Shown piece after piece: positions 1-55,854 of a stretch of DNA of 55,854 nucleotides. The notes below the pieces were generated by a model. It was not told where the DNA came from. It searched no databases and saw only the letters and a program-made list of their open reading frames with translations. Each line of letters starts with the position of its first letter. Position 1 is the stretch's first letter. The stretch covers positions 1-55,854 of the forward strand of contig JAFMCI010000010.1 in assembly GCA_017857855.1 (NCBI GenBank), read 5' to 3'. A program made the translations under genes and the position numbers. The DNA is from Bacteroidia bacterium (lineage in GTDB: Bacteria > Bacteroidota > Bacteroidia > NS11-12g > UBA9320).

Positions 1-3
1 ACT

Positions 4-43
4 AAAAAGCCCGTCCCCATTTTATGGGAGACGGGCTTTTTTT
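4..43. terminator. Bidirectional intrinsic terminator
   Basis: An 11-bp outer stem (AAAAGCCCGTC with GACGGGCTTTT) and an inner CCCAT/ATGGG stem, with one bulged A, are followed by T7 on the plus strand and T5 on the minus strand. It can end an upstream plus-strand gene outside the window as well as the minus-strand membrane-protein gene that stops at 61. Confidence 0.85.
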
Positions 44-60
44 ATGGTTAAATTTTTATA

Positions 61-465
61 TCAATCTACTTCTTCGTAATCAGTATATTTACGTGTTTCA
101 GCTTCTGGCTGATAAACTCGTTTAGGTCTACTTAAAAACTTGTCTAATGCAGAGCTCGCAAAGGATACAATAAGGCCCAACAGCATCGCATTCCAAAATG
201 AGGCTATATATACATGATCAACAAAGTAATCCATAACCATAACCATAAGTGCGGTTAGTACAAAACTAAATATGCCAAAAGAAAACACGGTTATCGGGAA
301 GGTAAGAACGGCAAGAATTGGTCTAATAAAGCTATTGACTATGGCAAGTACAATGGCAGCGGTCACTGCATACAGATATCCACCTGTTATAGTAATGCCC
401 TCTAGATGTTTACCACATAAAAATATCACTCCTCCCAGTACTAAAAACTTAATTATCTTGTTCAT
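61..465 (-). CDS. Phage_holin_4_2-family small membrane protein
   Basis: This 134-residue protein is almost entirely hydrophobic. Four membrane segments can be seen (about residues 4-20, 29-45, 52-79 and 86-106), followed by a short charged cytoplasmic tail rich in E, K and Y. The order of helices and the N(S/A)xxRP-type sequence NSFIRPIL after helix 2 fit the PF04020 family, called phage holin family IV although most members are chromosomal proteins of unknown role. There are no phage genes around it, so lysis is unlikely to be its job. The ATG start is the only sensible one. It is divergent from the fatty-acid hydroxylase gene, and the terminator at 4-43 ends it. Confidence 0.8.
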   Translation of the reverse strand: MNKIIKFLVLGGVIFLCGKHLEGITITGGYLYAVTAAIVLAIVNSFIRPILAVLTFPITVFSFGIFSFVLTALMVMVMDYFVDHVYIASFWNAMLLGLIVSFASSALDKFLSRPKRVYQPEAETRKYTDYEEVD

Positions 466-503
466 GTTGTTTTACTATTCTAGGCACAAAATCGCAAAAA
501 GGT

Positions 504-522
504 TGCCAAACCCAGTTTGGCA
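504..522. repeat. Inverted repeat, possible operator
   Basis: A perfect 8-bp inverted repeat (TGCCAAAC, CCA spacer, GTTTGGCA) lies in the 151-bp gap between two divergent genes. On the minus strand it is followed by ACCTTTTT, so a weak terminator is possible, but its place between divergent starts suits an operator better. Confidence 0.35.
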
Positions 523-600
523 GATGAATGTAAAATAAGTAGGTTCCTGCACTGTACTTTATACCTAGCTATAAATTGTACTATTTATTTCTAAATTTAG

Positions 601-608
601 TATATTCG
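601..608 (+). promoter_or_regulatory. -7 promoter box TATATTCG (sterol desaturase-family gene)
   Basis: This matches the TAnnTT(T/C)G element seen throughout the window. The start codon is 8 bases further on, so transcription would begin a few bases before the ATG. A TTG at 576-578 is a possible -33 partner, 22 bases upstream. Confidence 0.5.
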
Positions 609-616
609 AGTTTAAT

Positions 617-1435
617 ATGAACACATTTTTATCCTTCTTTGAGTCGTTATCAAACCTCCAAAAGATAAGTTGGGTTGTAATCTGCATGACTTTTTTTTGG
701 CTTATAGAAGGGGCATTTCCGGCGGTAGTGTTAGGCTACAAAAAATGGCGTCATGCAAAAGTGAACATTGTGCTATTAGGAACCACTATTCTTATCAATG
801 CTCTTTTTGGAATTGTAACTGCTGGCGTTTTTGTTTGGGTTGGTTCGCATTCTTTCGGTCTTTTAAATTGGGTAAACTGGCCCACGTGGGTTGAAGTTAT
901 CGTGGGAATAATGCTGCTTGACTTTGTGGCGCAATTTGGCGTTCATTACATTTTACATAAGTTTGGGCCTCTATGGCGTTTTCATATGGTACATCATAGC
1001 GACACCCATTTAGACGTGACTTCTGGAACACGTCATCATCCTGGTGATTACTTATTTAGAGAGTTATTTTCTCTACTTGCAGTTGTATTAGGAGGTTTGC
1101 CTTTTGCATTTTATCTGGTTTATCGCATAATAACTGTTTTATTTACCTATTGGACCCATGCAAATTTTGATCTTCCAAGAGGAGTAGATAAAGCTTTAAG
1201 CTACTTAATTGTCACTCCAAGAATGCATAAGTTTCATCATCACTATCAAAGACCTTGGACAGATGCTAACTTTGGGAATATCCTCAGTATTTGGGATCGT
1301 ATGTTTGGCACTTTTGTAAGTGGAGATTCCCGTGATATACAATATGGACTGGATGTGTTAGACAATTCTCGCTCTGAAGATTTAGCTTATCAATTAAAAG
1401 TTCCTTTTGACAAAAGTATACTGGTAGATGAATAG
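617..1435 (+). CDS. Sterol desaturase / fatty acid hydroxylase family protein
   Basis: This is a 272-residue integral membrane di-iron oxygenase of the fatty-acid hydroxylase superfamily (PF04116). The histidine clusters that bind the two irons are all visible: H110-x3-H114, H123-x2-HH127, H140-H141 and H204-x2-HHH209. The typical tail DANFGNILSIWDRMFGT follows at 217-232. Hydrophobic segments lie at about 18-38, 50-76, 92-110 and 150-178. Family members hydroxylate or desaturate fatty acyl chains, sterols or carotenoids; the substrate cannot be read from the sequence. The gene is convergent with the flavin monooxygenase gene (12-bp gap) and has its own -7 box just before the ATG. Confidence 0.88.
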   Translation: MNTFLSFFESLSNLQKISWVVICMTFFWLIEGAFPAVVLGYKKWRHAKVNIVLLGTTILINALFGIVTAGVFVWVGSHSFGLLNWVNWPTWVEVIVGIMLLDFVAQFGVHYILHKFGPLWRFHMVHHSDTHLDVTSGTRHHPGDYLFRELFSLLAVVLGGLPFAFYLVYRIITVLFTYWTHANFDLPRGVDKALSYLIVTPRMHKFHHHYQRPWTDANFGNILSIWDRMFGTFVSGDSRDIQYGLDVLDNSRSEDLAYQLKVPFDKSILVDE

Positions 1436-1447
1436 TCAACGATTTAT

Positions 1448-2569
1448 TTATTCGCTTGTAGCAACTATACTTTTTGTTATTTCAGCACTGTCATCTCTCA
1501 ATGTACCAAGTATGCCACCTGTTTTGTAATTGTCAAAACCAATAAAATAGAGTCCCTGCTGATTGCCTGGATTGCATTTTTTGATAGGCTCACCTTTTTG
1601 GTCAATACAGTTTTTACTTTCTTCAATTAATGTCTCTAAGTGGGTTAGATAGCCAGTAGCCAAAATGACAGCATCTATAACTGATGAATCCCCATTGGTA
1701 TAATAAACACTGGTTTTGTCGAAATGAGAAACATCTGCATGTACATGAATACTACCATCTTTAATTCGAGCAACTGTACCTAAGTCAATGGTAGGCGTTT
1801 TTCCTGTTTCACGAAGCATTTTTATAGGCGGTTCAGTGTGAATCGGTATGTTGTATTTTGCCAGGTTCCCGAAATAGAGTTTTCTTACGATATTTCCTAT
1901 ATGAGCGCCAAGGTCAAATGGAAGTTTGTCCAGTATTTTAGCTGTTTTTTGAATGGGTCTGCCAAACAAATCTCGTGGTACGATACTCTGCTTGCTGCGT
2001 ATAGAAATACCCACTTGTACATTATGTTCTGCCAAGTCTAAGGCTATCTCTGCGCCGGTATTCCCCATGCCGATAATCAGTACTTTTTTATCTTGGTAGG
2101 GTATGGCATTCTTGTATTTATTTGCGTGAATTATCTCTCCTTTAAAGTTTTCTTGGCCTTTCCAATGAGGAATTTTGGGAATACGGTTTATGCCCGTAGC
2201 TACAATTACATTTTTGGCTATAAGTATCTCATCCCCGCAGTGCACATGCCATTTATTATCGTGTTTAATAATCTTAGTAGCTTCTTTATTATAGTGAGGT
2301 TTGATGTCCCATTGAGCAGCATACGACTCATAGTACGCTATCAGATCAGACTTGTGAATATAAGTCGGATAGGTATCAGGAAATGGCATATACGGTAAAT
2401 GAGAGTACTCTTTAACGGTATGCAAGTGTAACCTATCGTAATGGGCATGCCATTTAGATGCTATGTGATGACTTTTTTCAATCATATAAAAATCTTTTTT
2501 AGCGTGACGTAATGCGCCCGCCATCGCAAGACCTGCAGGGCCAGCACCAATAATAAGATTTTGAATCAT
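1448..2569 (-). CDS. Flavin-containing monooxygenase-like FAD/NAD(P)H oxidoreductase
   Basis: This 373-residue flavoprotein has the FAD-binding GAGPAG at residues 8-13, the flavin-monooxygenase fingerprint FxGxxxHxxxY at F142-Y152, and a second nucleotide loop GMGNTG at 167-172 for NADPH. A late ATGYLTHL sequence is the usual ATG hinge. This order is that of the FMO/YUCCA-like group, which adds one oxygen atom to nitrogen, sulfur or carbonyl substrates. The fingerprint makes a plain thioredoxin-reductase-like enzyme unlikely. The substrate is unknown. The start is an ATG 6 bases downstream of a TACTTTCG box, which supports it. Confidence 0.85.
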   Translation of the reverse strand: MIQNLIIGAGPAGLAMAGALRHAKKDFYMIEKSHHIASKWHAHYDRLHLHTVKEYSHLPYMPFPDTYPTYIHKSDLIAYYESYAAQWDIKPHYNKEATKIIKHDNKWHVHCGDEILIAKNVIVATGINRIPKIPHWKGQENFKGEIIHANKYKNAIPYQDKKVLIIGMGNTGAEIALDLAEHNVQVGISIRSKQSIVPRDLFGRPIQKTAKILDKLPFDLGAHIGNIVRKLYFGNLAKYNIPIHTEPPIKMLRETGKTPTIDLGTVARIKDGSIHVHADVSHFDKTSVYYTNGDSSVIDAVILATGYLTHLETLIEESKNCIDQKGEPIKKCNPGNQQGLYFIGFDNYKTGGILGTLRDDSAEITKSIVATSE

Positions 2570-2575
2570 CCTATG

Positions 2576-2583
2576 CGAAAGTA
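2576..2583 (-). promoter_or_regulatory. -7 promoter box TACTTTCG (flavin monooxygenase)
   Basis: TAnnTTCG on the minus strand, with six bases between the box and the ATG at 2569. This predicts a leaderless or nearly leaderless mRNA. No -33 element is recognisable. Confidence 0.5.
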
Positions 2584-2684
2584 CTAATTTGATCGCTTTA
2601 GGGCGTTAAAATATTTAGCTATCCAAGGCATAACCGTAACGTTTAAGGTAGATTAAGTTTTTTTTATGTTTATTTGGCAAACCA

Positions 2685-4133
2685 ATGGAAGAGCATAAAA
2701 TAGTAGGTAATAAAGAACTCAATATTTGGGAGGCGTTAATCCCCATTATTGCACTAGTAAGTATGCTCGCTTTTAATGTATATGTCTTTGAGGACGACGC
2801 AATAAGCGGTAGTAACCAGTTTATCTTACTCATGGGAGGCGCAGTGGCAGCTTTGGTTGGTTATTTTAATAAAGTAAGTCTAGATACAATGCTAGATAAT
2901 GTAGGGAGTAATCTAAAATCGGTAGCTGGCGCTATTCTTATCTTACTTTTGGTTGGCTCACTTTCGGCGGCTTGGCTTATAAGCGGTGTGATTCCTGCTA
3001 TGATTTTCTATGGTATTAAGTTGATTAATCCTGCTATATTTTTACCAACTGCGGTAGTTATTTCTGCTATTATTTCAATTGCTACGGGGAGTTCTTGGAC
3101 TACCAGTGCTACTATAGGTATAGCCCTTGTAGCCATTGGAAAAGCTATTGGTTTACCTGCAGGAATGGTGGCAGGTGCTGTAATAAGTGGCGCTTACTTC
3201 GGAGATAAAATGAGTCCGCTTAGCGATACCACCAATCTCGCTTCAGCAATGGCAGGTACAAAACTATTTACCCATATTAAGTATATGGCGTATACTACGG
3301 TTCCCACGATTATAATTACCCTAATAGTATTTGCTGTACTCAGTTTAACGTATGAAGTGGGAGAGGTGCAAGGTACAGATGAATTACTAGCAGCTATTTC
3401 AGCTAAATTCAATATTACGCCGTGGCTTTTCTCAGTGCCTTTGCTGGTTATAGTGCTCATTGTAAAAAAAGTAAATCCTGTTGTGGCCTTATTGGCCGGG
3501 ACCTTATTGGGTTGTATCGCATGTGTACTTTCCCAGCCTGCTATTCTAAGTGATTTTGCTACCATGCATAAAACCGCCCCAACGTATGCCTTTCTTATGC
3601 AATCTATTACGCAAGGGGTTGCTATTGAGACAAGTAATGCTTCGCTTAACGATCTGTTTTCAGCTGGAGGCATGTCGGGTATGCTGGGCACCGTTTGGCT
3701 AATTATATGCGCTATGGTTTTTGGGGGCATAATGGAGGCAATCGGAGCATTAGCCCGAATAAGTTCGGCCTTGTTGAGTTTTGCAACATCTGTTTTTGGA
3801 TTGTTTGCGAGTACGGTAGCGAGTTGTTTAGCGATTAACCTTACCGCAAGTGATCAGTATTTAGCGATTGTGGTGCCGGGCAAAATGTTTGAAAAAGCCT
3901 ATAAAGACAAAGGACTTGCTCCTGAGAACTTGAGTAGGACCTTAGAAGATAGCGGCACCGTAACCTCTGCACTTATTCCGTGGAATACGTGTGGCGCTTA
4001 CCAGAGTGGTGTACTTGGTGTGGGTGTAAGTGAATATATAGGTTATGCGGTATTTAATTACCTGAGTCCGTTCATGACCTTGATTTTTGCAGCTTTCCAG
4101 ATAAAAATAGCTCAGTTTAGCAAGAAAGATTAG
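2685..4133 (+). CDS. nhaC: Na+/H+ antiporter NhaC family protein
   Basis: The 482-residue protein has about 11-12 hydrophobic helices and belongs to the NhaC family (PF03553), which exchanges external protons for cytoplasmic sodium. Visible family signatures are SIATGSSWTTSATIG at about 130-144, the Y-F-G-D-K-M-S-P-L-S-D-T-T-N stretch at about 171-184 and the late NLTASDQY and DSGTVTSALIPWNTCG segments. Length is normal. The first in-frame ATG is used; TTTATTTG sits 8 bases before it and resembles a -7 box with one mismatch. It stands alone and faces the hypothetical gene downstream. Another antiporter gene of a different family lies at 16070-17299. Confidence 0.9.
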   Translation: MEEHKIVGNKELNIWEALIPIIALVSMLAFNVYVFEDDAISGSNQFILLMGGAVAALVGYFNKVSLDTMLDNVGSNLKSVAGAILILLLVGSLSAAWLISGVIPAMIFYGIKLINPAIFLPTAVVISAIISIATGSSWTTSATIGIALVAIGKAIGLPAGMVAGAVISGAYFGDKMSPLSDTTNLASAMAGTKLFTHIKYMAYTTVPTIIITLIVFAVLSLTYEVGEVQGTDELLAAISAKFNITPWLFSVPLLVIVLIVKKVNPVVALLAGTLLGCIACVLSQPAILSDFATMHKTAPTYAFLMQSITQGVAIETSNASLNDLFSAGGMSGMLGTVWLIICAMVFGGIMEAIGALARISSALLSFATSVFGLFASTVASCLAINLTASDQYLAIVVPGKMFEKAYKDKGLAPENLSRTLEDSGTVTSALIPWNTCGAYQSGVLGVGVSEYIGYAVFNYLSPFMTLIFAAFQIKIAQFSKKD

Positions 4134-4162
4134 GGAGTTAAGTTAGTTGGTGATTATCTTTT

Positions 4163-4636
4163 TCAGGAAAAATCTTCAATTTCTAACTTGTAATCATATT
4201 GCAAGTCTTCGTGCATCTTGTCAATTATTTTTTCGGCTAAGCCTAGCTGCCTGTCATACATATTGGTAAGTACGGTGTTGTAACGGTACGAAGGATCCAT
4301 TTGTTTCAGCTTACGGCAAAAGTGAATGGTTAGTGCGGCTTCTGTTTCTATTTTTTTGGAGTAGCGTACATGCTTTTTTACACCTCTTAAAATCTTGCGA
4401 ACACTTTTTTTGATGAAATGGTAACTGGTGGTATTGATGTCTTCAAATTGATCATCCATCTCAGCCTTGATGGTTTCTATAAAATGGTCCTCGTCATGTT
4501 CCTCAAATAGGAGGTAGGTCATGAGTTCCTTGTTTTCTATCTTGTACTTGGTTACGCGTAATGCCAATTCTACCAACTGTTCTTTTTCAAGATGTTGGAG
4601 CTCTTTTTTGATTGTGGTAACGGTTACAGCTTTCAT
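4163..4636 (-). CDS. Conserved hypothetical protein (157 aa, helical)
   Basis: This soluble protein of 157 residues is strongly charged and predicted to be nearly all helical. It starts with a KKELQHLEKEQLVELAL pattern like that of Bacteroidota proteins of the DUF6155 type, but I cannot place it with certainty. There is no signal peptide, membrane segment or recognisable catalytic motif. A basic patch (KKSVRKILRGVKKHVRYSKK) lies at about 76-95, between acidic regions, and could bind nucleic acid or a phospho-ligand. It is the last gene of a minus-strand group of RNA-related genes (VF530, cold-shock protein, helicase, Tex). Confidence 0.6.
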   Translation of the reverse strand: MKAVTVTTIKKELQHLEKEQLVELALRVTKYKIENKELMTYLLFEEHDEDHFIETIKAEMDDQFEDINTTSYHFIKKSVRKILRGVKKHVRYSKKIETEAALTIHFCRKLKQMDPSYRYNTVLTNMYDRQLGLAEKIIDKMHEDLQYDYKLEIEDFS

Positions 4637-4715
4637 CAGAATTGCAGGTTAAAACCCAAATAATGATTTAAGTTACTTAATAAAAGTATGTTGCGGTATC
4701 TTAAATCGGTATACA

Positions 4716-4961
4716 TTATTTGAATTTAGGAATGGTTTGGCTATAGAGTTTCTCTACTTTTTCGCGGGCCCACGGTGTTCTGCGTAAGAATTTAAGACTA
4801 CTGCCCATGGTAGGATTCATCGTAAAACAGTTTATTTTTATACGTTCACCTAAGCCTTCCCAACCGTAGTACGAAATAAGAAATTCAAGAACTTCTTTTA
4901 ATTTCATTCCGTGAAGTGGGTTGTTTGGTTGCTCTTGTTCGTTGCCTTCGTTGCGTTTCAA
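4716..4961 (-). CDS. VF530 family DNA-binding protein
   Basis: The 81-residue product matches the VF530 family (PF09905): the conserved NNPLHG, YYGWEGLGERIKINCF, NPTMGSSLKFLR and TPWAREKVEKLY blocks are all present in order. The family has a small alpha-helical fold and is reported to bind DNA; its cellular role is not settled. The start is a TTG at 4961, placed 8 bases after a TAAATTTG box and ahead of a disordered N-terminus rich in N, E and Q, which is usual for the family. It lies just downstream of the cold-shock gene's terminator and so is transcribed separately. Confidence 0.85.
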   Translation of the reverse strand: MKRNEGNEQEQPNNPLHGMKLKEVLEFLISYYGWEGLGERIKINCFTMNPTMGSSLKFLRRTPWAREKVEKLYSQTIPKFK

Positions 4962-4969
4962 TTCGGTTG

Positions 4970-4977
4970 CAAATTTA
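4970..4977 (-). promoter_or_regulatory. -7 promoter box TAAATTTG (VF530 gene)
   Basis: An exact TAnnTTTG match on the minus strand between the cold-shock gene's terminator and the VF530 gene. The TTG start codon is 8 bases away, so the mRNA would have almost no leader. Confidence 0.5.
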
Positions 4978-4982
4978 ACTAC

Positions 4983-5012
4983 AAAAAAAGGCTTACCATA
5001 CGGTAAGCCTTT
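4983..5012 (-). terminator. Intrinsic terminator of the cold-shock gene
   Basis: A perfect 11-bp stem (AAAGGCTTACC, 4-base loop, GGTAAGCCTTT) is followed on the minus strand by a run of T. It begins 28 bases after the cold-shock stop codon. Confidence 0.9.
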
Positions 5013-5039
5013 CAGTTGTAAAATTTTATTAGTAAATGC

Positions 5040-5231
5040 TTATACTAAATTTACATTTACTGCACTTGGGCCTTTTTGACCGTCTTCTACTTCGTAGCTA
5101 ACTTGGTCTCCCTCGTTGATTCTAGTTCTAGTACCTGTTTTGTGTACAAATACATCTTTACTTCCATCTTCTGGAGTGATAAAGCCAAAGCCTTTTTCAT
5201 CATTGAAGAATTTTACTGTTCCTTTGTTCAT
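5040..5231 (-). CDS. Cold-shock domain protein (CspA family)
   Basis: The 63-residue protein is a single cold-shock domain. It begins with the usual [15 protein letters not shown], which holds RNP1 (KGFGFI, residues 13-18), and has RNP2 (DVFVHKT, 26-32). Such proteins bind single-stranded RNA and DNA and melt mRNA structure. The C-terminus [13 protein letters not shown] is typical. A TACATTTG box lies 20 bases before the ATG, so the leader would be only about 15 bases; the long thermosensing leader of E. coli cspA is absent. A strong terminator makes it a single-gene transcript. The next gene upstream codes for a DEAD-box helicase, a common functional partner in the cold. Confidence 0.93.
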
Positions 5232-5251
5232 GGTATTGTTTTATTAAAGTG

Positions 5252-5259
5252 CAAATGTA
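5252..5259 (-). promoter_or_regulatory. -7 promoter box TACATTTG (cold-shock gene)
   Basis: An exact TAnnTTTG match on the minus strand, 20 bases before the ATG at 5231. A T-rich plus strand (A-rich minus strand) lies upstream. No -33 TTTG is evident. Confidence 0.5.
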
Positions 5260-5366
5260 ATCCGTATTTGCATTATTGGTTTTTTTATTTTTATTTGATT
5301 TTATTCGCAGAAAATAAACCTACAACTAATTCACTTTATGGTTAAGTGCTAATCCGTAAAACCTGG

Positions 5367-6722
5367 TTACTTGCGTTTCTTCATATTCATTTCCTTACTT
5401 CCTCGCGTGATGGGTTTCTTGTATTTCTTAGCTTTCTTAATTTTTAATTTTTGCCCGCCACCTAAATTTGTAGTTTTTTTATTGCTGTCTTTCTTTTCGT
5501 GAAAACCGGGACCCGCTTCTCGCTGTGTTTTTTTGTGTGGATTTTTCTCAATAATGCGTGGCTGTTCTTCCAAGGTAAGTTGTTTGGAAATCTTAACCTC
5601 TTCTGGGAAAGGAAGTTCAGGAATAGTATATTCCATTAATTTTTCGATAGCTTGCTTCCATTCTTCCTCTGCTTCCGTATAGAAAAGTATAGACTCACCT
5701 ATTTTTTCAGCTCTACCTGTACGACCAATGCGGTGCATATAGTTTTCCGGGTATTTAGGGGTGTCAAAACTAATAACATGTGAGATGTTAGCTAAGTCTA
5801 AACCTCGGGCTATCAAATCAGAAGCAATTAAAATACGGCTGGCGTTGTCATTAAAACGTTCTATTGCAGCCATTCTATTGTTTTGACTCTTATTGGAGTG
5901 AATTATCCCTAGGTCTTTCCAGAATTCCTCTTCCAATGCTTCAAAAAGGCGATCTGCATTTTTCTTGCTGTCCATAAAAATAAGAACCTTTTGGTATTTG
6001 CTCTTGTCCTTTAGTATGTGTGCCAATAAATTTACCTTGGTATAAAAATTAGGTGCAGGATAACAACTTTGTGCAATGTTTTCTAGCGGTGTACCACTAA
6101 GTGCAATTGCAATAAATTCGGGTTCTATGAAATTTTCGGTGATTAGTATTTCGACATCTTCCGTCATTGTTGCCGAAAACATACTGTTTTGACGTTTTTC
6201 GGGTAGCAGTTCAAAAATATTATTTAACTGAAAACGGAAACCTAAATCCAGCATTACGTCTACCTCGTCTATAACCAGTTTTTTCACGTTTTGAAGTAAC
6301 AATGAACGATTGGCGGCAAGGTCATATAATCTACCTGGTGTACCTACTACGATATCTACGCCTTGGGTAAGTTGCCCCATTTGAGTTTTAATATTTACCC
6401 CACCATACACACCCAATACGCGGGTTGTCATGTACTTCGTAAATAATTCTATTTGTTCTACTACTTGTACGACCAATTCTCTGGTAGGAACTAGTATAAT
6501 GGCTTTTGGCTTATAATCTTTTGAAAACTTAAATTGTTGCAAAATAGGCAACATATAAGCGAGGGTTTTACCTGTACCGGTTTGGGCTATACCCACAATA
6601 TTTTTACCAGACATAGCAATAGGGAAAGCCTCTTCTTGTATGGGAGTAGGTTTTTCAAAGCCCATGTCTGTTATGGCATTAAGCAGTTGTTTGGAAATAT
6701 TTAGTTCTTCGAAGGACTCCAT
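5367..6722 (-). CDS. DEAD-box ATP-dependent RNA helicase
   Basis: The 451-residue helicase has the full motif set: Q-motif region FEELNIS...PTPIQ (4-29), Walker A AQTGTGKT (46-53), PTREL (79-83), TPGR (128-131), motif II DEVD (152-155), SAT (183-185), ARGLD (305-309) and HRIGRTGR (330-337). It unwinds short RNA duplexes, in ribosome assembly or mRNA decay. Motif II reads DEVD, not DEAD. A basic tail rich in K (about 395-451) should bind RNA non-specifically. The ATG at 6722 is preferred over a TTG at 6734, because that TTG lies inside the TACCTTTG promoter box. Confidence 0.92.
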   Translation of the reverse strand: MESFEELNISKQLLNAITDMGFEKPTPIQEEAFPIAMSGKNIVGIAQTGTGKTLAYMLPILQQFKFSKDYKPKAIILVPTRELVVQVVEQIELFTKYMTTRVLGVYGGVNIKTQMGQLTQGVDIVVGTPGRLYDLAANRSLLLQNVKKLVIDEVDVMLDLGFRFQLNNIFELLPEKRQNSMFSATMTEDVEILITENFIEPEFIAIALSGTPLENIAQSCYPAPNFYTKVNLLAHILKDKSKYQKVLIFMDSKKNADRLFEALEEEFWKDLGIIHSNKSQNNRMAAIERFNDNASRILIASDLIARGLDLANISHVISFDTPKYPENYMHRIGRTGRAEKIGESILFYTEAEEEWKQAIEKLMEYTIPELPFPEEVKISKQLTLEEQPRIIEKNPHKKTQREAGPGFHEKKDSNKKTTNLGGGQKLKIKKAKKYKKPITRGSKEMNMKKRK

Positions 6723-6731
6723 TATATGCAA

Positions 6732-6739
6732 CAAAGGTA
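6732..6739 (-). promoter_or_regulatory. -7 promoter box TACCTTTG (DEAD-box helicase)
   Basis: An exact TAnnTTTG match, 9 bases before the ATG at 6722. It overlaps the upstream in-frame TTG at 6734, which rules that codon out as the start if this promoter is the one used. Confidence 0.55.
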
Positions 6740-6816
6740 AGCTTTATGTGCTATCGGTGAAGTTGGATTAAGAATGTAACAAAATTGCTTTTGTGAATGC
6801 TTATTCTTCTTACAGC

Positions 6817-8928
6817 CTATATCTTCATGCTCAGAGCGATTCGTTTTCGATCTACGTCTACTTCAATCACTTTTACGGTGACTACTTGTTCCAGACTCAA
6901 GTGTTCGGCGGGATCGGTAATGTATTTATCGGTTATTTGGGATACATGTATTAGTCCATTCTCTTTTATACCTATATCCACAAAGGCCCCAAACTTAGTA
7001 AGATTGCTTACTTTTCCTTGCAAGATCATACCCGTACGAATGTCTTTTATGTCACGTATGCGGTCGTCAAATTCCATTGACTTAGCCGCACCACGTGGGT
7101 CTAATCCTGGTTTTTGTAGTTCGTTTATAATGTCCGTAAGCGTGATTAAACCAATTTCTTCAGATACAAAATCTTCTAATTGAAGCGTGGTAGCAAGCTC
7201 CGTATTTCCTATTAATTTAAAGGTAGGAAGATTTAGTTTTTGAGCCATTTTTTGAACAATTGGGTAACGTTCGGGGTGCACAGCAGATGCATCTAACGGA
7301 TTGTCTCCATCTAGCACGCGTAAGAATCCTGCAGACTGTTCGTAAGCCTTGGCTCCAAATCCCTTTATTTTTTTGAGTTGATCTATACTTTTAAACGTTC
7401 CGTTTTCTTGGCGATGATTCACCACATTTTGTGCGAGCTTGGGTCCTAATCCTGCAACGTATTGCAACAAATGTTTGCTGGCTGTATTTACATTTACGCC
7501 TACTTTATTTACGGCAAAACTCACCACATTATCCAGTGTGTTTTTTAGTTTACCTTGATCTACATCGTGCTGGTATTGTCCAACGCCTATACTTTTGGGT
7601 TCTATTTTTACCAATTCGGCTAATGGGTCTATGAGTCTGCGCCCGATAGAAATAGATCCTCTCACGGTTAAATCTAAGTCTGGGAATTCTTCTCTTGCGG
7701 CCTCACTAGCAGAGTATATGGATGCGCCGGCTTCATTTATTAGGTATACTTCTATAGCAGAGTCTTTGGGTAATATGCTTTTAATAAATTGTTCGGTTTC
7801 TCTTCCAGCAGTTCCGTTACCTATTGCGATGGCTTCTATATCATGCTTACGAATGAGGCTTTCTATGCGGTGACGCGCATTGTCTTTATCGTTTTGTGGT
7901 TCATGCGGGTAAATGGTGCTATGGTGCACTAAGTTACTTTGCTGGTCTAAGCATGTCAATTTACAACCTGTTCTAAAACCGGGGTCTAACGCCAAAATAC
8001 GCTTAGTGCCAAGTGGGGGTGCCATGAGCAATTGGGTAAGATTATTGGCAAATATTCCGATGGCTTCTAGGTCTGCTTTTTCTTTCGCTTCTTTGCGAAT
8101 TTCGGTTTCTATACTTGGCGCCAAGAGACGTTTGTAGCTGTCTTTTACGGCGAGTTGTATATGATGCGCGGCATCGGCATTGGAGCGAATAAATATGCGT
8201 TCAAGTCGTTCAAGTGCACGTTCATTATCTATTTCTATTTTTACTTTTAGTAGACCTTCTTTTTCTGCTCGCAGTATAGCCAAAAATCTATGACTGGGAA
8301 TACGGTTAATACCCTGGGAGAAATCAAAATAGTCTAAATATTTCTGTGCGTCGGCTGTTTTTTTCTTATCTATTTTGGAAGTAAGCGTGGCATGCCTTTC
8401 ATAGCTGGTGCGCACGGTATTTCGGGCAGCAGGACTTTCGCTTACCCATTCGGCTATAATATGACGTGCGCCTTCCAGTGCATCGTCTGGTGTAAGTCCG
8501 TTCTTGGAAAAGCGATAAGCTTGTGCCATTATATCATTTTGGCGTTGCGCCATAATAAGCTTAGCCAGCGGTTCTAATCCTTGCTCTATGGCAACGGTAG
8601 CTTTGGTTTTTCGTTTTTGCTTATAGGGGAGGTACAGGTCTTCGAGTTCTCTGGGGTCATAGCAATTTTGAATTTGCGCTATGAGTTCGGGTTTCTGTAC
8701 GTTAAGTTCTGCTAATCGATCTAGGATGGACTTTTTTCTTTTTTCGAGCTCGATGAATTTTTTCTGTGCTACATCTATTTTTTCGATAGCAACCTCATCT
8801 AAACTTCCAGTGGCTTCTTTTCTATAGCGCGCTATAAAAGGAATTGTGCCTCCTTCGGCAAGTAGTTTTAAAACGGCAGCGACCTGTTTTTCGCTAATAT
8901 TGGTTAGTTGTGCTATACGTCGTTCCAA
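6817..8928 (-). CDS. tex: Tex family S1 RNA-binding protein
   Basis: The 703-residue protein follows the Tex plan: helical N-terminal region (1-300), YqgF-like RNase H fold starting with ILALDPGFRTGCK (311-323) and including GNGTAGRET (370-378), helix-hairpin-helix segments (about 490-540), and a C-terminal S1 domain (632-703). Tex binds nucleic acids and acts in transcription and RNA metabolism. The protein stops right after the S1 domain, without the glycine- or basic-rich tail seen in many longer homologues. The start is a TTG lying 8 bases after a TATATTCG box; the sequence from ERRIAQL onward matches family N-termini, so TTG seems real. Confidence 0.92.
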   Translation of the reverse strand: MERRIAQLTNISEKQVAAVLKLLAEGGTIPFIARYRKEATGSLDEVAIEKIDVAQKKFIELEKRKKSILDRLAELNVQKPELIAQIQNCYDPRELEDLYLPYKQKRKTKATVAIEQGLEPLAKLIMAQRQNDIMAQAYRFSKNGLTPDDALEGARHIIAEWVSESPAARNTVRTSYERHATLTSKIDKKKTADAQKYLDYFDFSQGINRIPSHRFLAILRAEKEGLLKVKIEIDNERALERLERIFIRSNADAAHHIQLAVKDSYKRLLAPSIETEIRKEAKEKADLEAIGIFANNLTQLLMAPPLGTKRILALDPGFRTGCKLTCLDQQSNLVHHSTIYPHEPQNDKDNARHRIESLIRKHDIEAIAIGNGTAGRETEQFIKSILPKDSAIEVYLINEAGASIYSASEAAREEFPDLDLTVRGSISIGRRLIDPLAELVKIEPKSIGVGQYQHDVDQGKLKNTLDNVVSFAVNKVGVNVNTASKHLLQYVAGLGPKLAQNVVNHRQENGTFKSIDQLKKIKGFGAKAYEQSAGFLRVLDGDNPLDASAVHPERYPIVQKMAQKLNLPTFKLIGNTELATTLQLEDFVSEEIGLITLTDIINELQKPGLDPRGAAKSMEFDDRIRDIKDIRTGMILQGKVSNLTKFGAFVDIGIKENGLIHVSQITDKYITDPAEHLSLEQVVTVKVIEVDVDRKRIALSMKI

Positions 8929-8936
8929 GATAGGAG

Positions 8937-8944
8937 CGAATATA
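8937..8944 (-). promoter_or_regulatory. -7 promoter box TATATTCG (tex)
   Basis: The same 8-mer as the box at 601-608. It is 8 bases before the TTG start of tex, predicting a transcript that begins almost at the start codon. Confidence 0.5.
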
Positions 8945-9006
8945 TTATGTTGTGCTAGAAATTAAGTTGTGATCGAAGAAATAGTGAGGTTTTACTCCTG
9001 TATTTC

Positions 9007-10476
9007 TTAATGATTCCGTTTACTCCAATTACTACTGGTATGCTCTGCCACTATAACCTCTTTGTGCTCGTTAAATTCTAAGTAGGTAAATAGTGATGCT
9101 GCTTTATTGATTTCGTAATCTTGTTCAGCACGCGCTTCAGGTGTGTAGTATTGTGCTATAAAATTGGTGTCAAAATCTCCTTCCATAAATTTAGGATGCT
9201 GCATTACAAAACGTCCAAAATCTAAGGTAGTTGGAACGCCCTCAATTTTAAAATCATTGCAGGCTTTAATCATGCGTTGTATCGCTTCTGTACGATCTGC
9301 TCCCCAAACGATAAGTTTAGCAAACATGTTATCATAATAGATAGGTATTTCATATCCCTCATACACAAAATCATCTAAACGTACCCATTCGTCTTTAGGT
9401 GCTTGGTAGGTGTCAATGGTACCGATGGCTGGTGTAAAGTCATTTTCGGTTTCTTCTGCGGTCAAACGAAGTTCAATGGCGTGTCCATTGGCTTTTATAT
9501 CGTCTTGAGAATACGTAAGTTTCTCGTTACGAGCCACTTTTATTTGTTCTGCCACAAGGTCTAATCCCGTTATGAGTTCCGTAACTGGATGCTCTACTTG
9601 CAGACGTGTATTCATTTCTAAGAAATAAAAATGATGGTCTGCGTCTAATAAGAATTCAACCGTACCTGCGCCAGAATAGTTGCATGCTTTAGCTACGTTA
9701 ACGGCTGCTTCTCCCATTGCTTTTCGTAGCGCTGGAGTAAGTACCACACTAGGAGCTTCTTCTACTAGTTTTTGATGACGTCTTTGTATAGAACACTCAC
9801 GCTCAAGTAAGTAAATTACGTTGCCATGATTATCAGCAATAAGCTGGATTTCTATATGTCTTGGCTTGGTAACAAATTTTTCTATAAAAACAGAACGATC
9901 TCCGAAAGCACTTTGAGCTTCACTTTGAGCGGTTCTCATTTGGCTTTCTAAATCTTTAGGGTCGTGCACAATTCGCATTCCCTTACCGCCACCTCCGGCA
10001 CTTGCTTTTACCAGCACAGGGTAGCCTATTTGGTTGGCTACATCGGCAGCCTCAGTGATGTCTTCTACGGCGTGATTAATACCTGGAACTAGTGGTACAC
10101 CATATTTTTCTACGGCTTGCTTACTGGCAATTTTACTTCCCATTAAGTCTATAGCCTCAGGACTGGGTCCTATAAATGTTATACCTGCATTTTTTACAGC
10201 TTTTACAAAGTCTGCATTTTCAGATAAAAAGCCATAGCCTGGATGTATTCCGTCTACGTTATTGTCTTTGCAGATTTGTATTATTTTGGCGGCTTGCAGA
10301 TAACTCTCTGCACTAGGTGCAGGCCCTACGCAAAAAGCCTCATCAGCCATTTGCACATGTTTAGAGTCTCTATCTGCCTCCGAGTAAATAGCTACGGTGG
10401 AGATACCCATCTTTCGACAAGTTTTTATCACTCTTACGGCGATTTCGCCACGGTTTGCTATTAGTATTTTTTTCAA
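9007..10476 (-). CDS. accC: Biotin carboxylase subunit (acetyl/propionyl-CoA carboxylase type)
   Basis: The 489-residue enzyme is an ATP-grasp biotin carboxylase, which carboxylates biotin on a carrier protein with ATP and bicarbonate. Visible hallmarks are KKILIANRGEIAVR at the start, HPGYGFLSEN (about 78-87), the glycine-rich KASAGGGGKGMR loop, ERECSIQRRHQK, and the catalytic EMNTRLQVEHPVTE. It is longer at the C-terminus than E. coli AccC (449 aa), like the subunits of acyl-CoA carboxylases in Bacteroidota. No biotin carrier or carboxyltransferase gene is nearby. The TTG start overlaps the upstream stop codon (TTGA), so the gene is translationally coupled to the TerB-like gene. Confidence 0.9.
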   Translation of the reverse strand: MKKILIANRGEIAVRVIKTCRKMGISTVAIYSEADRDSKHVQMADEAFCVGPAPSAESYLQAAKIIQICKDNNVDGIHPGYGFLSENADFVKAVKNAGITFIGPSPEAIDLMGSKIASKQAVEKYGVPLVPGINHAVEDITEAADVANQIGYPVLVKASAGGGGKGMRIVHDPKDLESQMRTAQSEAQSAFGDRSVFIEKFVTKPRHIEIQLIADNHGNVIYLLERECSIQRRHQKLVEEAPSVVLTPALRKAMGEAAVNVAKACNYSGAGTVEFLLDADHHFYFLEMNTRLQVEHPVTELITGLDLVAEQIKVARNEKLTYSQDDIKANGHAIELRLTAEETENDFTPAIGTIDTYQAPKDEWVRLDDFVYEGYEIPIYYDNMFAKLIVWGADRTEAIQRMIKACNDFKIEGVPTTLDFGRFVMQHPKFMEGDFDTNFIAQYYTPEARAEQDYEINKAASLFTYLEFNEHKEVIVAEHTSSNWSKRNH

Positions 10477-10931
10477 GGCTTGTGCAGCATAGGTAAATGA
10501 ATGTATTGCTTCTCGTATAGGCTTATTCGTTGAATTCCGAATATTCCTCCTTCAGATTGCGCTACAGAAACAGCTAAACTTAATAGGCTATCATATAATT
10601 GTGAAGCATAGGTGCTGTCTAATTTAGGAAGGATGTTATTCAGTTTTGCAATGTGTTCTTCTAGTAAAACCAAGCGCTCGTTTCCATTGGCTGGCAAACT
10701 TCTTAGCGCATTGTCAATCTCTTGATCAATGTGGCTATCTAGATCCTTGTAAAGATGCTTGACGTCATTTTGGGTAGCGAAAGATTTAATATGCACTATT
10801 TCTTTTGCTCTATCTATTTCCGATTCGTCTATATCGTGATCTGCGCAGGCAATAAGTAAGGTGACCCAAACTGGTGATTGTTGAACGGCAATTCTTTCTT
10901 CTTCTGATAACTTCTGTAATTGGTATAACAT
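10473..10931 (-). CDS. TerB-like hypothetical protein
   Basis: Read from the ATG at 10931 this is a 152-residue soluble helical protein. Its N-terminal part, LLIACADHDIDESEIDRAKEI, has the acidic pattern of TerB-like domains, in which aspartates may bind metal; the assignment is tentative. A longer frame opens at 10991, but it would run through the divergent ccmB promoter, and a TAAATTTG box sits 20 bases before 10931. The stop codon overlaps the start of the biotin carboxylase gene, so both are probably made together. This might indicate a regulatory or assembly role for the carboxylase, which is inference only. Confidence 0.6.
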   Translation of the reverse strand: MLYQLQKLSEEERIAVQQSPVWVTLLIACADHDIDESEIDRAKEIVHIKSFATQNDVKHLYKDLDSHIDQEIDNALRSLPANGNERLVLLEEHIAKLNNILPKLDSTYASQLYDSLLSLAVSVAQSEGGIFGIQRISLYEKQYIHLPMLHKP

Positions 10932-10937
10932 TAAATG

Positions 10938-10945
10938 TACTTTTG
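10938..10945 (+). promoter_or_regulatory. -7 promoter box TACTTTTG (ccmB)
   Basis: An exact TAnnTTTG match, 13 bases before the ccmB ATG at 10959. It lies on the far side of the opposing minus-strand box at 10952-10959, so the two promoters interlock. Confidence 0.55.
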
Positions 10946-10951
10946 CGATGG

Positions 10952-10959
10952 CAAATTTA
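10952..10959 (-). promoter_or_regulatory. -7 promoter box TAAATTTG (TerB-like/accC operon)
   Basis: An exact TAnnTTTG match on the minus strand, 20 bases before the ATG at 10931. It overlaps the first base of the ccmB start codon and crosses the ccmB promoter. Confidence 0.5.
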
Positions 10960-11624
10960 TGCAAACTGCACTTATTAAGCAGATAAAACAACTTTTTCTA
11001 AAAGAGCTCAAAATGGAGCTTAAAAATAAGTACGCCTTGTGGTCACTAGTGCTGCTCTTGGTCGTTTCCGTCTTTATCATCTACACGATTCAAAAGCAAG
11101 CTAGCAACATGGTATGGCATAGTTTATTTTATGTCGTTCTTATTTTTGGGGTAGTTCAAAACATTGGGCGAAGTTTTCTGATGGAAAATAAAGGAAGTCT
11201 ATTGTACTATAAATTCTTAGTAGATAGCCGAGCTATTATAGTCTCCAAAATTGCTTATCAGTTTTTAATCAATGCTTTCTTTTTGGCAGTACTCTGTGTT
11301 TTGATGAATTTTTGGCTGCCCCAAAGTATTCCGCACTTCTGGCAATATATGTTAACGGCATTATTGTTTACCCTTTGTAACTCTGCGGTATTTACGTTTA
11401 ACTCTGCATTAGCACTCGGCGCCAAAAACAGCAGTCTGGTTGCTATGATATTAAGTTTACCCTTACTTATACCAAGCCTTTTAGTAAGTTTAAAATCCGC
11501 AAGCAAAGCTATTTCTCCGCTAGACACGTCTGTATTTTTTCAAGATTGGTTAGTGTTATTGTTATTGCTAGTGATGCAATTGGTTCTCTCGGTAGTATTG
11601 TTTAAATACGTTTGGGAGGATTAG
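10959..11624 (+). CDS. ccmB: Heme exporter subunit CcmB
   Basis: From the ATG at 10959 this is a 221-residue membrane protein with six hydrophobic helices after an amphipathic N-terminus (LFLKELKMELKNKYALW). Length, the LxKELKxExxxKYAL opening and the SLLYYKFLVDSRAIIVSKIAYQ segment fit CcmB, the membrane part of the ABC system needed for cytochrome c maturation. An in-frame ATG at 10935 lies upstream of the predicted transcription start and inside the promoter box, so it was not chosen. No ccmA, ccmC or ccmF is in the window. Confidence 0.82.
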   Translation: MQTALIKQIKQLFLKELKMELKNKYALWSLVLLLVVSVFIIYTIQKQASNMVWHSLFYVVLIFGVVQNIGRSFLMENKGSLLYYKFLVDSRAIIVSKIAYQFLINAFFLAVLCVLMNFWLPQSIPHFWQYMLTALLFTLCNSAVFTFNSALALGAKNSSLVAMILSLPLLIPSLLVSLKSASKAISPLDTSVFFQDWLVLLLLLVMQLVLSVVLFKYVWED

Positions 11625-11739
11625 ATAAGATTTTATCCTTGTGTGCACAGCAATAGTGTGCTTGATGCCTTTGCTCACCTAAAGGGCGCCTGTCATCAAT
11701 AAAAAAAGCAAAGTCAAAATATATTTAAACGATTTTACG

Positions 11740-11747
11740 TAATATTG
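11740..11747 (+). promoter_or_regulatory. Possible -7 box TAATATTG
   Basis: One mismatch from TAnnTTTG, 25 bases before the first gene of the hypothetical-DUF3822-rsmD-coaD operon. The same 8-mer lies before hutI. The rest of the 148-bp gap (11625-11772) shows nothing clear. Confidence 0.35.
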
Positions 11748-11772
11748 CCATTCAAAACACACAAAAGCATAC

Positions 11773-12309
11773 ATGAAATACGCCATTAGAATCGGACTTT
11801 TAGTATTAATCGCCTCTTTAGCTTACTTAACCTTTGATACCGTCAATTCTGACTTGGTTTATGCTGAAGAAGTAGAAGTGAAAGAAGGTGCTGTAATTGC
11901 AAAATTAGAAGCGCTTAGAGACGCTGAGTTACTTTACAAAGATGTAAACGGCAAGTTTGCCAATACCTATGAAGAGCTTTTTAAATTTTTGGAAGAAGGT
12001 ACTGTTAAGACAATGATTCTAGAGGGAGATAAAGATGACTCTACTACCGTATTCAGTTCTAGAGCAATAGAATTTAGCATTAAAGATTCTTTGTATAAGG
12101 ATGTTGATATCAACAGCCTTAAATTTTTGCCGGGTACAGATACTGCGGTATTTATTATAGCTGCAGGTGAAATCAAAAAGAATAATGTGGTAGTTCCCGT
12201 ATTTGAAATAAAAGATCCTTATCCGTTCAACAAAGAGCGTGTTAAGAAAAACGACCCACTTACTGTAGGTTCTCTATTTGAGGTCAACTATAACGGTAAC
12301 TGGAAGTAA
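11773..12309 (+). CDS. Hypothetical exported or membrane-anchored protein
   Basis: The 178-residue protein begins with a signal or anchor segment (IRIGLLVLIASLAYLTF, about 5-21) followed by a mostly acidic and lysine-rich periplasmic part. The segment AKLEALRDAELLYKDVNGKFANTYEELFKFL resembles the helix-plus-loop start of pilin-like or YdeI-type proteins, in which a long helix is followed by an YxxxNGxFxxxxxxL turn, but I assign no function. It is the first gene of an apparent operon: 11 bases to the DUF3822 gene, which is followed by overlapping rsmD and coaD. The same pairing with DUF3822 is common in Bacteroidota, from memory. Confidence 0.65.
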   Translation: MKYAIRIGLLVLIASLAYLTFDTVNSDLVYAEEVEVKEGAVIAKLEALRDAELLYKDVNGKFANTYEELFKFLEEGTVKTMILEGDKDDSTTVFSSRAIEFSIKDSLYKDVDINSLKFLPGTDTAVFIIAAGEIKKNNVVVPVFEIKDPYPFNKERVKKNDPLTVGSLFEVNYNGNWK

Positions 12310-12320
12310 ATAGGATAGGC

Positions 12321-13073
12321 GTGACCGAACAAGCCGCCTATATCAATGCCGTTAGTGATCGGCTTATGGTAAACCTTTTCAAAGCAAAAGTAGTTTACCA
12401 AGTGTACAATAAAGATAATGCCCTGAAGTGGCATTTGGTCTCAGACCATAAAAGTTCTTACCCCGTTGCTCTGCAAAATGCTATTTTCAGTAGCAGTACT
12501 CTGGTTTGCAGCGGAATGCCTTTTACACTTGGCCCCTTGAATGATGCAGAAATGGGTCTTCACTACTCTTTAAACCATGGTCTTACTGGTGATTTAGAAA
12601 TTCAAGAATCTGAATTATTTGCGATAGCCTACAGCCAGCCTTCTGTTTATGCTGATATTTCAAAACAATTAGTGGGCTTACAAAAAACAAGTGACATACA
12701 CTTGTCGTACATGTACACAGCTCAAAAGTCACATAGGAACTCGGTTTATTTCTACTGTCAGGCAAATGAAATTACGGTATTTGCTTGGAAAGAGGGCCAG
12801 TTTATGTTGGCCAACAGATATCCCAGTGAAAATGCTGAAGAGACCTTTTACTATGTTATGTTGGTTATTGAGCAACTAGAACTTAATCCAAATGAAATTT
12901 ATTTTGAGTGCATTAGTACCAAAGGAATGCATGAAACGTATGTCTCTGTTTTTAAAAATTACGTAAATACACTCCATTTGGCTAACGTAACAACTTCTGG
13001 TGCACATGACACTATAGACGAGAATAAGGAAGATGAGTTGTTGTCTTATTTCTATGCTCAATGCGTATTATAA
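12321..13073 (+). CDS. DUF3822 family protein
   Basis: The 250-residue protein fits the DUF3822 family, found in Bacteroidota beside rsmD and coaD. Family members may have an actin-like ATPase fold related to pilus assembly proteins; no catalytic motif can be pointed out here. There is no signal peptide. It uses a GTG start, 11 bases after the preceding stop, and its end overlaps the rsmD start by 13 bases, which suggests translational coupling. The N-terminal stretch (SDRLMVNLFKAKVVYQVYN) and the regular strand pattern are what led to the assignment. Confidence 0.7.
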   Translation: MTEQAAYINAVSDRLMVNLFKAKVVYQVYNKDNALKWHLVSDHKSSYPVALQNAIFSSSTLVCSGMPFTLGPLNDAEMGLHYSLNHGLTGDLEIQESELFAIAYSQPSVYADISKQLVGLQKTSDIHLSYMYTAQKSHRNSVYFYCQANEITVFAWKEGQFMLANRYPSENAEETFYYVMLVIEQLELNPNEIYFECISTKGMHETYVSVFKNYVNTLHLANVTTSGAHDTIDENKEDELLSYFYAQCVL

Positions 13074-13603
13074 GCGGTTTACACAAAGGTTTCAGGTTTC
13101 CTGAAAAAAATATGCCGCATGCTCGGCCTACGACAGACAGAGCTAAAGAGGCCCTTTTTAATATTTTGGATCAAACGTATTACTTTGAAGATATAAAAGT
13201 ACTTGATTTGTACAGTGGCTTGGGCAGTGTAGCCTTAGAGTTTTGCTCTCGGGGTACAACAGATATTACCGCAGTAGATTTTAATCGTAAGTCCATAGCC
13301 TATATAAACGAATTGGTCGCTAAATTAAAGACGCCGTTACAGCTTGAGCAAGAAAAGGTTCTTTCCTACTTAGCGAAGGATGAAAATCAATACGACATCA
13401 TATTTGCCGATCCACCATATAATGACAATGCAGAAATTCACGCCTTGGTAGAGACTATTTCAACTGGGAATTATTTGCGAAAAGGAGGGTTATTTATCTT
13501 AGAACATCAAGCTATGACCATGGTAGATCCTACATTTATCACAGATAAAAGAGAATATGGTCAAAGTACATTTAGTTTTTTTAACTTTGACGAAGAAGAA
13601 TGA
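13061..13603 (+). CDS. rsmD: 16S rRNA (guanine-966-N2)-methyltransferase RsmD
   Basis: The 180-residue methyltransferase transfers a methyl group from S-adenosylmethionine to guanine 966 of 16S rRNA. It opens with the family MRIISGxxKGFRF and RPTTDRAKEALFNIL (22-36), then shows motif I DLYSGLGSVALE (49-60) and the catalytic ADPPY (116-120), which corresponds to the D/N-PPY motif of N6/N2 methyltransferases. Length is normal. It overlaps the DUF3822 gene by 13 bases and coaD by 4 bases (ATGA), so it is translated as part of the operon. Confidence 0.93.
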   Translation: MRIISGLHKGFRFPEKNMPHARPTTDRAKEALFNILDQTYYFEDIKVLDLYSGLGSVALEFCSRGTTDITAVDFNRKSIAYINELVAKLKTPLQLEQEKVLSYLAKDENQYDIIFADPPYNDNAEIHALVETISTGNYLRKGGLFILEHQAMTMVDPTFITDKREYGQSTFSFFNFDEEE

Positions 13604-14076
13604 GTAAGAAAGCAATTTTTCCGGGAACGTTTGATCCGTTTACCAACGGGCATTTAGATATCGTAAATAGAGGGCTCAAACTTTTTGATGAAGTGGTAGT
13701 AGCTCTTGGGGTGAATAGTGGTAAAAACCACCTGTTTACATTAGAAGAACGCACCGCTTGGCTAGAAGATATTTTTAGAAATGAGCCTCGTGTTAGTGTC
13801 ATTCATTACGAAGGACTTACAGCTACTTTTGCAGAGAGTATAGGGGCACAATTTATATTACGCGGACTTCGCACTACGCAAGATTTTTCATATGAACAAC
13901 AAATTGCCTACGTAAATGAGGATATCACTATCGCTGTGCAGAGTATATTTGTGATGAGTGATCAAAATAATGCTTCTGTCAGCTCGACTATTGTTAGGGA
14001 TTTAATACGGCATAATGGCCCTTATAAAAAATATCTTCCAGAATCTATCTACTTAGCCATAAAGGCTACGCATTAG
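13600..14076 (+). CDS. coaD: Phosphopantetheine adenylyltransferase
   Basis: The 158-residue enzyme joins ATP and 4'-phosphopantetheine to give dephospho-CoA, the fourth step of coenzyme A synthesis. The nucleotidyltransferase motif GTFDPFTNGH (residues 7-16, with the T/HxGH signature at 13-16) and the late SSTIVRDL segment, which carries the second ATP-binding motif, are intact. The start ATG overlaps the rsmD stop (ATGA). Its 3' end overlaps the convergent NUDIX gene by 11 bases. Confidence 0.95.
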   Translation: MSKKAIFPGTFDPFTNGHLDIVNRGLKLFDEVVVALGVNSGKNHLFTLEERTAWLEDIFRNEPRVSVIHYEGLTATFAESIGAQFILRGLRTTQDFSYEQQIAYVNEDITIAVQSIFVMSDQNNASVSSTIVRDLIRHNGPYKKYLPESIYLAIKATH

Positions 14077-14698
14077 CCCATTCGGAATATCTTTTTTTAT
14101 ACAGTTTGAGTAACTTGCGTATGGCAGGGTAAGTGTCCAATGTTGTTAAATCTAGGCTAAGAGGATCCAACCAATGTACTTCTTCTATATCTTCATCTAA
14201 TTGCGGTATGAGCTCAGCGTCACTTTTGCATTTTACCGTGTACCAGTGGGTGTGTTTGATTACCCATTTTTCATTTCTGAAGTAGGTATGGTAGGTTTCT
14301 GCAAACGAAGAAATGATGGATAAATCTTGAGCACCCGTCTCTTCTTCTATTTCGCGCAAGGCACATTCTTCAATTGTTTCGCCTTTATCTAATTTTCCTT
14401 TAGGTAAATCCCATTTCCCAAGACGCTTCATAAGCAATATTTGTCCCTTGGTATTTTCTACAATTCCGCCACCCGCTATTTTGTATTTAAACTCTAAAAT
14501 AACCCGTTTTAAGATTTTGTCAGGATTGCCCAGTAGTAGTATTTTAAGGGGTTTAGTAGCTTTTTTGGCTACTTTAAGGGCTTCTTTTATTTGCTCTTCT
14601 TTGGGTTTTTTGAAGACAAAGTCAGGCTTGTAGCGTTCTATATCATTCTCATCGCTTGAGAGATAAATACGGTGTTTGCCGTGAAAAATTCGATACAT
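14066..14698 (-). CDS. NUDIX hydrolase domain protein
   Basis: The 210-residue protein has an N-terminal region of about 75 residues with no known motif, followed by a NUDIX domain. The box G-x5-E-x7-R-E-U-x-E-E-x-G is complete at residues 101-122 (G101, E107, R115, E116, E119, E120, G122). NUDIX enzymes split nucleoside diphosphates linked to another moiety; the sentence LMKRLGKWDLPKGKLDKGE resembles the ADP-ribose and dinucleotide-polyphosphate group, but the substrate is uncertain. The gene is divergent from pyrE with 13 bases between them, and the pyrE promoter box covers its start codon. Confidence 0.88.
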   Translation of the reverse strand: MYRIFHGKHRIYLSSDENDIERYKPDFVFKKPKEEQIKEALKVAKKATKPLKILLLGNPDKILKRVILEFKYKIAGGGIVENTKGQILLMKRLGKWDLPKGKLDKGETIEECALREIEEETGAQDLSIISSFAETYHTYFRNEKWVIKHTHWYTVKCKSDAELIPQLDEDIEEVHWLDPLSLDLTTLDTYPAIRKLLKLYKKRYSEWANA

Positions 14699-14701
14699 TT
14701 G
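14694..14701 (+). promoter_or_regulatory. -7 promoter box TACATTTG (pyrE)
   Basis: An exact TAnnTTTG match, 10 bases before the pyrE ATG. It contains the start codon of the divergent NUDIX gene (CAT at 14696-14698), so pyrE transcription must start between the two start codons. Confidence 0.55.
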
Positions 14702-14711
14702 CCTGCGTTAT

Positions 14712-15344
14712 ATGATCAATACAGAAGCAAAAATCGCCAAAATACTTTTAGAAACAAGTGCAATAAAATTATCTCCTGAAAAACCTTTCAAATGGAGCAG
14801 TGGTTGGAATAGCCCAATCTATTGTGATAACCGAACGGTTCTATCGTATTCGCATCATCGTAAGGCCATTAAAGAAATGCTTTCTGCTAAGATTGCGGCA
14901 GAGTTTGAAGGTGTAGACACCATTATAGGTGTGGCCACTGCGGGTATTGCCATGGGTGCACTTGTGGCAGATGAACTTTCTCTTAGTTATGCATATTGCA
15001 GACCAGAGCCTAAATCACATGGCCTAAAACGTCAGTTAGAAGGCAAAGTAGATAAAGATGCTAAAATAGTAGTACTAGAAGACTTGATAAGTACAGGCGG
15101 AAGTAGCTTAAAGGTGGTAGAATACCTAAGAGCTGAAGGGTATAACGTGATGGGAATGGCTGCCATATTTACCTATGGTTTTCAAATTGCAGATGATAAT
15201 TTTAACCATGCGGATTGTAAATACATCACACTAGGAAATTACGCCAGTATGATAGATGAGGCGGTGACAAGCGGCTATGTGCAAGAATCTGATTTAGCTA
15301 GTCTTGCCCAATGGCGAGAGAACCCTGCTGAGTGGGGTGTGTAA
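14712..15344 (+). CDS. pyrE: Orotate phosphoribosyltransferase
   Basis: The 210-residue enzyme joins orotate and PRPP to give orotidine 5'-phosphate in pyrimidine synthesis. Visible signatures are the FKWSSGWNSPIYCDNR block (27-41), the IGVATAGIAMG loop (72-82), RPEPKSHG (97-104), and the PRPP-binding VVLEDLISTGGSS (120-132). Length is normal. The predicted transcript starts only a few bases before the ATG. In Bacteroidota pyrE is often next to coaD and a NUDIX gene, as here. Confidence 0.95.
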   Translation: MINTEAKIAKILLETSAIKLSPEKPFKWSSGWNSPIYCDNRTVLSYSHHRKAIKEMLSAKIAAEFEGVDTIIGVATAGIAMGALVADELSLSYAYCRPEPKSHGLKRQLEGKVDKDAKIVVLEDLISTGGSSLKVVEYLRAEGYNVMGMAAIFTYGFQIADDNFNHADCKYITLGNYASMIDEAVTSGYVQESDLASLAQWRENPAEWGV

Positions 15345-15345
15345 C

Positions 15346-16065
15346 TTAAAAACGGATACTTAAAACAAATCCTCTGCTGTTCTTATCTAGTTGAGGTGAG
15401 ATCATCGCATTATTGTAGTGTCGTTTAAAAAGTTTTTGGCTTAACCAAGGTTGTACAATATAGGCTAATTGGGTGCTTAATATGCCCACTCCTGCACCTG
15501 TCAACACATCACTAAACCAATGCCTGTTGTTATACATACGAAGTCCGGCAACGGTTGTAGCGACGGTGTACCCTGCAATGCCATACCATGCACTGACATC
15601 TTTATATTCCATTCTTAAAAACTCTGCACTGGCAAACGCTATTGCGGTATGACCAGAGGGAAAAGAGTTGTATGTACTCCCATCTGGGCGTAATATCCCT
15701 GTGGCTTCTTTAGTACCGATGACAATGGGGTAGGCCATAATATAAGAGGTGCCAATGATGACGCTTCTATCTGTAAAACTGTGTTTTCCCTTATTCCCTA
15801 AGGCATTTAAAATATACACAGCAGCACATGGCGATAATGCGATATAATCATCTAGTTTAGTGTGTTTGCCTGGTGTATAGAGTTGTCTTTGTATCGAGCT
15901 ATTCAAGTCTTGCCCCCAATTACTATAGGTAGCTGCCGTGCCCGTTAATATAAGTCCACTTGGGATAATTAATTTTTTGGCATCAAAGCAACTGTCTCGT
16001 TGGGCATGTAAAGTATGGCTAAAAATGGAGACAATGCATAAAAGAATGAATGGCATGTTTTTCAT
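15346..16065 (-). CDS. PAP2-family phosphatase (periplasmic)
   Basis: The 239-residue protein has a signal peptide (1-21, ending HTLHA) and the three phosphatase motifs of the PAP2 superfamily: K119-x6-RP127, PSGH (136-139) and R176-x5-H182-x3-D186. Several hydrophobic segments follow the motifs. Members remove phosphate from lipid phosphates such as undecaprenyl diphosphate or phosphatidate, or from lipid A; which is not clear. The gene starts 4 bases after the stop of the antiporter gene, so the two share a transcript. Confidence 0.88.
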   Translation of the reverse strand: MKNMPFILLCIVSIFSHTLHAQRDSCFDAKKLIIPSGLILTGTAATYSNWGQDLNSSIQRQLYTPGKHTKLDDYIALSPCAAVYILNALGNKGKHSFTDRSVIIGTSYIMAYPIVIGTKEATGILRPDGSTYNSFPSGHTAIAFASAEFLRMEYKDVSAWYGIAGYTVATTVAGLRMYNNRHWFSDVLTGAGVGILSTQLAYIVQPWLSQKLFKRHYNNAMISPQLDKNSRGFVLSIRF

Positions 16066-16069
16066 TCGT

Positions 16070-17299
16070 TTAATGATCTGCGGGTGCGTCTTTTGCTGCT
16101 TCTTCAGTTGTTTCCTCTGCAGAGTCTTCTTTTATTTCTTCTAACGATTTTTCTTCAGAATTTACCATTAACCCAACCATCATAATAAGTGCAGTCATGA
16201 TAATAACTTGTACTATGAGTGACTTGTTAGATAAGTCAAGCTGCTGTGTGACGGGTAAGGTTAAGAAAAGCAATATCGTAATCAATCCGCGTGGGGCGAT
16301 GTAGTATAAAGGTTCGATCGTGAGTTTAAATAACTTTAGGCTTATTAACCTCAGAAAGAAAATGCCAAAGGTTATGCCAGAAGCCCAAACGATGGTATCT
16401 AAGTTGAATATCTCTGATGTTTGGATCAGATAACCAAAAAGCAAAAAGAATAGAGCCCTTACCAAAAAAGTAATCTCACTGGTAAGTTCTTTGAACTTGT
16501 GCACTTCTTTGTCGAGTATATCAGGCTTTAGTAAATGAATATACTTGTTTTTTTTAAGTAGTTTTAGATTGCCTAAAAATAGTCCAAACAACATTATGAA
16601 AATAAGTGCTGGCAAATGGTATATTTTGGAAAGGGAATAAATCGAGATGATTATCAGGATAATCGGCAGAAACTTAACATGATGTTTTATTTTACTTAAC
16701 AAAAAGGCCAAGCCTAATGTGGCAATAAACGTGATGATGAGAATGAAAAAAAGTTCAACAAAAAAATCAGAGAAGGACTTACTCCCTACATTGTCGTTTA
16801 GGGTAATAAAATTAAAGAAAACAACTCCAAAAATATCGCTTAGACTACTTTCGTACGTGATGAATTCTTTGTTGAATTTGCCTAAGTTTTGTGCACTAGG
16901 TATAGCAATAGCACTGCTTATAATGGCAAAGGGTATGGCATTGGCTAATCCTATTTTTAGTGAAACATCTCCAAAATAGTGAAATGCATAACCCAGTAAA
17001 AAACTTAAAGCCAACATCGGAATAATAGCGAGCAGGGCTGATTTGCCGATAAGCGGAAGTTTGGATTCATTTAGTTCTAATTCTAGTGCTCCTTCAAGTA
17101 CAATAAGAATTAGGCCAATAGTGCCCAGTTGGGGTAAAATGGCTTCTAAATCAGGTATAGGGAAACCTAAAAAAATGCTCAACTGATGCACGCCCATCCC
17201 TAGCGCGATAAGTAAAATCACTGATGGTATTCTCGTCTTAGCAGAGGTCACATCAAAGATGTACGCCAACAAGAGTAAAAAGCAAATGGTTAGTATCAA
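16070..17299 (-). CDS. Cation:proton antiporter (Na+/H+ exchanger family)
   Basis: The 409-residue protein has about 12 membrane helices with the pattern of the Na_H_Exchanger domain (PF00999). Helix 3 carries GTIGLILIVLEGALELEL, and the later NAIPFAIISSAIAIPSAQNL is the usual discontinuous helix region. The N-terminal half is the ion-exchange core. The C-terminus (about 380-409) is a short acidic tail rich in E, D and A, with no RCK or TrkA domain. The start is a TTG at 17299; no ATG is available upstream. It is the first gene of a pair with the PAP2 phosphatase. Confidence 0.85.
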   Translation of the reverse strand: MILTICFLLLLAYIFDVTSAKTRIPSVILLIALGMGVHQLSIFLGFPIPDLEAILPQLGTIGLILIVLEGALELELNESKLPLIGKSALLAIIPMLALSFLLGYAFHYFGDVSLKIGLANAIPFAIISSAIAIPSAQNLGKFNKEFITYESSLSDIFGVVFFNFITLNDNVGSKSFSDFFVELFFILIITFIATLGLAFLLSKIKHHVKFLPIILIIISIYSLSKIYHLPALIFIMLFGLFLGNLKLLKKNKYIHLLKPDILDKEVHKFKELTSEITFLVRALFFLLFGYLIQTSEIFNLDTIVWASGITFGIFFLRLISLKLFKLTIEPLYYIAPRGLITILLFLTLPVTQQLDLSNKSLIVQVIIMTALIMMVGLMVNSEEKSLEEIKEDSAEETTEEAAKDAPADH

Positions 17300-17425
17300 G
17301 GTGTTTCTGTTTAGTTTTTGGGTTTAGCTGTGTATGTAAGGTTCATGTGAGCTAATACCTCCCAAAATTAGTGTTTTTTCATATTGCTTGCGCTCCAACA
17401 CTTTATTTTAGTGGAAGAATTTATT

Positions 17426-17439
17426 TGGATTTAAATCCA
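17426..17439. repeat. Perfect 14-bp palindrome, candidate operator
   Basis: TGGATTTAAATCCA is a perfect palindrome lying in the 205-bp gap (17300-17504) upstream of the antiporter-PAP2 operon. It has no loop and no T run, so it looks more like a binding site for a dimeric regulator than a terminator. Nothing else was seen in this gap. Confidence 0.35.
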
Positions 17440-17504
17440 GCGTTTAGTTTAATAGTTGAAAATGTAATAAGTAAGCAACCGGTTATTAGAAAAAGGATAG
17501 AGAT

Positions 17505-18800
17505 TTACTCATCTTCTAGTTTATCCAGTATTTTCTTCGCTACGATTTTCACTTTTTTATCTACATCAAGTTTTTTGGAAACGGCGTCGTAAGGACCTAC
17601 AATAACTTCTTCACCATCTTTTAATCCACTTAGAATTTCGATGTATCGGCTATCTTGTATACCTGTAAATACGATAATTTTAGTGGCTTTCCCATTGTCT
17701 ACTTTAAACACGACTTCGTCAAGTTCATCTTCTTCGGAAGTGCTTTTTGTGCTGTCTTTTACCCTTGTGCCAATGGCTTCTATGGGTAAGCACAAAATGT
17801 CCTTCTTAACTTGGGTTTGTATTTCTACATTGGCGCTCATGCCGGGCAAAAAAGGAGATTTGCTTTTGGCCAGCAAATCGGTATAGCTGCTTTTAACCAA
17901 GCGTATTTTTACTTCAAAATTGGTTACCTGATCCGTATTTAGTTGCATGCCTCCAGCGTTGTTTGCACTTCGTGAAATTTCGGTTACAATACCCTTGAAC
18001 TTTCGGTCGCTATACGCATCTACCTCTACTACGGCGGTATCTCCTTTTTTTACGAGTAGAATATCGTTTTCATTTACATCTACAATTACTTCCATATTGT
18101 CAAAGTTAGAAATGACCATAATCTCTGTTCCTGCCATTTGAGCAGTACCCACAACACGCTCACCTTTTTCATTGTTAAGCGCACTTACTATGCCGTCACT
18201 TGGTGCGTATATGCTGGTACGTCCTAATGCTTTATTGGCCTCACTTAGTGATGCATTGGCATTGTCTATACCAAAACGAGCGGCAGCTATGCGTTGTTCC
18301 GCAGCTACTACCTCACTTTTGGCAATGGCGTATGCGCTCTGAGCAGCATCATACTCCGCTTGACTTAGTACTTTATCGGCAAATAGTTTTTCACTTCTAC
18401 GAAAAGCAGATTGTTGTTCGGTAAATCGCGCTTTGGCTTGTGTAAGTTGTGCTTCGCTTGTTTTTAAGCTACTTTTAGAAGTGCTCACTCCGGCTCTTGC
18501 TCTATCTCTTGAGGTTATGTACAAATCAGGATTTATTTTTAGCAGCAGCTGACCTTCTTTTACGGTATCACCTTCTTGCACATACAGTTCCGTTATTTCA
18601 CCGCTCACATCGGCACTTATTTTTACTTCGGCTTCTGGTCGTATTTTTCCGTTGGCACTTACGGTGCTTATAATCGTGCGTTTTTCTACCTTGCCCACGT
18701 TCACTTCCAGCTCACCTCTACTTCGGTTTTTGCCTATTAAGATAAGAGTTGTGACCAGTGTGAGCCCTCCTAGTATGTAAAATATAGTTCGTTTCTTCAT
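17505..18800 (-). CDS. Efflux periplasmic adaptor subunit (HlyD/MacA-type)
   Basis: The 431-residue protein has one N-terminal membrane anchor (about 5-22), then the membrane-fusion order: first half of the lipoyl domain (VSGEITELYVQEGDTVKEGQ, about 70-89), an alanine- and glutamine-rich helical hairpin (about 100-200), the second lipoyl half (SDGIVSALNNEKGERV), a beta-barrel domain and a membrane-proximal domain. Adaptors of this type join an inner-membrane pump to TolC. Its ATG overlaps the tolC-like stop by one base (TAATG). No MacB-type ABC or RND pump gene follows, so the partner must be elsewhere. Confidence 0.88.
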   Translation of the reverse strand: MKKRTIFYILGGLTLVTTLILIGKNRSRGELEVNVGKVEKRTIISTVSANGKIRPEAEVKISADVSGEITELYVQEGDTVKEGQLLLKINPDLYITSRDRARAGVSTSKSSLKTSEAQLTQAKARFTEQQSAFRRSEKLFADKVLSQAEYDAAQSAYAIAKSEVVAAEQRIAAARFGIDNANASLSEANKALGRTSIYAPSDGIVSALNNEKGERVVGTAQMAGTEIMVISNFDNMEVIVDVNENDILLVKKGDTAVVEVDAYSDRKFKGIVTEISRSANNAGGMQLNTDQVTNFEVKIRLVKSSYTDLLAKSKSPFLPGMSANVEIQTQVKKDILCLPIEAIGTRVKDSTKSTSEEDELDEVVFKVDNGKATKIIVFTGIQDSRYIEILSGLKDGEEVIVGPYDAVSKKLDVDKKVKIVAKKILDKLEDE

Positions 18801-20215
18801 TATAGTTGTAGTTGTTTTCCTTTATAAAAATCAATAATTAGCGCTCTAAAAACGTATTCGTATTTTGCGTTGAGTACCTGAATCTGAGCGGCACTCCATT
18901 GGTTTTTGGCAGTGACTAATTCGTAGCTACCCATTACACCTGCTTCAAAGCGTTTTTGGCTAAAATCAAAGTTCAGTTGCTGTGCTTCTTGGTTACTTAG
19001 CGCTGCTTCATATCTACTTTTGGCTGCTTTCAAGTTAGTGAACGCGGTAGTCACATCGTTTCGCAATTGGTTTTTAGTGTTTTCTAAGCCAAGCTCCGTG
19101 ATTTGTGTGTTTAGTTTGGCGTTTTCGAGTGCAGCTCTGCTTCTGTATCCGTTAAAAATAGGGATTTGCATGGATAGCCCTACCTGCTGTCCAAGATTAT
19201 CTGAAAGTTGATTTGCAAAAGGTTTGTCTGTAATGGAAAGTTGCTCACGCGCAGTTACCACCAGTTCTTTAGTAGTTTCTGTGGCGCCTATTGGAATTAT
19301 ATCATAATTACCAGTACCCGTATATAATTTACCGCTTTGTGAGTACACTGTATTTATATTTCCATAGGCACTTATGGTAGGTTGTAGGCCTGCACTTGCA
19401 ATCTTCTCTCCCAATTGACTTTGTGCTATTTGTAACTCTGCTTGTTGTATTTCGGGAAGATTCAGTAGTGCTTTTTGGTAGATGTCTGCAACGTCATCGG
19501 TTAGCAACTCAGGTACGTTTACACTGTTCAATGACTCAATTTCTAGGGTTGCGTCCAGTGGCAGTTGCATTAAATTAATAAGTGTATTGTAGCCTAGTTC
19601 TATGGCGTTTTGGGCATTAATAATGGTTACCTGATCATTGGCTACTTGTGCTTTTAGCGTAAGAGTAGCGCTTTGGTTGGTGCTGCCACTCGCTTCCAAT
19701 TTTTGAGCACGTTGTAACTGGCTATTGGTAAGTAGCTGCTGTCCTTCTGCCACCTTTAGGTTTTCTTCTGCTTGTATAATTTGTAAGTACGTAGTGGCAA
19801 CAGATAAGGCAATTTGATTCCGAATAACCTGATTGTTTTGTGCATTAGCCTCGGTAGCAACTTGGTTTTGTTTTATGCGATTATTTACCTGACTACCTCC
19901 GTATAGCAAGACGCCGCTACTCAGCGAGAAGCTATTGCTCTGTATCGTGGTATTGTTAAATGTATTTGTAAAGGGGTCGATAGTTCTACCGATATTGTAG
20001 TTGTGATTTCCGCTACCGTTAAGTGTTGGTATGCGGCTAAGTTTGGTTTGCTGTAAATTATTAGCTAGGATAACACCCTGCAGACTGTTTTGCTGTATGG
20101 CAGTATTGTGCTCCAAGGCATAATCTATGCAGCGTTGAAGATTCCATTTTTCGGTAGATTGAGCCTTTAGCCCAAGTGTAGCAAATAATAGAAAGATAAG
20201 AATGGCTTTGTACAT
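18800..20215 (-). CDS. TolC family outer membrane efflux protein
   Basis: From the ATG at 20215 the product has 471 residues: a signal peptide (MYKAILIFLLFATLGLKA), then two repeats of the outer-membrane efflux domain (PF02321) with long, A/Q/N-rich helices typical of the TolC barrel-tunnel. It would form the outer channel for the adaptor encoded immediately downstream. The frame extends to 20275, but the extra 20 residues precede a clean signal peptide, and a TACATTTG box lies inside that extension, 23 bases before the ATG. It is the first gene of a two-gene operon. Confidence 0.88.
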   Translation of the reverse strand: MYKAILIFLLFATLGLKAQSTEKWNLQRCIDYALEHNTAIQQNSLQGVILANNLQQTKLSRIPTLNGSGNHNYNIGRTIDPFTNTFNNTTIQSNSFSLSSGVLLYGGSQVNNRIKQNQVATEANAQNNQVIRNQIALSVATTYLQIIQAEENLKVAEGQQLLTNSQLQRAQKLEASGSTNQSATLTLKAQVANDQVTIINAQNAIELGYNTLINLMQLPLDATLEIESLNSVNVPELLTDDVADIYQKALLNLPEIQQAELQIAQSQLGEKIASAGLQPTISAYGNINTVYSQSGKLYTGTGNYDIIPIGATETTKELVVTAREQLSITDKPFANQLSDNLGQQVGLSMQIPIFNGYRSRAALENAKLNTQITELGLENTKNQLRNDVTTAFTNLKAAKSRYEAALSNQEAQQLNFDFSQKRFEAGVMGSYELVTAKNQWSAAQIQVLNAKYEYVFRALIIDFYKGKQLQL

Positions 20216-20238
20216 AGCGATGGTGGTTGTAAAGTCCT

Positions 20239-20246
20239 CAAATGTA
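20239..20246 (-). promoter_or_regulatory. -7 promoter box TACATTTG (tolC-like/adaptor operon)
   Basis: An exact TAnnTTTG match on the minus strand, 23 bases before the ATG at 20215. It falls inside the N-terminal extension of the longer reading frame and supports the shorter start. Confidence 0.5.
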
Positions 20247-20328
20247 ATGGGCCACGTGCATATCAATTGGGGCACTCGATTAATGGGGAGATATCCTCGT
20301 TTTACGAGAATGAAGAGATTGATTTTTT

Positions 20329-20958
20329 ATGGGTTGTATTAGCTTTGTGCACTTGAACTTCTGGTATACCATAGGAAAAACATTTTTACCTCAGCTTACT
20401 TGGCGTCGAAAAGTAGATGAGAAAGTAGTGTATCTTACTTTTGATGATGGTCCACATCCTGCTATTACTCCTTGGGTGATGACTGAGTTGGAAAAAGTAG
20501 GAGCTAAGGCAACTTTTTTTGCCGTAGGCGATAATGCTGTCAAATATCCTGAAGTCGTAACGGCTATTAATACCCGAAATCACCAACTTGGTAACCATAC
20601 CCAACACCACATTAAAGGATGGCAGGTATTAAAAGAGGAATACTTACACGACATAGCTTTATGTGATAAAACTATTGCCGGAAGTAAGTTATTTAGACCT
20701 CCATATGGCCAGATTAATTTTAAGTCTATAGCCTTACTTAGCCTAGATTATGAGATAATAATGTGGGATATACTGACCAAAGATTACTTGCCTGGGCTAA
20801 ACACAAATAGAGCTCAAAAAAGAATTCAAAAAGCAACGCGTCCGGGAAGTATTATCGTTTTTCACGATAGTGAAAAGGCAGAGAAAAATCTAAAAATTTT
20901 ACTTCCTGAGTATTTACAGTTTTTAAAATCAGAAGGATATCTAATGAAGCTATTATGA
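20329..20958 (+). CDS. Polysaccharide deacetylase family protein (NodB domain)
   Basis: The 209-residue product is a CE4-type metal-dependent deacetylase, which removes acetyl groups from N-acetylated sugars. The catalytic set is intact: TFDDGP (37-42, with D39 as base and D40 as metal ligand), the metal histidines in H90-T-Q-H-H94, RPPYG (123-127), and the late FHDS (178-181). There is no signal peptide, so it may act in the cytoplasm or at the membrane face. A TAGCTTTG box at 20340-20347 lies downstream of the ATG; a TTG at 20353 (then N-F-W-Y-T) may be the real start. Its stop overlaps the glycosyltransferase start (ATGA). Confidence 0.87.
   Translation: MGCISFVHLNFWYTIGKTFLPQLTWRRKVDEKVVYLTFDDGPHPAITPWVMTELEKVGAKATFFAVGDNAVKYPEVVTAINTRNHQLGNHTQHHIKGWQVLKEEYLHDIALCDKTIAGSKLFRPPYGQINFKSIALLSLDYEIIMWDILTKDYLPGLNTNRAQKRIQKATRPGSIIVFHDSEKAEKNLKILLPEYLQFLKSEGYLMKLL
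20340..20347 (+). promoter_or_regulatory. -7-like box TAGCTTTG within the deacetylase 5' end
   Basis: An exact TAnnTTTG match inside the first codons of the longest deacetylase frame. If used, transcription would begin near a TTG codon at 20353 that fits the family N-terminus better. Confidence 0.35.
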
Positions 20959-22076
20959 TTGTACTGGCATACGCTATACTCGGAATATTTTTTGGCATTC
21001 AGCTATTTTCTTTGGTATCTATCTTGTTACAAACACCCGCGGTTCTTCAAAAACGTACGCATTTTCCTCAGGTTAGTATTTTGCTGGCTGCTAGAAATGA
21101 AGAAAAGCTAATCATTAGAAACCTCGAAGCCATAGAAAAACTCAACTATCCAAAAGAATACCTAGAAGTACTTATTGGCAACGATGCGAGTACCGATAAT
21201 ACGTCTGCACTCATAGCAGAATTTATCCAAGATAAACCTCATTTTAAATTATTTCAAATTGATAAAACAGTAGGCAAGGGGAGAGGCAAAGCGAATGTTT
21301 TAGGTCAGTTAGCACATGAGGCCAATGGAGAATTCTATTTTATCACCGATGTAGATGTGAAGCTTCCAGCGAATTGGATTCTTGGTTTACTTCAAGAATT
21401 TACAGACGGTGTGGGCCTAGTAAGTGGCACTACCAAGTGCGAACGTGCCGGTCTTTTTGCTACATTGCAAGGCATAGATTGGCTTCATTTTATGGGATAT
21501 ATTAAGGCTTTTGCGAATGCGGGAATAGGATGCACCAGCGTAGGCAACAATATGGCTGTTAGAGCAGAGGCTTATTGGCAAACGGGTGGTTATGAAGAAA
21601 TTGATTTTAGTATAACTGAAGATTACAAACTCTTTAAAGAAGTAACGGGCAGAGGCTGGCAATGGCGCACTACGATGCGTGAGGAAACATTGGGGTTGGC
21701 TTGGTATATTCCCAACGTCAAAGAAATGCTGCACCAGCGTAAGCGATGGCTAATAGGAGCTCGAGAGTTACCGCTTAATTGGAAGTTTATGTTGGTGCTG
21801 TATGGTTTATTTATACCTGCATTATGCTATGTTTTTTGGGTTAATGCGCAGTTGGCAATGGCACTGTGGTTTAGCAAATTCCTGATTCAGTGTTTCTTTA
21901 TTATCTTCTTATCGCTAGCCGTACATCGTAGGCCGTTTCGTTTTTCTTACTTGATACTGTATGAATTTTATGTGCTGTTAAATACTGCGGCTACAGCCGT
22001 ATTTTATGCTTTGCCTATACAGAGCGTATGGAAAGGAAGAGCCTATAATGCCGCGTATATTGGAGATGAAAAATAA
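20955..22076 (+). CDS. Glycosyltransferase family 2, processive type
   Basis: The 373-residue protein has one N-terminal membrane helix (3-25), a GT-A domain and three or four C-terminal helices (about 280-360). The sugar-nucleotide motifs are visible: VSILLAARNEE, GNDASTDNT, TDVDV (the DxD metal site) and TEDYKLF; the QRKRW segment (about 258-262) is the QxxRW motif of processive or lipid-linked GT2 enzymes. It overlaps the deacetylase gene by 4 bases. The pair suggests synthesis and trimming of an acetylated amino-sugar glycan or glycolipid, which is inference. Confidence 0.88.
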   Translation: MIVLAYAILGIFFGIQLFSLVSILLQTPAVLQKRTHFPQVSILLAARNEEKLIIRNLEAIEKLNYPKEYLEVLIGNDASTDNTSALIAEFIQDKPHFKLFQIDKTVGKGRGKANVLGQLAHEANGEFYFITDVDVKLPANWILGLLQEFTDGVGLVSGTTKCERAGLFATLQGIDWLHFMGYIKAFANAGIGCTSVGNNMAVRAEAYWQTGGYEEIDFSITEDYKLFKEVTGRGWQWRTTMREETLGLAWYIPNVKEMLHQRKRWLIGARELPLNWKFMLVLYGLFIPALCYVFWVNAQLAMALWFSKFLIQCFFIIFLSLAVHRRPFRFSYLILYEFYVLLNTAATAVFYALPIQSVWKGRAYNAAYIGDEK

Positions 22077-22119
22077 ATGCCACTCGACAGAAATTTAGAT
22101 TTAAACGTATACTTGTAAC

Positions 22120-22926
22120 GTGTTTCCAGAATTAGTTACCTTTTCCATTCCCTCTTTTCTTCAAGGCTTTTTGCCAGATCATTTTACCTTACACAGCTAT
22201 GGGCTTATGATAGCCTTGGGTGTTTTGGTTTCTTTTTACATCACCTTGCAAAAGTCAAAACGGTTTGGGCTTGATTCAGATACACTTTCTAGCCTATTTG
22301 TTTGGGTAATTTTAGCTGCTTTTGTGGGCGGTAAGCTGTTTTTCTTTTTAGAGGATATGGGTAAATTTACGGCCAATCCTAGCTTGATAAAAGGAGCTAT
22401 TGGTGGAGGGTTTGTGTTTTACGGCTCGCTTATTTTTGCGGTTCCTACTATTGTGTGGTGGCTTAAAAAAGAGAAAGTTCCTGTACGTCCATTTTTAGAT
22501 ATTTTGGCGATAGTAGGCCCTGTAGTACATTCGTTTGGCAGAGTGGGCTGCTTTTTGGCTGGATGCTGTCATGGTAAAGTGTGTACCAGTTGGGTAGGGG
22601 TTACTTTTTCTAATCCCGATTCATTGGCTGCTATCAAAAATGTTCCTCTATACCCCACACAACTGTTTGATATAGCGGTAAATATGGTTATTCTGATTAC
22701 CGTCCTGCTATGGCAACATAAAAAGAAATTTGATGGTCAGTTGTTTTTGATATACCTCATGATGTATGCCGTTGGTCGGAGCATTGTGGAGATGTATAGA
22801 GGAGACGATACACGCGGTTTTGTGATAGAAGGTGTGCTGTCACACTCTCAATTTATAGCAATAGGTATTTTGGTGGTGTGTGCCATCGTATGGAGACGGT
22901 GGAGTAAAGATAAAGTGATAATCTAA
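22120..22926 (+). CDS. lgt: Prolipoprotein diacylglyceryl transferase
   Basis: The 268-residue membrane enzyme moves diacylglycerol from phosphatidylglycerol to the lipobox cysteine of prolipoproteins. Signs are YGLMIALG (27-34), GGFVFYG (96-102), and the family signature HSFGRVGCFLAGCCHG (137-152), followed by YPTQLFD and the late GRSIVEMYRGD. Seven hydrophobic segments are present. It is read from a GTG at 22120; the frame is closed by a stop at 22102, so no other start is possible upstream. A TATACTTG sequence (22108-22115) could be a weak -7 box. The two lipoproteins at 37056-38388 would be substrates. Confidence 0.92.
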   Translation: MFPELVTFSIPSFLQGFLPDHFTLHSYGLMIALGVLVSFYITLQKSKRFGLDSDTLSSLFVWVILAAFVGGKLFFFLEDMGKFTANPSLIKGAIGGGFVFYGSLIFAVPTIVWWLKKEKVPVRPFLDILAIVGPVVHSFGRVGCFLAGCCHGKVCTSWVGVTFSNPDSLAAIKNVPLYPTQLFDIAVNMVILITVLLWQHKKKFDGQLFLIYLMMYAVGRSIVEMYRGDDTRGFVIEGVLSHSQFIAIGILVVCAIVWRRWSKDKVII

Positions 22927-22930
22927 GTTT

Positions 22931-23797
22931 TCAACTTACGAAGTTAACCTTGCGCTCAAAGCGAATATCAAATCGTGAAGCTAGCATAGGTTCGCCGTCT
23001 AGCTGAGCTGCCATCGTGTGTTTGGCTTCTATGGTTATGGTGTTGTGCCGGGTATGATTTACTACATTTAAGTGTAGATGTTTTCCCTTTTTCACTTTGG
23101 GTAGATAAAGCAACCGTTGCAGTACGTTTACCTTTTTTATATGAAGTAGTTCTAGTAAGCCGTCTTGCGCATCTGCATGTGGTGCAATGTTAAAATCACC
23201 GCCAAAAACGCGTCCATTGGCTGCGCATAGCATAAAGGAAGAGTAAGGTTTACCATTGAGTGTGATGTTCTTACTTCTGTACCAAAAAACATGTCGCGCT
23301 ATGGCAATCCAATATTTCATAGTTGTCGGAATCCAAGAGGTTTTTCCGTGCATGGATTTAGCCAGTTCTCCGTCAAATCCTACCCCAAATACATTGATAA
23401 ACTTACGCCCGTTGCAGCTCCATAAATCGATGCTGGTGGTTTTTTGATAAGACCTGATTTTCTCAAAAACCTCTTTATCCTGTTGGGTTAAGGCTAACAT
23501 TTTAGCAAAATCATTACCGCTACCAGCAGGTATAAGATGGATAGGAATGTCGAGATGAGGTAAGCAGTTGAGCGCAAGATTAAGCGTGCCATCACCGCCA
23601 ATAATACTTACAGCAGTATAGTTGTTTTCGTGAAATCGTAATGCCAAGTCTTCAGCATCGCTCGTTCCATTGGTTTCGTAGATGGTAAAGGCTAGCTTTT
23701 GCGACGCCAAATAATGGGTGTATGCTTTTAATTTTAGATGTGACTTTCCTCCACGTGCAGCGGGATTAAACAAAATTAAAATGGCTGAATGCGTCAA
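22931..23797 (-). CDS. Diacylglycerol kinase-family lipid kinase
   Basis: The 288-residue protein shows the DAGK catalytic signatures: LILFNPAARGGKS (7-19), IIGGDGTLNLALN (65-77) with the nucleotide-binding GGDGT at 67-71, and PAGSGNDFAKM (90-100). The C-terminal half is the usual beta-sandwich of the YegS/DgkB group. It phosphorylates diacylglycerol or a related lipid with ATP. The start is a TTG at 23797 directly before T-H-S-A-I-L. It is convergent with lgt, with only 4 bases between stops; lgt and lipid kinases both touch the diacylglycerol pool, but the orientation argues against co-regulation. Confidence 0.88.
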   Translation of the reverse strand: MTHSAILILFNPAARGGKSHLKLKAYTHYLASQKLAFTIYETNGTSDAEDLALRFHENNYTAVSIIGGDGTLNLALNCLPHLDIPIHLIPAGSGNDFAKMLALTQQDKEVFEKIRSYQKTTSIDLWSCNGRKFINVFGVGFDGELAKSMHGKTSWIPTTMKYWIAIARHVFWYRSKNITLNGKPYSSFMLCAANGRVFGGDFNIAPHADAQDGLLELLHIKKVNVLQRLLYLPKVKKGKHLHLNVVNHTRHNTITIEAKHTMAAQLDGEPMLASRFDIRFERKVNFVS

Positions 23798-23845
23798 AAT
23801 AATTATTTATATTAAAACAAATATCACTTAAAAAACTTGTATACG

Positions 23846-23853
23846 TAACTTTG
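23846..23853 (+). promoter_or_regulatory. -7 promoter box TAACTTTG (kmo)
   Basis: An exact TAnnTTTG match, 12 bases before the ATG at 23866. It overlaps an in-frame TTG at 23851 and thus supports the ATG as the start. Confidence 0.55.
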
Positions 23854-23865
23854 AACGCACAAACC

Positions 23866-25185
23866 ATGAAGAGCATTACACTTGTAGGAGGAGGATTAGC
23901 AGGATCGCTAGTGGCAGTTTACTTAGCTAAAAGAGGCTATGAAGTAAATATATATGAGCGCAGACCCGATATGCGTAACGTAAAAATACCTGCAGGTAGG
24001 TCTATAAATTTAGCACTCTCCGCACGCGGTTTAAATGCACTGCATAAAGTAGGCTTGGACACTGCGGTACTGGCAAAGGCAATACCTATGGCGGGTCGTA
24101 TGATGCACAGTAAAGAAGGAGACTTAGCCTATCAGCCGTATGGCGCAGAAGGGCAAGCTATTAATTCAGTAAGTAGAGCGCATCTTAACGTTCAGTTACT
24201 TCAGCTTGCGGATGAATATGAGCATGTACACCAGCATTTTAATATGAAGTGTACTCAAGTAGATTTAGAAACAGGCACCTGTTGGTTTACGAATACAGAA
24301 ACGGGTGTTCATCAAGAAGTTAAAGCAGATTATGTTATTGGTGGTGATGGTGCATTTTCACCCGTTCGCGATAAAATGCAACGTACCAATAGATTTGACT
24401 ATTCACAGTCGTATACCAATAGCGGTTACAAAGAGTTGAGTATAGCTGCAACCGAAGATGGTGATTTTGCTATGGATCCGAATTCATTGCACATTTGGCC
24501 ACGCGGTAGTTTTATGATGATAGCGCTTCCTAATCCAGACAAAACATTTACGTGCACCATATTTATGCCATATGAAGGTGAAACTGGTTTTGATAACATT
24601 AATACGGACGAAGAAATTCTGTCGTTTATGTCGACGTATTTTAACGATGCGATGAAGCTAATGCCAACTTTATTAGAAGATTTCAAATCAAATCCGGTGG
24701 GTAGCTTAGTAACGGTAAGATGTTACCCATGGAATATTAATAAAGCTACGTTGATAGGGGATGCATGTCATGCTATTGTCCCCTTTTATGGTCAAGGGAT
24801 GAATTGTGCATTTGAAGATTGTGTGGTATTGGACGAGTGTTTAGAAGAATTTGGCGATTGGGAAAAAGCGATGCAAGCATATCAAGTGCGTAGAAAACCC
24901 AATGCAGATGCAATTGCCGATTTAGCGCTTCAAAACTTTATTGAAATGCGTGATTTAGTAGGAGATAAAGACTTTTTACATTACAAAAAAGTAGAACACG
25001 ATATCTGTGATTTGCATCCGGATGTATTTCAATCTCAATACGAAATGGTGACGTTTAGCAATCTACCCTACAGCGAAGCTAAAACCAAAGGCGCTCGGAA
25101 CACTAAACTAGTTTATGAGCTTATTGCGCAAGGACTAGAAGATAAAATAACCGATCGAAATTTCGTTAAAGAGTGGTTCGCGTAA
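23866..25185 (+). CDS. kmo: Kynurenine 3-monooxygenase
   Basis: The 439-residue flavoprotein hydroxylates L-kynurenine to 3-hydroxykynurenine with NADPH and oxygen. It has the FAD loop GGGLAG (8-13), ERRPDMR (31-37), the KMO-typical GRSINLALSARGLNAL (44-59), the DG motif at 160-162, and the second FAD motif GDACHAIVPFYGQGMN (298-313). These distinguish it from other aromatic hydroxylases. The ATG at 23866 is chosen over an in-frame TTG at 23851, which lies within the promoter box. No other kynurenine pathway gene is in the window; the product may go to NAD synthesis or tryptophan breakdown. Confidence 0.93.
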   Translation: MKSITLVGGGLAGSLVAVYLAKRGYEVNIYERRPDMRNVKIPAGRSINLALSARGLNALHKVGLDTAVLAKAIPMAGRMMHSKEGDLAYQPYGAEGQAINSVSRAHLNVQLLQLADEYEHVHQHFNMKCTQVDLETGTCWFTNTETGVHQEVKADYVIGGDGAFSPVRDKMQRTNRFDYSQSYTNSGYKELSIAATEDGDFAMDPNSLHIWPRGSFMMIALPNPDKTFTCTIFMPYEGETGFDNINTDEEILSFMSTYFNDAMKLMPTLLEDFKSNPVGSLVTVRCYPWNINKATLIGDACHAIVPFYGQGMNCAFEDCVVLDECLEEFGDWEKAMQAYQVRRKPNADAIADLALQNFIEMRDLVGDKDFLHYKKVEHDICDLHPDVFQSQYEMVTFSNLPYSEAKTKGARNTKLVYELIAQGLEDKITDRNFVKEWFA

Positions 25186-25210
25186 GATTGCAGCAAGCCG
25201 TTTCTTACCC

Positions 25211-28200
25211 TTATTTTACAACTAGTTTTAACTGAGATTGACCATTATCTGTTTGGATTATGGCAATGTACGTTCCACTGGCAAGCGAATGTTTAATTTC
25301 TAAATCGCTCACATTTTCTCTGCGTTCACGTAACACTGTTTTGCCAGTAATGTCAATTACTTCTACTTGCAGGAATGCACTCTTTTTAGCTAACGATACG
25401 TTGAAGCGATCTGTACTTGGGTTAGGCGAAATAAACGCCTCTAGCGTTGAAACGTCCTTAATATCAATAGTAGAATGAATAAATTTAACGGTATAATCTT
25501 CTACTTCGCCATATTTGTCACCACAAGGATCCATATAATTTGAGTAATACTGACTACGTATTCTCATTCGTAAATCAGTATCTAAATTTACATCTTGAGG
25601 TGCTTGTATAGTTGCGGTAGCTTTAAAATTAGCTAATTCGGTAAATATAAGTTGCTCGTCATTAGTGAATGAAGCATCTCCATTATAGTCTATCCAAGCC
25701 GTTACAGAATCACTATCCCAGTTATACTGCATCACTACTTCCAATTCGTGTGCGATATTATCGCTCAATTCAAAACGAGTACTGGTGAAGTCGCCATAAT
25801 AATCTTGTCCACTTGTTTGGGTAACACCGTTTAAGTTAACCGCTTTGATGTAATCTGAACCTGTTCCCTCTGATCCTATGGCATCACAATAAATAAACTC
25901 ATGTACTTTGTAATTAAAGGTATAGGTTTCTGATTTTTGTCCAAGACTAGAGGTAGCAATTACTTTAAAGTACAGCATGTCTCCTAATTCTTTTCTGCCG
26001 ATAGGAGTTACACTCTTCCAGTTATTACCACCTATGTTGGTCATGGTAATTTCGTTGGTAAGTGATTGGTCATTCAACGACCAAAGTGCTTTCACCTCTG
26101 TAAGTGTGCCGGTATATGCTATTGTTGCATGTACGTATTGGTCTACTCCTTTTTTAGGAGTAACGTCATCGGGTATAGAGGTAATAGAAGTGTGTGTAAT
26201 AGCTGGATAATCATTTCTTCCTACCAGTGTATATTCCCATAAACCTCTGCCATAAGTGGCTGCTCTTAGTCGGTTACTTCCATAGTGTATTTCGAGGTCT
26301 TTTACGCAAGCGTTAGGTAAATTATTATTATAAAGAGTCCACTCTGTTCCGTTTATACTTTTATAGTAAATGCCTATTTCTCCACCCACATAAATGTAGG
26401 ATGAATCACTGTGGTCCAAAGCGACGGTAAGCAGTGGCATGTTGTTTAGGTTGTACGTAATATTTTGCCAGCTACTTCCTTGGTCAAATGAGATATAAAT
26501 TTTCTTACCATCATCCTGGTAGCGATTAAAAGTTACGACAATTGTATTCGCATTTTTAGGATCGAAAGCGATGTCGGTAATGGAATATCCAGGTAAGCCA
26601 GAACTTATGTTTTGCCAAGTAGTTCCTCCGTTTGTGGTAAGCCTTATGGAACTTCCGCGGGCAACTGCAATAACGTTGGAATCTGTTTCTGCAATAGAAG
26701 CGTCGTACAAAATATTAATACCCGGATTTGCTTTATAACTCCATTCCGTTCCAAATTTATCCCCTTGATATATAGAATCTGCAAAATGGAGTACTTGCAT
26801 TTGATTTAAAGGATTAATCAAGAAAGGAGCTTCCCAGTATGCATTGCTGCTACCGCCTTCGGGGTTCCCAGTTCCGTTTCTCGATTGGCCTCCATCGCGT
26901 GTGTAACTTCGGGTGCCATATTGCCAACTCCCTATCATCCAGTTTTGATTAAGTGGATGCGCAAGTGCTTCCATTCCGTCTCCTCCGTTCCATTCGATCC
27001 AGCCATCTTTATTCAAAATACTTGTTCCGTTATCTTGTGAGCCTGCCATGTGCACGCTATAATCTCCTTGGCTCGTGCCCACGGCATAAAAATCGCGTAT
27101 TCCTGTTCCGTCATTGAGCTTAGTCCACGTGAAGCCATTGTCTGTACTTTTTGCAAAATACCCATCGGTAGCAACATAAAATACGCCATTGATACAATTT
27201 GCAATTTGCATGTCTGCGTGTATGTAAGCACTATTCTGATTACTCCATGATGTTGTCCGTGTAAAAGTGTTTCCCCCATCGGTAGATGCTTGCAGGTCTA
27301 CATACCCATAAATCATATTATTGACATTCAAATCAGAAACCGAAAAAGCAAGACAAGTCTCATCCGGATTACTCAAAGCAACAAATGAGTTTCCTTGATC
27401 GGTAGATTTGTAAACGTTTTTGGTGGAAGCTGCATATACATGATTTGGTTCTGCCGGTGAAGTAGAAATGTAAATTCGAGAATTGCTGTTATTAGGAAAT
27501 CCTCCTGCATTGCCAAAACTGACTCCTCCATTGGTTGATATTTTTAGTAAATTTCGATCAGTTCCGGCGTTGTTGTATACATAAACGACATCTGTATTGT
27601 TGGGATGAAAAGCTACATCTGTTACGTTACCTCCAAACTTAGATTGCCAAGTGTCAAGATTGTCTGTAGAAACAAATAATCCAAGTGAAGTCCCGACAAA
27701 TACCTGATTGGCAACCGTAGGATGATACCGTAATTTGGTGATTCTAACATTAGATCCAAGTCCTCCCCAACCTAAGTTGGCAGGCCCAAAGTTAGAGACG
27801 GTCCATGTTGCTCCTGCGTCAGTGCTTCTATATATGCCGTGCGTATATAAAAATCCACCTTGGCAGACTGCAATTAGGATTTCATTGGTATTGTTTGGGT
27901 TTACATCAAAGGTGAAAACGCCTGCTGCCGGCAGAAAATCGGTGGTGTTTTGCCACGTATTTCCTCCGTTATTCGATTTCCAAAATCCTCCAGTACTACT
28001 TGCAATATACATTTGGTTTGTATTGTTGGGGTTTACCCAAAAATCTTGCACACGTCCAATGCCTGGCGAGTAATGAGAGGTTATGTTGTTGGCACTCCAA
28101 GGGCCTAATTCTACCCAACCGTCTGTAAATGATGCTTTGTTTTTAAGATTGTGTGCTTGGTTTGCAATTTCGGTATAGGTTTTAGTTACCCCATAAAAAT

Positions 28201-28453
28201 CTACGTTAGATCTATCTCCAGAGGGATAAAACTTACTTTCATTTTCAGCTTTCCAACGTTCAAAATTTTTCCAACCGCTTCCTTTTGTTCTTCCGTTGGC
28301 ATCAAAGTATGCGTTGGCAGCATCTACCACCTCATAGAAATTATAGGAGTTGTTCTCCATCATTTCTTTGTAAGAAACTTCTGTTTGTGCAAATGAAGAT
28401 AAACTTGCTAATAGGATGATACTAATTGTAAAGAGGGTGTTTTTAGAACGCAT
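25211..28453 (-). CDS. Secreted VPS10/BNR-propeller protein with T9SS sorting domain
   Basis: The 1080-residue protein has a signal peptide (1-23), a region of about 110 residues, and two beta-propeller halves (about 135-745) built from about ten BNR/sortilin-like repeats of the type STDxGxTW (for example 159-167, 209-217, 261-269, 389-397, 436-443, 606-613, 656-662). A linker domain (750-850), a GEVED domain (855-990, with GEVEDYTV at 982-989) and a type A T9SS sorting domain (1006-1080, starting at ISPNPSTDRFNV) follow. It is exported across the outer membrane; binding or hydrolysis of glycans or proteins is possible. It lies downstream of the GH16 gene, with a hairpin between. Confidence 0.88.
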   Translation of the reverse strand: MRSKNTLFTISIILLASLSSFAQTEVSYKEMMENNSYNFYEVVDAANAYFDANGRTKGSGWKNFERWKAENESKFYPSGDRSNVDFYGVTKTYTEIANQAHNLKNKASFTDGWVELGPWSANNITSHYSPGIGRVQDFWVNPNNTNQMYIASSTGGFWKSNNGGNTWQNTTDFLPAAGVFTFDVNPNNTNEILIAVCQGGFLYTHGIYRSTDAGATWTVSNFGPANLGWGGLGSNVRITKLRYHPTVANQVFVGTSLGLFVSTDNLDTWQSKFGGNVTDVAFHPNNTDVVYVYNNAGTDRNLLKISTNGGVSFGNAGGFPNNSNSRIYISTSPAEPNHVYAASTKNVYKSTDQGNSFVALSNPDETCLAFSVSDLNVNNMIYGYVDLQASTDGGNTFTRTTSWSNQNSAYIHADMQIANCINGVFYVATDGYFAKSTDNGFTWTKLNDGTGIRDFYAVGTSQGDYSVHMAGSQDNGTSILNKDGWIEWNGGDGMEALAHPLNQNWMIGSWQYGTRSYTRDGGQSRNGTGNPEGGSSNAYWEAPFLINPLNQMQVLHFADSIYQGDKFGTEWSYKANPGINILYDASIAETDSNVIAVARGSSIRLTTNGGTTWQNISSGLPGYSITDIAFDPKNANTIVVTFNRYQDDGKKIYISFDQGSSWQNITYNLNNMPLLTVALDHSDSSYIYVGGEIGIYYKSINGTEWTLYNNNLPNACVKDLEIHYGSNRLRAATYGRGLWEYTLVGRNDYPAITHTSITSIPDDVTPKKGVDQYVHATIAYTGTLTEVKALWSLNDQSLTNEITMTNIGGNNWKSVTPIGRKELGDMLYFKVIATSSLGQKSETYTFNYKVHEFIYCDAIGSEGTGSDYIKAVNLNGVTQTSGQDYYGDFTSTRFELSDNIAHELEVVMQYNWDSDSVTAWIDYNGDASFTNDEQLIFTELANFKATATIQAPQDVNLDTDLRMRIRSQYYSNYMDPCGDKYGEVEDYTVKFIHSTIDIKDVSTLEAFISPNPSTDRFNVSLAKKSAFLQVEVIDITGKTVLRERRENVSDLEIKHSLASGTYIAIIQTDNGQSQLKLVVK

Positions 28454-28471
28454 GATATTTTATAAGAACTA

Positions 28472-28479
28472 CGAAAATA
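28472..28479 (-). promoter_or_regulatory. Possible -7 box TATTTTCG (propeller protein)
   Basis: A TAnnTTCG match on the minus strand, 18 bases before the ATG at 28453. With the hairpin at 28560-28587, it suggests separate transcription from the GH16 gene. Confidence 0.45.
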
Positions 28480-28559
28480 GGGAATTAATTGGAAGGTCTA
28501 ACTGTCTAAAAGTAATGGAGATTAAGATGCACAAGGCTTTTTATGAAAGTTATCTAACA

Positions 28560-28587
28560 ACAAAGGACGGAAATATTCCGCCCTTGT
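28560..28587 (-). terminator. Probable terminator after the GH16 gene
   Basis: An imperfect 12-bp inverted repeat (ACAAAGGACGGAA with TTCCGCCCTTGT) lies 30 bases after the GH16 stop codon. The minus-strand T run is short (TTTGTTGTT), so termination may be partial. Confidence 0.5.
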
Positions 28588-28617
28588 CTCAATAGTTAGT
28601 TAGTCTATTAAATATGC

Positions 28618-30234
28618 TTATTGCTTGATGAATTTAAAATTATACATCTGATTATCAACGGAAAAATTGGCCATGTACATTCCGCTAGTTAGCTTACTTA
28701 ATCCATATATCGCAAGTTTGTTTTCGGTGGCGTATACCTTTTCAGTACTTATTAATCTGCCATCTAAGCTGTATAGGTTTATCGCTACCTGTTGTTCAGT
28801 GGCCTTATTAAGTTGTATAGTGAGTTCGTTGAGTACTGGATTTGGATAGAAAAACGGAGTACGATTAGCCAGTTTATGTTCTATCGAATTGGTGCCTTCT
28901 TCGTACACGCGCACATAATCTATATCCATAGAACCTCTGGTGAAATTGGGGGATATACTGGATTGTATCGCGATATTTAATAAAATATATTGAGGATCTG
29001 TATAGGGCCAAGAACTGGGGTTTTTAACATCTGGGTTGTATACAAAATGCACTACACTGTCTACGCTAAATACGAGTTTATCGTTGGTCCATTCTAGCGC
29101 ATAAATATGAAATTCGGTAGAGGCCGTTGGTATTACTTGACCACCTACATTCACCGTATTGCCAAAGCTAGAAGGAGTGTGTGTAGCACTTGAAATGTAG
29201 TTTTGATTGTTTCCCCAATGTTCCATAATATCAATTTCGCCACAAGCGGGCCAGCCTACTTTGCCATACCCCATTTGTTCCCAGTATGCACCTGTTTCTG
29301 AAATGTTTTGTCCAAGCGTCCAGATAGCAGGCCAAGTGCCCACGCCAGAAAGTAGCTTCGCTCGTACTTCTACCCTCCCGTAGGTAAAAACGAACTTTGA
29401 ATTTAATCGAGCTGATGTGTGAGTTTTAGTGACACCCTGGTCTGTAAAGGATTCTTTACGCGCAACAAGGTGAAGCATTCCGTCGCTCACATAGGCATTA
29501 GAGTCTTGATTGGTATAATGTTGGATTTCTCCGTTGTACCAACTGCCTCCTGCGGGTATTTTGGTTTGGTGAAACCATTTGGTGTCATCTATAGACCCAT
29601 CTACATCAAACTCATCTGACCATACTAATTTATTATAAATGGGAGCTGTAATAATGGTATCTTGGTGAAAAAAGTCATCAAGATAGGCAACTACTTTGTC
29701 GTTGTTATTTTCTCCATTGAGCTGAATAACCACCCTGTTAAAATCCACACGTTGGGTAGGGGAAGGCGAATTGCCGTCCAGATTTATATAGCTATCTGTG
29801 CTGAAATCAAATGTAATCTCTTGCCACTGGTTTAGCTTTACGGTTTTAACAATTTCACACTGAGTAGCCCAAGGACTTTCCAGCTCTCCGTTTTGTAATT
29901 TGAGTGATACTTGGTTGGTTTGATTTCCGCTTATTCCATTTGAAGGAACGTAGAGTTTAAAAGAGAAACTTGAATGAGAATTCATGTTGAAATTTCGACT
30001 CGCTTCCAGTCTAACATTGGCATATAATCCACCTTGATCGTCGTATTTTAAAACAGTAGAAGAGGTATTAATCCCTGAAGGATATGGATTTGTAAAAGTA
30101 GTGTTTATGGTGCAATCATCTCCAAACCAGGTGTTAACATTCCCGGTTCCCTCAAAGTTATCTTGAAGGGTTTGAGCAAAGGAGGAGGATATTGTAAGTG
30201 TAAAGAAGAAAATTAGGGCAATGTTTTTTGGCAT
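28618..30234 (-). CDS. GH16 family glycoside hydrolase (laminarinase-type), T9SS cargo
   Basis: The 538-residue enzyme has a signal peptide (1-20), an N-terminal jelly-roll-like carbohydrate-binding region (about 24-190), a GH16 catalytic domain (about 200-446) and a type A T9SS sorting domain (460-538). The active site GEIDIMEHWG has nucleophile E333, D335 and acid/base E338. The extra residue in E-I-D-I-M-E is typical of beta-1,3-glucanases and not kappa-carrageenases or lichenases, so laminarin is the likely substrate. W233, the W-Y-N-G-E stretch and TWPAIWTL (300-307) shape the glycan cleft. There is no SusC/SusD pair nearby. Confidence 0.9.
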   Translation of the reverse strand: MPKNIALIFFFTLTISSSFAQTLQDNFEGTGNVNTWFGDDCTINTTFTNPYPSGINTSSTVLKYDDQGGLYANVRLEASRNFNMNSHSSFSFKLYVPSNGISGNQTNQVSLKLQNGELESPWATQCEIVKTVKLNQWQEITFDFSTDSYINLDGNSPSPTQRVDFNRVVIQLNGENNNDKVVAYLDDFFHQDTIITAPIYNKLVWSDEFDVDGSIDDTKWFHQTKIPAGGSWYNGEIQHYTNQDSNAYVSDGMLHLVARKESFTDQGVTKTHTSARLNSKFVFTYGRVEVRAKLLSGVGTWPAIWTLGQNISETGAYWEQMGYGKVGWPACGEIDIMEHWGNNQNYISSATHTPSSFGNTVNVGGQVIPTASTEFHIYALEWTNDKLVFSVDSVVHFVYNPDVKNPSSWPYTDPQYILLNIAIQSSISPNFTRGSMDIDYVRVYEEGTNSIEHKLANRTPFFYPNPVLNELTIQLNKATEQQVAINLYSLDGRLISTEKVYATENKLAIYGLSKLTSGMYMANFSVDNQMYNFKFIKQ

Positions 30235-30299
30235 GGTATAATACTGTTAATCTGACTTATAGTTAAATTTACTATATGGTTCGAATAGGCAAATTACGA

Positions 30300-30326
30300 T
30301 TAAAAAAAAGGATTAAGCATTATCCT
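30300..30326 (-). terminator. Intrinsic terminator of the DUF4175 gene
   Basis: On the minus strand AGGATAA, TGC loop and TTAATCCT (one bulge) are followed by eight T. It lies about 40 bases after the stop codon at 30364. The remainder of the gap to 30235 is AT-rich without a clear promoter for the GH16 gene. Confidence 0.65.
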
Positions 30327-30363
30327 AATCTCCTTTTATTACCGTCCAATGGCAGTAATTGTA

Positions 30364-33300
30364 TTAATTGCCAAAATATTGCTTGACCTTGCCTTGGTAG
30401 TATGGTTGTAACTCGGGCGATACGCTTTTTAAAAGTTCGGTTTCTTTTTTCTTTTCGTCCAGATATTTCTGTATGCTCGGCGGAATAGGGCGAGGGGAGT
30501 CTTGTCCTTGTTTACTCGTGCGCTTATTGTCTTGTTCTTGCTCTTGTTCTGCTTTCTCGTGCTCACTCAACTTTATCTGGAGTAAATCCAATTTTTTGAA
30601 AGTTTCAGCATTTAATTTCTTGTAATAGAGATCCTTTTCTATTTCATCCATCAAGTCTTCTGTCTTCTTAAGATTTCCAAGACTACCCCCTTTGCCTTCC
30701 TTGTCAAGTTGGCGTTTAAGGTCTTGTAGTTTTTGGCGTATAGCAGCTTGTTGCGCAGCCATCTCAGCAAATTCTTTGCTTCCTGGTTTTCCTTTGCCTT
30801 GTTTTTGACCTTCTTCTAGCTGTTTCATTTGTTTGGCTAGATCATCTTGCATTTTTTTTATGGCGTTGGCATTGGGTTTTTTGTTTTTGGCGTCTTTTGG
30901 GTTCCCTCCCGGCTTTTTGCATTCCGATTTAGGTTTCCCTTTGTTTTGTTTTTGAGCCTTCATTTGCTCCTGCATTTGTTTAAGTGACTCACTCAGCATA
31001 AGTGCAAGGTTATTATAACCCGTCATGGCATATTGCTGGTGTACTAGGGCGTAGTCTGTAGTGCGCTCTCCCAGATAAGTCAGTGACTTATCTAGATTTT
31101 GATTTACCTTGGCTATCTCTTCGTTTACAAAGGATTGTATTTGTATATTTCGTTTACTGAGTGCTAGCAAAGAGTCTTCCACCATTTTGGTTTCGTCCTT
31201 TATTTTTCGCTGGCTCTGTCGTAGTTCAATGTATTTCGGACTGTAATTTTGATTTTCCTTAAAACCCGACATTACTTTTTCTTGATTAAAAGAAAGTTGA
31301 ACCAGGTTTTCAAGAATCTGCCGAAGATTATTGTAGTCTTCTTCTTGCTGTTCTTCCATGGCTTCTTCCATTTCTTCTTGCATCTCTTCAGCCATTTCCT
31401 TCATTTCTTCTGCCGCATCGTCCATGTCTTCAGCGGCTTCTTTGTTTTTGCCTTTGCCTTGTTTTTGCTGAGCCTCATTTAGTTTATCACTCGCCTTTTG
31501 TGCCTTTTCATCTTTAGGGGGCAAGTCCATTGGACTTTCAAGATTTTCATTTTTTTTCTGGATGTCTTGTAAGTCTTTTTTGACTTCTTCAAACTCTTTT
31601 TTTATCTTCTCTTGCTCTTTGGCTAAGTCATCATTTTTGCCTTTTTCTTTTTCTGATTTATCACTCAGCTCTTTCTCTTTTTGAGCGAGCTCGTTTAACT
31701 TATTGATGGTTTCGTTTAGCTTTTTTTCTAATTCTAATTCTTTAAACAGTTCGAGCATTCGATCCATTTCTTTGCTCATTTCCTTCTCGTTAAATTTAAA
31801 TTGGTCAAGGGCTTCCTTAAGCTCATCCTTACGGTTTTCTTGAAGCAGTTTTTCGATCTTTTCCATGAGTTTACGGGTGTCTTCATCTAGCACTTGATCC
31901 ATTAGTTTTTCAAGTTCTTTTTGTTTCTGCAGCAAGTCTTCTTGAATGGGATTAAACTCTTCTTCTTTGAGATTCTTTTCTAAATTTTTGTTAAATGAGT
32001 TTTTTATTTTCTGTTCAAGTTCTTTTTGTTTGTCTAGTAAATCCTGAATTTTTTTCTTGTCGTTCCAATCTAGGTTTTTCTTTTCAGTCAGCATTTTTTC
32101 AATACTGTTTATCTCCTTCTCCATCTGCTTGGCATCTGCTTGAGCGCCTGCCATTGCACTTTTTATCTCTTTGTTGGCTTCTTCTGTTTTTTCTTTTAAC
32201 TCCTTAAGCGAAGGCGCTTTGTAGGTGCGAACTTCTGATTTGGTAGCTTTAGCGCCATTTACTCCATCATTATCCCACACCGTAAAAAAGTATTCTATTT
32301 CATCATCTGCCTGTACATCAACAAGATTTAGATTCCAATAGTGGTAAAAGTTTTGACGTGTAATATTTTTAGTCAGTCCCACAGGCATCACGCCTGATTT
32401 TTCTTTGTTTTCTGCTTTAGATGATTTAGTGAATCGGTAATGAAAGGTAAGCTTACTAAAACCGTGATCATCGCTAATGTCACCTAAAAAGTAATAAATC
32501 TTTTGGCTTAAGCTGTCTTCCCTTTTCTCAACGGCTATCTGAGGATACTCGTCAGGTGTTACATTTATTTGATATAAAATAGAGTCGCCTCGCGCTACAT
32601 CTTCATTAAGTGTATTCACTTTTAGCACTGTTGACTTCATAAATTTACGCGCAAAAGAGATTTTATTGGAAGCCAGTTTTAAAGTAGATCCTTCAGGAGC
32701 TATTAGTAGTCCTTTAACATTTTTGGTATTAAAGTTCCACTGTATAACAGTGCCTTGTGGCACGTTGAGTTCTCCAATATTACGGACTGTTTCACTGGGA
32801 AGGCCCAGGTATGCTGGATAGGTAATAGTGGCACTATATCCAACTATGCTAGGTTTAAGTAAAACTGCTACTTGGTATTCCTTACTATTAAAACCGCCTG
32901 CTTCAAAAAAGATACGCTCAGATTTTTGGATGTTGCTAAAGGTGTAGCTGAACTTACCATTGGTAATGCCTTGCATTTTATACCGTTGGTTGCCAATATG
33001 AATGTAGGCGTCTTGCGGTATTTTATCACCCTCAATACTTAAGGGAATGTATATGGTCTGATTTTGGATAGCATTTAAATTTTGTATGTTGCTCGTAAAA
33101 GTAAATGGAGCTTCGATTTCAAAGTGCTTTCCGAAATGCACAAATCGCTCACTACTCTTTTTAAATCCGGGGCTCACCAAAAGTATAAATACCAACGCGA
33201 TGGCAGGTAGAAATGCAAATTTTACATACTTAATATTTTCTTTGAACGGTATTGCATTGCTAAAGGGAATAGGTTTAAGTTCGGCAGTACGCTGTTCAAT

Positions 33301-33684
33301 ACTGGCTATTAATAATGAATTGTCAGCGTTTTTAGCACTTTCTTGTAGTTGTAAGGTGTTTAGTAATTTGTCTTTTACCTCTGGGAAGTAATTACCTATA
33401 AGGATAGATGCTTCACGTATGCCAAATTGCCTTCTTACATTAACTAAACCCAATGTAGGCCGAATAATGTACCAAACGAAAACGGCTACACACAGTGCAA
33501 TGAAAATAATAAAAAGTGAGGTTCGCGTTGATATGCTAAATCTACCCCAATATTCAAAAAAACTAATAGCAAAAAATAGAATAGCCACTAGTGATATACT
33601 TAAAATAGCCCCCTTTAGAAGTTGGTTTTGGTAGTACTTCTTGATGAAGGTTTCCAGTCGTTCTATTAATGCGTTTGGTGTCAA
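30364..33684 (-). CDS. DUF4175 family giant membrane/coiled-coil protein
   Basis: The 1106-residue protein fits Bacteroidota DUF4175 proteins. It has two N-terminal membrane helices (about 24-44 and 55-74), a third at about 156-173, a beta-rich periplasmic region with repeated Ig-like strands (about 180-480), and then about 500 residues of very charged coiled coil rich in K, E, Q and M (490-1000), ending in a proline-containing basic tail. Function is unknown; membrane helices plus a long coiled coil suggest a structural or scaffolding role in the envelope. The start is a TTG at 33684; a stop in the same frame lies just upstream, so no longer start exists. A TATCTTCG box precedes it. Confidence 0.82.
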   Translation of the reverse strand: MTPNALIERLETFIKKYYQNQLLKGAILSISLVAILFFAISFFEYWGRFSISTRTSLFIIFIALCVAVFVWYIIRPTLGLVNVRRQFGIREASILIGNYFPEVKDKLLNTLQLQESAKNADNSLLIASIEQRTAELKPIPFSNAIPFKENIKYVKFAFLPAIALVFILLVSPGFKKSSERFVHFGKHFEIEAPFTFTSNIQNLNAIQNQTIYIPLSIEGDKIPQDAYIHIGNQRYKMQGITNGKFSYTFSNIQKSERIFFEAGGFNSKEYQVAVLLKPSIVGYSATITYPAYLGLPSETVRNIGELNVPQGTVIQWNFNTKNVKGLLIAPEGSTLKLASNKISFARKFMKSTVLKVNTLNEDVARGDSILYQINVTPDEYPQIAVEKREDSLSQKIYYFLGDISDDHGFSKLTFHYRFTKSSKAENKEKSGVMPVGLTKNITRQNFYHYWNLNLVDVQADDEIEYFFTVWDNDGVNGAKATKSEVRTYKAPSLKELKEKTEEANKEIKSAMAGAQADAKQMEKEINSIEKMLTEKKNLDWNDKKKIQDLLDKQKELEQKIKNSFNKNLEKNLKEEEFNPIQEDLLQKQKELEKLMDQVLDEDTRKLMEKIEKLLQENRKDELKEALDQFKFNEKEMSKEMDRMLELFKELELEKKLNETINKLNELAQKEKELSDKSEKEKGKNDDLAKEQEKIKKEFEEVKKDLQDIQKKNENLESPMDLPPKDEKAQKASDKLNEAQQKQGKGKNKEAAEDMDDAAEEMKEMAEEMQEEMEEAMEEQQEEDYNNLRQILENLVQLSFNQEKVMSGFKENQNYSPKYIELRQSQRKIKDETKMVEDSLLALSKRNIQIQSFVNEEIAKVNQNLDKSLTYLGERTTDYALVHQQYAMTGYNNLALMLSESLKQMQEQMKAQKQNKGKPKSECKKPGGNPKDAKNKKPNANAIKKMQDDLAKQMKQLEEGQKQGKGKPGSKEFAEMAAQQAAIRQKLQDLKRQLDKEGKGGSLGNLKKTEDLMDEIEKDLYYKKLNAETFKKLDLLQIKLSEHEKAEQEQEQDNKRTSKQGQDSPRPIPPSIQKYLDEKKKETELLKSVSPELQPYYQGKVKQYFGN

Positions 33685-33705
33685 GTGCTAATGCCGTAAT
33701 TAACG

Positions 33706-33713
33706 CGAAGATA
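33706..33713 (-). promoter_or_regulatory. Possible -7 box TATCTTCG (DUF4175 gene)
   Basis: A TAnnTTCG match, 21 bases before the TTG start at 33684; the identical 8-mer precedes pheT. The 263-bp divergent gap 33685-33947 otherwise shows only T- and A-rich runs. Confidence 0.45.
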
Positions 33714-33930
33714 AGGCAATTGTTGCTTTGCCCAAGTGTTTCTACAGGGGTGAAGTTGATCGAAATGTGTTCATGTATTCATTCGTAAATAAGATCATAA
33801 TCTGGCAATTTTGGCAGGCTTTTTTTTTGGCTTTGTACTTAATTCAGCTAATGTCTGCTGATTTGATGCTATTTTACTTCATGCTGGTGTAAATTTCAGC
33901 ATTGTGTAAATGAAACAGGGTAGTTTACGT

Positions 33931-33938
33931 TATTTTCG
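33931..33938 (+). promoter_or_regulatory. -7 promoter box TATTTTCG (thioredoxin-rlmD operon)
   Basis: A TAnnTTCG match, 9 bases before the ATG at 33948. The predicted leader is only a few bases long. Confidence 0.5.
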
Positions 33939-33947
33939 TGCACTTAA

Positions 33948-34433
33948 ATGTTGAGATCATTAAAATTTCTGATTATCGTTCCATTGATTCTTGGCGCTAC
34001 TTGTGCGCGAGAACATAAAAATGATAAAATTAATTGGGTTGATTTTAATACAGGATTTAAGCAAGCGCAAGCTGAGGGTAAAATAGCAGTCATAGATTGT
34101 TATACCGAATGGTGTGGATGGTGCAAGGTGATGGATAAAAAAACCTTTGGTAACGATACTATTATACAGCGCATTAATGAGAAATATATCGCGATTAAGT
34201 TTAATCCGGAATTACCATTTAAATACGATATTGGTTTAGCAGATTCCGTGACGGGCAAGCAGTTACTTATGGCACTTTCTAACAATAGTCCGTCGGGTTA
34301 TCCGACGTTCTTTTTCTTTGTGCCTCAAAATAAAAAAATGTTTCAAGTGCCTGGATATCATGATGTTTCTGCATTTAATACTAGGCTCGATGAATTAGAG
34401 CAATATCAAAAATCTGTTGTAAAAACACCTTAA
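33948..34433 (+). CDS. Thioredoxin-fold periplasmic protein (WCGWCK active site)
   Basis: The 161-residue protein has a hydrophobic signal segment (5-17) ending near C19. The residues before C19 (G-A-T-C) are a poor lipobox, so it may be a lipoprotein or a cleaved periplasmic protein. A thioredoxin-like fold follows with the redox pair C56-G-W-C59 inside DCYTEWCGWCK and the cis-proline loop SGYPTFFFF. CGWC and the short fold match the thioredoxin_7/DUF255-like group, not classic thioredoxin (CGPC). It would reduce or isomerise disulfides outside the inner membrane. It is followed after 6 bases by rlmD. Confidence 0.85.
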   Translation: MLRSLKFLIIVPLILGATCAREHKNDKINWVDFNTGFKQAQAEGKIAVIDCYTEWCGWCKVMDKKTFGNDTIIQRINEKYIAIKFNPELPFKYDIGLADSVTGKQLLMALSNNSPSGYPTFFFFVPQNKKMFQVPGYHDVSAFNTRLDELEQYQKSVVKTP

Positions 34434-34439
34434 AATAAA

Positions 34440-35843
34440 TTGGGAAGAAGAAAAAAAGATAAGCAAGTACATTTTACAAATGTAGAATTGCTTAGCGCTG
34501 GCGGTGAAGGACACGCTCTAGCCAAAGTAGAAGGAAAGGTAATATTCGTAAAATACGGAGCGCCAGGAGATATAGTAGATGTGCAAATAGTAAGTCGTAA
34601 AAAACGATTTAGTTTGGCAAACATTACTGCTATGCACAAGGAGTCTGATTTGAGGGTAAAACCTTTTTGCGAGCATTATGGCGTTTGTGGTGGATGTAAA
34701 TGGCAGCATATAGACTACAAAGCGCAAGCTGAATTAAAAGACACTTGGGCTCAAGATTGCTTGCAAAGAATAGGCAAAGTAGAAGTTGCCGAGACATTAC
34801 CCATTATCGGAGCAGAAGAACAACAGTTTTATCGCAACAAAATGGAATACACGTTTAGCAATAAGCGCTGGCTGTATGACGGAGAGAACATAGAAGATTT
34901 GCCACATACCAATGCACTCGGATTTCATGCTCCGGGTAGGTTTGATAAGGTGCTTCCTATTGTAAAATGTTGGTTGCAAGATGACATGGGTAATCATATT
35001 AGAAACTTTGTTTTTGATTACTGTATAGAAAATGAGTTGTCTTTTTATGATTTGAAAGAACATACAGGCCTCATGCGTAATTTAATGTTGCGCAATACCA
35101 AGGCAGGCGATTGGATGATCAACGTTGTTTTTGCTAAAAACGAAGATCAAAACATCCAGAAGTTGATGCAGGCTATACATGATAAGTTTAAGCCTAAAGC
35201 CTTAAATTACTGTATTAATGAAAAGATGAACGATAGTACTTTTGACCAAGAGTTTATTAATTACAGCGGAGATACGGATATTCAAGAAGAGCTATGCGGG
35301 TTAACGTTTAACATATCGCCAAAGTCCTTTTTTCAAACAAATCCAGTTCAGGCTGAAAAATTATACAATGTAGCTATCGAATTTGCAGATATTCAACCTA
35401 CGGATGTAGTGTATGATTTATATTGTGGTACAGGCACCATTACATGCGTGGCAGCTACCAAGGCCAAAAAAGCAGTAGGGGTGGAGATTGTAGAAGAAGC
35501 GATTGAAGCGGCTATTGCCAACGCTAAGCTGAACGGAATTGCCAATACAGAGTTTTTAGCGGGTGATATGAAAGATGTATTCAATGAGCGCTTTTATACT
35601 GCACATGGTAAGCCAGACATTATCATTACCGATCCACCTCGAAGCGGAATGCATCCGAAAGTGGTAGATTATCTTGCATACGTAGCAGCACCTAAAATCG
35701 TATATGTAAGCTGTAACCCAGCTACACAAGCTAGAGATTTAGAGATGTTAGATGCTAAATATAAGGTGGTAAAAAGCCAAGCGGTAGATATGTTCCCGCA
35801 AACACATCATGCCGAAAATGTAGTGCTATTGGAGTTGAGATAA
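34440..35843 (+). CDS. rlmD: 23S rRNA (uracil-C5)-methyltransferase, RlmD/RumA type
   Basis: The 467-residue enzyme has an N-terminal TRAM-like domain (about 10-70), an iron-sulfur cluster site C77-x5-C83-x2-C86 with a fourth cysteine at C177, and a SAM-dependent domain with DLYCGTGTITC, DPPRSGMHPKVVDYL and the catalytic cysteine in YVSCNP. The four-cysteine cluster marks the RlmD type, which methylates U1939 of 23S rRNA; some Gram-positive relatives (RlmCD) act on two sites. It is read from a TTG, six bases after the thioredoxin gene, so it shares that promoter. The start G-R-R-K-K-D-K is normal for the family. Confidence 0.92.
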   Translation: MGRRKKDKQVHFTNVELLSAGGEGHALAKVEGKVIFVKYGAPGDIVDVQIVSRKKRFSLANITAMHKESDLRVKPFCEHYGVCGGCKWQHIDYKAQAELKDTWAQDCLQRIGKVEVAETLPIIGAEEQQFYRNKMEYTFSNKRWLYDGENIEDLPHTNALGFHAPGRFDKVLPIVKCWLQDDMGNHIRNFVFDYCIENELSFYDLKEHTGLMRNLMLRNTKAGDWMINVVFAKNEDQNIQKLMQAIHDKFKPKALNYCINEKMNDSTFDQEFINYSGDTDIQEELCGLTFNISPKSFFQTNPVQAEKLYNVAIEFADIQPTDVVYDLYCGTGTITCVAATKAKKAVGVEIVEEAIEAAIANAKLNGIANTEFLAGDMKDVFNERFYTAHGKPDIIITDPPRSGMHPKVVDYLAYVAAPKIVYVSCNPATQARDLEMLDAKYKVVKSQAVDMFPQTHHAENVVLLELR

Positions 35844-35849
35844 AATAAT

Positions 35850-36350
35850 TTAGATTGGCTTTACCATCTCGTAATCATCCATTATATATCCGTTACCTAT
35901 ATCAAATACCACTTCTCTTTTTTGCGTAAAACCTAGCTTTTTATAGGCTTTAATTGTTGTGAGGTTGTATTTGTTTACCGTAAGTTTCAACTGAGTGCAG
36001 TTGTTTTCTTGGCCAAAATTTTCGGTGAATTGCATGAGTAGTTTGCCATAACCTTGATTGCGAAATGATGCTAGTAGGTAAATCTTACTCACAAAAAGAT
36101 CTTGTGACTCTACTTTAAGTGCCAAGTAACCCATGGGTTTATCGTTTCCTAAAAGGAAATAATGCAATCCTTCGTCTATCTGTTGCTTTATTACGGAGTT
36201 AGATTGAAATTTATCAAGCATATAGTTGACTTGCTCTATTCCGATGATAGAAGTATAATGCTCTGTCCATATTTCAAGAGCGAGACTAACAACTTGTTCT
36301 ATTTGCTCATCCGATGTTACGTGATGAATATCTGATTTAGCGTGTGCCAA
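35850..36350 (-). CDS. GNAT family N-acetyltransferase
   Basis: The 166-residue protein has the GNAT fold, with the acetyl-CoA pyrophosphate loop FRNQGYGKLL (about 96-105), and the C-terminal strand-helix N-L-T-T-I-K-A-Y-K-K-L-G-F. These enzymes acetylate amines on proteins or small molecules; the substrate is unknown. The start is a TTG at 36350 that overlaps the end of the upstream barrel-like gene by 14 bases, so it is co-translated with an envelope operon. It is convergent with rlmD, with six bases between. Confidence 0.85.
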   Translation of the reverse strand: MAHAKSDIHHVTSDEQIEQVVSLALEIWTEHYTSIIGIEQVNYMLDKFQSNSVIKQQIDEGLHYFLLGNDKPMGYLALKVESQDLFVSKIYLLASFRNQGYGKLLMQFTENFGQENNCTQLKLTVNKYNLTTIKAYKKLGFTQKREVVFDIGNGYIMDDYEMVKPI

Positions 36351-37029
36351 AATTATAACCTAGACTAATGGATACCGGCATATAAAAACGTTGACCTTTA
36401 CCCTCATTATAAAGCAAGTAAAAAGGACTGATATAATCTGAACTTTTTTGATAATCGCTACCTGGATCTTCCAAATTGGTTTGTTGCACATTTACGTTAC
36501 TCCAGCCCATGCCCATATTTATATCAAAGTACATTTTTTCACCCAATTTGGACTGTGATCCCATCATTAAAAATATACCTGTACGCACTCGTTGGTATGA
36601 GTTTTCAATTTCTCTTACACTACCAAAGCTAGAATAATATTCTTCTGTTCTATTAAAATCAACATAGCCTCCATCCAAGCCTACTCCGAGGAAGAAACCT
36701 TCTGCTATGGGCAGATCGTGGTTTCGTTTGCGTTGGTAAAAACGCAATTCGGCTCCAGCTTCCACCCCGTATTTTACGTCAATTTGGTTCAGACCATTAA
36801 ATGGAATGTTTAGATTTAGATTAATGGTAGGGAGATTATTTATGTTTGCTTTTAATGGCGAAATTTCATAACCTATATGGAGTTTTTGTATGCCTATACC
36901 CATTAGATTAAGCACGTCTAATTTAAAAATGGCATAGTCCCCAGGTGCCACCGGATTCTCATTGGTTTGTGCTTTTGTATGAAGCCCAAAAATAAATAAC
37001 AATAAAAGTGAAGCTGTTAATTTCTTCAT
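36337..37029 (-). CDS. Putative outer-membrane beta-barrel protein
   Basis: The 230-residue protein has a clear signal peptide (1-20, ending HTKA). The rest alternates polar and hydrophobic residues in short strands and ends in VSISLGYNFGTR, with an aromatic third from the end, which resembles a barrel protein's closing strand. It has no recognisable catalytic site. It could be an eight- to ten-strand barrel or a surface lipoprotein partner. Its position after two LVIVD-type lipoproteins (26-base gap) suggests a joint function at the outer membrane. Confidence 0.6.
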   Translation of the reverse strand: MKKLTASLLLLFIFGLHTKAQTNENPVAPGDYAIFKLDVLNLMGIGIQKLHIGYEISPLKANINNLPTINLNLNIPFNGLNQIDVKYGVEAGAELRFYQRKRNHDLPIAEGFFLGVGLDGGYVDFNRTEEYYSSFGSVREIENSYQRVRTGIFLMMGSQSKLGEKMYFDINMGMGWSNVNVQQTNLEDPGSDYQKSSDYISPFYLLYNEGKGQRFYMPVSISLGYNFGTR

Positions 37030-37055
37030 TTAATGACAATTAAACTATGGATGAA

Positions 37056-37826
37056 TTAGTTGGTTGTAATCACACTTAACTTTTCTAATGTGCCGTCGCT
37101 CTTTATGGTGAATTGTGTTACACCTTGATTAGTCACGGCAATTAATAAGTCGTTTTTAATGATTATATCAAAACAACCATTCAGTATTGTAAAACCTTGA
37201 AAAAAAGGAGATTCTGGGTTGTTTAATGAATATATTTTTATTTTGTTGTTGTCACAAACGTATAAATAATCTTCAGTTATGCCTAAACCAATTGGATTTT
37301 CCATGTCTAAGCTACTAACTTGTTTTGGAGAATTGATATTCAAAATATCGATAACGTCCAGTCTGTTAACACCGCGATCACAATTACTGGCAACACGCAA
37401 GGTAGAATAGGCATACTGGCCTTTAGCAACAACGGGATCACAACTTCTGACGTGTGCATATGTTGAAATATATCTTGGTTTGCTGGGGTTATCTAATGTA
37501 TATATAAGCATCCCGTTTTGCGTGCCTATTAATAGATTATTGTCTAAGGAGAATAATGTTTCTGCCCCATTAGCAACAAAAACGCTGGTCTGATATTTTG
37601 GATGACTCTTATCTGCAATAGAATAGGTGAATAAGGTATTCTGAGTAAGAATATACAAGTTGTCATTCACAATACTAAAGCGCGCTAATGAACCTCCTGT
37701 TCCTGTTATTCCACCTCCATCAATGGAAGTTGGGTCATTTGAAGGGGAAGAACTGTCTTTTGAACATCCAGCTATAAGGACAATAAAAAAGAGTATGGTA
37801 AGTGTGGTTTGTGTAAATGTTTTCAT
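37056..37826 (-). CDS. LVIVD-repeat lipoprotein
   Basis: The 256-residue protein has a lipoprotein signal (LIAGC, cysteine at 21) and a Ser/Gly-rich linker, followed by propeller-like repeats: NDNLYILTQNTLFTYSI, NNLLIGTQNGMLIYTL, DYLYVCDNNKIKIYSL and NDLLIAVTNQGVTQFTI. This is the LVIVD type of repeat (PF08309), with 'xxPxxxxxx' turns between (SHPKY, SKPRY, ESPFF). The protein should sit on the outer membrane as a small beta-propeller. The function is unknown. It follows the upstream lipoprotein gene by one base. Confidence 0.78.
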   Translation of the reverse strand: MKTFTQTTLTILFFIVLIAGCSKDSSSPSNDPTSIDGGGITGTGGSLARFSIVNDNLYILTQNTLFTYSIADKSHPKYQTSVFVANGAETLFSLDNNLLIGTQNGMLIYTLDNPSKPRYISTYAHVRSCDPVVAKGQYAYSTLRVASNCDRGVNRLDVIDILNINSPKQVSSLDMENPIGLGITEDYLYVCDNNKIKIYSLNNPESPFFQGFTILNGCFDIIIKNDLLIAVTNQGVTQFTIKSDGTLEKLSVITTN

Positions 37827-37827
37827 C

Positions 37828-38388
37828 TTAGTTATTCATATAGCACTGTGGTTTTGGCATTTGAACGAGTTCCCAGGTGATTACTGTTCCTTTACTAGCT
37901 TCAGGGCATTCAAAATATACTTTGCCTGACGGTCTTGTGTCTAATTGATTTCGAGGTGGGGTATTTTGTATGTCATTGCCCTTGTATTCAGTGTTTAGAT
38001 GTGTTAGTGTAACATGATCTAAATCTGAAATATCTAAGGTTATAATACCAAAATTAAGATCGGCATAGAGATAACCATCTTTTAGCGCCACATCCACATT
38101 GCCAGGAATAGCGATAAATTTAAGATTAACTGGAGCAGATGGATCTTGATTGTCATACACGTGTACACCTTTTCCTACTTCATTGATAAGCAATAGATTA
38201 CCGTAGGTGTAAATCTTGCCAACTGACTTGAGCGGCTGAGCAGTGGTAGTAGTAATTAGTTTTTGAATGTCTTCTATTCCTCCATAAACCGGTTTGAAAC
38301 CGATTATAGATTTAGTAGTTTCATTTTCAGAGCAACTCCCTATTAATAGGATGAAGCAGGCTGCGATAGTTAAGGTGTGTAGTTTCAT
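37828..38388 (-). CDS. Small LVIVD-type lipoprotein
   Basis: The 186-residue protein has a lipoprotein signal (LLIGSC, cysteine at 19), then shows two or three propeller-like repeats (GNLLLINEVGKGVHVYDN and DGYLYADLNFGIITLDI) with NQDPSAPVNLKFIAI between, as in LVIVD proteins. The C-terminal third has two cysteines (PECP-like region and PQCYMNN) that could form a disulfide. It is shorter than the usual full LVIVD protein and is followed after one base by a second such gene; together they might make one propeller. It is the first gene of the operon; TAATATCG at 38410-38417 is a weak promoter candidate. Confidence 0.7.
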   Translation of the reverse strand: MKLHTLTIAACFILLIGSCSENETTKSIIGFKPVYGGIEDIQKLITTTTAQPLKSVGKIYTYGNLLLINEVGKGVHVYDNQDPSAPVNLKFIAIPGNVDVALKDGYLYADLNFGIITLDISDLDHVTLTHLNTEYKGNDIQNTPPRNQLDTRPSGKVYFECPEASKGTVITWELVQMPKPQCYMNN

Positions 38389-38495
38389 CTAATCCTTTAT
38401 TTTTCAATTCGATATTACGACATTTATTGTAGACTTTTGCCACATCCTATAAAAAATGTCATTGACCTAACATTTTACCATAGAAAAAATAAACG

Positions 38496-38846
38496 ATGAA
38501 CAAGACAGAAGCAGAAATATTAACTGAGGTAGAGCAAGATATAAAAGCGTTAAAAAAAGAATTAAATGAGACGGTAAAAGCGATAGTGGATGGAGGATAT
38601 TCTAAATTTCCTATACTTTTAGCGCACGCCGATGACATAGCTATTGCACAAAAGGTAATCGAGAAGGATGTGTACCAAACACACTTTCATTTTTCGGCAA
38701 GTACCCTGGAAGAAATGGTAACGCGAAAGATTATTTTAAGTGAAAAACAAGATGATTTTGAAAAGCAAATGAAAGCAAATGCGAATTCATTTTGTATTTT
38801 GCTAGTTCATCCCGATAGTATGAAATTTATTTTTTCACCTAAATAG
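38496..38846 (+). CDS. Conserved hypothetical protein (116 aa)
   Basis: This is a small soluble protein with an N-terminal helix rich in E and K (1-30) and a mixed alpha/beta remainder (ILLAHADDIAIAQKVI, NSFCILLVHPDSMKFIF). There is no signal peptide and no recognised motif. The stop codon is one base before the start of a glycosyltransferase gene, so the two are surely co-transcribed, which suggests a role as a partner or regulator of that enzyme. I do not recognise the family. No promoter box is clear in the 107-bp gap upstream. Confidence 0.6.
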   Translation: MNKTEAEILTEVEQDIKALKKELNETVKAIVDGGYSKFPILLAHADDIAIAQKVIEKDVYQTHFHFSASTLEEMVTRKIILSEKQDDFEKQMKANANSFCILLVHPDSMKFIFSPK

Positions 38847-38847
38847 T

Positions 38848-39882
38848 ATGCCAAACGCAGTTTCACCCAAAGTAGCGATTGTTATACTAAACTATAATAC
38901 CAGAGAGCTCTTAGAAAAGTTTTTGCCAAGTGTTTTGGCTACTGAGTATGCGCACAACGAGGTGTGGGTGGTTGATAATGCATCCACAGATGATTCTGTA
39001 GCTTATTGTAAAGCGAATTTTAGCCAGGTTCAGTTATTGGTAACTGAGAAAAATTTAGGATATGCGGGGGGATATAATTGGGCCCTAAGTCAAATTAAAG
39101 CCGATTATTATGTGCTTCTCAACAGTGATGTGGAGGTTTCTTCTAACTGGATAAATCCGCTGGTGGAGATGGCTGTTTCTGATCCGACTATTGGTGCAAT
39201 CCAACCCAAAATTTTAGATTACAAAAATAAAACCAAATTTGAATATGCCGGAGCTAGTGGTGGTTTTTTAGATAAATTTGGCTATCCGTTTTGCAGAGGC
39301 CGAATATTTGACACCTTAGAAGACGACAATTCGCAATACGAAATACCGCGCAAGGTTTTTTGGGCTACTGGAGCTTGCATGTTCGTGAGTTCAGAAGCAT
39401 TTCATCGTGTAGGACGACTAGATGCTGATTTTTTTGCACACATGGAAGAAATAGATCTTTGTTGGCGTTTGCAGCGGGCAGGTTACTCTATATGGGTAGA
39501 GCCGAGTTCTGTAGTATACCATGTTGGTGGCGGAACGTTGGCCGAAGGCTCTGATCGAAAGTACTTTCTGAATTTTAGGAATAACTTGTTTTTGCTGGCT
39601 AAAAATCATGCTTCACCCTTTTGGTTTATGATTATTATTTGGCGAATGATACTAGATGGGGTTTCGGCCTATAAGTTTTTACTTGAGGGCAAGGTCTCTT
39701 TATTTTTTACTATACTCAAAGCTCATTTTGCTTTTTGGGGCCAGTTTCATACAGTATTGGGTAAAAGACGATGGGTGAAAACGCTTGGTAAAGCATCAGT
39801 TTCTTTGTATAGCAAATCTATTGTATGGCAGTACTTTATAAAAGGCAAGAAGAAGTTTAGCGATTTAGAAAGGATTGTATAG
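38848..39882 (+). CDS. Glycosyltransferase family 2 (rhamnosyltransferase-like)
   Basis: The 344-residue protein has the GT2 core: VAIVILNYNTRELLEKFLPS (9-28), VVDNASTDDS, KNLGYAGGYNWAL, and LLNSDVE with the DxE metal site; the later HMEEIDLCWRLQRAGY is the catalytic base region. One C-terminal hydrophobic segment (about 250-270) may sit on the membrane. The pattern matches rhamnosyl- and related sugar transferases that decorate O-antigen or cell-surface glycans. Its end overlaps the convergent aroQ gene by 26 bases. Confidence 0.88.
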   Translation: MPNAVSPKVAIVILNYNTRELLEKFLPSVLATEYAHNEVWVVDNASTDDSVAYCKANFSQVQLLVTEKNLGYAGGYNWALSQIKADYYVLLNSDVEVSSNWINPLVEMAVSDPTIGAIQPKILDYKNKTKFEYAGASGGFLDKFGYPFCRGRIFDTLEDDNSQYEIPRKVFWATGACMFVSSEAFHRVGRLDADFFAHMEEIDLCWRLQRAGYSIWVEPSSVVYHVGGGTLAEGSDRKYFLNFRNNLFLLAKNHASPFWFMIIIWRMILDGVSAYKFLLEGKVSLFFTILKAHFAFWGQFHTVLGKRRWVKTLGKASVSLYSKSIVWQYFIKGKKKFSDLERIV

Positions 39883-40279
39883 CCAAGGAATATCCTTTCA
39901 ACCCTAGTCCAAAGATTCCCCCTTCGACATATTGAGCCAGAAGTTCGGTATGTCGCTCGCTTTCTCTGTTGTAAATATTTGAAATATGGACAGCGATAAC
40001 TGGAGTATGTATACCTGCAATAGTATCTGCTAATGCCACAGAAGTATGTGAATACCCACCTGCGTTTAGTACAATCCCATTGTATCCTTCATCATCTGCC
40101 AGATGGAGTCTGTTGATCAGTTCTCCTTCCACATTATTCTGAAAATAATCTATGTGAGCTGTTGAAAATTGGTTTCTAACTTGCACTAAGTACTCTTCGA
40201 ATGTTTGATGCCCGTAAATACTGGGTTCTCGCTTTCCCAGTAGGTTTAAATTAGGTCCATTTATAATCAGTATTTTCAC
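39857..40279 (-). CDS. aroQ: 3-dehydroquinate dehydratase, type II
   Basis: The 140-residue enzyme turns 3-dehydroquinate into 3-dehydroshikimate in the shikimate pathway. Visible type II signatures are INGPNLNLLGKREPSIYG (5-22, with the catalytic Y21), the EGELINRLH loop, NAGGYSHTSVALADTI and VHISN-I-Y-N-R-E. Length is normal. The start is a GTG at 40279. It is divergent from the PurF-like gene, and the two share a 16-bp symmetrical promoter region at 40303-40318. Confidence 0.94.
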   Translation of the reverse strand: MKILIINGPNLNLLGKREPSIYGHQTFEEYLVQVRNQFSTAHIDYFQNNVEGELINRLHLADDEGYNGIVLNAGGYSHTSVALADTIAGIHTPVIAVHISNIYNRESERHTELLAQYVEGGIFGLGLKGYSLAIQSFLNR

Positions 40280-40302
40280 GTGTTGTGGCTCTTATGACAC
40301 TT

Positions 40303-40318
40303 CAAAGTTATACATTTG
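40303..40318. promoter_or_regulatory. Symmetrical bidirectional promoter (aroQ / purF-like)
   Basis: CAAAGTTA and TACATTTG abut with no bases between. The left half read on the minus strand is TAACTTTG and the right half is TACATTTG, both exact TAnnTTTG boxes pointing apart. They serve aroQ (GTG 23 bases away) and the PurF-like gene (ATG 17 bases away). Confidence 0.6.
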
Positions 40319-40335
40319 TGGCTTAAACGCAGTAT

Positions 40336-42225
40336 ATGAGTGATGCTATAAAACACGAATGTGGAGTTGCCCTAGTAAGGCTCAGAAAACCGTTAGAATA
40401 CTACCGTGAGAAGTACGGAACAGAGCTTATTGGGATTGAAAAGTTGCAAATGTTAATGAACAAGCAACTTAATCGTGGACAAGATGGCTCTGGACTTGCA
40501 GTGATAAAATTAAATCCTGAATTTGGACACCGATATATTGCTCGCGAAAGGGCAAAAGGAAGTAATGCTGTAAGCACTCTTTTTGAACGTGTTAATCAAA
40601 AATTCAGTGAGTTAGATAAGGAAAAGGCCAAGGATACAGACTGGCTCAAGAAAAATTATCCCTATGCCGGAGAATTATTACTTGGGCATTTGCGCTATGC
40701 TACGCATGGTAAAGATAGCATCGAAAATATTCATCCATTCTTACGTCAAAATAACTGGATGAGCCGTAACTTGGTTCTGGCAGGTAATTATAATATGACC
40801 AATGTGAATGAGATGTATCAGCAACTTATTCAATTGGGCCAGCACCCAAAAGAAATAAGCGATAATGTGACCATGCTTGAAAAAATAGGTCATTTCTTGG
40901 ATGAGGAGAACGCTAGACTTTATCGTGAGTGCAAAGAAAAAGGCATGGATAATTTTGCCATTGCTGACTTTATTAAGAAAAACTTAAACCTTCAAAACGT
41001 ATTAAAAAGTGCATTTAAAAATGTAGATGGAGGATATAATATGGTAGGTTTGATAGGTGATGGTAATGCATTTGTAATGCGTGACCCGAATGGAATCAGA
41101 CCTAATTACTATTGGTCTAATGACGAGTTTCTTGTGGTTGCAAGTGAACGTCCTGCAATACAAACAGCGTTTGATTTGCAAATGGACGAGCTCAAAGAAG
41201 TTACTCCAGGATCTGCTCTAATTATTGATCGTGACGGAAACTTTGAAGAGAAAGAAATACTACCGCAACTGGAGAGAAAATCATGCAGTTTCGAACGTAT
41301 CTACTTTTCTCGTGGTAGCGATGGGAAAATACACCAAGAACGTAAAATGCTCGGTCGTAAAATGGCGAGAGAAATTCTTACACGCTTGGATTACGACATA
41401 CGAAGTACAGTATTCTCCTATATCCCGAATACGGCGGGAACTTCTTACTATGGCTTGGTAGATGGTATTTATAAATACCTAGACAAATGGAAACGTGAGG
41501 CAATTATCAAGCTAGGAGAAAACCCTAAACCTGCAGAGATAGACAAGTTACTTTCGGTAAAAATAAGAAGAGAAAAACTGCTGGTAAAGGATGCTAAAAT
41601 TAGAACTTTTATAGCGCAAGACGCAGGAAGAGATAATCTTGTAGGTAACGGGTATGATGTAACTTACGGCGTTGTTAAATCTACGGATACATTAGTTGTG
41701 GTAGATGATAGTATAGTAAGAGGCACTACGCTTAAAAAGAGTATTCTTCGTATTTTGGACAGGCTTGAGCCAAAGAAAATAATTGTTGTTTCTTCAGCTC
41801 CTATTATAAAATACCCAGATTGTTATGGTATAGATATGAGTCGTATGAATGAGTTCATATCTTTTCAAGCGGTAAAAAGCTTATTGGAAAAAAATGGTGA
41901 ATTGTCATTTATGAATACCGTGTACGAAGCGTGTAAACAAGAATTGGAAAAACCAGTTGCTGAGATGCAAAACAAAGTAAAGATGTTGTACGACAGATTT
42001 ACAGATAAAGAAATAGAAACTGAAATAGCGTTACTTGTAACTCCAGAAAATATGAAAGCTAAGGTAGAAATAGCGTTTCAAAGTATTGCGGGATTACATG
42101 CTTCTTGCCCTAATCACAAAGGAGACTGGTATTTCTCTGGTAACTATCCTACGCCAGGAGGTAATCAAGTGGTGAATAGGAGTTATGTCTACTATATGGA
42201 AGGAAGTAAGGATCGAGCGTATTAA
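40336..42225 (+). CDS. PurF-like amidophosphoribosyltransferase paralogue (629 aa)
   Basis: The protein has an N-terminal glutamine amidotransferase domain (C9 after an eight-residue propeptide; GHLRY at 117-121) and a C-terminal phosphoribosyltransferase domain with an intact PRPP loop VVVDDSIVRGTT (454-465). It is about 130-160 residues longer than ordinary PurF, with a C-terminal extension (about 525-629). Where PurF has the N-G oxyanion pair, this protein reads N151-Y152-N153; S175-D176 is followed by N-V, not the usual T-E. It is a Bacteroidota paralogue whose reaction is uncertain. PurF activity is possible but not proven by the motifs. Confidence 0.82.
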   Translation: MSDAIKHECGVALVRLRKPLEYYREKYGTELIGIEKLQMLMNKQLNRGQDGSGLAVIKLNPEFGHRYIARERAKGSNAVSTLFERVNQKFSELDKEKAKDTDWLKKNYPYAGELLLGHLRYATHGKDSIENIHPFLRQNNWMSRNLVLAGNYNMTNVNEMYQQLIQLGQHPKEISDNVTMLEKIGHFLDEENARLYRECKEKGMDNFAIADFIKKNLNLQNVLKSAFKNVDGGYNMVGLIGDGNAFVMRDPNGIRPNYYWSNDEFLVVASERPAIQTAFDLQMDELKEVTPGSALIIDRDGNFEEKEILPQLERKSCSFERIYFSRGSDGKIHQERKMLGRKMAREILTRLDYDIRSTVFSYIPNTAGTSYYGLVDGIYKYLDKWKREAIIKLGENPKPAEIDKLLSVKIRREKLLVKDAKIRTFIAQDAGRDNLVGNGYDVTYGVVKSTDTLVVVDDSIVRGTTLKKSILRILDRLEPKKIIVVSSAPIIKYPDCYGIDMSRMNEFISFQAVKSLLEKNGELSFMNTVYEACKQELEKPVAEMQNKVKMLYDRFTDKEIETEIALLVTPENMKAKVEIAFQSIAGLHASCPNHKGDWYFSGNYPTPGGNQVVNRSYVYYMEGSKDRAY

Positions 42226-43439
42226 ACGATTACGCTCCCGATCATACTATCCCCGAACCAATATGGGATGTCTTCTAACCCATTAGCAGGTTTGGTGAGA
42301 ATAAGGTTGGCCTTTTTCCCTACTTGAATGCTTCCAACCTCATGCTGAACTTCCATAGCAAAAGCAGCATTGTAAGTGAGTGCGTTAAATGCTTCTTCTG
42401 GTGTTAGTTTCAGTTTAGCACAAGCTAAGCCAAAAGCCAAATTCAAATTACTGCTCGGAGCCGAGCCCGGATTAAAGTCACTGGCAATTGCTAGGGGAAT
42501 ATTTTTATCTATCAATTGTCTTCCAGGGGTATACGGAATATCCAGAAACATAGAACAAAGGGGCAATCCTGTGGCGATGGTATTTGCGTTGGAAAGCGCT
42601 ACATAGTCATCTTCAGTCATTACTTCTAAATGATCTACCGATAGTACTCCCATTTCACAGGCCATTTTTACGGCACCAAAACTACTAAATTGATTTACAT
42701 GCACTTTCGCTTTAAGTCCATGTTTATCTCCAGATTCTATTACCTGCTTTAAGTCGTCTAAATCAAAATAGCCCGTTTCGCAAAAAATATCAATATAATC
42801 AGCGAGGCCTTCTCCAGCTATGCGAGGTAGCATTTCGTTGCAAACCAAGTACATATAGGCGGCTTTATTGTTTTTGTATTCTTGAGGAAGCGCATGGGCT
42901 CCCAAAAAAGTTGCTTTTATGGGAATGGGCGAAAGCGATTTTAATACCCGGATTACCCTGAGCATCTTCATTTCATCTTCTATATTTAGTCCATATCCGC
43001 TTTTTATTTCAATAGCGCCAGTTCCTTGTTTTATTGCATTTTCAAGTCTTAGGTGAGCAGCGTCGTATAGTTGTTGCTCGCTCATAGCATGTAGTTTAGC
43101 AGCACTGTTAAGTATACCTCCTCCTGCTTCAGCTATTTCTTGGTACGATTTACCATGCAGACGCATGTTCATTTCGGCAGCTCTACTTTCGGCAAAAACC
43201 AGATGCGTATGCGAGTCTACGTACATTGGTAATACCAGTCGACCGCTGCAATCATGCGTATCCATACTTACATTGGGGCAATCGTGCATAGGTCCAAAAG
43301 AATCTATGATGTTATTTCGGATGAGTAAATAAGCATTATCTAAAGTGTTAACTTCACCTTGTGCTTTTCCTCGTTTTATAACATCAGAATTCTCGGTAAT
43401 CCCAATGAGTTGCTTTATATTTTTAAGAAGTAGGTTCAT
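42222..43439 (-). CDS. hutI: Imidazolonepropionase
   Basis: The 405-residue amidohydrolase opens the ring of imidazolone propionate in histidine breakdown. Metal-binding and substrate residues are seen in DSHTHLVFAESRAAE (the HTH pair), the FLGAHALPQEY segment, the KVHVNQFSS strand, DHLEVMTEDD and SDFNPGSAPSSNL, all typical of HutI. Length matches the family. No hutH, hutU or hutG is nearby. It converges on the PurF-like gene with a 4-base overlap. TAATATTG lies 8 bases before the ATG. Confidence 0.93.
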   Translation of the reverse strand: MNLLLKNIKQLIGITENSDVIKRGKAQGEVNTLDNAYLLIRNNIIDSFGPMHDCPNVSMDTHDCSGRLVLPMYVDSHTHLVFAESRAAEMNMRLHGKSYQEIAEAGGGILNSAAKLHAMSEQQLYDAAHLRLENAIKQGTGAIEIKSGYGLNIEDEMKMLRVIRVLKSLSPIPIKATFLGAHALPQEYKNNKAAYMYLVCNEMLPRIAGEGLADYIDIFCETGYFDLDDLKQVIESGDKHGLKAKVHVNQFSSFGAVKMACEMGVLSVDHLEVMTEDDYVALSNANTIATGLPLCSMFLDIPYTPGRQLIDKNIPLAIASDFNPGSAPSSNLNLAFGLACAKLKLTPEEAFNALTYNAAFAMEVQHEVGSIQVGKKANLILTKPANGLEDIPYWFGDSMIGSVIV

Positions 43440-43447
43440 TGCTGGTG

Positions 43448-43455
43448 CAATATTA
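43448..43455 (-). promoter_or_regulatory. Possible -7 box TAATATTG (hutI)
   Basis: One mismatch from TAnnTTTG and identical to the box at 11740-11747. It lies 8 bases from the hutI ATG. Confidence 0.35.
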
Positions 43456-43481
43456 CGACTTACAGCGTGATTAATATTTTC

Positions 43482-43513
43482 AAAAAAAATGGAGTCACTT
43501 GCGTAACTCCATT
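43482..43513 (-). terminator. Intrinsic terminator of rny
   Basis: An 8-bp stem (AATGGAGT and ACTCCATT, 10-base loop) is followed on the minus strand by a run of T. It starts 40 bases after the rny stop codon and closes the pheT-zapA-rny group. Confidence 0.85.
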
Positions 43514-43552
43514 CTGTGTTTTCCAGTCGAACGATTAACTAATCACCGAAAA

Positions 43553-45127
43553 TTACTTCGCGTAATTTACAGCTCTACGTTCACGAATAACCGTAATCTT
43601 TATTTGTCCCGGATATATCATTTCTTTCATGATTTTTTGTGACATATCAAAAGAAAGTAGATCTGCACTCTTATCGTCCAGTACATCGCTGTCTACGATT
43701 ACACGAAGTTCTCTTCCTGCTTGTATCGCAAACGCTTTTTCTACTCCTTCAAAGCTAAGCGCTAGTTTTTCTAGGTCTTGTAAACGCTTGATATAATTTT
43801 CGCTGTCTTCTCTACGAGCTCCAGGTCTTGATCCGCTTATGGCGTCACATGCTTGTATAATAGGAGAGTAAAGGTTAGTCATTTCTATCTCGTCGTGGTG
43901 AGCACCTACTGCGTTACACACTTCAGGATGTTCGCCAAATTTCTCACAAAGTTTCATGCCCAATAATGCGTGAGGCATTTCACTATCGCTGTCAGGTACT
44001 TTACCTATATCGTGTAGTAACCCTGCTCGTTTGGCTCTTTTAGCATCTAGACCAAACTCTGCTGCCATGGTCGCACATAAATTGGCTACCTCTCTACTGT
44101 GCTTTAATAAGTTTTGTCCATAAGATGAACGGAATCTCATTCTACCTACCATACGGATAAGTTCTGGATGAAGTCCGTTAATGCCTAAATCGATTACGGT
44201 TTTTTCACCGTATTCATTTATTTCTTGTTCTACATCTTTTCTGGTTTTCTCCACTACTTCCTCGATTCGTGCGGGATGAATTCTACCATCTGCAACCAGT
44301 CTGTGTAGAGATAGTCTAGCGATCTCTCTTCGTACAGGGTCAAAACCAGAGAGAATAATAGCTTCTGGAGTGTCATCTACAATTATTTCAATACCTGTAG
44401 CGGCTTCCAAAGCTCTGATGTTTCGTCCTTCTCTACCAATTATACGTCCTTTGATGTCATCGTTGTCGATATTGAAAACGGTAACAGAATTTTCGATAGC
44501 TTGCTCTGCTGCGGTACGTTGTATGGTTTGTAAAATCATACGTTTAGCTTCTTTGTTAGCTGTTAGCTTAGCTTCTTCCAGAATTAATTTTTGCTGAGTA
44601 AGCGCTTCTGTGCGTGCATCTTTAGCTACGGCATCAATCATTTGAGCTTTCGCGTCTTCTTTAGAAAGTCCGGCTATTTTCTCTAATTGTGTGATTTGAG
44701 CACTGATTTGATCTTTCAGTTCCTCTTGTTTGCTTTTAACAATTTCTACTTGGCTACTCAGGTTTTTCTTTACAGCTTCAAGTTCTTTTTCTTTATCACT
44801 GTTATGCTGTAGCTTAGAATCAAGACTCTGCTCTTTTCTCTTTAATTCATTAAAACGATTGTCGAGTTCTTTTTCTTTTTCACGTGTAGACTCATTATGC
44901 TCGTTTTTGAGCTTATGAAATTTTTCTTTAGCTTCTAGCTCGCGTTCTCTTTTGTAAGATTCTGCTTTAGATCTAATGGCATCTGCTTTGGATTGTGCAG
45001 TGGCCAACAGTGATTCTGCTTTTGCCTCTGTCTCTATTGCTTTTGTACTGGTGTTTTTGGATGCTATCATCCAGGCAACGCCACCGCCCATGGCAAGTGA
45101 TACTATTGCTATAATTGCTTCAATCAT
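43553..45127 (-). CDS. rny: Ribonuclease Y
   Basis: The 524-residue membrane-anchored endoribonuclease starts mRNA decay. One N-terminal membrane helix (3-21), a long coiled coil rich in K, E and Q (28-200), a KH domain with [12 protein letters not shown] (227-238), and an HD domain with the metal site LLHDIGK (370-376) and later GAHHDEIE (408-415) are in the usual order. Length matches the family. It lies 69 bases after zapA; AT-rich sequence with TATACC separates them, so a shared transcript is possible. Confidence 0.95.
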
Positions 45128-45196
45128 TTTTCGTTTTTCGTTTTTTGTTAGGTATAAAAAATGACTAGTAGTATGAAATAGGAATATCCGGGTTGT

Positions 45197-45478
45197 TTAA
45201 ATTTCGAGCAATTGCTCTAGTTCTTTCAATTTAGTGCTTATATTATCTGTGTCATAACCGTTTGATTTTTTTTCTTTTTTATCAGAGGCAAATTCAAGGG
45301 CTACCATCGAAAGAGCATCTTGCTTATCCTGCACAGAAAAATTGTCTATGTAGAATTTTGCTCTTTCATTTATTATTTTAGCCGCATTACGGACCTCACC
45401 TTCTTCAGAAGATTTGATGCGCAACGGGTAAAACCGATCACATATATTTACTTTTATGGATATTTCTATTTCAGACAT
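45197..45478 (-). CDS. zapA: Cell division protein ZapA
   Basis: The 93-residue protein matches ZapA: ISIKVNICDRFYPLRIKSSEE at the N-terminus, then VRNAAKIINERAKFYIDNF and LSMVALEFASDK, ending in a coiled coil. ZapA binds FtsZ and bundles its filaments at the division site. The family is often annotated as DUF710. It follows a coiled-coil protein gene after 18 bases and precedes rny, as is common in Bacteroidota. Confidence 0.9.
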   Translation of the reverse strand: MSEIEISIKVNICDRFYPLRIKSSEEGEVRNAAKIINERAKFYIDNFSVQDKQDALSMVALEFASDKKEKKSNGYDTDNISTKLKELEQLLEI

Positions 45479-45496
45479 TCTAGCCTGTTTGGTTTA

Positions 45497-45781
45497 TTAT
45501 TTTTTTACTAAGGTTAAGCAATGGTCTATTTCTTGTATTAGCTGGTCTATTTGTTTTTTAAACTCAGTTGTGTCAGTTGCTAAACTAGCGCTCTGTGCAA
45601 GATTACTAATTTTATTTGTTTCTTGAAAATTAAGTAATTCTTTGGTGTTGTTTTCAAGCTGCTTTTTTAACCGTTGATTTTCTGATGTTAATTGCCCATT
45701 TTTAGTTTCCAGTATTTCACATCTGCTCTTTAGCTGTTTAATGTGATATTCTATGTTTTCTAAGCGAGCAAAAAGTTCCAT
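45497..45781 (-). CDS. Small coiled-coil protein (ZapB-like)
   Basis: The 94-residue protein has a heptad pattern over residues 4-55 (LENIEYHIKQLKSRCEILE, then NGQLTSENQRLKKQLENN), and a second helix at 70-92. Apart from its coiled coil it has no motif. Its ATG overlaps the pheT stop by one base (TAATG), and zapA follows after 18 bases. Position and structure suggest a partner of ZapA in cell division, similar to ZapB; this is inference. Confidence 0.7.
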   Translation of the reverse strand: MELFARLENIEYHIKQLKSRCEILETKNGQLTSENQRLKKQLENNTKELLNFQETNKISNLAQSASLATDTTEFKKQIDQLIQEIDHCLTLVKK

Positions 45782-48123
45782 TATTTTCTAATGATAGCGT
45801 TTAGATGGGACTCGAAATTAGAGATTAATTTAGCCATTAGTGCCTCTATTTCTGTGTCCTCCATGGTCTTTTTAGGATTATACATAAAGAATGCAACGGC
45901 ATAAGATTTCTGATTTTCTTCTAAAGGTTTACCTTCATACACATCAAACAGCAATAAATCGGTAAGTGTTTGTTGTAGAGTTTGTTTGGCTATTTTTTGA
46001 ACTTCTGCATAGCTTACGCTTTTGTTTAAGACCAAAGAAAGATCTCTTCTCACAATAGGGAAAACTGGAATTTCCGCTAATTTTATATCTGCATTGGCAA
46101 GTTGCAAACACATATCCCAATCTACACATAGGGATATGGCATCTTGCTTTAGACCATGAGATTTTAATTGCTCTTTATTAATAATCGCAGATTGGGTCAA
46201 CTTCTCCAGATGCTTAGGTGCAATATTTAATTTGGTAAGTACATTAGAAACTACAGCAAGAAGTTCATCTTGAGTTGCTTTAATGTTTTTTGTGCTCCAA
46301 TGTTCTGGATGTCTGTTTCCGGAAAAAGTAATTTGTAACACTTCGTACTCTTCGTATTTGCCGTTGCGTTTGAAGTAGGTTTTGCCAAATTCATAAAACT
46401 TTACATCACTGTTTTTACGGTTAACGTTATACGCTACAGTGCTCAGTGCAGAATTAACCAGTTCCATTCGCATCACACCCATGTCTTGGCTCAGCGGATT
46501 TAGCATGTGTACAGCCTCTTTTAATTCATCTTCTGTGTACCATTTGCTGGATACTAATGAGTTGTTCATGATCTCGTTAAACCCAATATCACTCAGGTAA
46601 TTGCTGATTTTTGCTTTTAGTTTATTTGGAGCATTTTTAGCAATAACCGATGGGATGTAGTTTACTTTTTGAGGAATTGGAATATTATCAAATCCATACA
46701 CACGAAGAATCTCTTCATACACGTCAACTGGACGCTCTACATCTGGTCGGTAACGGGGTACTTCTAAAAATAAATTTCGATTGTTGTTGGCTTTAATTTT
46801 TATTTCAAGACTTTGTAGAATCCGTAAGGCATCATCCTCTGGAATTTCGTGTCCTACAAATGTATTGAGGTCATCTAATTTGATTTCGATTTGCAATGGC
46901 TCAATCACTTCAGGATACACGTCAACTACTTCCGAAGCTACATCCCCTCCTGCAAGTTCTTGAATCAAGTTAACTGCTCTTATAAGGGCGTAGTTTACCA
47001 TTTCAGGATCTGTTCCTCTCTCAAACCGATAACTGGCATCTGTATTTAACCCAAAACTCTTAGCTGTTTTTCGAACTGCGGCAGGGTTAAAATAAGCGCT
47101 TTCTATAAAAATGGTTTTGGTGTAGCTATTTACGCCGGAGTCTAATCCGCCCAAAACGCCTGCAAGCGCAAGAGGTTTTTCGCTATCAGCTATAACCAGA
47201 TGATTCTCGTTTAGTTCTCTTTCTACCTCGTCAAGGGTAGTTATTTTTTCACCTTTTTTAGCAAAACGAGCCACTATCTTATGTCCAGCTATTTTGTTAT
47301 AGTCAAAAGCGTGCAAGGGTTGACCAAGCTCATGCTGAATAAAGTTAGTTATGTCAACAACATTATTAATTGGTTTTAGATCAATAGATTGAAGTCTTTT
47401 TTTAAGCCAATCTGGAGATTCTTTAATATCTACACCGGTTATGGTAATGCCGCTGTATCTTGGAACTGCGCTTGCGTCTTCGATGCTGACATCTATTCTC
47501 ATTTGACCGCGCGCGTCGATGCTCTCTATGGAAGGTTTCTTATATTTTATTCCCGTTAGTGCCTGAAGTTCGCGGGCAACTCCCAAGTGAGAAATGGCAT
47601 CGCCTCTATTGGGTATAATGGCAATTTCTAGTTGTGTGTCTGTATCTACTTCATACAGTTCAGTAAGAAGTGTTCCAGGAACCACAGAAGGATCAAGAAC
47701 CATAATGCCATCATGACTGCTGCCTAAACCTATTTCATCTTCAGCGCATATCATTCCTTCCGAAAGTTCACCTCTTATTTTTGAGGCTTTGATTTCAAAA
47801 CTTCCATCCGCCATATAAATCATAGTGCCTACAGGAGCTACTACTACTTTTTGACCAACTTCTACATTGGTTGCTCCACACACAATATTGAGTATTGTCC
47901 CGTTACCTACGTCTACTGTAGTTTTGTTTAGCTTGTCTGCGTCAGGATGTTTTTCTTTAGAGAGAACGTGTCCTACCACCAAATTTTTAAGTCCGCCTTT
48001 TATAGATTCGGTGGTTAAAATGTGCTCTACTTCTAGACCACTCATCGTAAGCTTTTCACAGATTTGCTCTAATGGCGAATCTAGTTTTATGAATTGTTGT
48101 AACCAGTTATATGATATCTTCAT
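45781..48123 (-). CDS. pheT: Phenylalanine-tRNA ligase beta subunit
   Basis: The 780-residue protein is the larger subunit of the alpha2-beta2 synthetase that charges tRNA-Phe. The order is complete: B1 start MKISYNWLQQFI, an OB-fold tRNA-binding domain (about 44-150, with VGHVLSKEKHPDADKLNKT), the B3/B4 editing domain, B5, the synthetase-like core, and a C-terminal ferredoxin-like anticodon-binding domain (about 688-780). A TATCTTCG box sits 14 bases before the ATG. The alpha subunit gene pheS is not in the window. It is the first gene of a group with the coiled-coil protein, zapA and rny. Confidence 0.95.
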   Translation of the reverse strand: MKISYNWLQQFIKLDSPLEQICEKLTMSGLEVEHILTTESIKGGLKNLVVGHVLSKEKHPDADKLNKTTVDVGNGTILNIVCGATNVEVGQKVVVAPVGTMIYMADGSFEIKASKIRGELSEGMICAEDEIGLGSSHDGIMVLDPSVVPGTLLTELYEVDTDTQLEIAIIPNRGDAISHLGVARELQALTGIKYKKPSIESIDARGQMRIDVSIEDASAVPRYSGITITGVDIKESPDWLKKRLQSIDLKPINNVVDITNFIQHELGQPLHAFDYNKIAGHKIVARFAKKGEKITTLDEVERELNENHLVIADSEKPLALAGVLGGLDSGVNSYTKTIFIESAYFNPAAVRKTAKSFGLNTDASYRFERGTDPEMVNYALIRAVNLIQELAGGDVASEVVDVYPEVIEPLQIEIKLDDLNTFVGHEIPEDDALRILQSLEIKIKANNNRNLFLEVPRYRPDVERPVDVYEEILRVYGFDNIPIPQKVNYIPSVIAKNAPNKLKAKISNYLSDIGFNEIMNNSLVSSKWYTEDELKEAVHMLNPLSQDMGVMRMELVNSALSTVAYNVNRKNSDVKFYEFGKTYFKRNGKYEEYEVLQITFSGNRHPEHWSTKNIKATQDELLAVVSNVLTKLNIAPKHLEKLTQSAIINKEQLKSHGLKQDAISLCVDWDMCLQLANADIKLAEIPVFPIVRRDLSLVLNKSVSYAEVQKIAKQTLQQTLTDLLLFDVYEGKPLEENQKSYAVAFFMYNPKKTMEDTEIEALMAKLISNFESHLNAIIRK

Positions 48124-48137
48124 TATTAAACCTGCAA

Positions 48138-48145
48138 CGAAGATA
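48138..48145 (-). promoter_or_regulatory. -7 promoter box TATCTTCG (pheT)
   Basis: A TAnnTTCG match, 14 bases before the pheT ATG. The predicted leader is about nine bases, too short for a T-box or attenuator. Confidence 0.5.
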
Positions 48146-48214
48146 ATTGTGTATTTGTAAACTTACCTTCAGTATGAAGTATTTTATACATATTTTATTA
48201 ATCTTGCCCCAGTT

Positions 48215-49036
48215 ATGCATAATGTAGACACAAGATATTGGTTAGTTCGAGGTAATAAAATTTTGGTGGAGCAGGTTCCGCTTTTTCTTTCAGCGTTATT
48301 GGTGTTAATAATTGGTTGGTGGTTGATTGGAAGAATAAATGGTTGGCTCAAACGATTGATGACATCTAATAAAGTAGAAGTTTCTCTGATTCCATTCTTG
48401 AGCAGTTTGGTTAATGTAGGGCTTAAGGTATTATTATTGGTAACGGTGGCATCTATGCTGGGTATTGAGACTACAAGCTTTGTTACAATTCTTGGTGCGG
48501 CTGGATTAGCCGTGGGATTAGCCTTGCAAGGAAGTCTATCTAATTTTGCAGGAGGAGTTTTGATTTTGTTATTTAAACCCTTTAAAGTAGGAGATATTAT
48601 AGAATCCGATGGTGAAAGGGGAGAAGTGAAAAGTATTACTGTTTTGTATACTATTTTATCGTCTCCCTCAGATAATACCGTAATACTGCCTAACGGTCAT
48701 GTGGCTAATAATAAGGTGATTAATTTCTCCAAAGAGGATAACCGAAGAGTAGATCTTAAGGTAGGTATAGGATACGAAGAAGATATTGAAAAAGCAAAAG
48801 CTGTGATTTTAGAGGCCATAAAAAATGTACCCAAAGTCCTTGAGCATCCAGTTCCTTTTGTGGGTGTAATCGGTTTTGGAGATAGCTCCGTAGACTTGAC
48901 CATTCGACCTTTTGCACGTTCGGTAGATTATTGGGAAGTCTATTTTGCCTCAAATGAAGCTATAAAAAAGGCTTTGGATGATAATAATATCGAGATACCC
49001 TATCCGCACCAAGTGGAGATTTCAAAGAAAATCTAG
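48215..49036 (+). CDS. Small-conductance mechanosensitive channel (MscS family)
   Basis: The 273-residue protein has three membrane helices (about 22-40, 65-85 and 91-116), the third being the pore helix with the G/A pattern GAAGLAVGLALQGSLSNFAGG. The FKPFKVGDIIESDGERGEV beta domain and the alpha/beta C-terminal domain follow, which is minimal MscS. It opens when the membrane is stretched on osmotic downshock. TAATCTTG (48199-48206) lies 8 bases before the ATG and may be a -7 box with one mismatch. Confidence 0.92.
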   Translation: MHNVDTRYWLVRGNKILVEQVPLFLSALLVLIIGWWLIGRINGWLKRLMTSNKVEVSLIPFLSSLVNVGLKVLLLVTVASMLGIETTSFVTILGAAGLAVGLALQGSLSNFAGGVLILLFKPFKVGDIIESDGERGEVKSITVLYTILSSPSDNTVILPNGHVANNKVINFSKEDNRRVDLKVGIGYEEDIEKAKAVILEAIKNVPKVLEHPVPFVGVIGFGDSSVDLTIRPFARSVDYWEVYFASNEAIKKALDDNNIEIPYPHQVEISKKI

Positions 49037-49137
49037 CGATTTACTTTTTCTTGTAGCACTTCTTTGTTAGCAAAAGACGTTGTGGTTTTACGGAGTAGTA
49101 TTACGAGCTTTAAAGTTTTTAAGAACTATTTACACAA

Positions 49138-49470
49138 TCAAAGAAATGTCAATACTAATTCGGGAGGTCTACAAATTATTGCGTTTTCTGTAGTTTCAAC
49201 GATCGGACGTTCTATCAACTTTGGGTGCGCTGCCATAGCAGCAGTTATTTCTGCATCAGATAAAACTTTCCCTTTGTAAAGCTCTTTCCAAATAGCCTCG
49301 CCTTTTCGCACTAATTCAATAGGCGTAATACCTAATTTTAGAATAAGTGAAGTTAACTGATCCTCCGATAGCGGGTGAGAGATGTAGTCTATTATTTCAA
49401 CACCTTCTTTAGGCATTAAGGCTAAACACTGTCTGCTTTTGGAGCACCTATTGTTGTGGTATATTTTCAT
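49138..49470 (-). CDS. ArsC/Spx-family thioredoxin-fold protein
   Basis: The 110-residue protein starts with KIYHNNRCSKSRQCL, the arsenate reductase (glutaredoxin-type) signature with catalytic C9, and has HPKLIERPIV (about 82-91) with the R-P pair that follows the active site in the fold. The segment YKGKVLSDAE is also typical. It lacks resistance genes nearby, so it may be an ArsC-like reductase of unknown substrate. It lies downstream of the ferredoxin reductase gene, with a small inverted repeat (TAGGGT/ACCCTA, 49486-49503) between. Confidence 0.85.
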   Translation of the reverse strand: MKIYHNNRCSKSRQCLALMPKEGVEIIDYISHPLSEDQLTSLILKLGITPIELVRKGEAIWKELYKGKVLSDAEITAAMAAHPKLIERPIVETTENAIICRPPELVLTFL

Positions 49471-49485
49471 ATGTGGTTTAAAGAT

Positions 49486-49503
49486 TAGGGTTGAATGACC
49501 CTA
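49486..49503. repeat. Small inverted repeat before the ArsC-like gene
   Basis: TAGGGT, a 6-base spacer and ACCCTA form a perfect 6-bp stem in the 53-bp gap between two minus-strand genes. The minus-strand tail is TTT only, so it is either a weak terminator of the reductase gene or an operator. Confidence 0.3.
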
Positions 49504-49523
49504 GTACCTCAACAAATAAAAAG

Positions 49524-50528
49524 TTAAGAACCTGGTGCTCCCATTACTGTGGTATATTTCAACACAAGTTTTCGGTCAGGAAAAATTCGTTTGTAGCATG
49601 ATTGTACAGCAAGTGTAGCTTCATGAAAGCCGCAAAGAATCAACTTTAACTTTCCTTCGTATTGATTTATATCCCCAATAGCAAATATGCCAGGTGCATT
49701 GGTTTGGTAATCTGTGGTGTTTACCAAAATAGCCTCTTTACCTAGGTCAAGACCCCATTCCTTAATTGGTCCTAGTTTTGGACTCAGACCAAAAAGTGGG
49801 ATGAAGTAATCGGTGTCTACATGCAGAGTCGTTTCACTACCTTGCGATATGCTAAGGCCTGTTAACTCACTGTCGCCTTTGAGCTCGGTTATTTCTGCCT
49901 CGGTGATTAAGGTCATTTTTCCGCTAGCTACTAAGTTTTCTACTTTTTCAACAGAATCCAATGCTCCTCTAAAAGCCGTTCTTCTGTGCACAAGCGTTAC
50001 GTTACTAGCCACATCTGCCAAGAAGATGGACCAATCTAGCGCGCTATCACCGCCTCCTGCAATTACTATTTTTTTATCTCTGAATTTTTCAGGATCTTTT
50101 ATGATGTAGTCAATGCCATGATCTTCGAACTTAGCAATGTTTTCGAGCTCTGGTTTTCGAGGGGCAAAGCATCCTAATCCGCCCGCAATCATTATGTTCG
50201 GAGCACTATGCTTTGTTCCTCTGTCGGTAGTTACTATAAACTTTCCGTCTTCTGTTTTCTCAATAGTTTCCGCTCTTTCTCCCAAGGTGAAGCCAGGGTT
50301 AAATGGCTTTGCTTGTTCCATAAGATTGTCTACTAAGTCTCCTGCCAATATACTAGGAAATCCAGGTATGTCGTAAATGGGTTTTTTCGGGTATATCTCC
50401 GCTAGCTGACCTCCAGGTTGTGGTAGGTAGTCTATTAAATGACATTTTAGCTTTAGTAATCCGGCTTCAAAAACGGCAAATAATCCAGTAGGACCTGCAC
50501 CTATTATTATGATGTCTGTTTCTATCAC
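49524..50528 (-). CDS. Ferredoxin/flavodoxin-NADP reductase (TrxR-like type)
   Basis: The 334-residue flavoprotein has the FAD loop GAGPTG (9-14), PQPGGQLAEIYPKK, the NADPH loop GGGDSALDW, HRRTAFRG, and a final GDINQYEGKLKLILCGFHEA FAD segment. It lacks the CxxC of thioredoxin reductase, which fits the YumC-type ferredoxin-NADP reductase. It would pass electrons between NADPH and ferredoxin or flavodoxin. The start is a GTG at 50528, just 5 bases after a TACCTTTG box, so the mRNA may begin on or next to the start codon. Confidence 0.9.
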   Translation of the reverse strand: MIETDIIIIGAGPTGLFAVFEAGLLKLKCHLIDYLPQPGGQLAEIYPKKPIYDIPGFPSILAGDLVDNLMEQAKPFNPGFTLGERAETIEKTEDGKFIVTTDRGTKHSAPNIMIAGGLGCFAPRKPELENIAKFEDHGIDYIIKDPEKFRDKKIVIAGGGDSALDWSIFLADVASNVTLVHRRTAFRGALDSVEKVENLVASGKMTLITEAEITELKGDSELTGLSISQGSETTLHVDTDYFIPLFGLSPKLGPIKEWGLDLGKEAILVNTTDYQTNAPGIFAIGDINQYEGKLKLILCGFHEATLAVQSCYKRIFPDRKLVLKYTTVMGAPGS

Positions 50529-50533
50529 GGGCG

Positions 50534-50541
50534 CAAAGGTA
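50534..50541 (-). promoter_or_regulatory. -7 promoter box TACCTTTG (ferredoxin-NADP reductase)
   Basis: An exact TAnnTTTG match and the same 8-mer that precedes the DEAD-box helicase gene. It ends 5 bases before the GTG start, the shortest spacing among the exact boxes. Confidence 0.55.
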
Positions 50542-50720
50542 ATTTTTCATGCTCAAATTCAAGTATGAAGTTCTAGGTACATTGTTCTTTTTTAGTAATT
50601 AGTCCTTGCAGCTTGGTTTTTTCTCTATTCTTATTGAGATAAGCTTAATGCGTAATGTGTTATTCTTTTATTAGCGTTTCCATTTGCACTTCCCACTTGA
50701 GATTGATTATCATTGCCGTA

Positions 50721-52805
50721 TTGAATTGGAATGTCTCCATAGCTTACCCGTGGTGGTTTGTTTTACTATGCATAATTATCGGCGCCGCGTATGCGAGTTT
50801 ACTATATTATAATTCGAAAGATCGTGAGCGTTTTGGAGATCATAAGTGGGTTCTACTACTATTACCCTGCCTGCGTTTTTTACTGGGTAGTATTCTAGCA
50901 TTTTTGCTTCTTGGTCCGGTCTTAAAGTACGCTGGGTTTGTTACCCAGAAACCTATTATTTCTTTAGTCGTAGATGACTCTAAATCGATGAGTAACGGTT
51001 TGTCTACCACTAGTTTGTCTCAATCTGTTACAGAGCTACAAGCTAATCTTTCCGAAAAGTATGATGTAAACGTGGTGGCTTTTAGCAATGTCCCAGCATT
51101 TGCTTCTGCAGATAAGTTATCGGCTAAAGGTACTGAAACAGATATTTCAATGGCACTGCGTTATGCTACCGAACAACAGGTTAATCAAAATTTGGGAGCG
51201 GTGGTGTTAATTACAGATGGTATTTATAATGCGGGTAGTAATCCTGGTTTTGTAATCGAAAATTATAAAGTGCCAATCTACACGGTTGGTACCGGAGACT
51301 CTGTGGTCTATGCAGACTTGAGTGTTCATAATGTGTCGCACAATAGCTTAGCGTATTTGGGAAATGAGTTCCCATTGCGCATTGAAGTAAAAGCGAGTAA
51401 ACTATTAGGGAAACAAGCTAATTTACAAGTTCTACACAATGGTGTTAGTATTGTTCAAAAGAGCATTGCTATCCATAAGGAATCGTTTTTTATGGAGACA
51501 GATGTTGTTGCTAAAGCCAAAACTCTCGGACAGAATAAGGTGGAGGTTAGACTTACTACGTTTGATAATGAAAAGAATAAGCAGAACAACGCCTATACTT
51601 TTTATGTAGATGTAATAGACGGCAAAAAGAAGGTGGAATTATGGGCAGAGGCACCACATCCTGATTTAGGCATGCTTCGGGCAGCCATAAATGCCCATGA
51701 GAATTATGAAGCCTCTATTGTACTGGGATCATTTGCGGTGTCACCTGATTGTGATTTGGTAATTTTACATAATTGGTTTGCTTCTCCTGCGCAACTCAAT
51801 TTATACGAAAAGCTAAAAAGCAGTGGAGTCCCGATGTTACTAATCGTAGGCGACAAGTTCAATAGCCGTATTTTTAATAACGGAAGTCAGGATATTAAAT
51901 TTAGTGTATCCGGACGGGGCGTAATCGCTGCTTTACCTAATTTGAATCCTGCATTTGAGTATTTTGAACTAGATCCATTCTTGGCTTCGTCCATAAAAAA
52001 ATGGCCACCACTTACGGCCCCTTTTGGCAAATTTTCAGGCTATGTACCAAGCGATGTGCTGCTCTTTCAGCAAATAGGTTCTGTGAGTACACAAGAGCCG
52101 TTACTTTTATTAAACAACCGTAGTAATTCGAGGTTAGGCATTTTAGCAGGAACAGGATTGTGGCAATGGCGTCTTATTGACTTTGAAAAAAATGGGAATA
52201 CGGATGGAGTGAATAGTTTGATTACAAAAATGGTTCAATACTTAGCCGTAAAAGAAGAGAAGAAGTTGCTTAAAGTGTATCCAAATGCAAAGCAATATGG
52301 TATAGGAGATAATGTATCACTCATAGGAGAATTATATAACCAAAGTTTGGATGCGTTAAGCGGTCAGGAAATCAATGTAAATTTAAAAAATGCTGACGGG
52401 AAGGTATATAAGCATACGATGACCGCCAGTGGAAGTCAGTATAGATTGGTATTGCCTAATCTTGCTGCAGGAGCATATCAATTTGAGGCCAAAGCAACCA
52501 TAGGTGGCGTCTCATTAACGGATAAAGGTTATTTTACGGTAGTTGGCCAGCAGAAGGAACTTGCCAATCTTACCGCAGATTTTAGTTTGCTTAGGCAATT
52601 ATCTGCTTCAACTGATGGTGAGTTTGTGCCCTACGCAGCGATGCAAAGCTTGGGTCAGTCGCTACTTGCCAACGAAAATCTTAAGTCTGTAATAGCTGAA
52701 GAGAATAAGCTTGAAGATTTAATTAAATTCAAATGGCTGTTTTGGTTGCTGCTCTCCTTACTTAGTTTGGAGTGGTTTGTGCGTAAATGGGCTGGTGGGT
52801 ATTAA
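50721..52805 (+). CDS. Membrane VWA-like domain protein
   Basis: Read from the TTG at 50721 this is a 694-residue protein with two N-terminal helices (about 12-32 and 46-70), a von Willebrand A-like domain that starts at ISLVVDDSKSMSNG (a DxSxS-type metal site) and continues with NLGAVVLITDGIYN, then beta-rich and glutamine amidotransferase-like regions, and one helix near the C-terminus. The group is found in Bacteroidota and may be part of an envelope complex; function unknown. The frame extends to an ATG at 50655, but those 22 residues are unlike other N-termini, and TATCATTG (50708-50715) lies six bases before the TTG. Confidence 0.72.
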   Translation: MNWNVSIAYPWWFVLLCIIIGAAYASLLYYNSKDRERFGDHKWVLLLLPCLRFLLGSILAFLLLGPVLKYAGFVTQKPIISLVVDDSKSMSNGLSTTSLSQSVTELQANLSEKYDVNVVAFSNVPAFASADKLSAKGTETDISMALRYATEQQVNQNLGAVVLITDGIYNAGSNPGFVIENYKVPIYTVGTGDSVVYADLSVHNVSHNSLAYLGNEFPLRIEVKASKLLGKQANLQVLHNGVSIVQKSIAIHKESFFMETDVVAKAKTLGQNKVEVRLTTFDNEKNKQNNAYTFYVDVIDGKKKVELWAEAPHPDLGMLRAAINAHENYEASIVLGSFAVSPDCDLVILHNWFASPAQLNLYEKLKSSGVPMLLIVGDKFNSRIFNNGSQDIKFSVSGRGVIAALPNLNPAFEYFELDPFLASSIKKWPPLTAPFGKFSGYVPSDVLLFQQIGSVSTQEPLLLLNNRSNSRLGILAGTGLWQWRLIDFEKNGNTDGVNSLITKMVQYLAVKEEKKLLKVYPNAKQYGIGDNVSLIGELYNQSLDALSGQEINVNLKNADGKVYKHTMTASGSQYRLVLPNLAAGAYQFEAKATIGGVSLTDKGYFTVVGQQKELANLTADFSLLRQLSASTDGEFVPYAAMQSLGQSLLANENLKSVIAEENKLEDLIKFKWLFWLLLSLLSLEWFVRKWAGGY

Positions 52806-52899
52806 GGCTTGTCTGGAGCTTAAATAAGAATTGCATTCACTGGCACAACAAATAGAATAGATATTTAAGAATTTAACATCCATAATTAATAAATATTCT

Positions 52900-52907
52900 T
52901 ACTTTTG
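52900..52907 (+). promoter_or_regulatory. -7 promoter box TACTTTTG (rpsO)
   Basis: An exact TAnnTTTG match, 33 bases before the rpsO ATG. The leader (about 26 bases) is A/T-rich with no Shine-Dalgarno purine run, as expected for Bacteroidota ribosomal genes. Confidence 0.6.
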
Positions 52908-52940
52908 CAGCCCTATAAATAGAAATATTTACAAATACAC

Positions 52941-53210
52941 ATGCGTTTAACAGCAGAAACAAAATCAGAATTAATAGCTCAGTACAGCGGAGACGCTAAG
53001 AATACTGGCCATGCAGAAGCACAAGTTGCGATATTCACTCATAGAATTACGCACCTTACTGGACACCTTAAAATTAACAAAAAAGATTACTCAACAGAAC
53101 TTACCCTTATTAAGCTAGTAGGTAAAAGAAGAGCTCTTTTAAACTATATTGCTAAGAAAGATATTGTTCACTACCGTGAACTTATCAAGCAACTAGGCAT
53201 CAGAAAGTAA
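52941..53210 (+). CDS. rpsO: 30S ribosomal protein S15
   Basis: The 89-residue protein is full-length S15, which binds 16S rRNA early in assembly of the small subunit. Its family signature runs from TGHAEAQVAIFTHRITHLTG through LKINKKDYSTELTLIKLVGKRR to LLNYIAKKD. It has its own promoter, and a 10-bp perfect hairpin follows its stop codon. The polynucleotide phosphorylase gene pnp lies downstream, the same order as in E. coli and many other bacteria. Confidence 0.97.
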   Translation: MRLTAETKSELIAQYSGDAKNTGHAEAQVAIFTHRITHLTGHLKINKKDYSTELTLIKLVGKRRALLNYIAKKDIVHYRELIKQLGIRK

Positions 53211-53219
53211 TAGGCCTAG

Positions 53220-53242
53220 TATTCCTGTGTTACACAGGAATA
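53220..53242 (+). terminator. Perfect 10-bp hairpin after rpsO
   Basis: TATTCCTGTG, loop TTA and CACAGGAATA form a perfect stem that starts about 9 bases after the rpsO stop. The T tract after it is poor (AACAAGCTTTCT), so it may be a partial terminator or an RNA-processing and 3'-end-stabilising site. Confidence 0.6.
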
Positions 53243-53367
53243 ACAAGCTTTCTGGAAAAAAGTCCCGTTCGTATAGTTGAGAAACTAGCATGTATAACTA
53301 CATTGGCTAATGCCGATGTTTTTGTGCATCTATACTTTTTGTTTTCAAAAGTCGAATAATTATCCGC

Positions 53368-53388
53368 ATGTAGACCTTTGGTTTACAT
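53368..53388 (+). other. RNA hairpin in the pnp leader
   Basis: ATGTAGACC, loop TTT and GGTTTACAT form a 9-bp stem with one G-U pair in the 279-bp rpsO-pnp gap. A second, short stem (GCGG-AAAAA-CCGC, 53471-53483) sits directly before the pnp ATG. No clear promoter box is seen in this gap. Confidence 0.4.
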
Positions 53389-53489
53389 AGCTTTTAATTT
53401 CAACAATGTAGAACAAAAAATAATAACCCGTTGGCATTGGGCTGGCGATTAAACATTTTTTAAAACATTGGCGGAAAAACCGCAACATT

Positions 53490-55733
53490 ATGAACGTATT
53501 TACACAAAAATTATCTTACGGTGATGGCAAAGATGTCACACTAGAAACGGGTAAATTGGCACGTCAGGCACATGGTGCTGTCGTACTTACCCAAGGCAAA
53601 ATGAAGTTACTTGCAACAGTAGTTTCAAACAAAGATGCAAGAGACGGCGTAGATTTTCTACCTATGTCTGTTGACTATCAAGAAAAATTCGCAGCAGGTG
53701 GACGTATTCCAGGAGGGTTTCTTCGTAGAGAAGGAAGATTGTCTAATGCTGAGATTTTGGTATGTAGAATTGTAGACAGAACGCTTCGTCCACTTTTTCC
53801 GAATGATTATCACGCGGAAACGCAAGTTATGATTCAATTGATGTCTGCTGATGTAGATGTCTTACCAGATGCATTGGTTGCGCTTGCAGCTTCTGCTGCA
53901 TTAACAATTACAGATATTCCTTTTGAAGGACCAGTATCATCACCACGCGTAGGTCGCATAAATGGCGAATGGGTTATAAACCCTACTGCTTCAGAAATGG
54001 AAAATTCTGATGTAGATCTTATGGTTGCAGGAACAGCAGCTGACATCAATATGGTGGAAGGTGAAATGAATGGTATCTCTGAAAAAGAAATGGTAGAAGC
54101 ACTTAAGTTTGCTCATCAGTTCATCAAAAAAGATTGTGAAGCACAACTTGCTCTTTGTGAGCAAATGGGAGGCCGTAAAGCTCCACGTGTTTATAATCAT
54201 GAGACAAATAGTGACGAACTTAAGACTACAGTAATTGATGCTACATATCAAAAATACTATGATGCAGCAAAAGTTCCTTCTGTAAAAGAAGAACGTTCTG
54301 AAAAATTCAAAGCAATTGACAAAGAGTATATCGAGTCATTGGCAGAAGATACAGATGGTGACACACTTACAATGGTAAAAAGATACCTTGGTAAGTCTAA
54401 GAAAGAAGCGGTTAGAAATATGATGCTTGATCTTAAGCATCGTTTAGATGGTCGTGCATTGAATGAAGTAAGACAAATATGGTCTGAGGTAGATTTCTTG
54501 CCTTCTGCACACGGTTCTGCCTTATTTACAAGAGGTGAAACACAATCACTTACGTCAGTAACTCTTGGTTCTAAATTAGATCAGCAGATGATAGACAACG
54601 CTATGGAGAAATACTTTAGCAAGTTTATGTTGCATTATAACTTCCCTTCATTCTCAGTAGGAGAGGCTAGACCCAATAGAGGTCCAGGTAGAAGAGAAAT
54701 AGGTCATGGTAACTTGGCAGAAAGAGGCTTGAAAAAAATGCTTCCGGATGATTTTCCTTATACACTTCGTATTGTTTCTGATATACTTGAAAGTAACGGT
54801 AGTAGCTCTATGGCTACAGTATGTGCGGGCAGTATGGCTATGATGGATGCAGGTATTCAAGTAAAATCAGGTTTAAGTGGTATTGCTATGGGTATGGTAG
54901 CAGACAAAGATGGTCGTTATGCTATTCTTTCAGATATTTTGGGTGATGAAGATCACTTAGGAGATATGGATTTTAAAGTAATGGGTAATGAAAACGGAAT
55001 TTATGCCTGTCAAATGGATATGAAAGTAGAAGGTCTTTCTTATGATGTTTTAGAAGAAGCACTTTTGCAAGCCAAAGAAGGTAGAATGCATATTTTACGT
55101 GAAATGGAAAAAACCATTGCTAAGCCAAATGAAAACCTAAAAGATCATGCGCCGCAAATAGAGATGATGCAAATTCCAAAAGACAAAATTGGAGCAGTAA
55201 TCGGTTCTGGAGGTAAAGTGATTCAGGAAATACAAAGAGAGACTGGAGCCATTGTAACCATTGAAGAAGAAGGTGATTTTGGAAATGTAGAAATATCTGG
55301 AGTAGGAAGTGGTCCAATAGAAGCTGCAAAAGCTTGGATTATGGGCATTATAACTGATCCGGAGCCAGGAACAGAGTATACCGGTAAGATTACCAAAATA
55401 ATGGATTTTGGTGCATTTGTACAGATATTGCCAGGTAAAGAAGGATTGCTTCATATCTCTGAAATATCTTGGGAACGCATAGAAACCATGGATAAAGCAC
55501 CGCTAGTTGAAGGTCAAGAAGTTACAGTAAAGCTATTAGAAATAGACGAGCGTAGCGGGAAAATGAAACTTTCTATGAAAGTACTTACCGAGAAACCAGA
55601 AGGCTATATTGAAAGACCTCCAAGAGAAAAACGCGAAGGTGATAGAGGCGGAAGAGATGATCGCAGAGGCGGCGGACGAGATAATCGTGGCGGCGGAAGA
55701 GGTCGTGACGATAGACGAAGCAACGATCGTTAA
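53490..55733 (+). CDS. pnp: Polyribonucleotide nucleotidyltransferase (PNPase)
   Basis: The 747-residue enzyme degrades RNA 3' to 5' with phosphate. It has two RNase PH-like domains joined by a helical region; the second holds the catalytic aspartates in AILSDILGDEDHLGDMDFK. A KH domain (about 555-615, with KIGAVIGSGGKVIQEI), an S1 domain (about 628-695) and a tail rich in R, G and D with RGG repeats (about 705-747) follow. The RGG tail is an extra RNA-binding region absent from E. coli PNPase. The leader is 279 bases with hairpins, compatible with autoregulation. Confidence 0.97.
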   Translation: MNVFTQKLSYGDGKDVTLETGKLARQAHGAVVLTQGKMKLLATVVSNKDARDGVDFLPMSVDYQEKFAAGGRIPGGFLRREGRLSNAEILVCRIVDRTLRPLFPNDYHAETQVMIQLMSADVDVLPDALVALAASAALTITDIPFEGPVSSPRVGRINGEWVINPTASEMENSDVDLMVAGTAADINMVEGEMNGISEKEMVEALKFAHQFIKKDCEAQLALCEQMGGRKAPRVYNHETNSDELKTTVIDATYQKYYDAAKVPSVKEERSEKFKAIDKEYIESLAEDTDGDTLTMVKRYLGKSKKEAVRNMMLDLKHRLDGRALNEVRQIWSEVDFLPSAHGSALFTRGETQSLTSVTLGSKLDQQMIDNAMEKYFSKFMLHYNFPSFSVGEARPNRGPGRREIGHGNLAERGLKKMLPDDFPYTLRIVSDILESNGSSSMATVCAGSMAMMDAGIQVKSGLSGIAMGMVADKDGRYAILSDILGDEDHLGDMDFKVMGNENGIYACQMDMKVEGLSYDVLEEALLQAKEGRMHILREMEKTIAKPNENLKDHAPQIEMMQIPKDKIGAVIGSGGKVIQEIQRETGAIVTIEEEGDFGNVEISGVGSGPIEAAKAWIMGIITDPEPGTEYTGKITKIMDFGAFVQILPGKEGLLHISEISWERIETMDKAPLVEGQEVTVKLLEIDERSGKMKLSMKVLTEKPEGYIERPPREKREGDRGGRDDRRGGGRDNRGGGRGRDDRRSNDR

Positions 55734-55754
55734 AATCTGATAAGGACTGATGAA

Positions 55755-55800
55755 AAGAAATGCTGACGCTCCAAATGGAGTAGAAACGCAGTTCTTTTTT
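55755..55800 (+). terminator. Probable terminator after pnp
   Basis: An inner CTCC-AAAT-GGAG stem with flanking partly paired arms (GAAATGC with GCAGTTC) is followed by six T. It lies 22 bases after the pnp stop. From 55801 to the end of the window no further gene or motif can be supported. Confidence 0.5.
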
Positions 55801-55854
55801 AGATCCGGCTGTAAAACTGCTTTCAAGTAATTTTACAGATATTAGATAAAATTA

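Follow-up and report, generated by a model that had tools for sequence, protein, structure and literature searches.

A probable compact bidirectional housekeeping promoter made of two back-to-back TAnnTTTG boxes between aroQ and a purF-like gene in a Bacteroidia bacterium

Introduction

How can two divergent genes, one of the shikimate pathway and one resembling purF, be transcribed from promoter boxes that touch each other? This question is raised by positions 40303-40318 of the window, i.e., the whole stretch of 55,854 nucleotides of a Bacteroidia bacterium that was analyzed here. The initial annotation had proposed that this 16-mer forms a symmetrical bidirectional promoter for aroQ and the purF-like gene, that only one polymerase could open the DNA at a time, and that expression of the two genes may thus be mutually exclusive or shared out from one melting site.

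The TAnnTTTG promoter box has been described for Bacteroides and Flavobacterium (PMC7366714; PMC9723704). Bidirectional promoters are a recognized class in E. coli and Salmonella: divergent transcription starts located 7-25 bp apart are counted there as one bidirectional promoter, most often with a spacing of 18 bp (PMC10268837; PMC12825309). We analyzed the sequence of the locus, its flanking genes, and its conservation in the genus and in the family.

Results

The genes flanking the 16-mer

The gene on the minus strand (39857-40279, GTG start) encodes a type II 3-dehydroquinate dehydratase, AroQ, as indicated by a match to PF01220 (E 8e-48) and by a score over the cut-off of NF003807. Its start codon alternates between GTG, TTG, and ATG among close congeners (window position 40279; loci L002-L017). 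The gene on the plus strand (40336-42225) encodes a 629-aa divergent homologue of PurF (amidophosphoribosyltransferase-like), which scored 130.8 bits against TIGR01134 (purF), far under the 350-bit cut-off, but also matched PurF structures from the PDB. The protein keeps a PRPP-binding-like stretch, VVVDDSIVRGTT, read by eye. Elsewhere in this 98%-complete genome, purF gave a single further match, a weak one to a 591-aa frame, and the genome thus apparently encodes no PurF other than the 629-aa protein. Since no other convincing purF was found, though purD is there and scores above its cut-off, the purF-like gene probably encodes the functional PurF. The two gene names given in the initial annotation therefore hold.

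Two exact boxes abut in a 56-bp intergenic gap

The 56-bp gap, which extends from the aroQ GTG (40279, minus strand) to the purF-like ATG (40336, plus strand), holds the sequence CAAAGTTATACATTTG at 40303-40318. It consists of one exact TAnnTTTG per strand, both pointing outward with 0 bp between them, as had been claimed. The minus-strand box, read from 40310 to 40303, is TAACTTTG and the plus-strand box, read from 40311 to 40318, is TACATTTG, the two meeting TA to TA at the junction. The description of the 16-mer as symmetrical was accurate for the 12 defined bases only: the 'nn' letters, GT on the left and CA on the right, do not pair with each other, and the sequence is a near-palindrome.

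A lone TAnnTTTG is uninformative, because its count in the whole window (79) was at chance level when compared with the 73.4 expected from shuffles. An abutting outward pair, CAAANNTATANNTTTG, was found once in the window, against 0.03 expected, and three of 100 whole-window shuffles contained one. For a gap of such length, the expectation calculated from intergenic base composition was about 2e-5.

According to the geometry described in F. psychrophilum, with the box at -12 to -5 (PMC9723704), transcription of aroQ is predicted to start at 40298 on the minus strand, with a leader of ~19 nt, and that of the purF-like gene at 40323 on the plus strand, with a leader of ~13 nt. The two predicted divergent starts are 25 bp apart.

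TAnnTTTG is a working promoter box in the genus

The distribution of TAnnTTTG upstream of start codons was determined in the congeneric genome G008, on stretches totaling 1.2 Mb in which 920 open frames were called, 582 of them with an upstream gap of at least 50 bases. On the sense strand, 63 boxes were found at -11 to -20, 44 at -21 to -30, and 28 at -31 to -40, while the antisense counts in the same bins were 7, 7, and 10, with about 5 expected per bin. This sense-strand enrichment shows that TAnnTTTG is a working primary-sigma box in the genus. At the locus under study, the first T of the box lies at -25 from the purF start and at -31 from the aroQ start, both within this genus-wide range, so that a TAnnTTTG at the -7 position with a suitable distance to the start codon is present in both directions.

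A -33 element was also sought in both directions at 40303-40318, and no TTG was found at offsets -22/-23 upstream of either TA. In the genus as a whole, the -33 TTG is a weak signal, present at its best offsets in 6 and 7 of 89 promoters; the -33 motif was not found in F. johnsoniae and is not universal in the phylum (PMC7366714). It can thus be regarded as an optional feature.

Both boxes are conserved in the genus

The divergent aroQ/purF-like pair was found in 18 of 19 congeneric genomes and was missing only from an assembly that is 70% complete; both boxes abut in all 18 genomes that hold the locus. The 16-mer is letter-identical in 17 of them. The remaining genome, G004 (L203/L058), reads CAAAGATATACCTTTG, in which one 'n' position has changed in each box and both consensuses are intact. 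In an alignment of 14 sequences, 14 of the 16 columns of the 16-mer were invariant versus 5 of the 40 columns elsewhere in the gap, a clear contrast for which the Fisher P of 2e-7 is a guide only, as neither columns nor sequences are independent. The mean pairwise identity of the gap outside the 16-mer was 56%. Judging from this comparison, it is very likely that selection has maintained the two boxes together, as a single compact promoter that works in both directions.

The 'n' letters are also nearly invariant, beyond what the plain box consensus requires. This feature, together with the near-symmetry, would suit an operator, at which a dimeric regulator controls aroQ and purF jointly and with which the two boxes merely coincide. 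We consider this very unlikely: the 'nn' bases break the palindrome, the variant congener has changed at 'n' positions only and has kept both sigma consensuses, and other genera retain the plus half on its own, at purF.

The abutting arrangement in the family

The initial annotation had named loss of the symmetry in close relatives with an unchanged gene order as a refutation. Within the genus, where the symmetry is kept throughout, this comparison speaks for the element; in other genera of the family, the symmetry is absent. In the sister genus (L065/L210), so called from the highest PurF identity (75%), a 64-bp gap contains CCAAGTTATAACTTTG, whose minus half, TAACTTGG, is one base off the consensus. 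In three further genera (L066-L072 and L211-L216), the same gene pair is separated by gaps of 99-220 bp; the 'n' letters of the purF box, which lies at -25 or -26, have drifted, and no minus box abuts it. The purF box is immediately followed, at about the position of the predicted start, by a TGCTCAA motif that is conserved in several genera of the family (L066-L072 and L211-L216) and is altered in the species of the window (40319-40335). In another genus (L219-L221), the purF box is at -21 and aroQ does not adjoin. Overall, a plus-strand TAnnTTTG was present 21-26 bases before the purF start in family members in which this start was located.

Two species of one genus (L067 and L072) have a box for aroQ alone, GGTTCAAAGTTA, just before its start codon and ~135 bp from the purF box TACATTTG, i.e., the same pair of boxes, set apart. 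As this aroQ box is only 4 nt from the ATG, a leaderless aroQ mRNA is predicted in these two species.

The wider conservation of the plus box, which persists in other genera without an abutting minus box, and the mismatch in the sister-genus minus half could mean that promoter activity is confined to the purF box, the minus box being a chance or vestigial half and aroQ being transcribed from elsewhere. This explanation is unlikely in view of the genus itself: none of the six consensus positions of the minus box varies among the 18 genomes, while the bases between this box and aroQ do vary, and in most of the 18 congeners no second minus box is present less than 150 bases from the purF start. 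Moreover, the upstream neighbor of aroQ is purF, on the opposite strand, and operon read-through therefore cannot supply aroQ. The two-way promoter thus remains the preferred reading of the 16-mer.

On the sequence evidence, the abutting symmetry is young, being absent in the family relatives with a longer gap. Although only a few genera of the family could be compared, an aroQ-purF gap that was once longer and held separate promoters probably became shorter in the common ancestor of the genus and the sister genus, giving rise to the abutting arrangement. A more elaborate scenario, to which we give only a small chance, would be that a deletion in this ancestor joined the two promoters and that the exact register was then selected, since the shared melting site would set the ratio of the aroQ (shikimate) and purF (purine) transcripts.

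The back-to-back layout is uncommon

In 19 genomes, outward boxes 0-8 bp apart were found 157 times, against 171 for a scrambled pattern. Closely spaced outward boxes are thus not enriched genus-wide, and the genus makes no general use of back-to-back geometry. Among the 144 divergent gene pairs in the 1.2 Mb of G008, outward boxes were present on both sides in 13 and were near-abutting in only one, in which they lie 1 bp apart, CAAAGGTAGTACTTTTG, in an 81-bp gap (G008:C1:376478-376494). The layout is therefore uncommon. In parallel, near-copies of the 16-mer (≤2 mismatches) were searched for elsewhere in four congeneric genomes and stood at control level; an operator shared by a regulon was rejected on this basis.

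A second conserved back-to-back site, with 3 bp between the boxes (CAAACTTATACTATTTTTG), separates rnhB from a methyltransferase gene in G000 (G000:C27:56329-56347; L174:1405-1475); G007, G008, and G010 have it in the opposite orientation. Like the aroQ/purF site, it combines a very short divergent gap with a pair of TAnnTTTG boxes that point outward, and it is kept among congeners; it differs by the 3-bp spacing and by its rnhB box, which is 4 nt before the first ATG, so that a leaderless rnhB mRNA is predicted if this ATG is the start.

Discussion

These results suggest that 40303-40318 is a bidirectional housekeeping promoter, in which two complete -7 boxes for the primary sigma factor of Bacteroidota are placed back to back, and we put the probability of this reading at about 0.8. 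The lack of a -33 TTG in either direction and the near-invariance of the 'n' letters speak against it, as does the fact that closely spaced outward boxes are not enriched in the genus. The proposal of one compact bidirectional promoter for aroQ and the purF-like gene is thus very likely correct, as the boxes abut in 18 of 18 genomes with divergent flanks and have a fitting spacing to both start codons. In such a promoter, sigma-bound RNA polymerase would load in either orientation on nearly the same DNA, one orientation giving the aroQ mRNA and the other the purF mRNA, from starts ~25 bp apart and with short leaders. We infer here that both boxes fire, that transcription starts where predicted, and that one polymerase fits at a time. 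This last point, already made in the initial annotation, is supported as a steric argument, which has been stated for promoters of this kind (PMC12825309).

The same steric exclusion could be taken further, to an either/or switch in which the firing of one promoter silences the other and thereby links shikimate and purine flux. E. coli offers a partial precedent, since the divergent transcript is repressed when one side is strongly activated. However, competition or repression was seen there only under strong activation of one direction: at five E. coli bidirectional promoters tested, one direction at its basal level hardly changed when the other was weakened or lost. At 40303-40318, neither a -33 element nor a recognizable activator site was found, both genes are housekeeping genes, and related genera have the pair without a shared core. 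A switch is thus very unlikely, and mutually exclusive expression of the two genes, as first suggested, is not supported, exclusion being expected only for each single binding event. With a bidirectional housekeeping promoter, both genes would be constitutive, each binding event picking a direction, with no switch-like exclusion unless one direction were strongly activated. Steady expression of both genes is most likely, because both are housekeeping genes, because no activator site was recognized, and because of the basal precedent in E. coli.

The aroQ/purF core is a known kind of element and not a new switch. As in the prokaryotic bidirectional promoters of Warman et al. (2021, 2026; PMC12825309; PMC10268837), a near-symmetric core would serve the mRNAs of divergent genes through two loading orientations, core elements of both strands abut in symmetric register in CAAAGTTATACATTTG, and the predicted starts are at most 25 bp apart. 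The conservation of both boxes suggests, indirectly, that both directions are transcribed. The type of box is different, TAnnTTTG instead of the TATAAT of E. coli bidirectional promoters. The geometry also differs: the aroQ/purF core is made of separate abutting 8-mers and its predicted starts are 25 bp apart, while the E. coli promoters share -10 elements and mostly have a spacing of 18 bp (also 10 or 23). When compared to Bacteroidota primary-sigma promoters (TAnnTTTG at -7, TTTG at -33), the locus has the exact -7 consensus at the usual distance from the start codon in both directions, but lacks the -33 motif on either side.

A literature search for bidirectional promoters in Bacteroidetes returned mostly eukaryotic papers, and the published descriptions of bidirectional promoters that were found rest on TATAAT-type cores. 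The conserved back-to-back -7 boxes of Bacteroidota suggest that TAnnTTTG, too, can form the building blocks of this architecture. In addition, the family series gives this arrangement a traceable origin, from a long gap with separate promoters, through the near-miss of the sister genus, to exact abutment in the genus. Overturning nothing by itself, the locus may serve in practice as a small, testable model of transcription shared by two biosynthetic genes.
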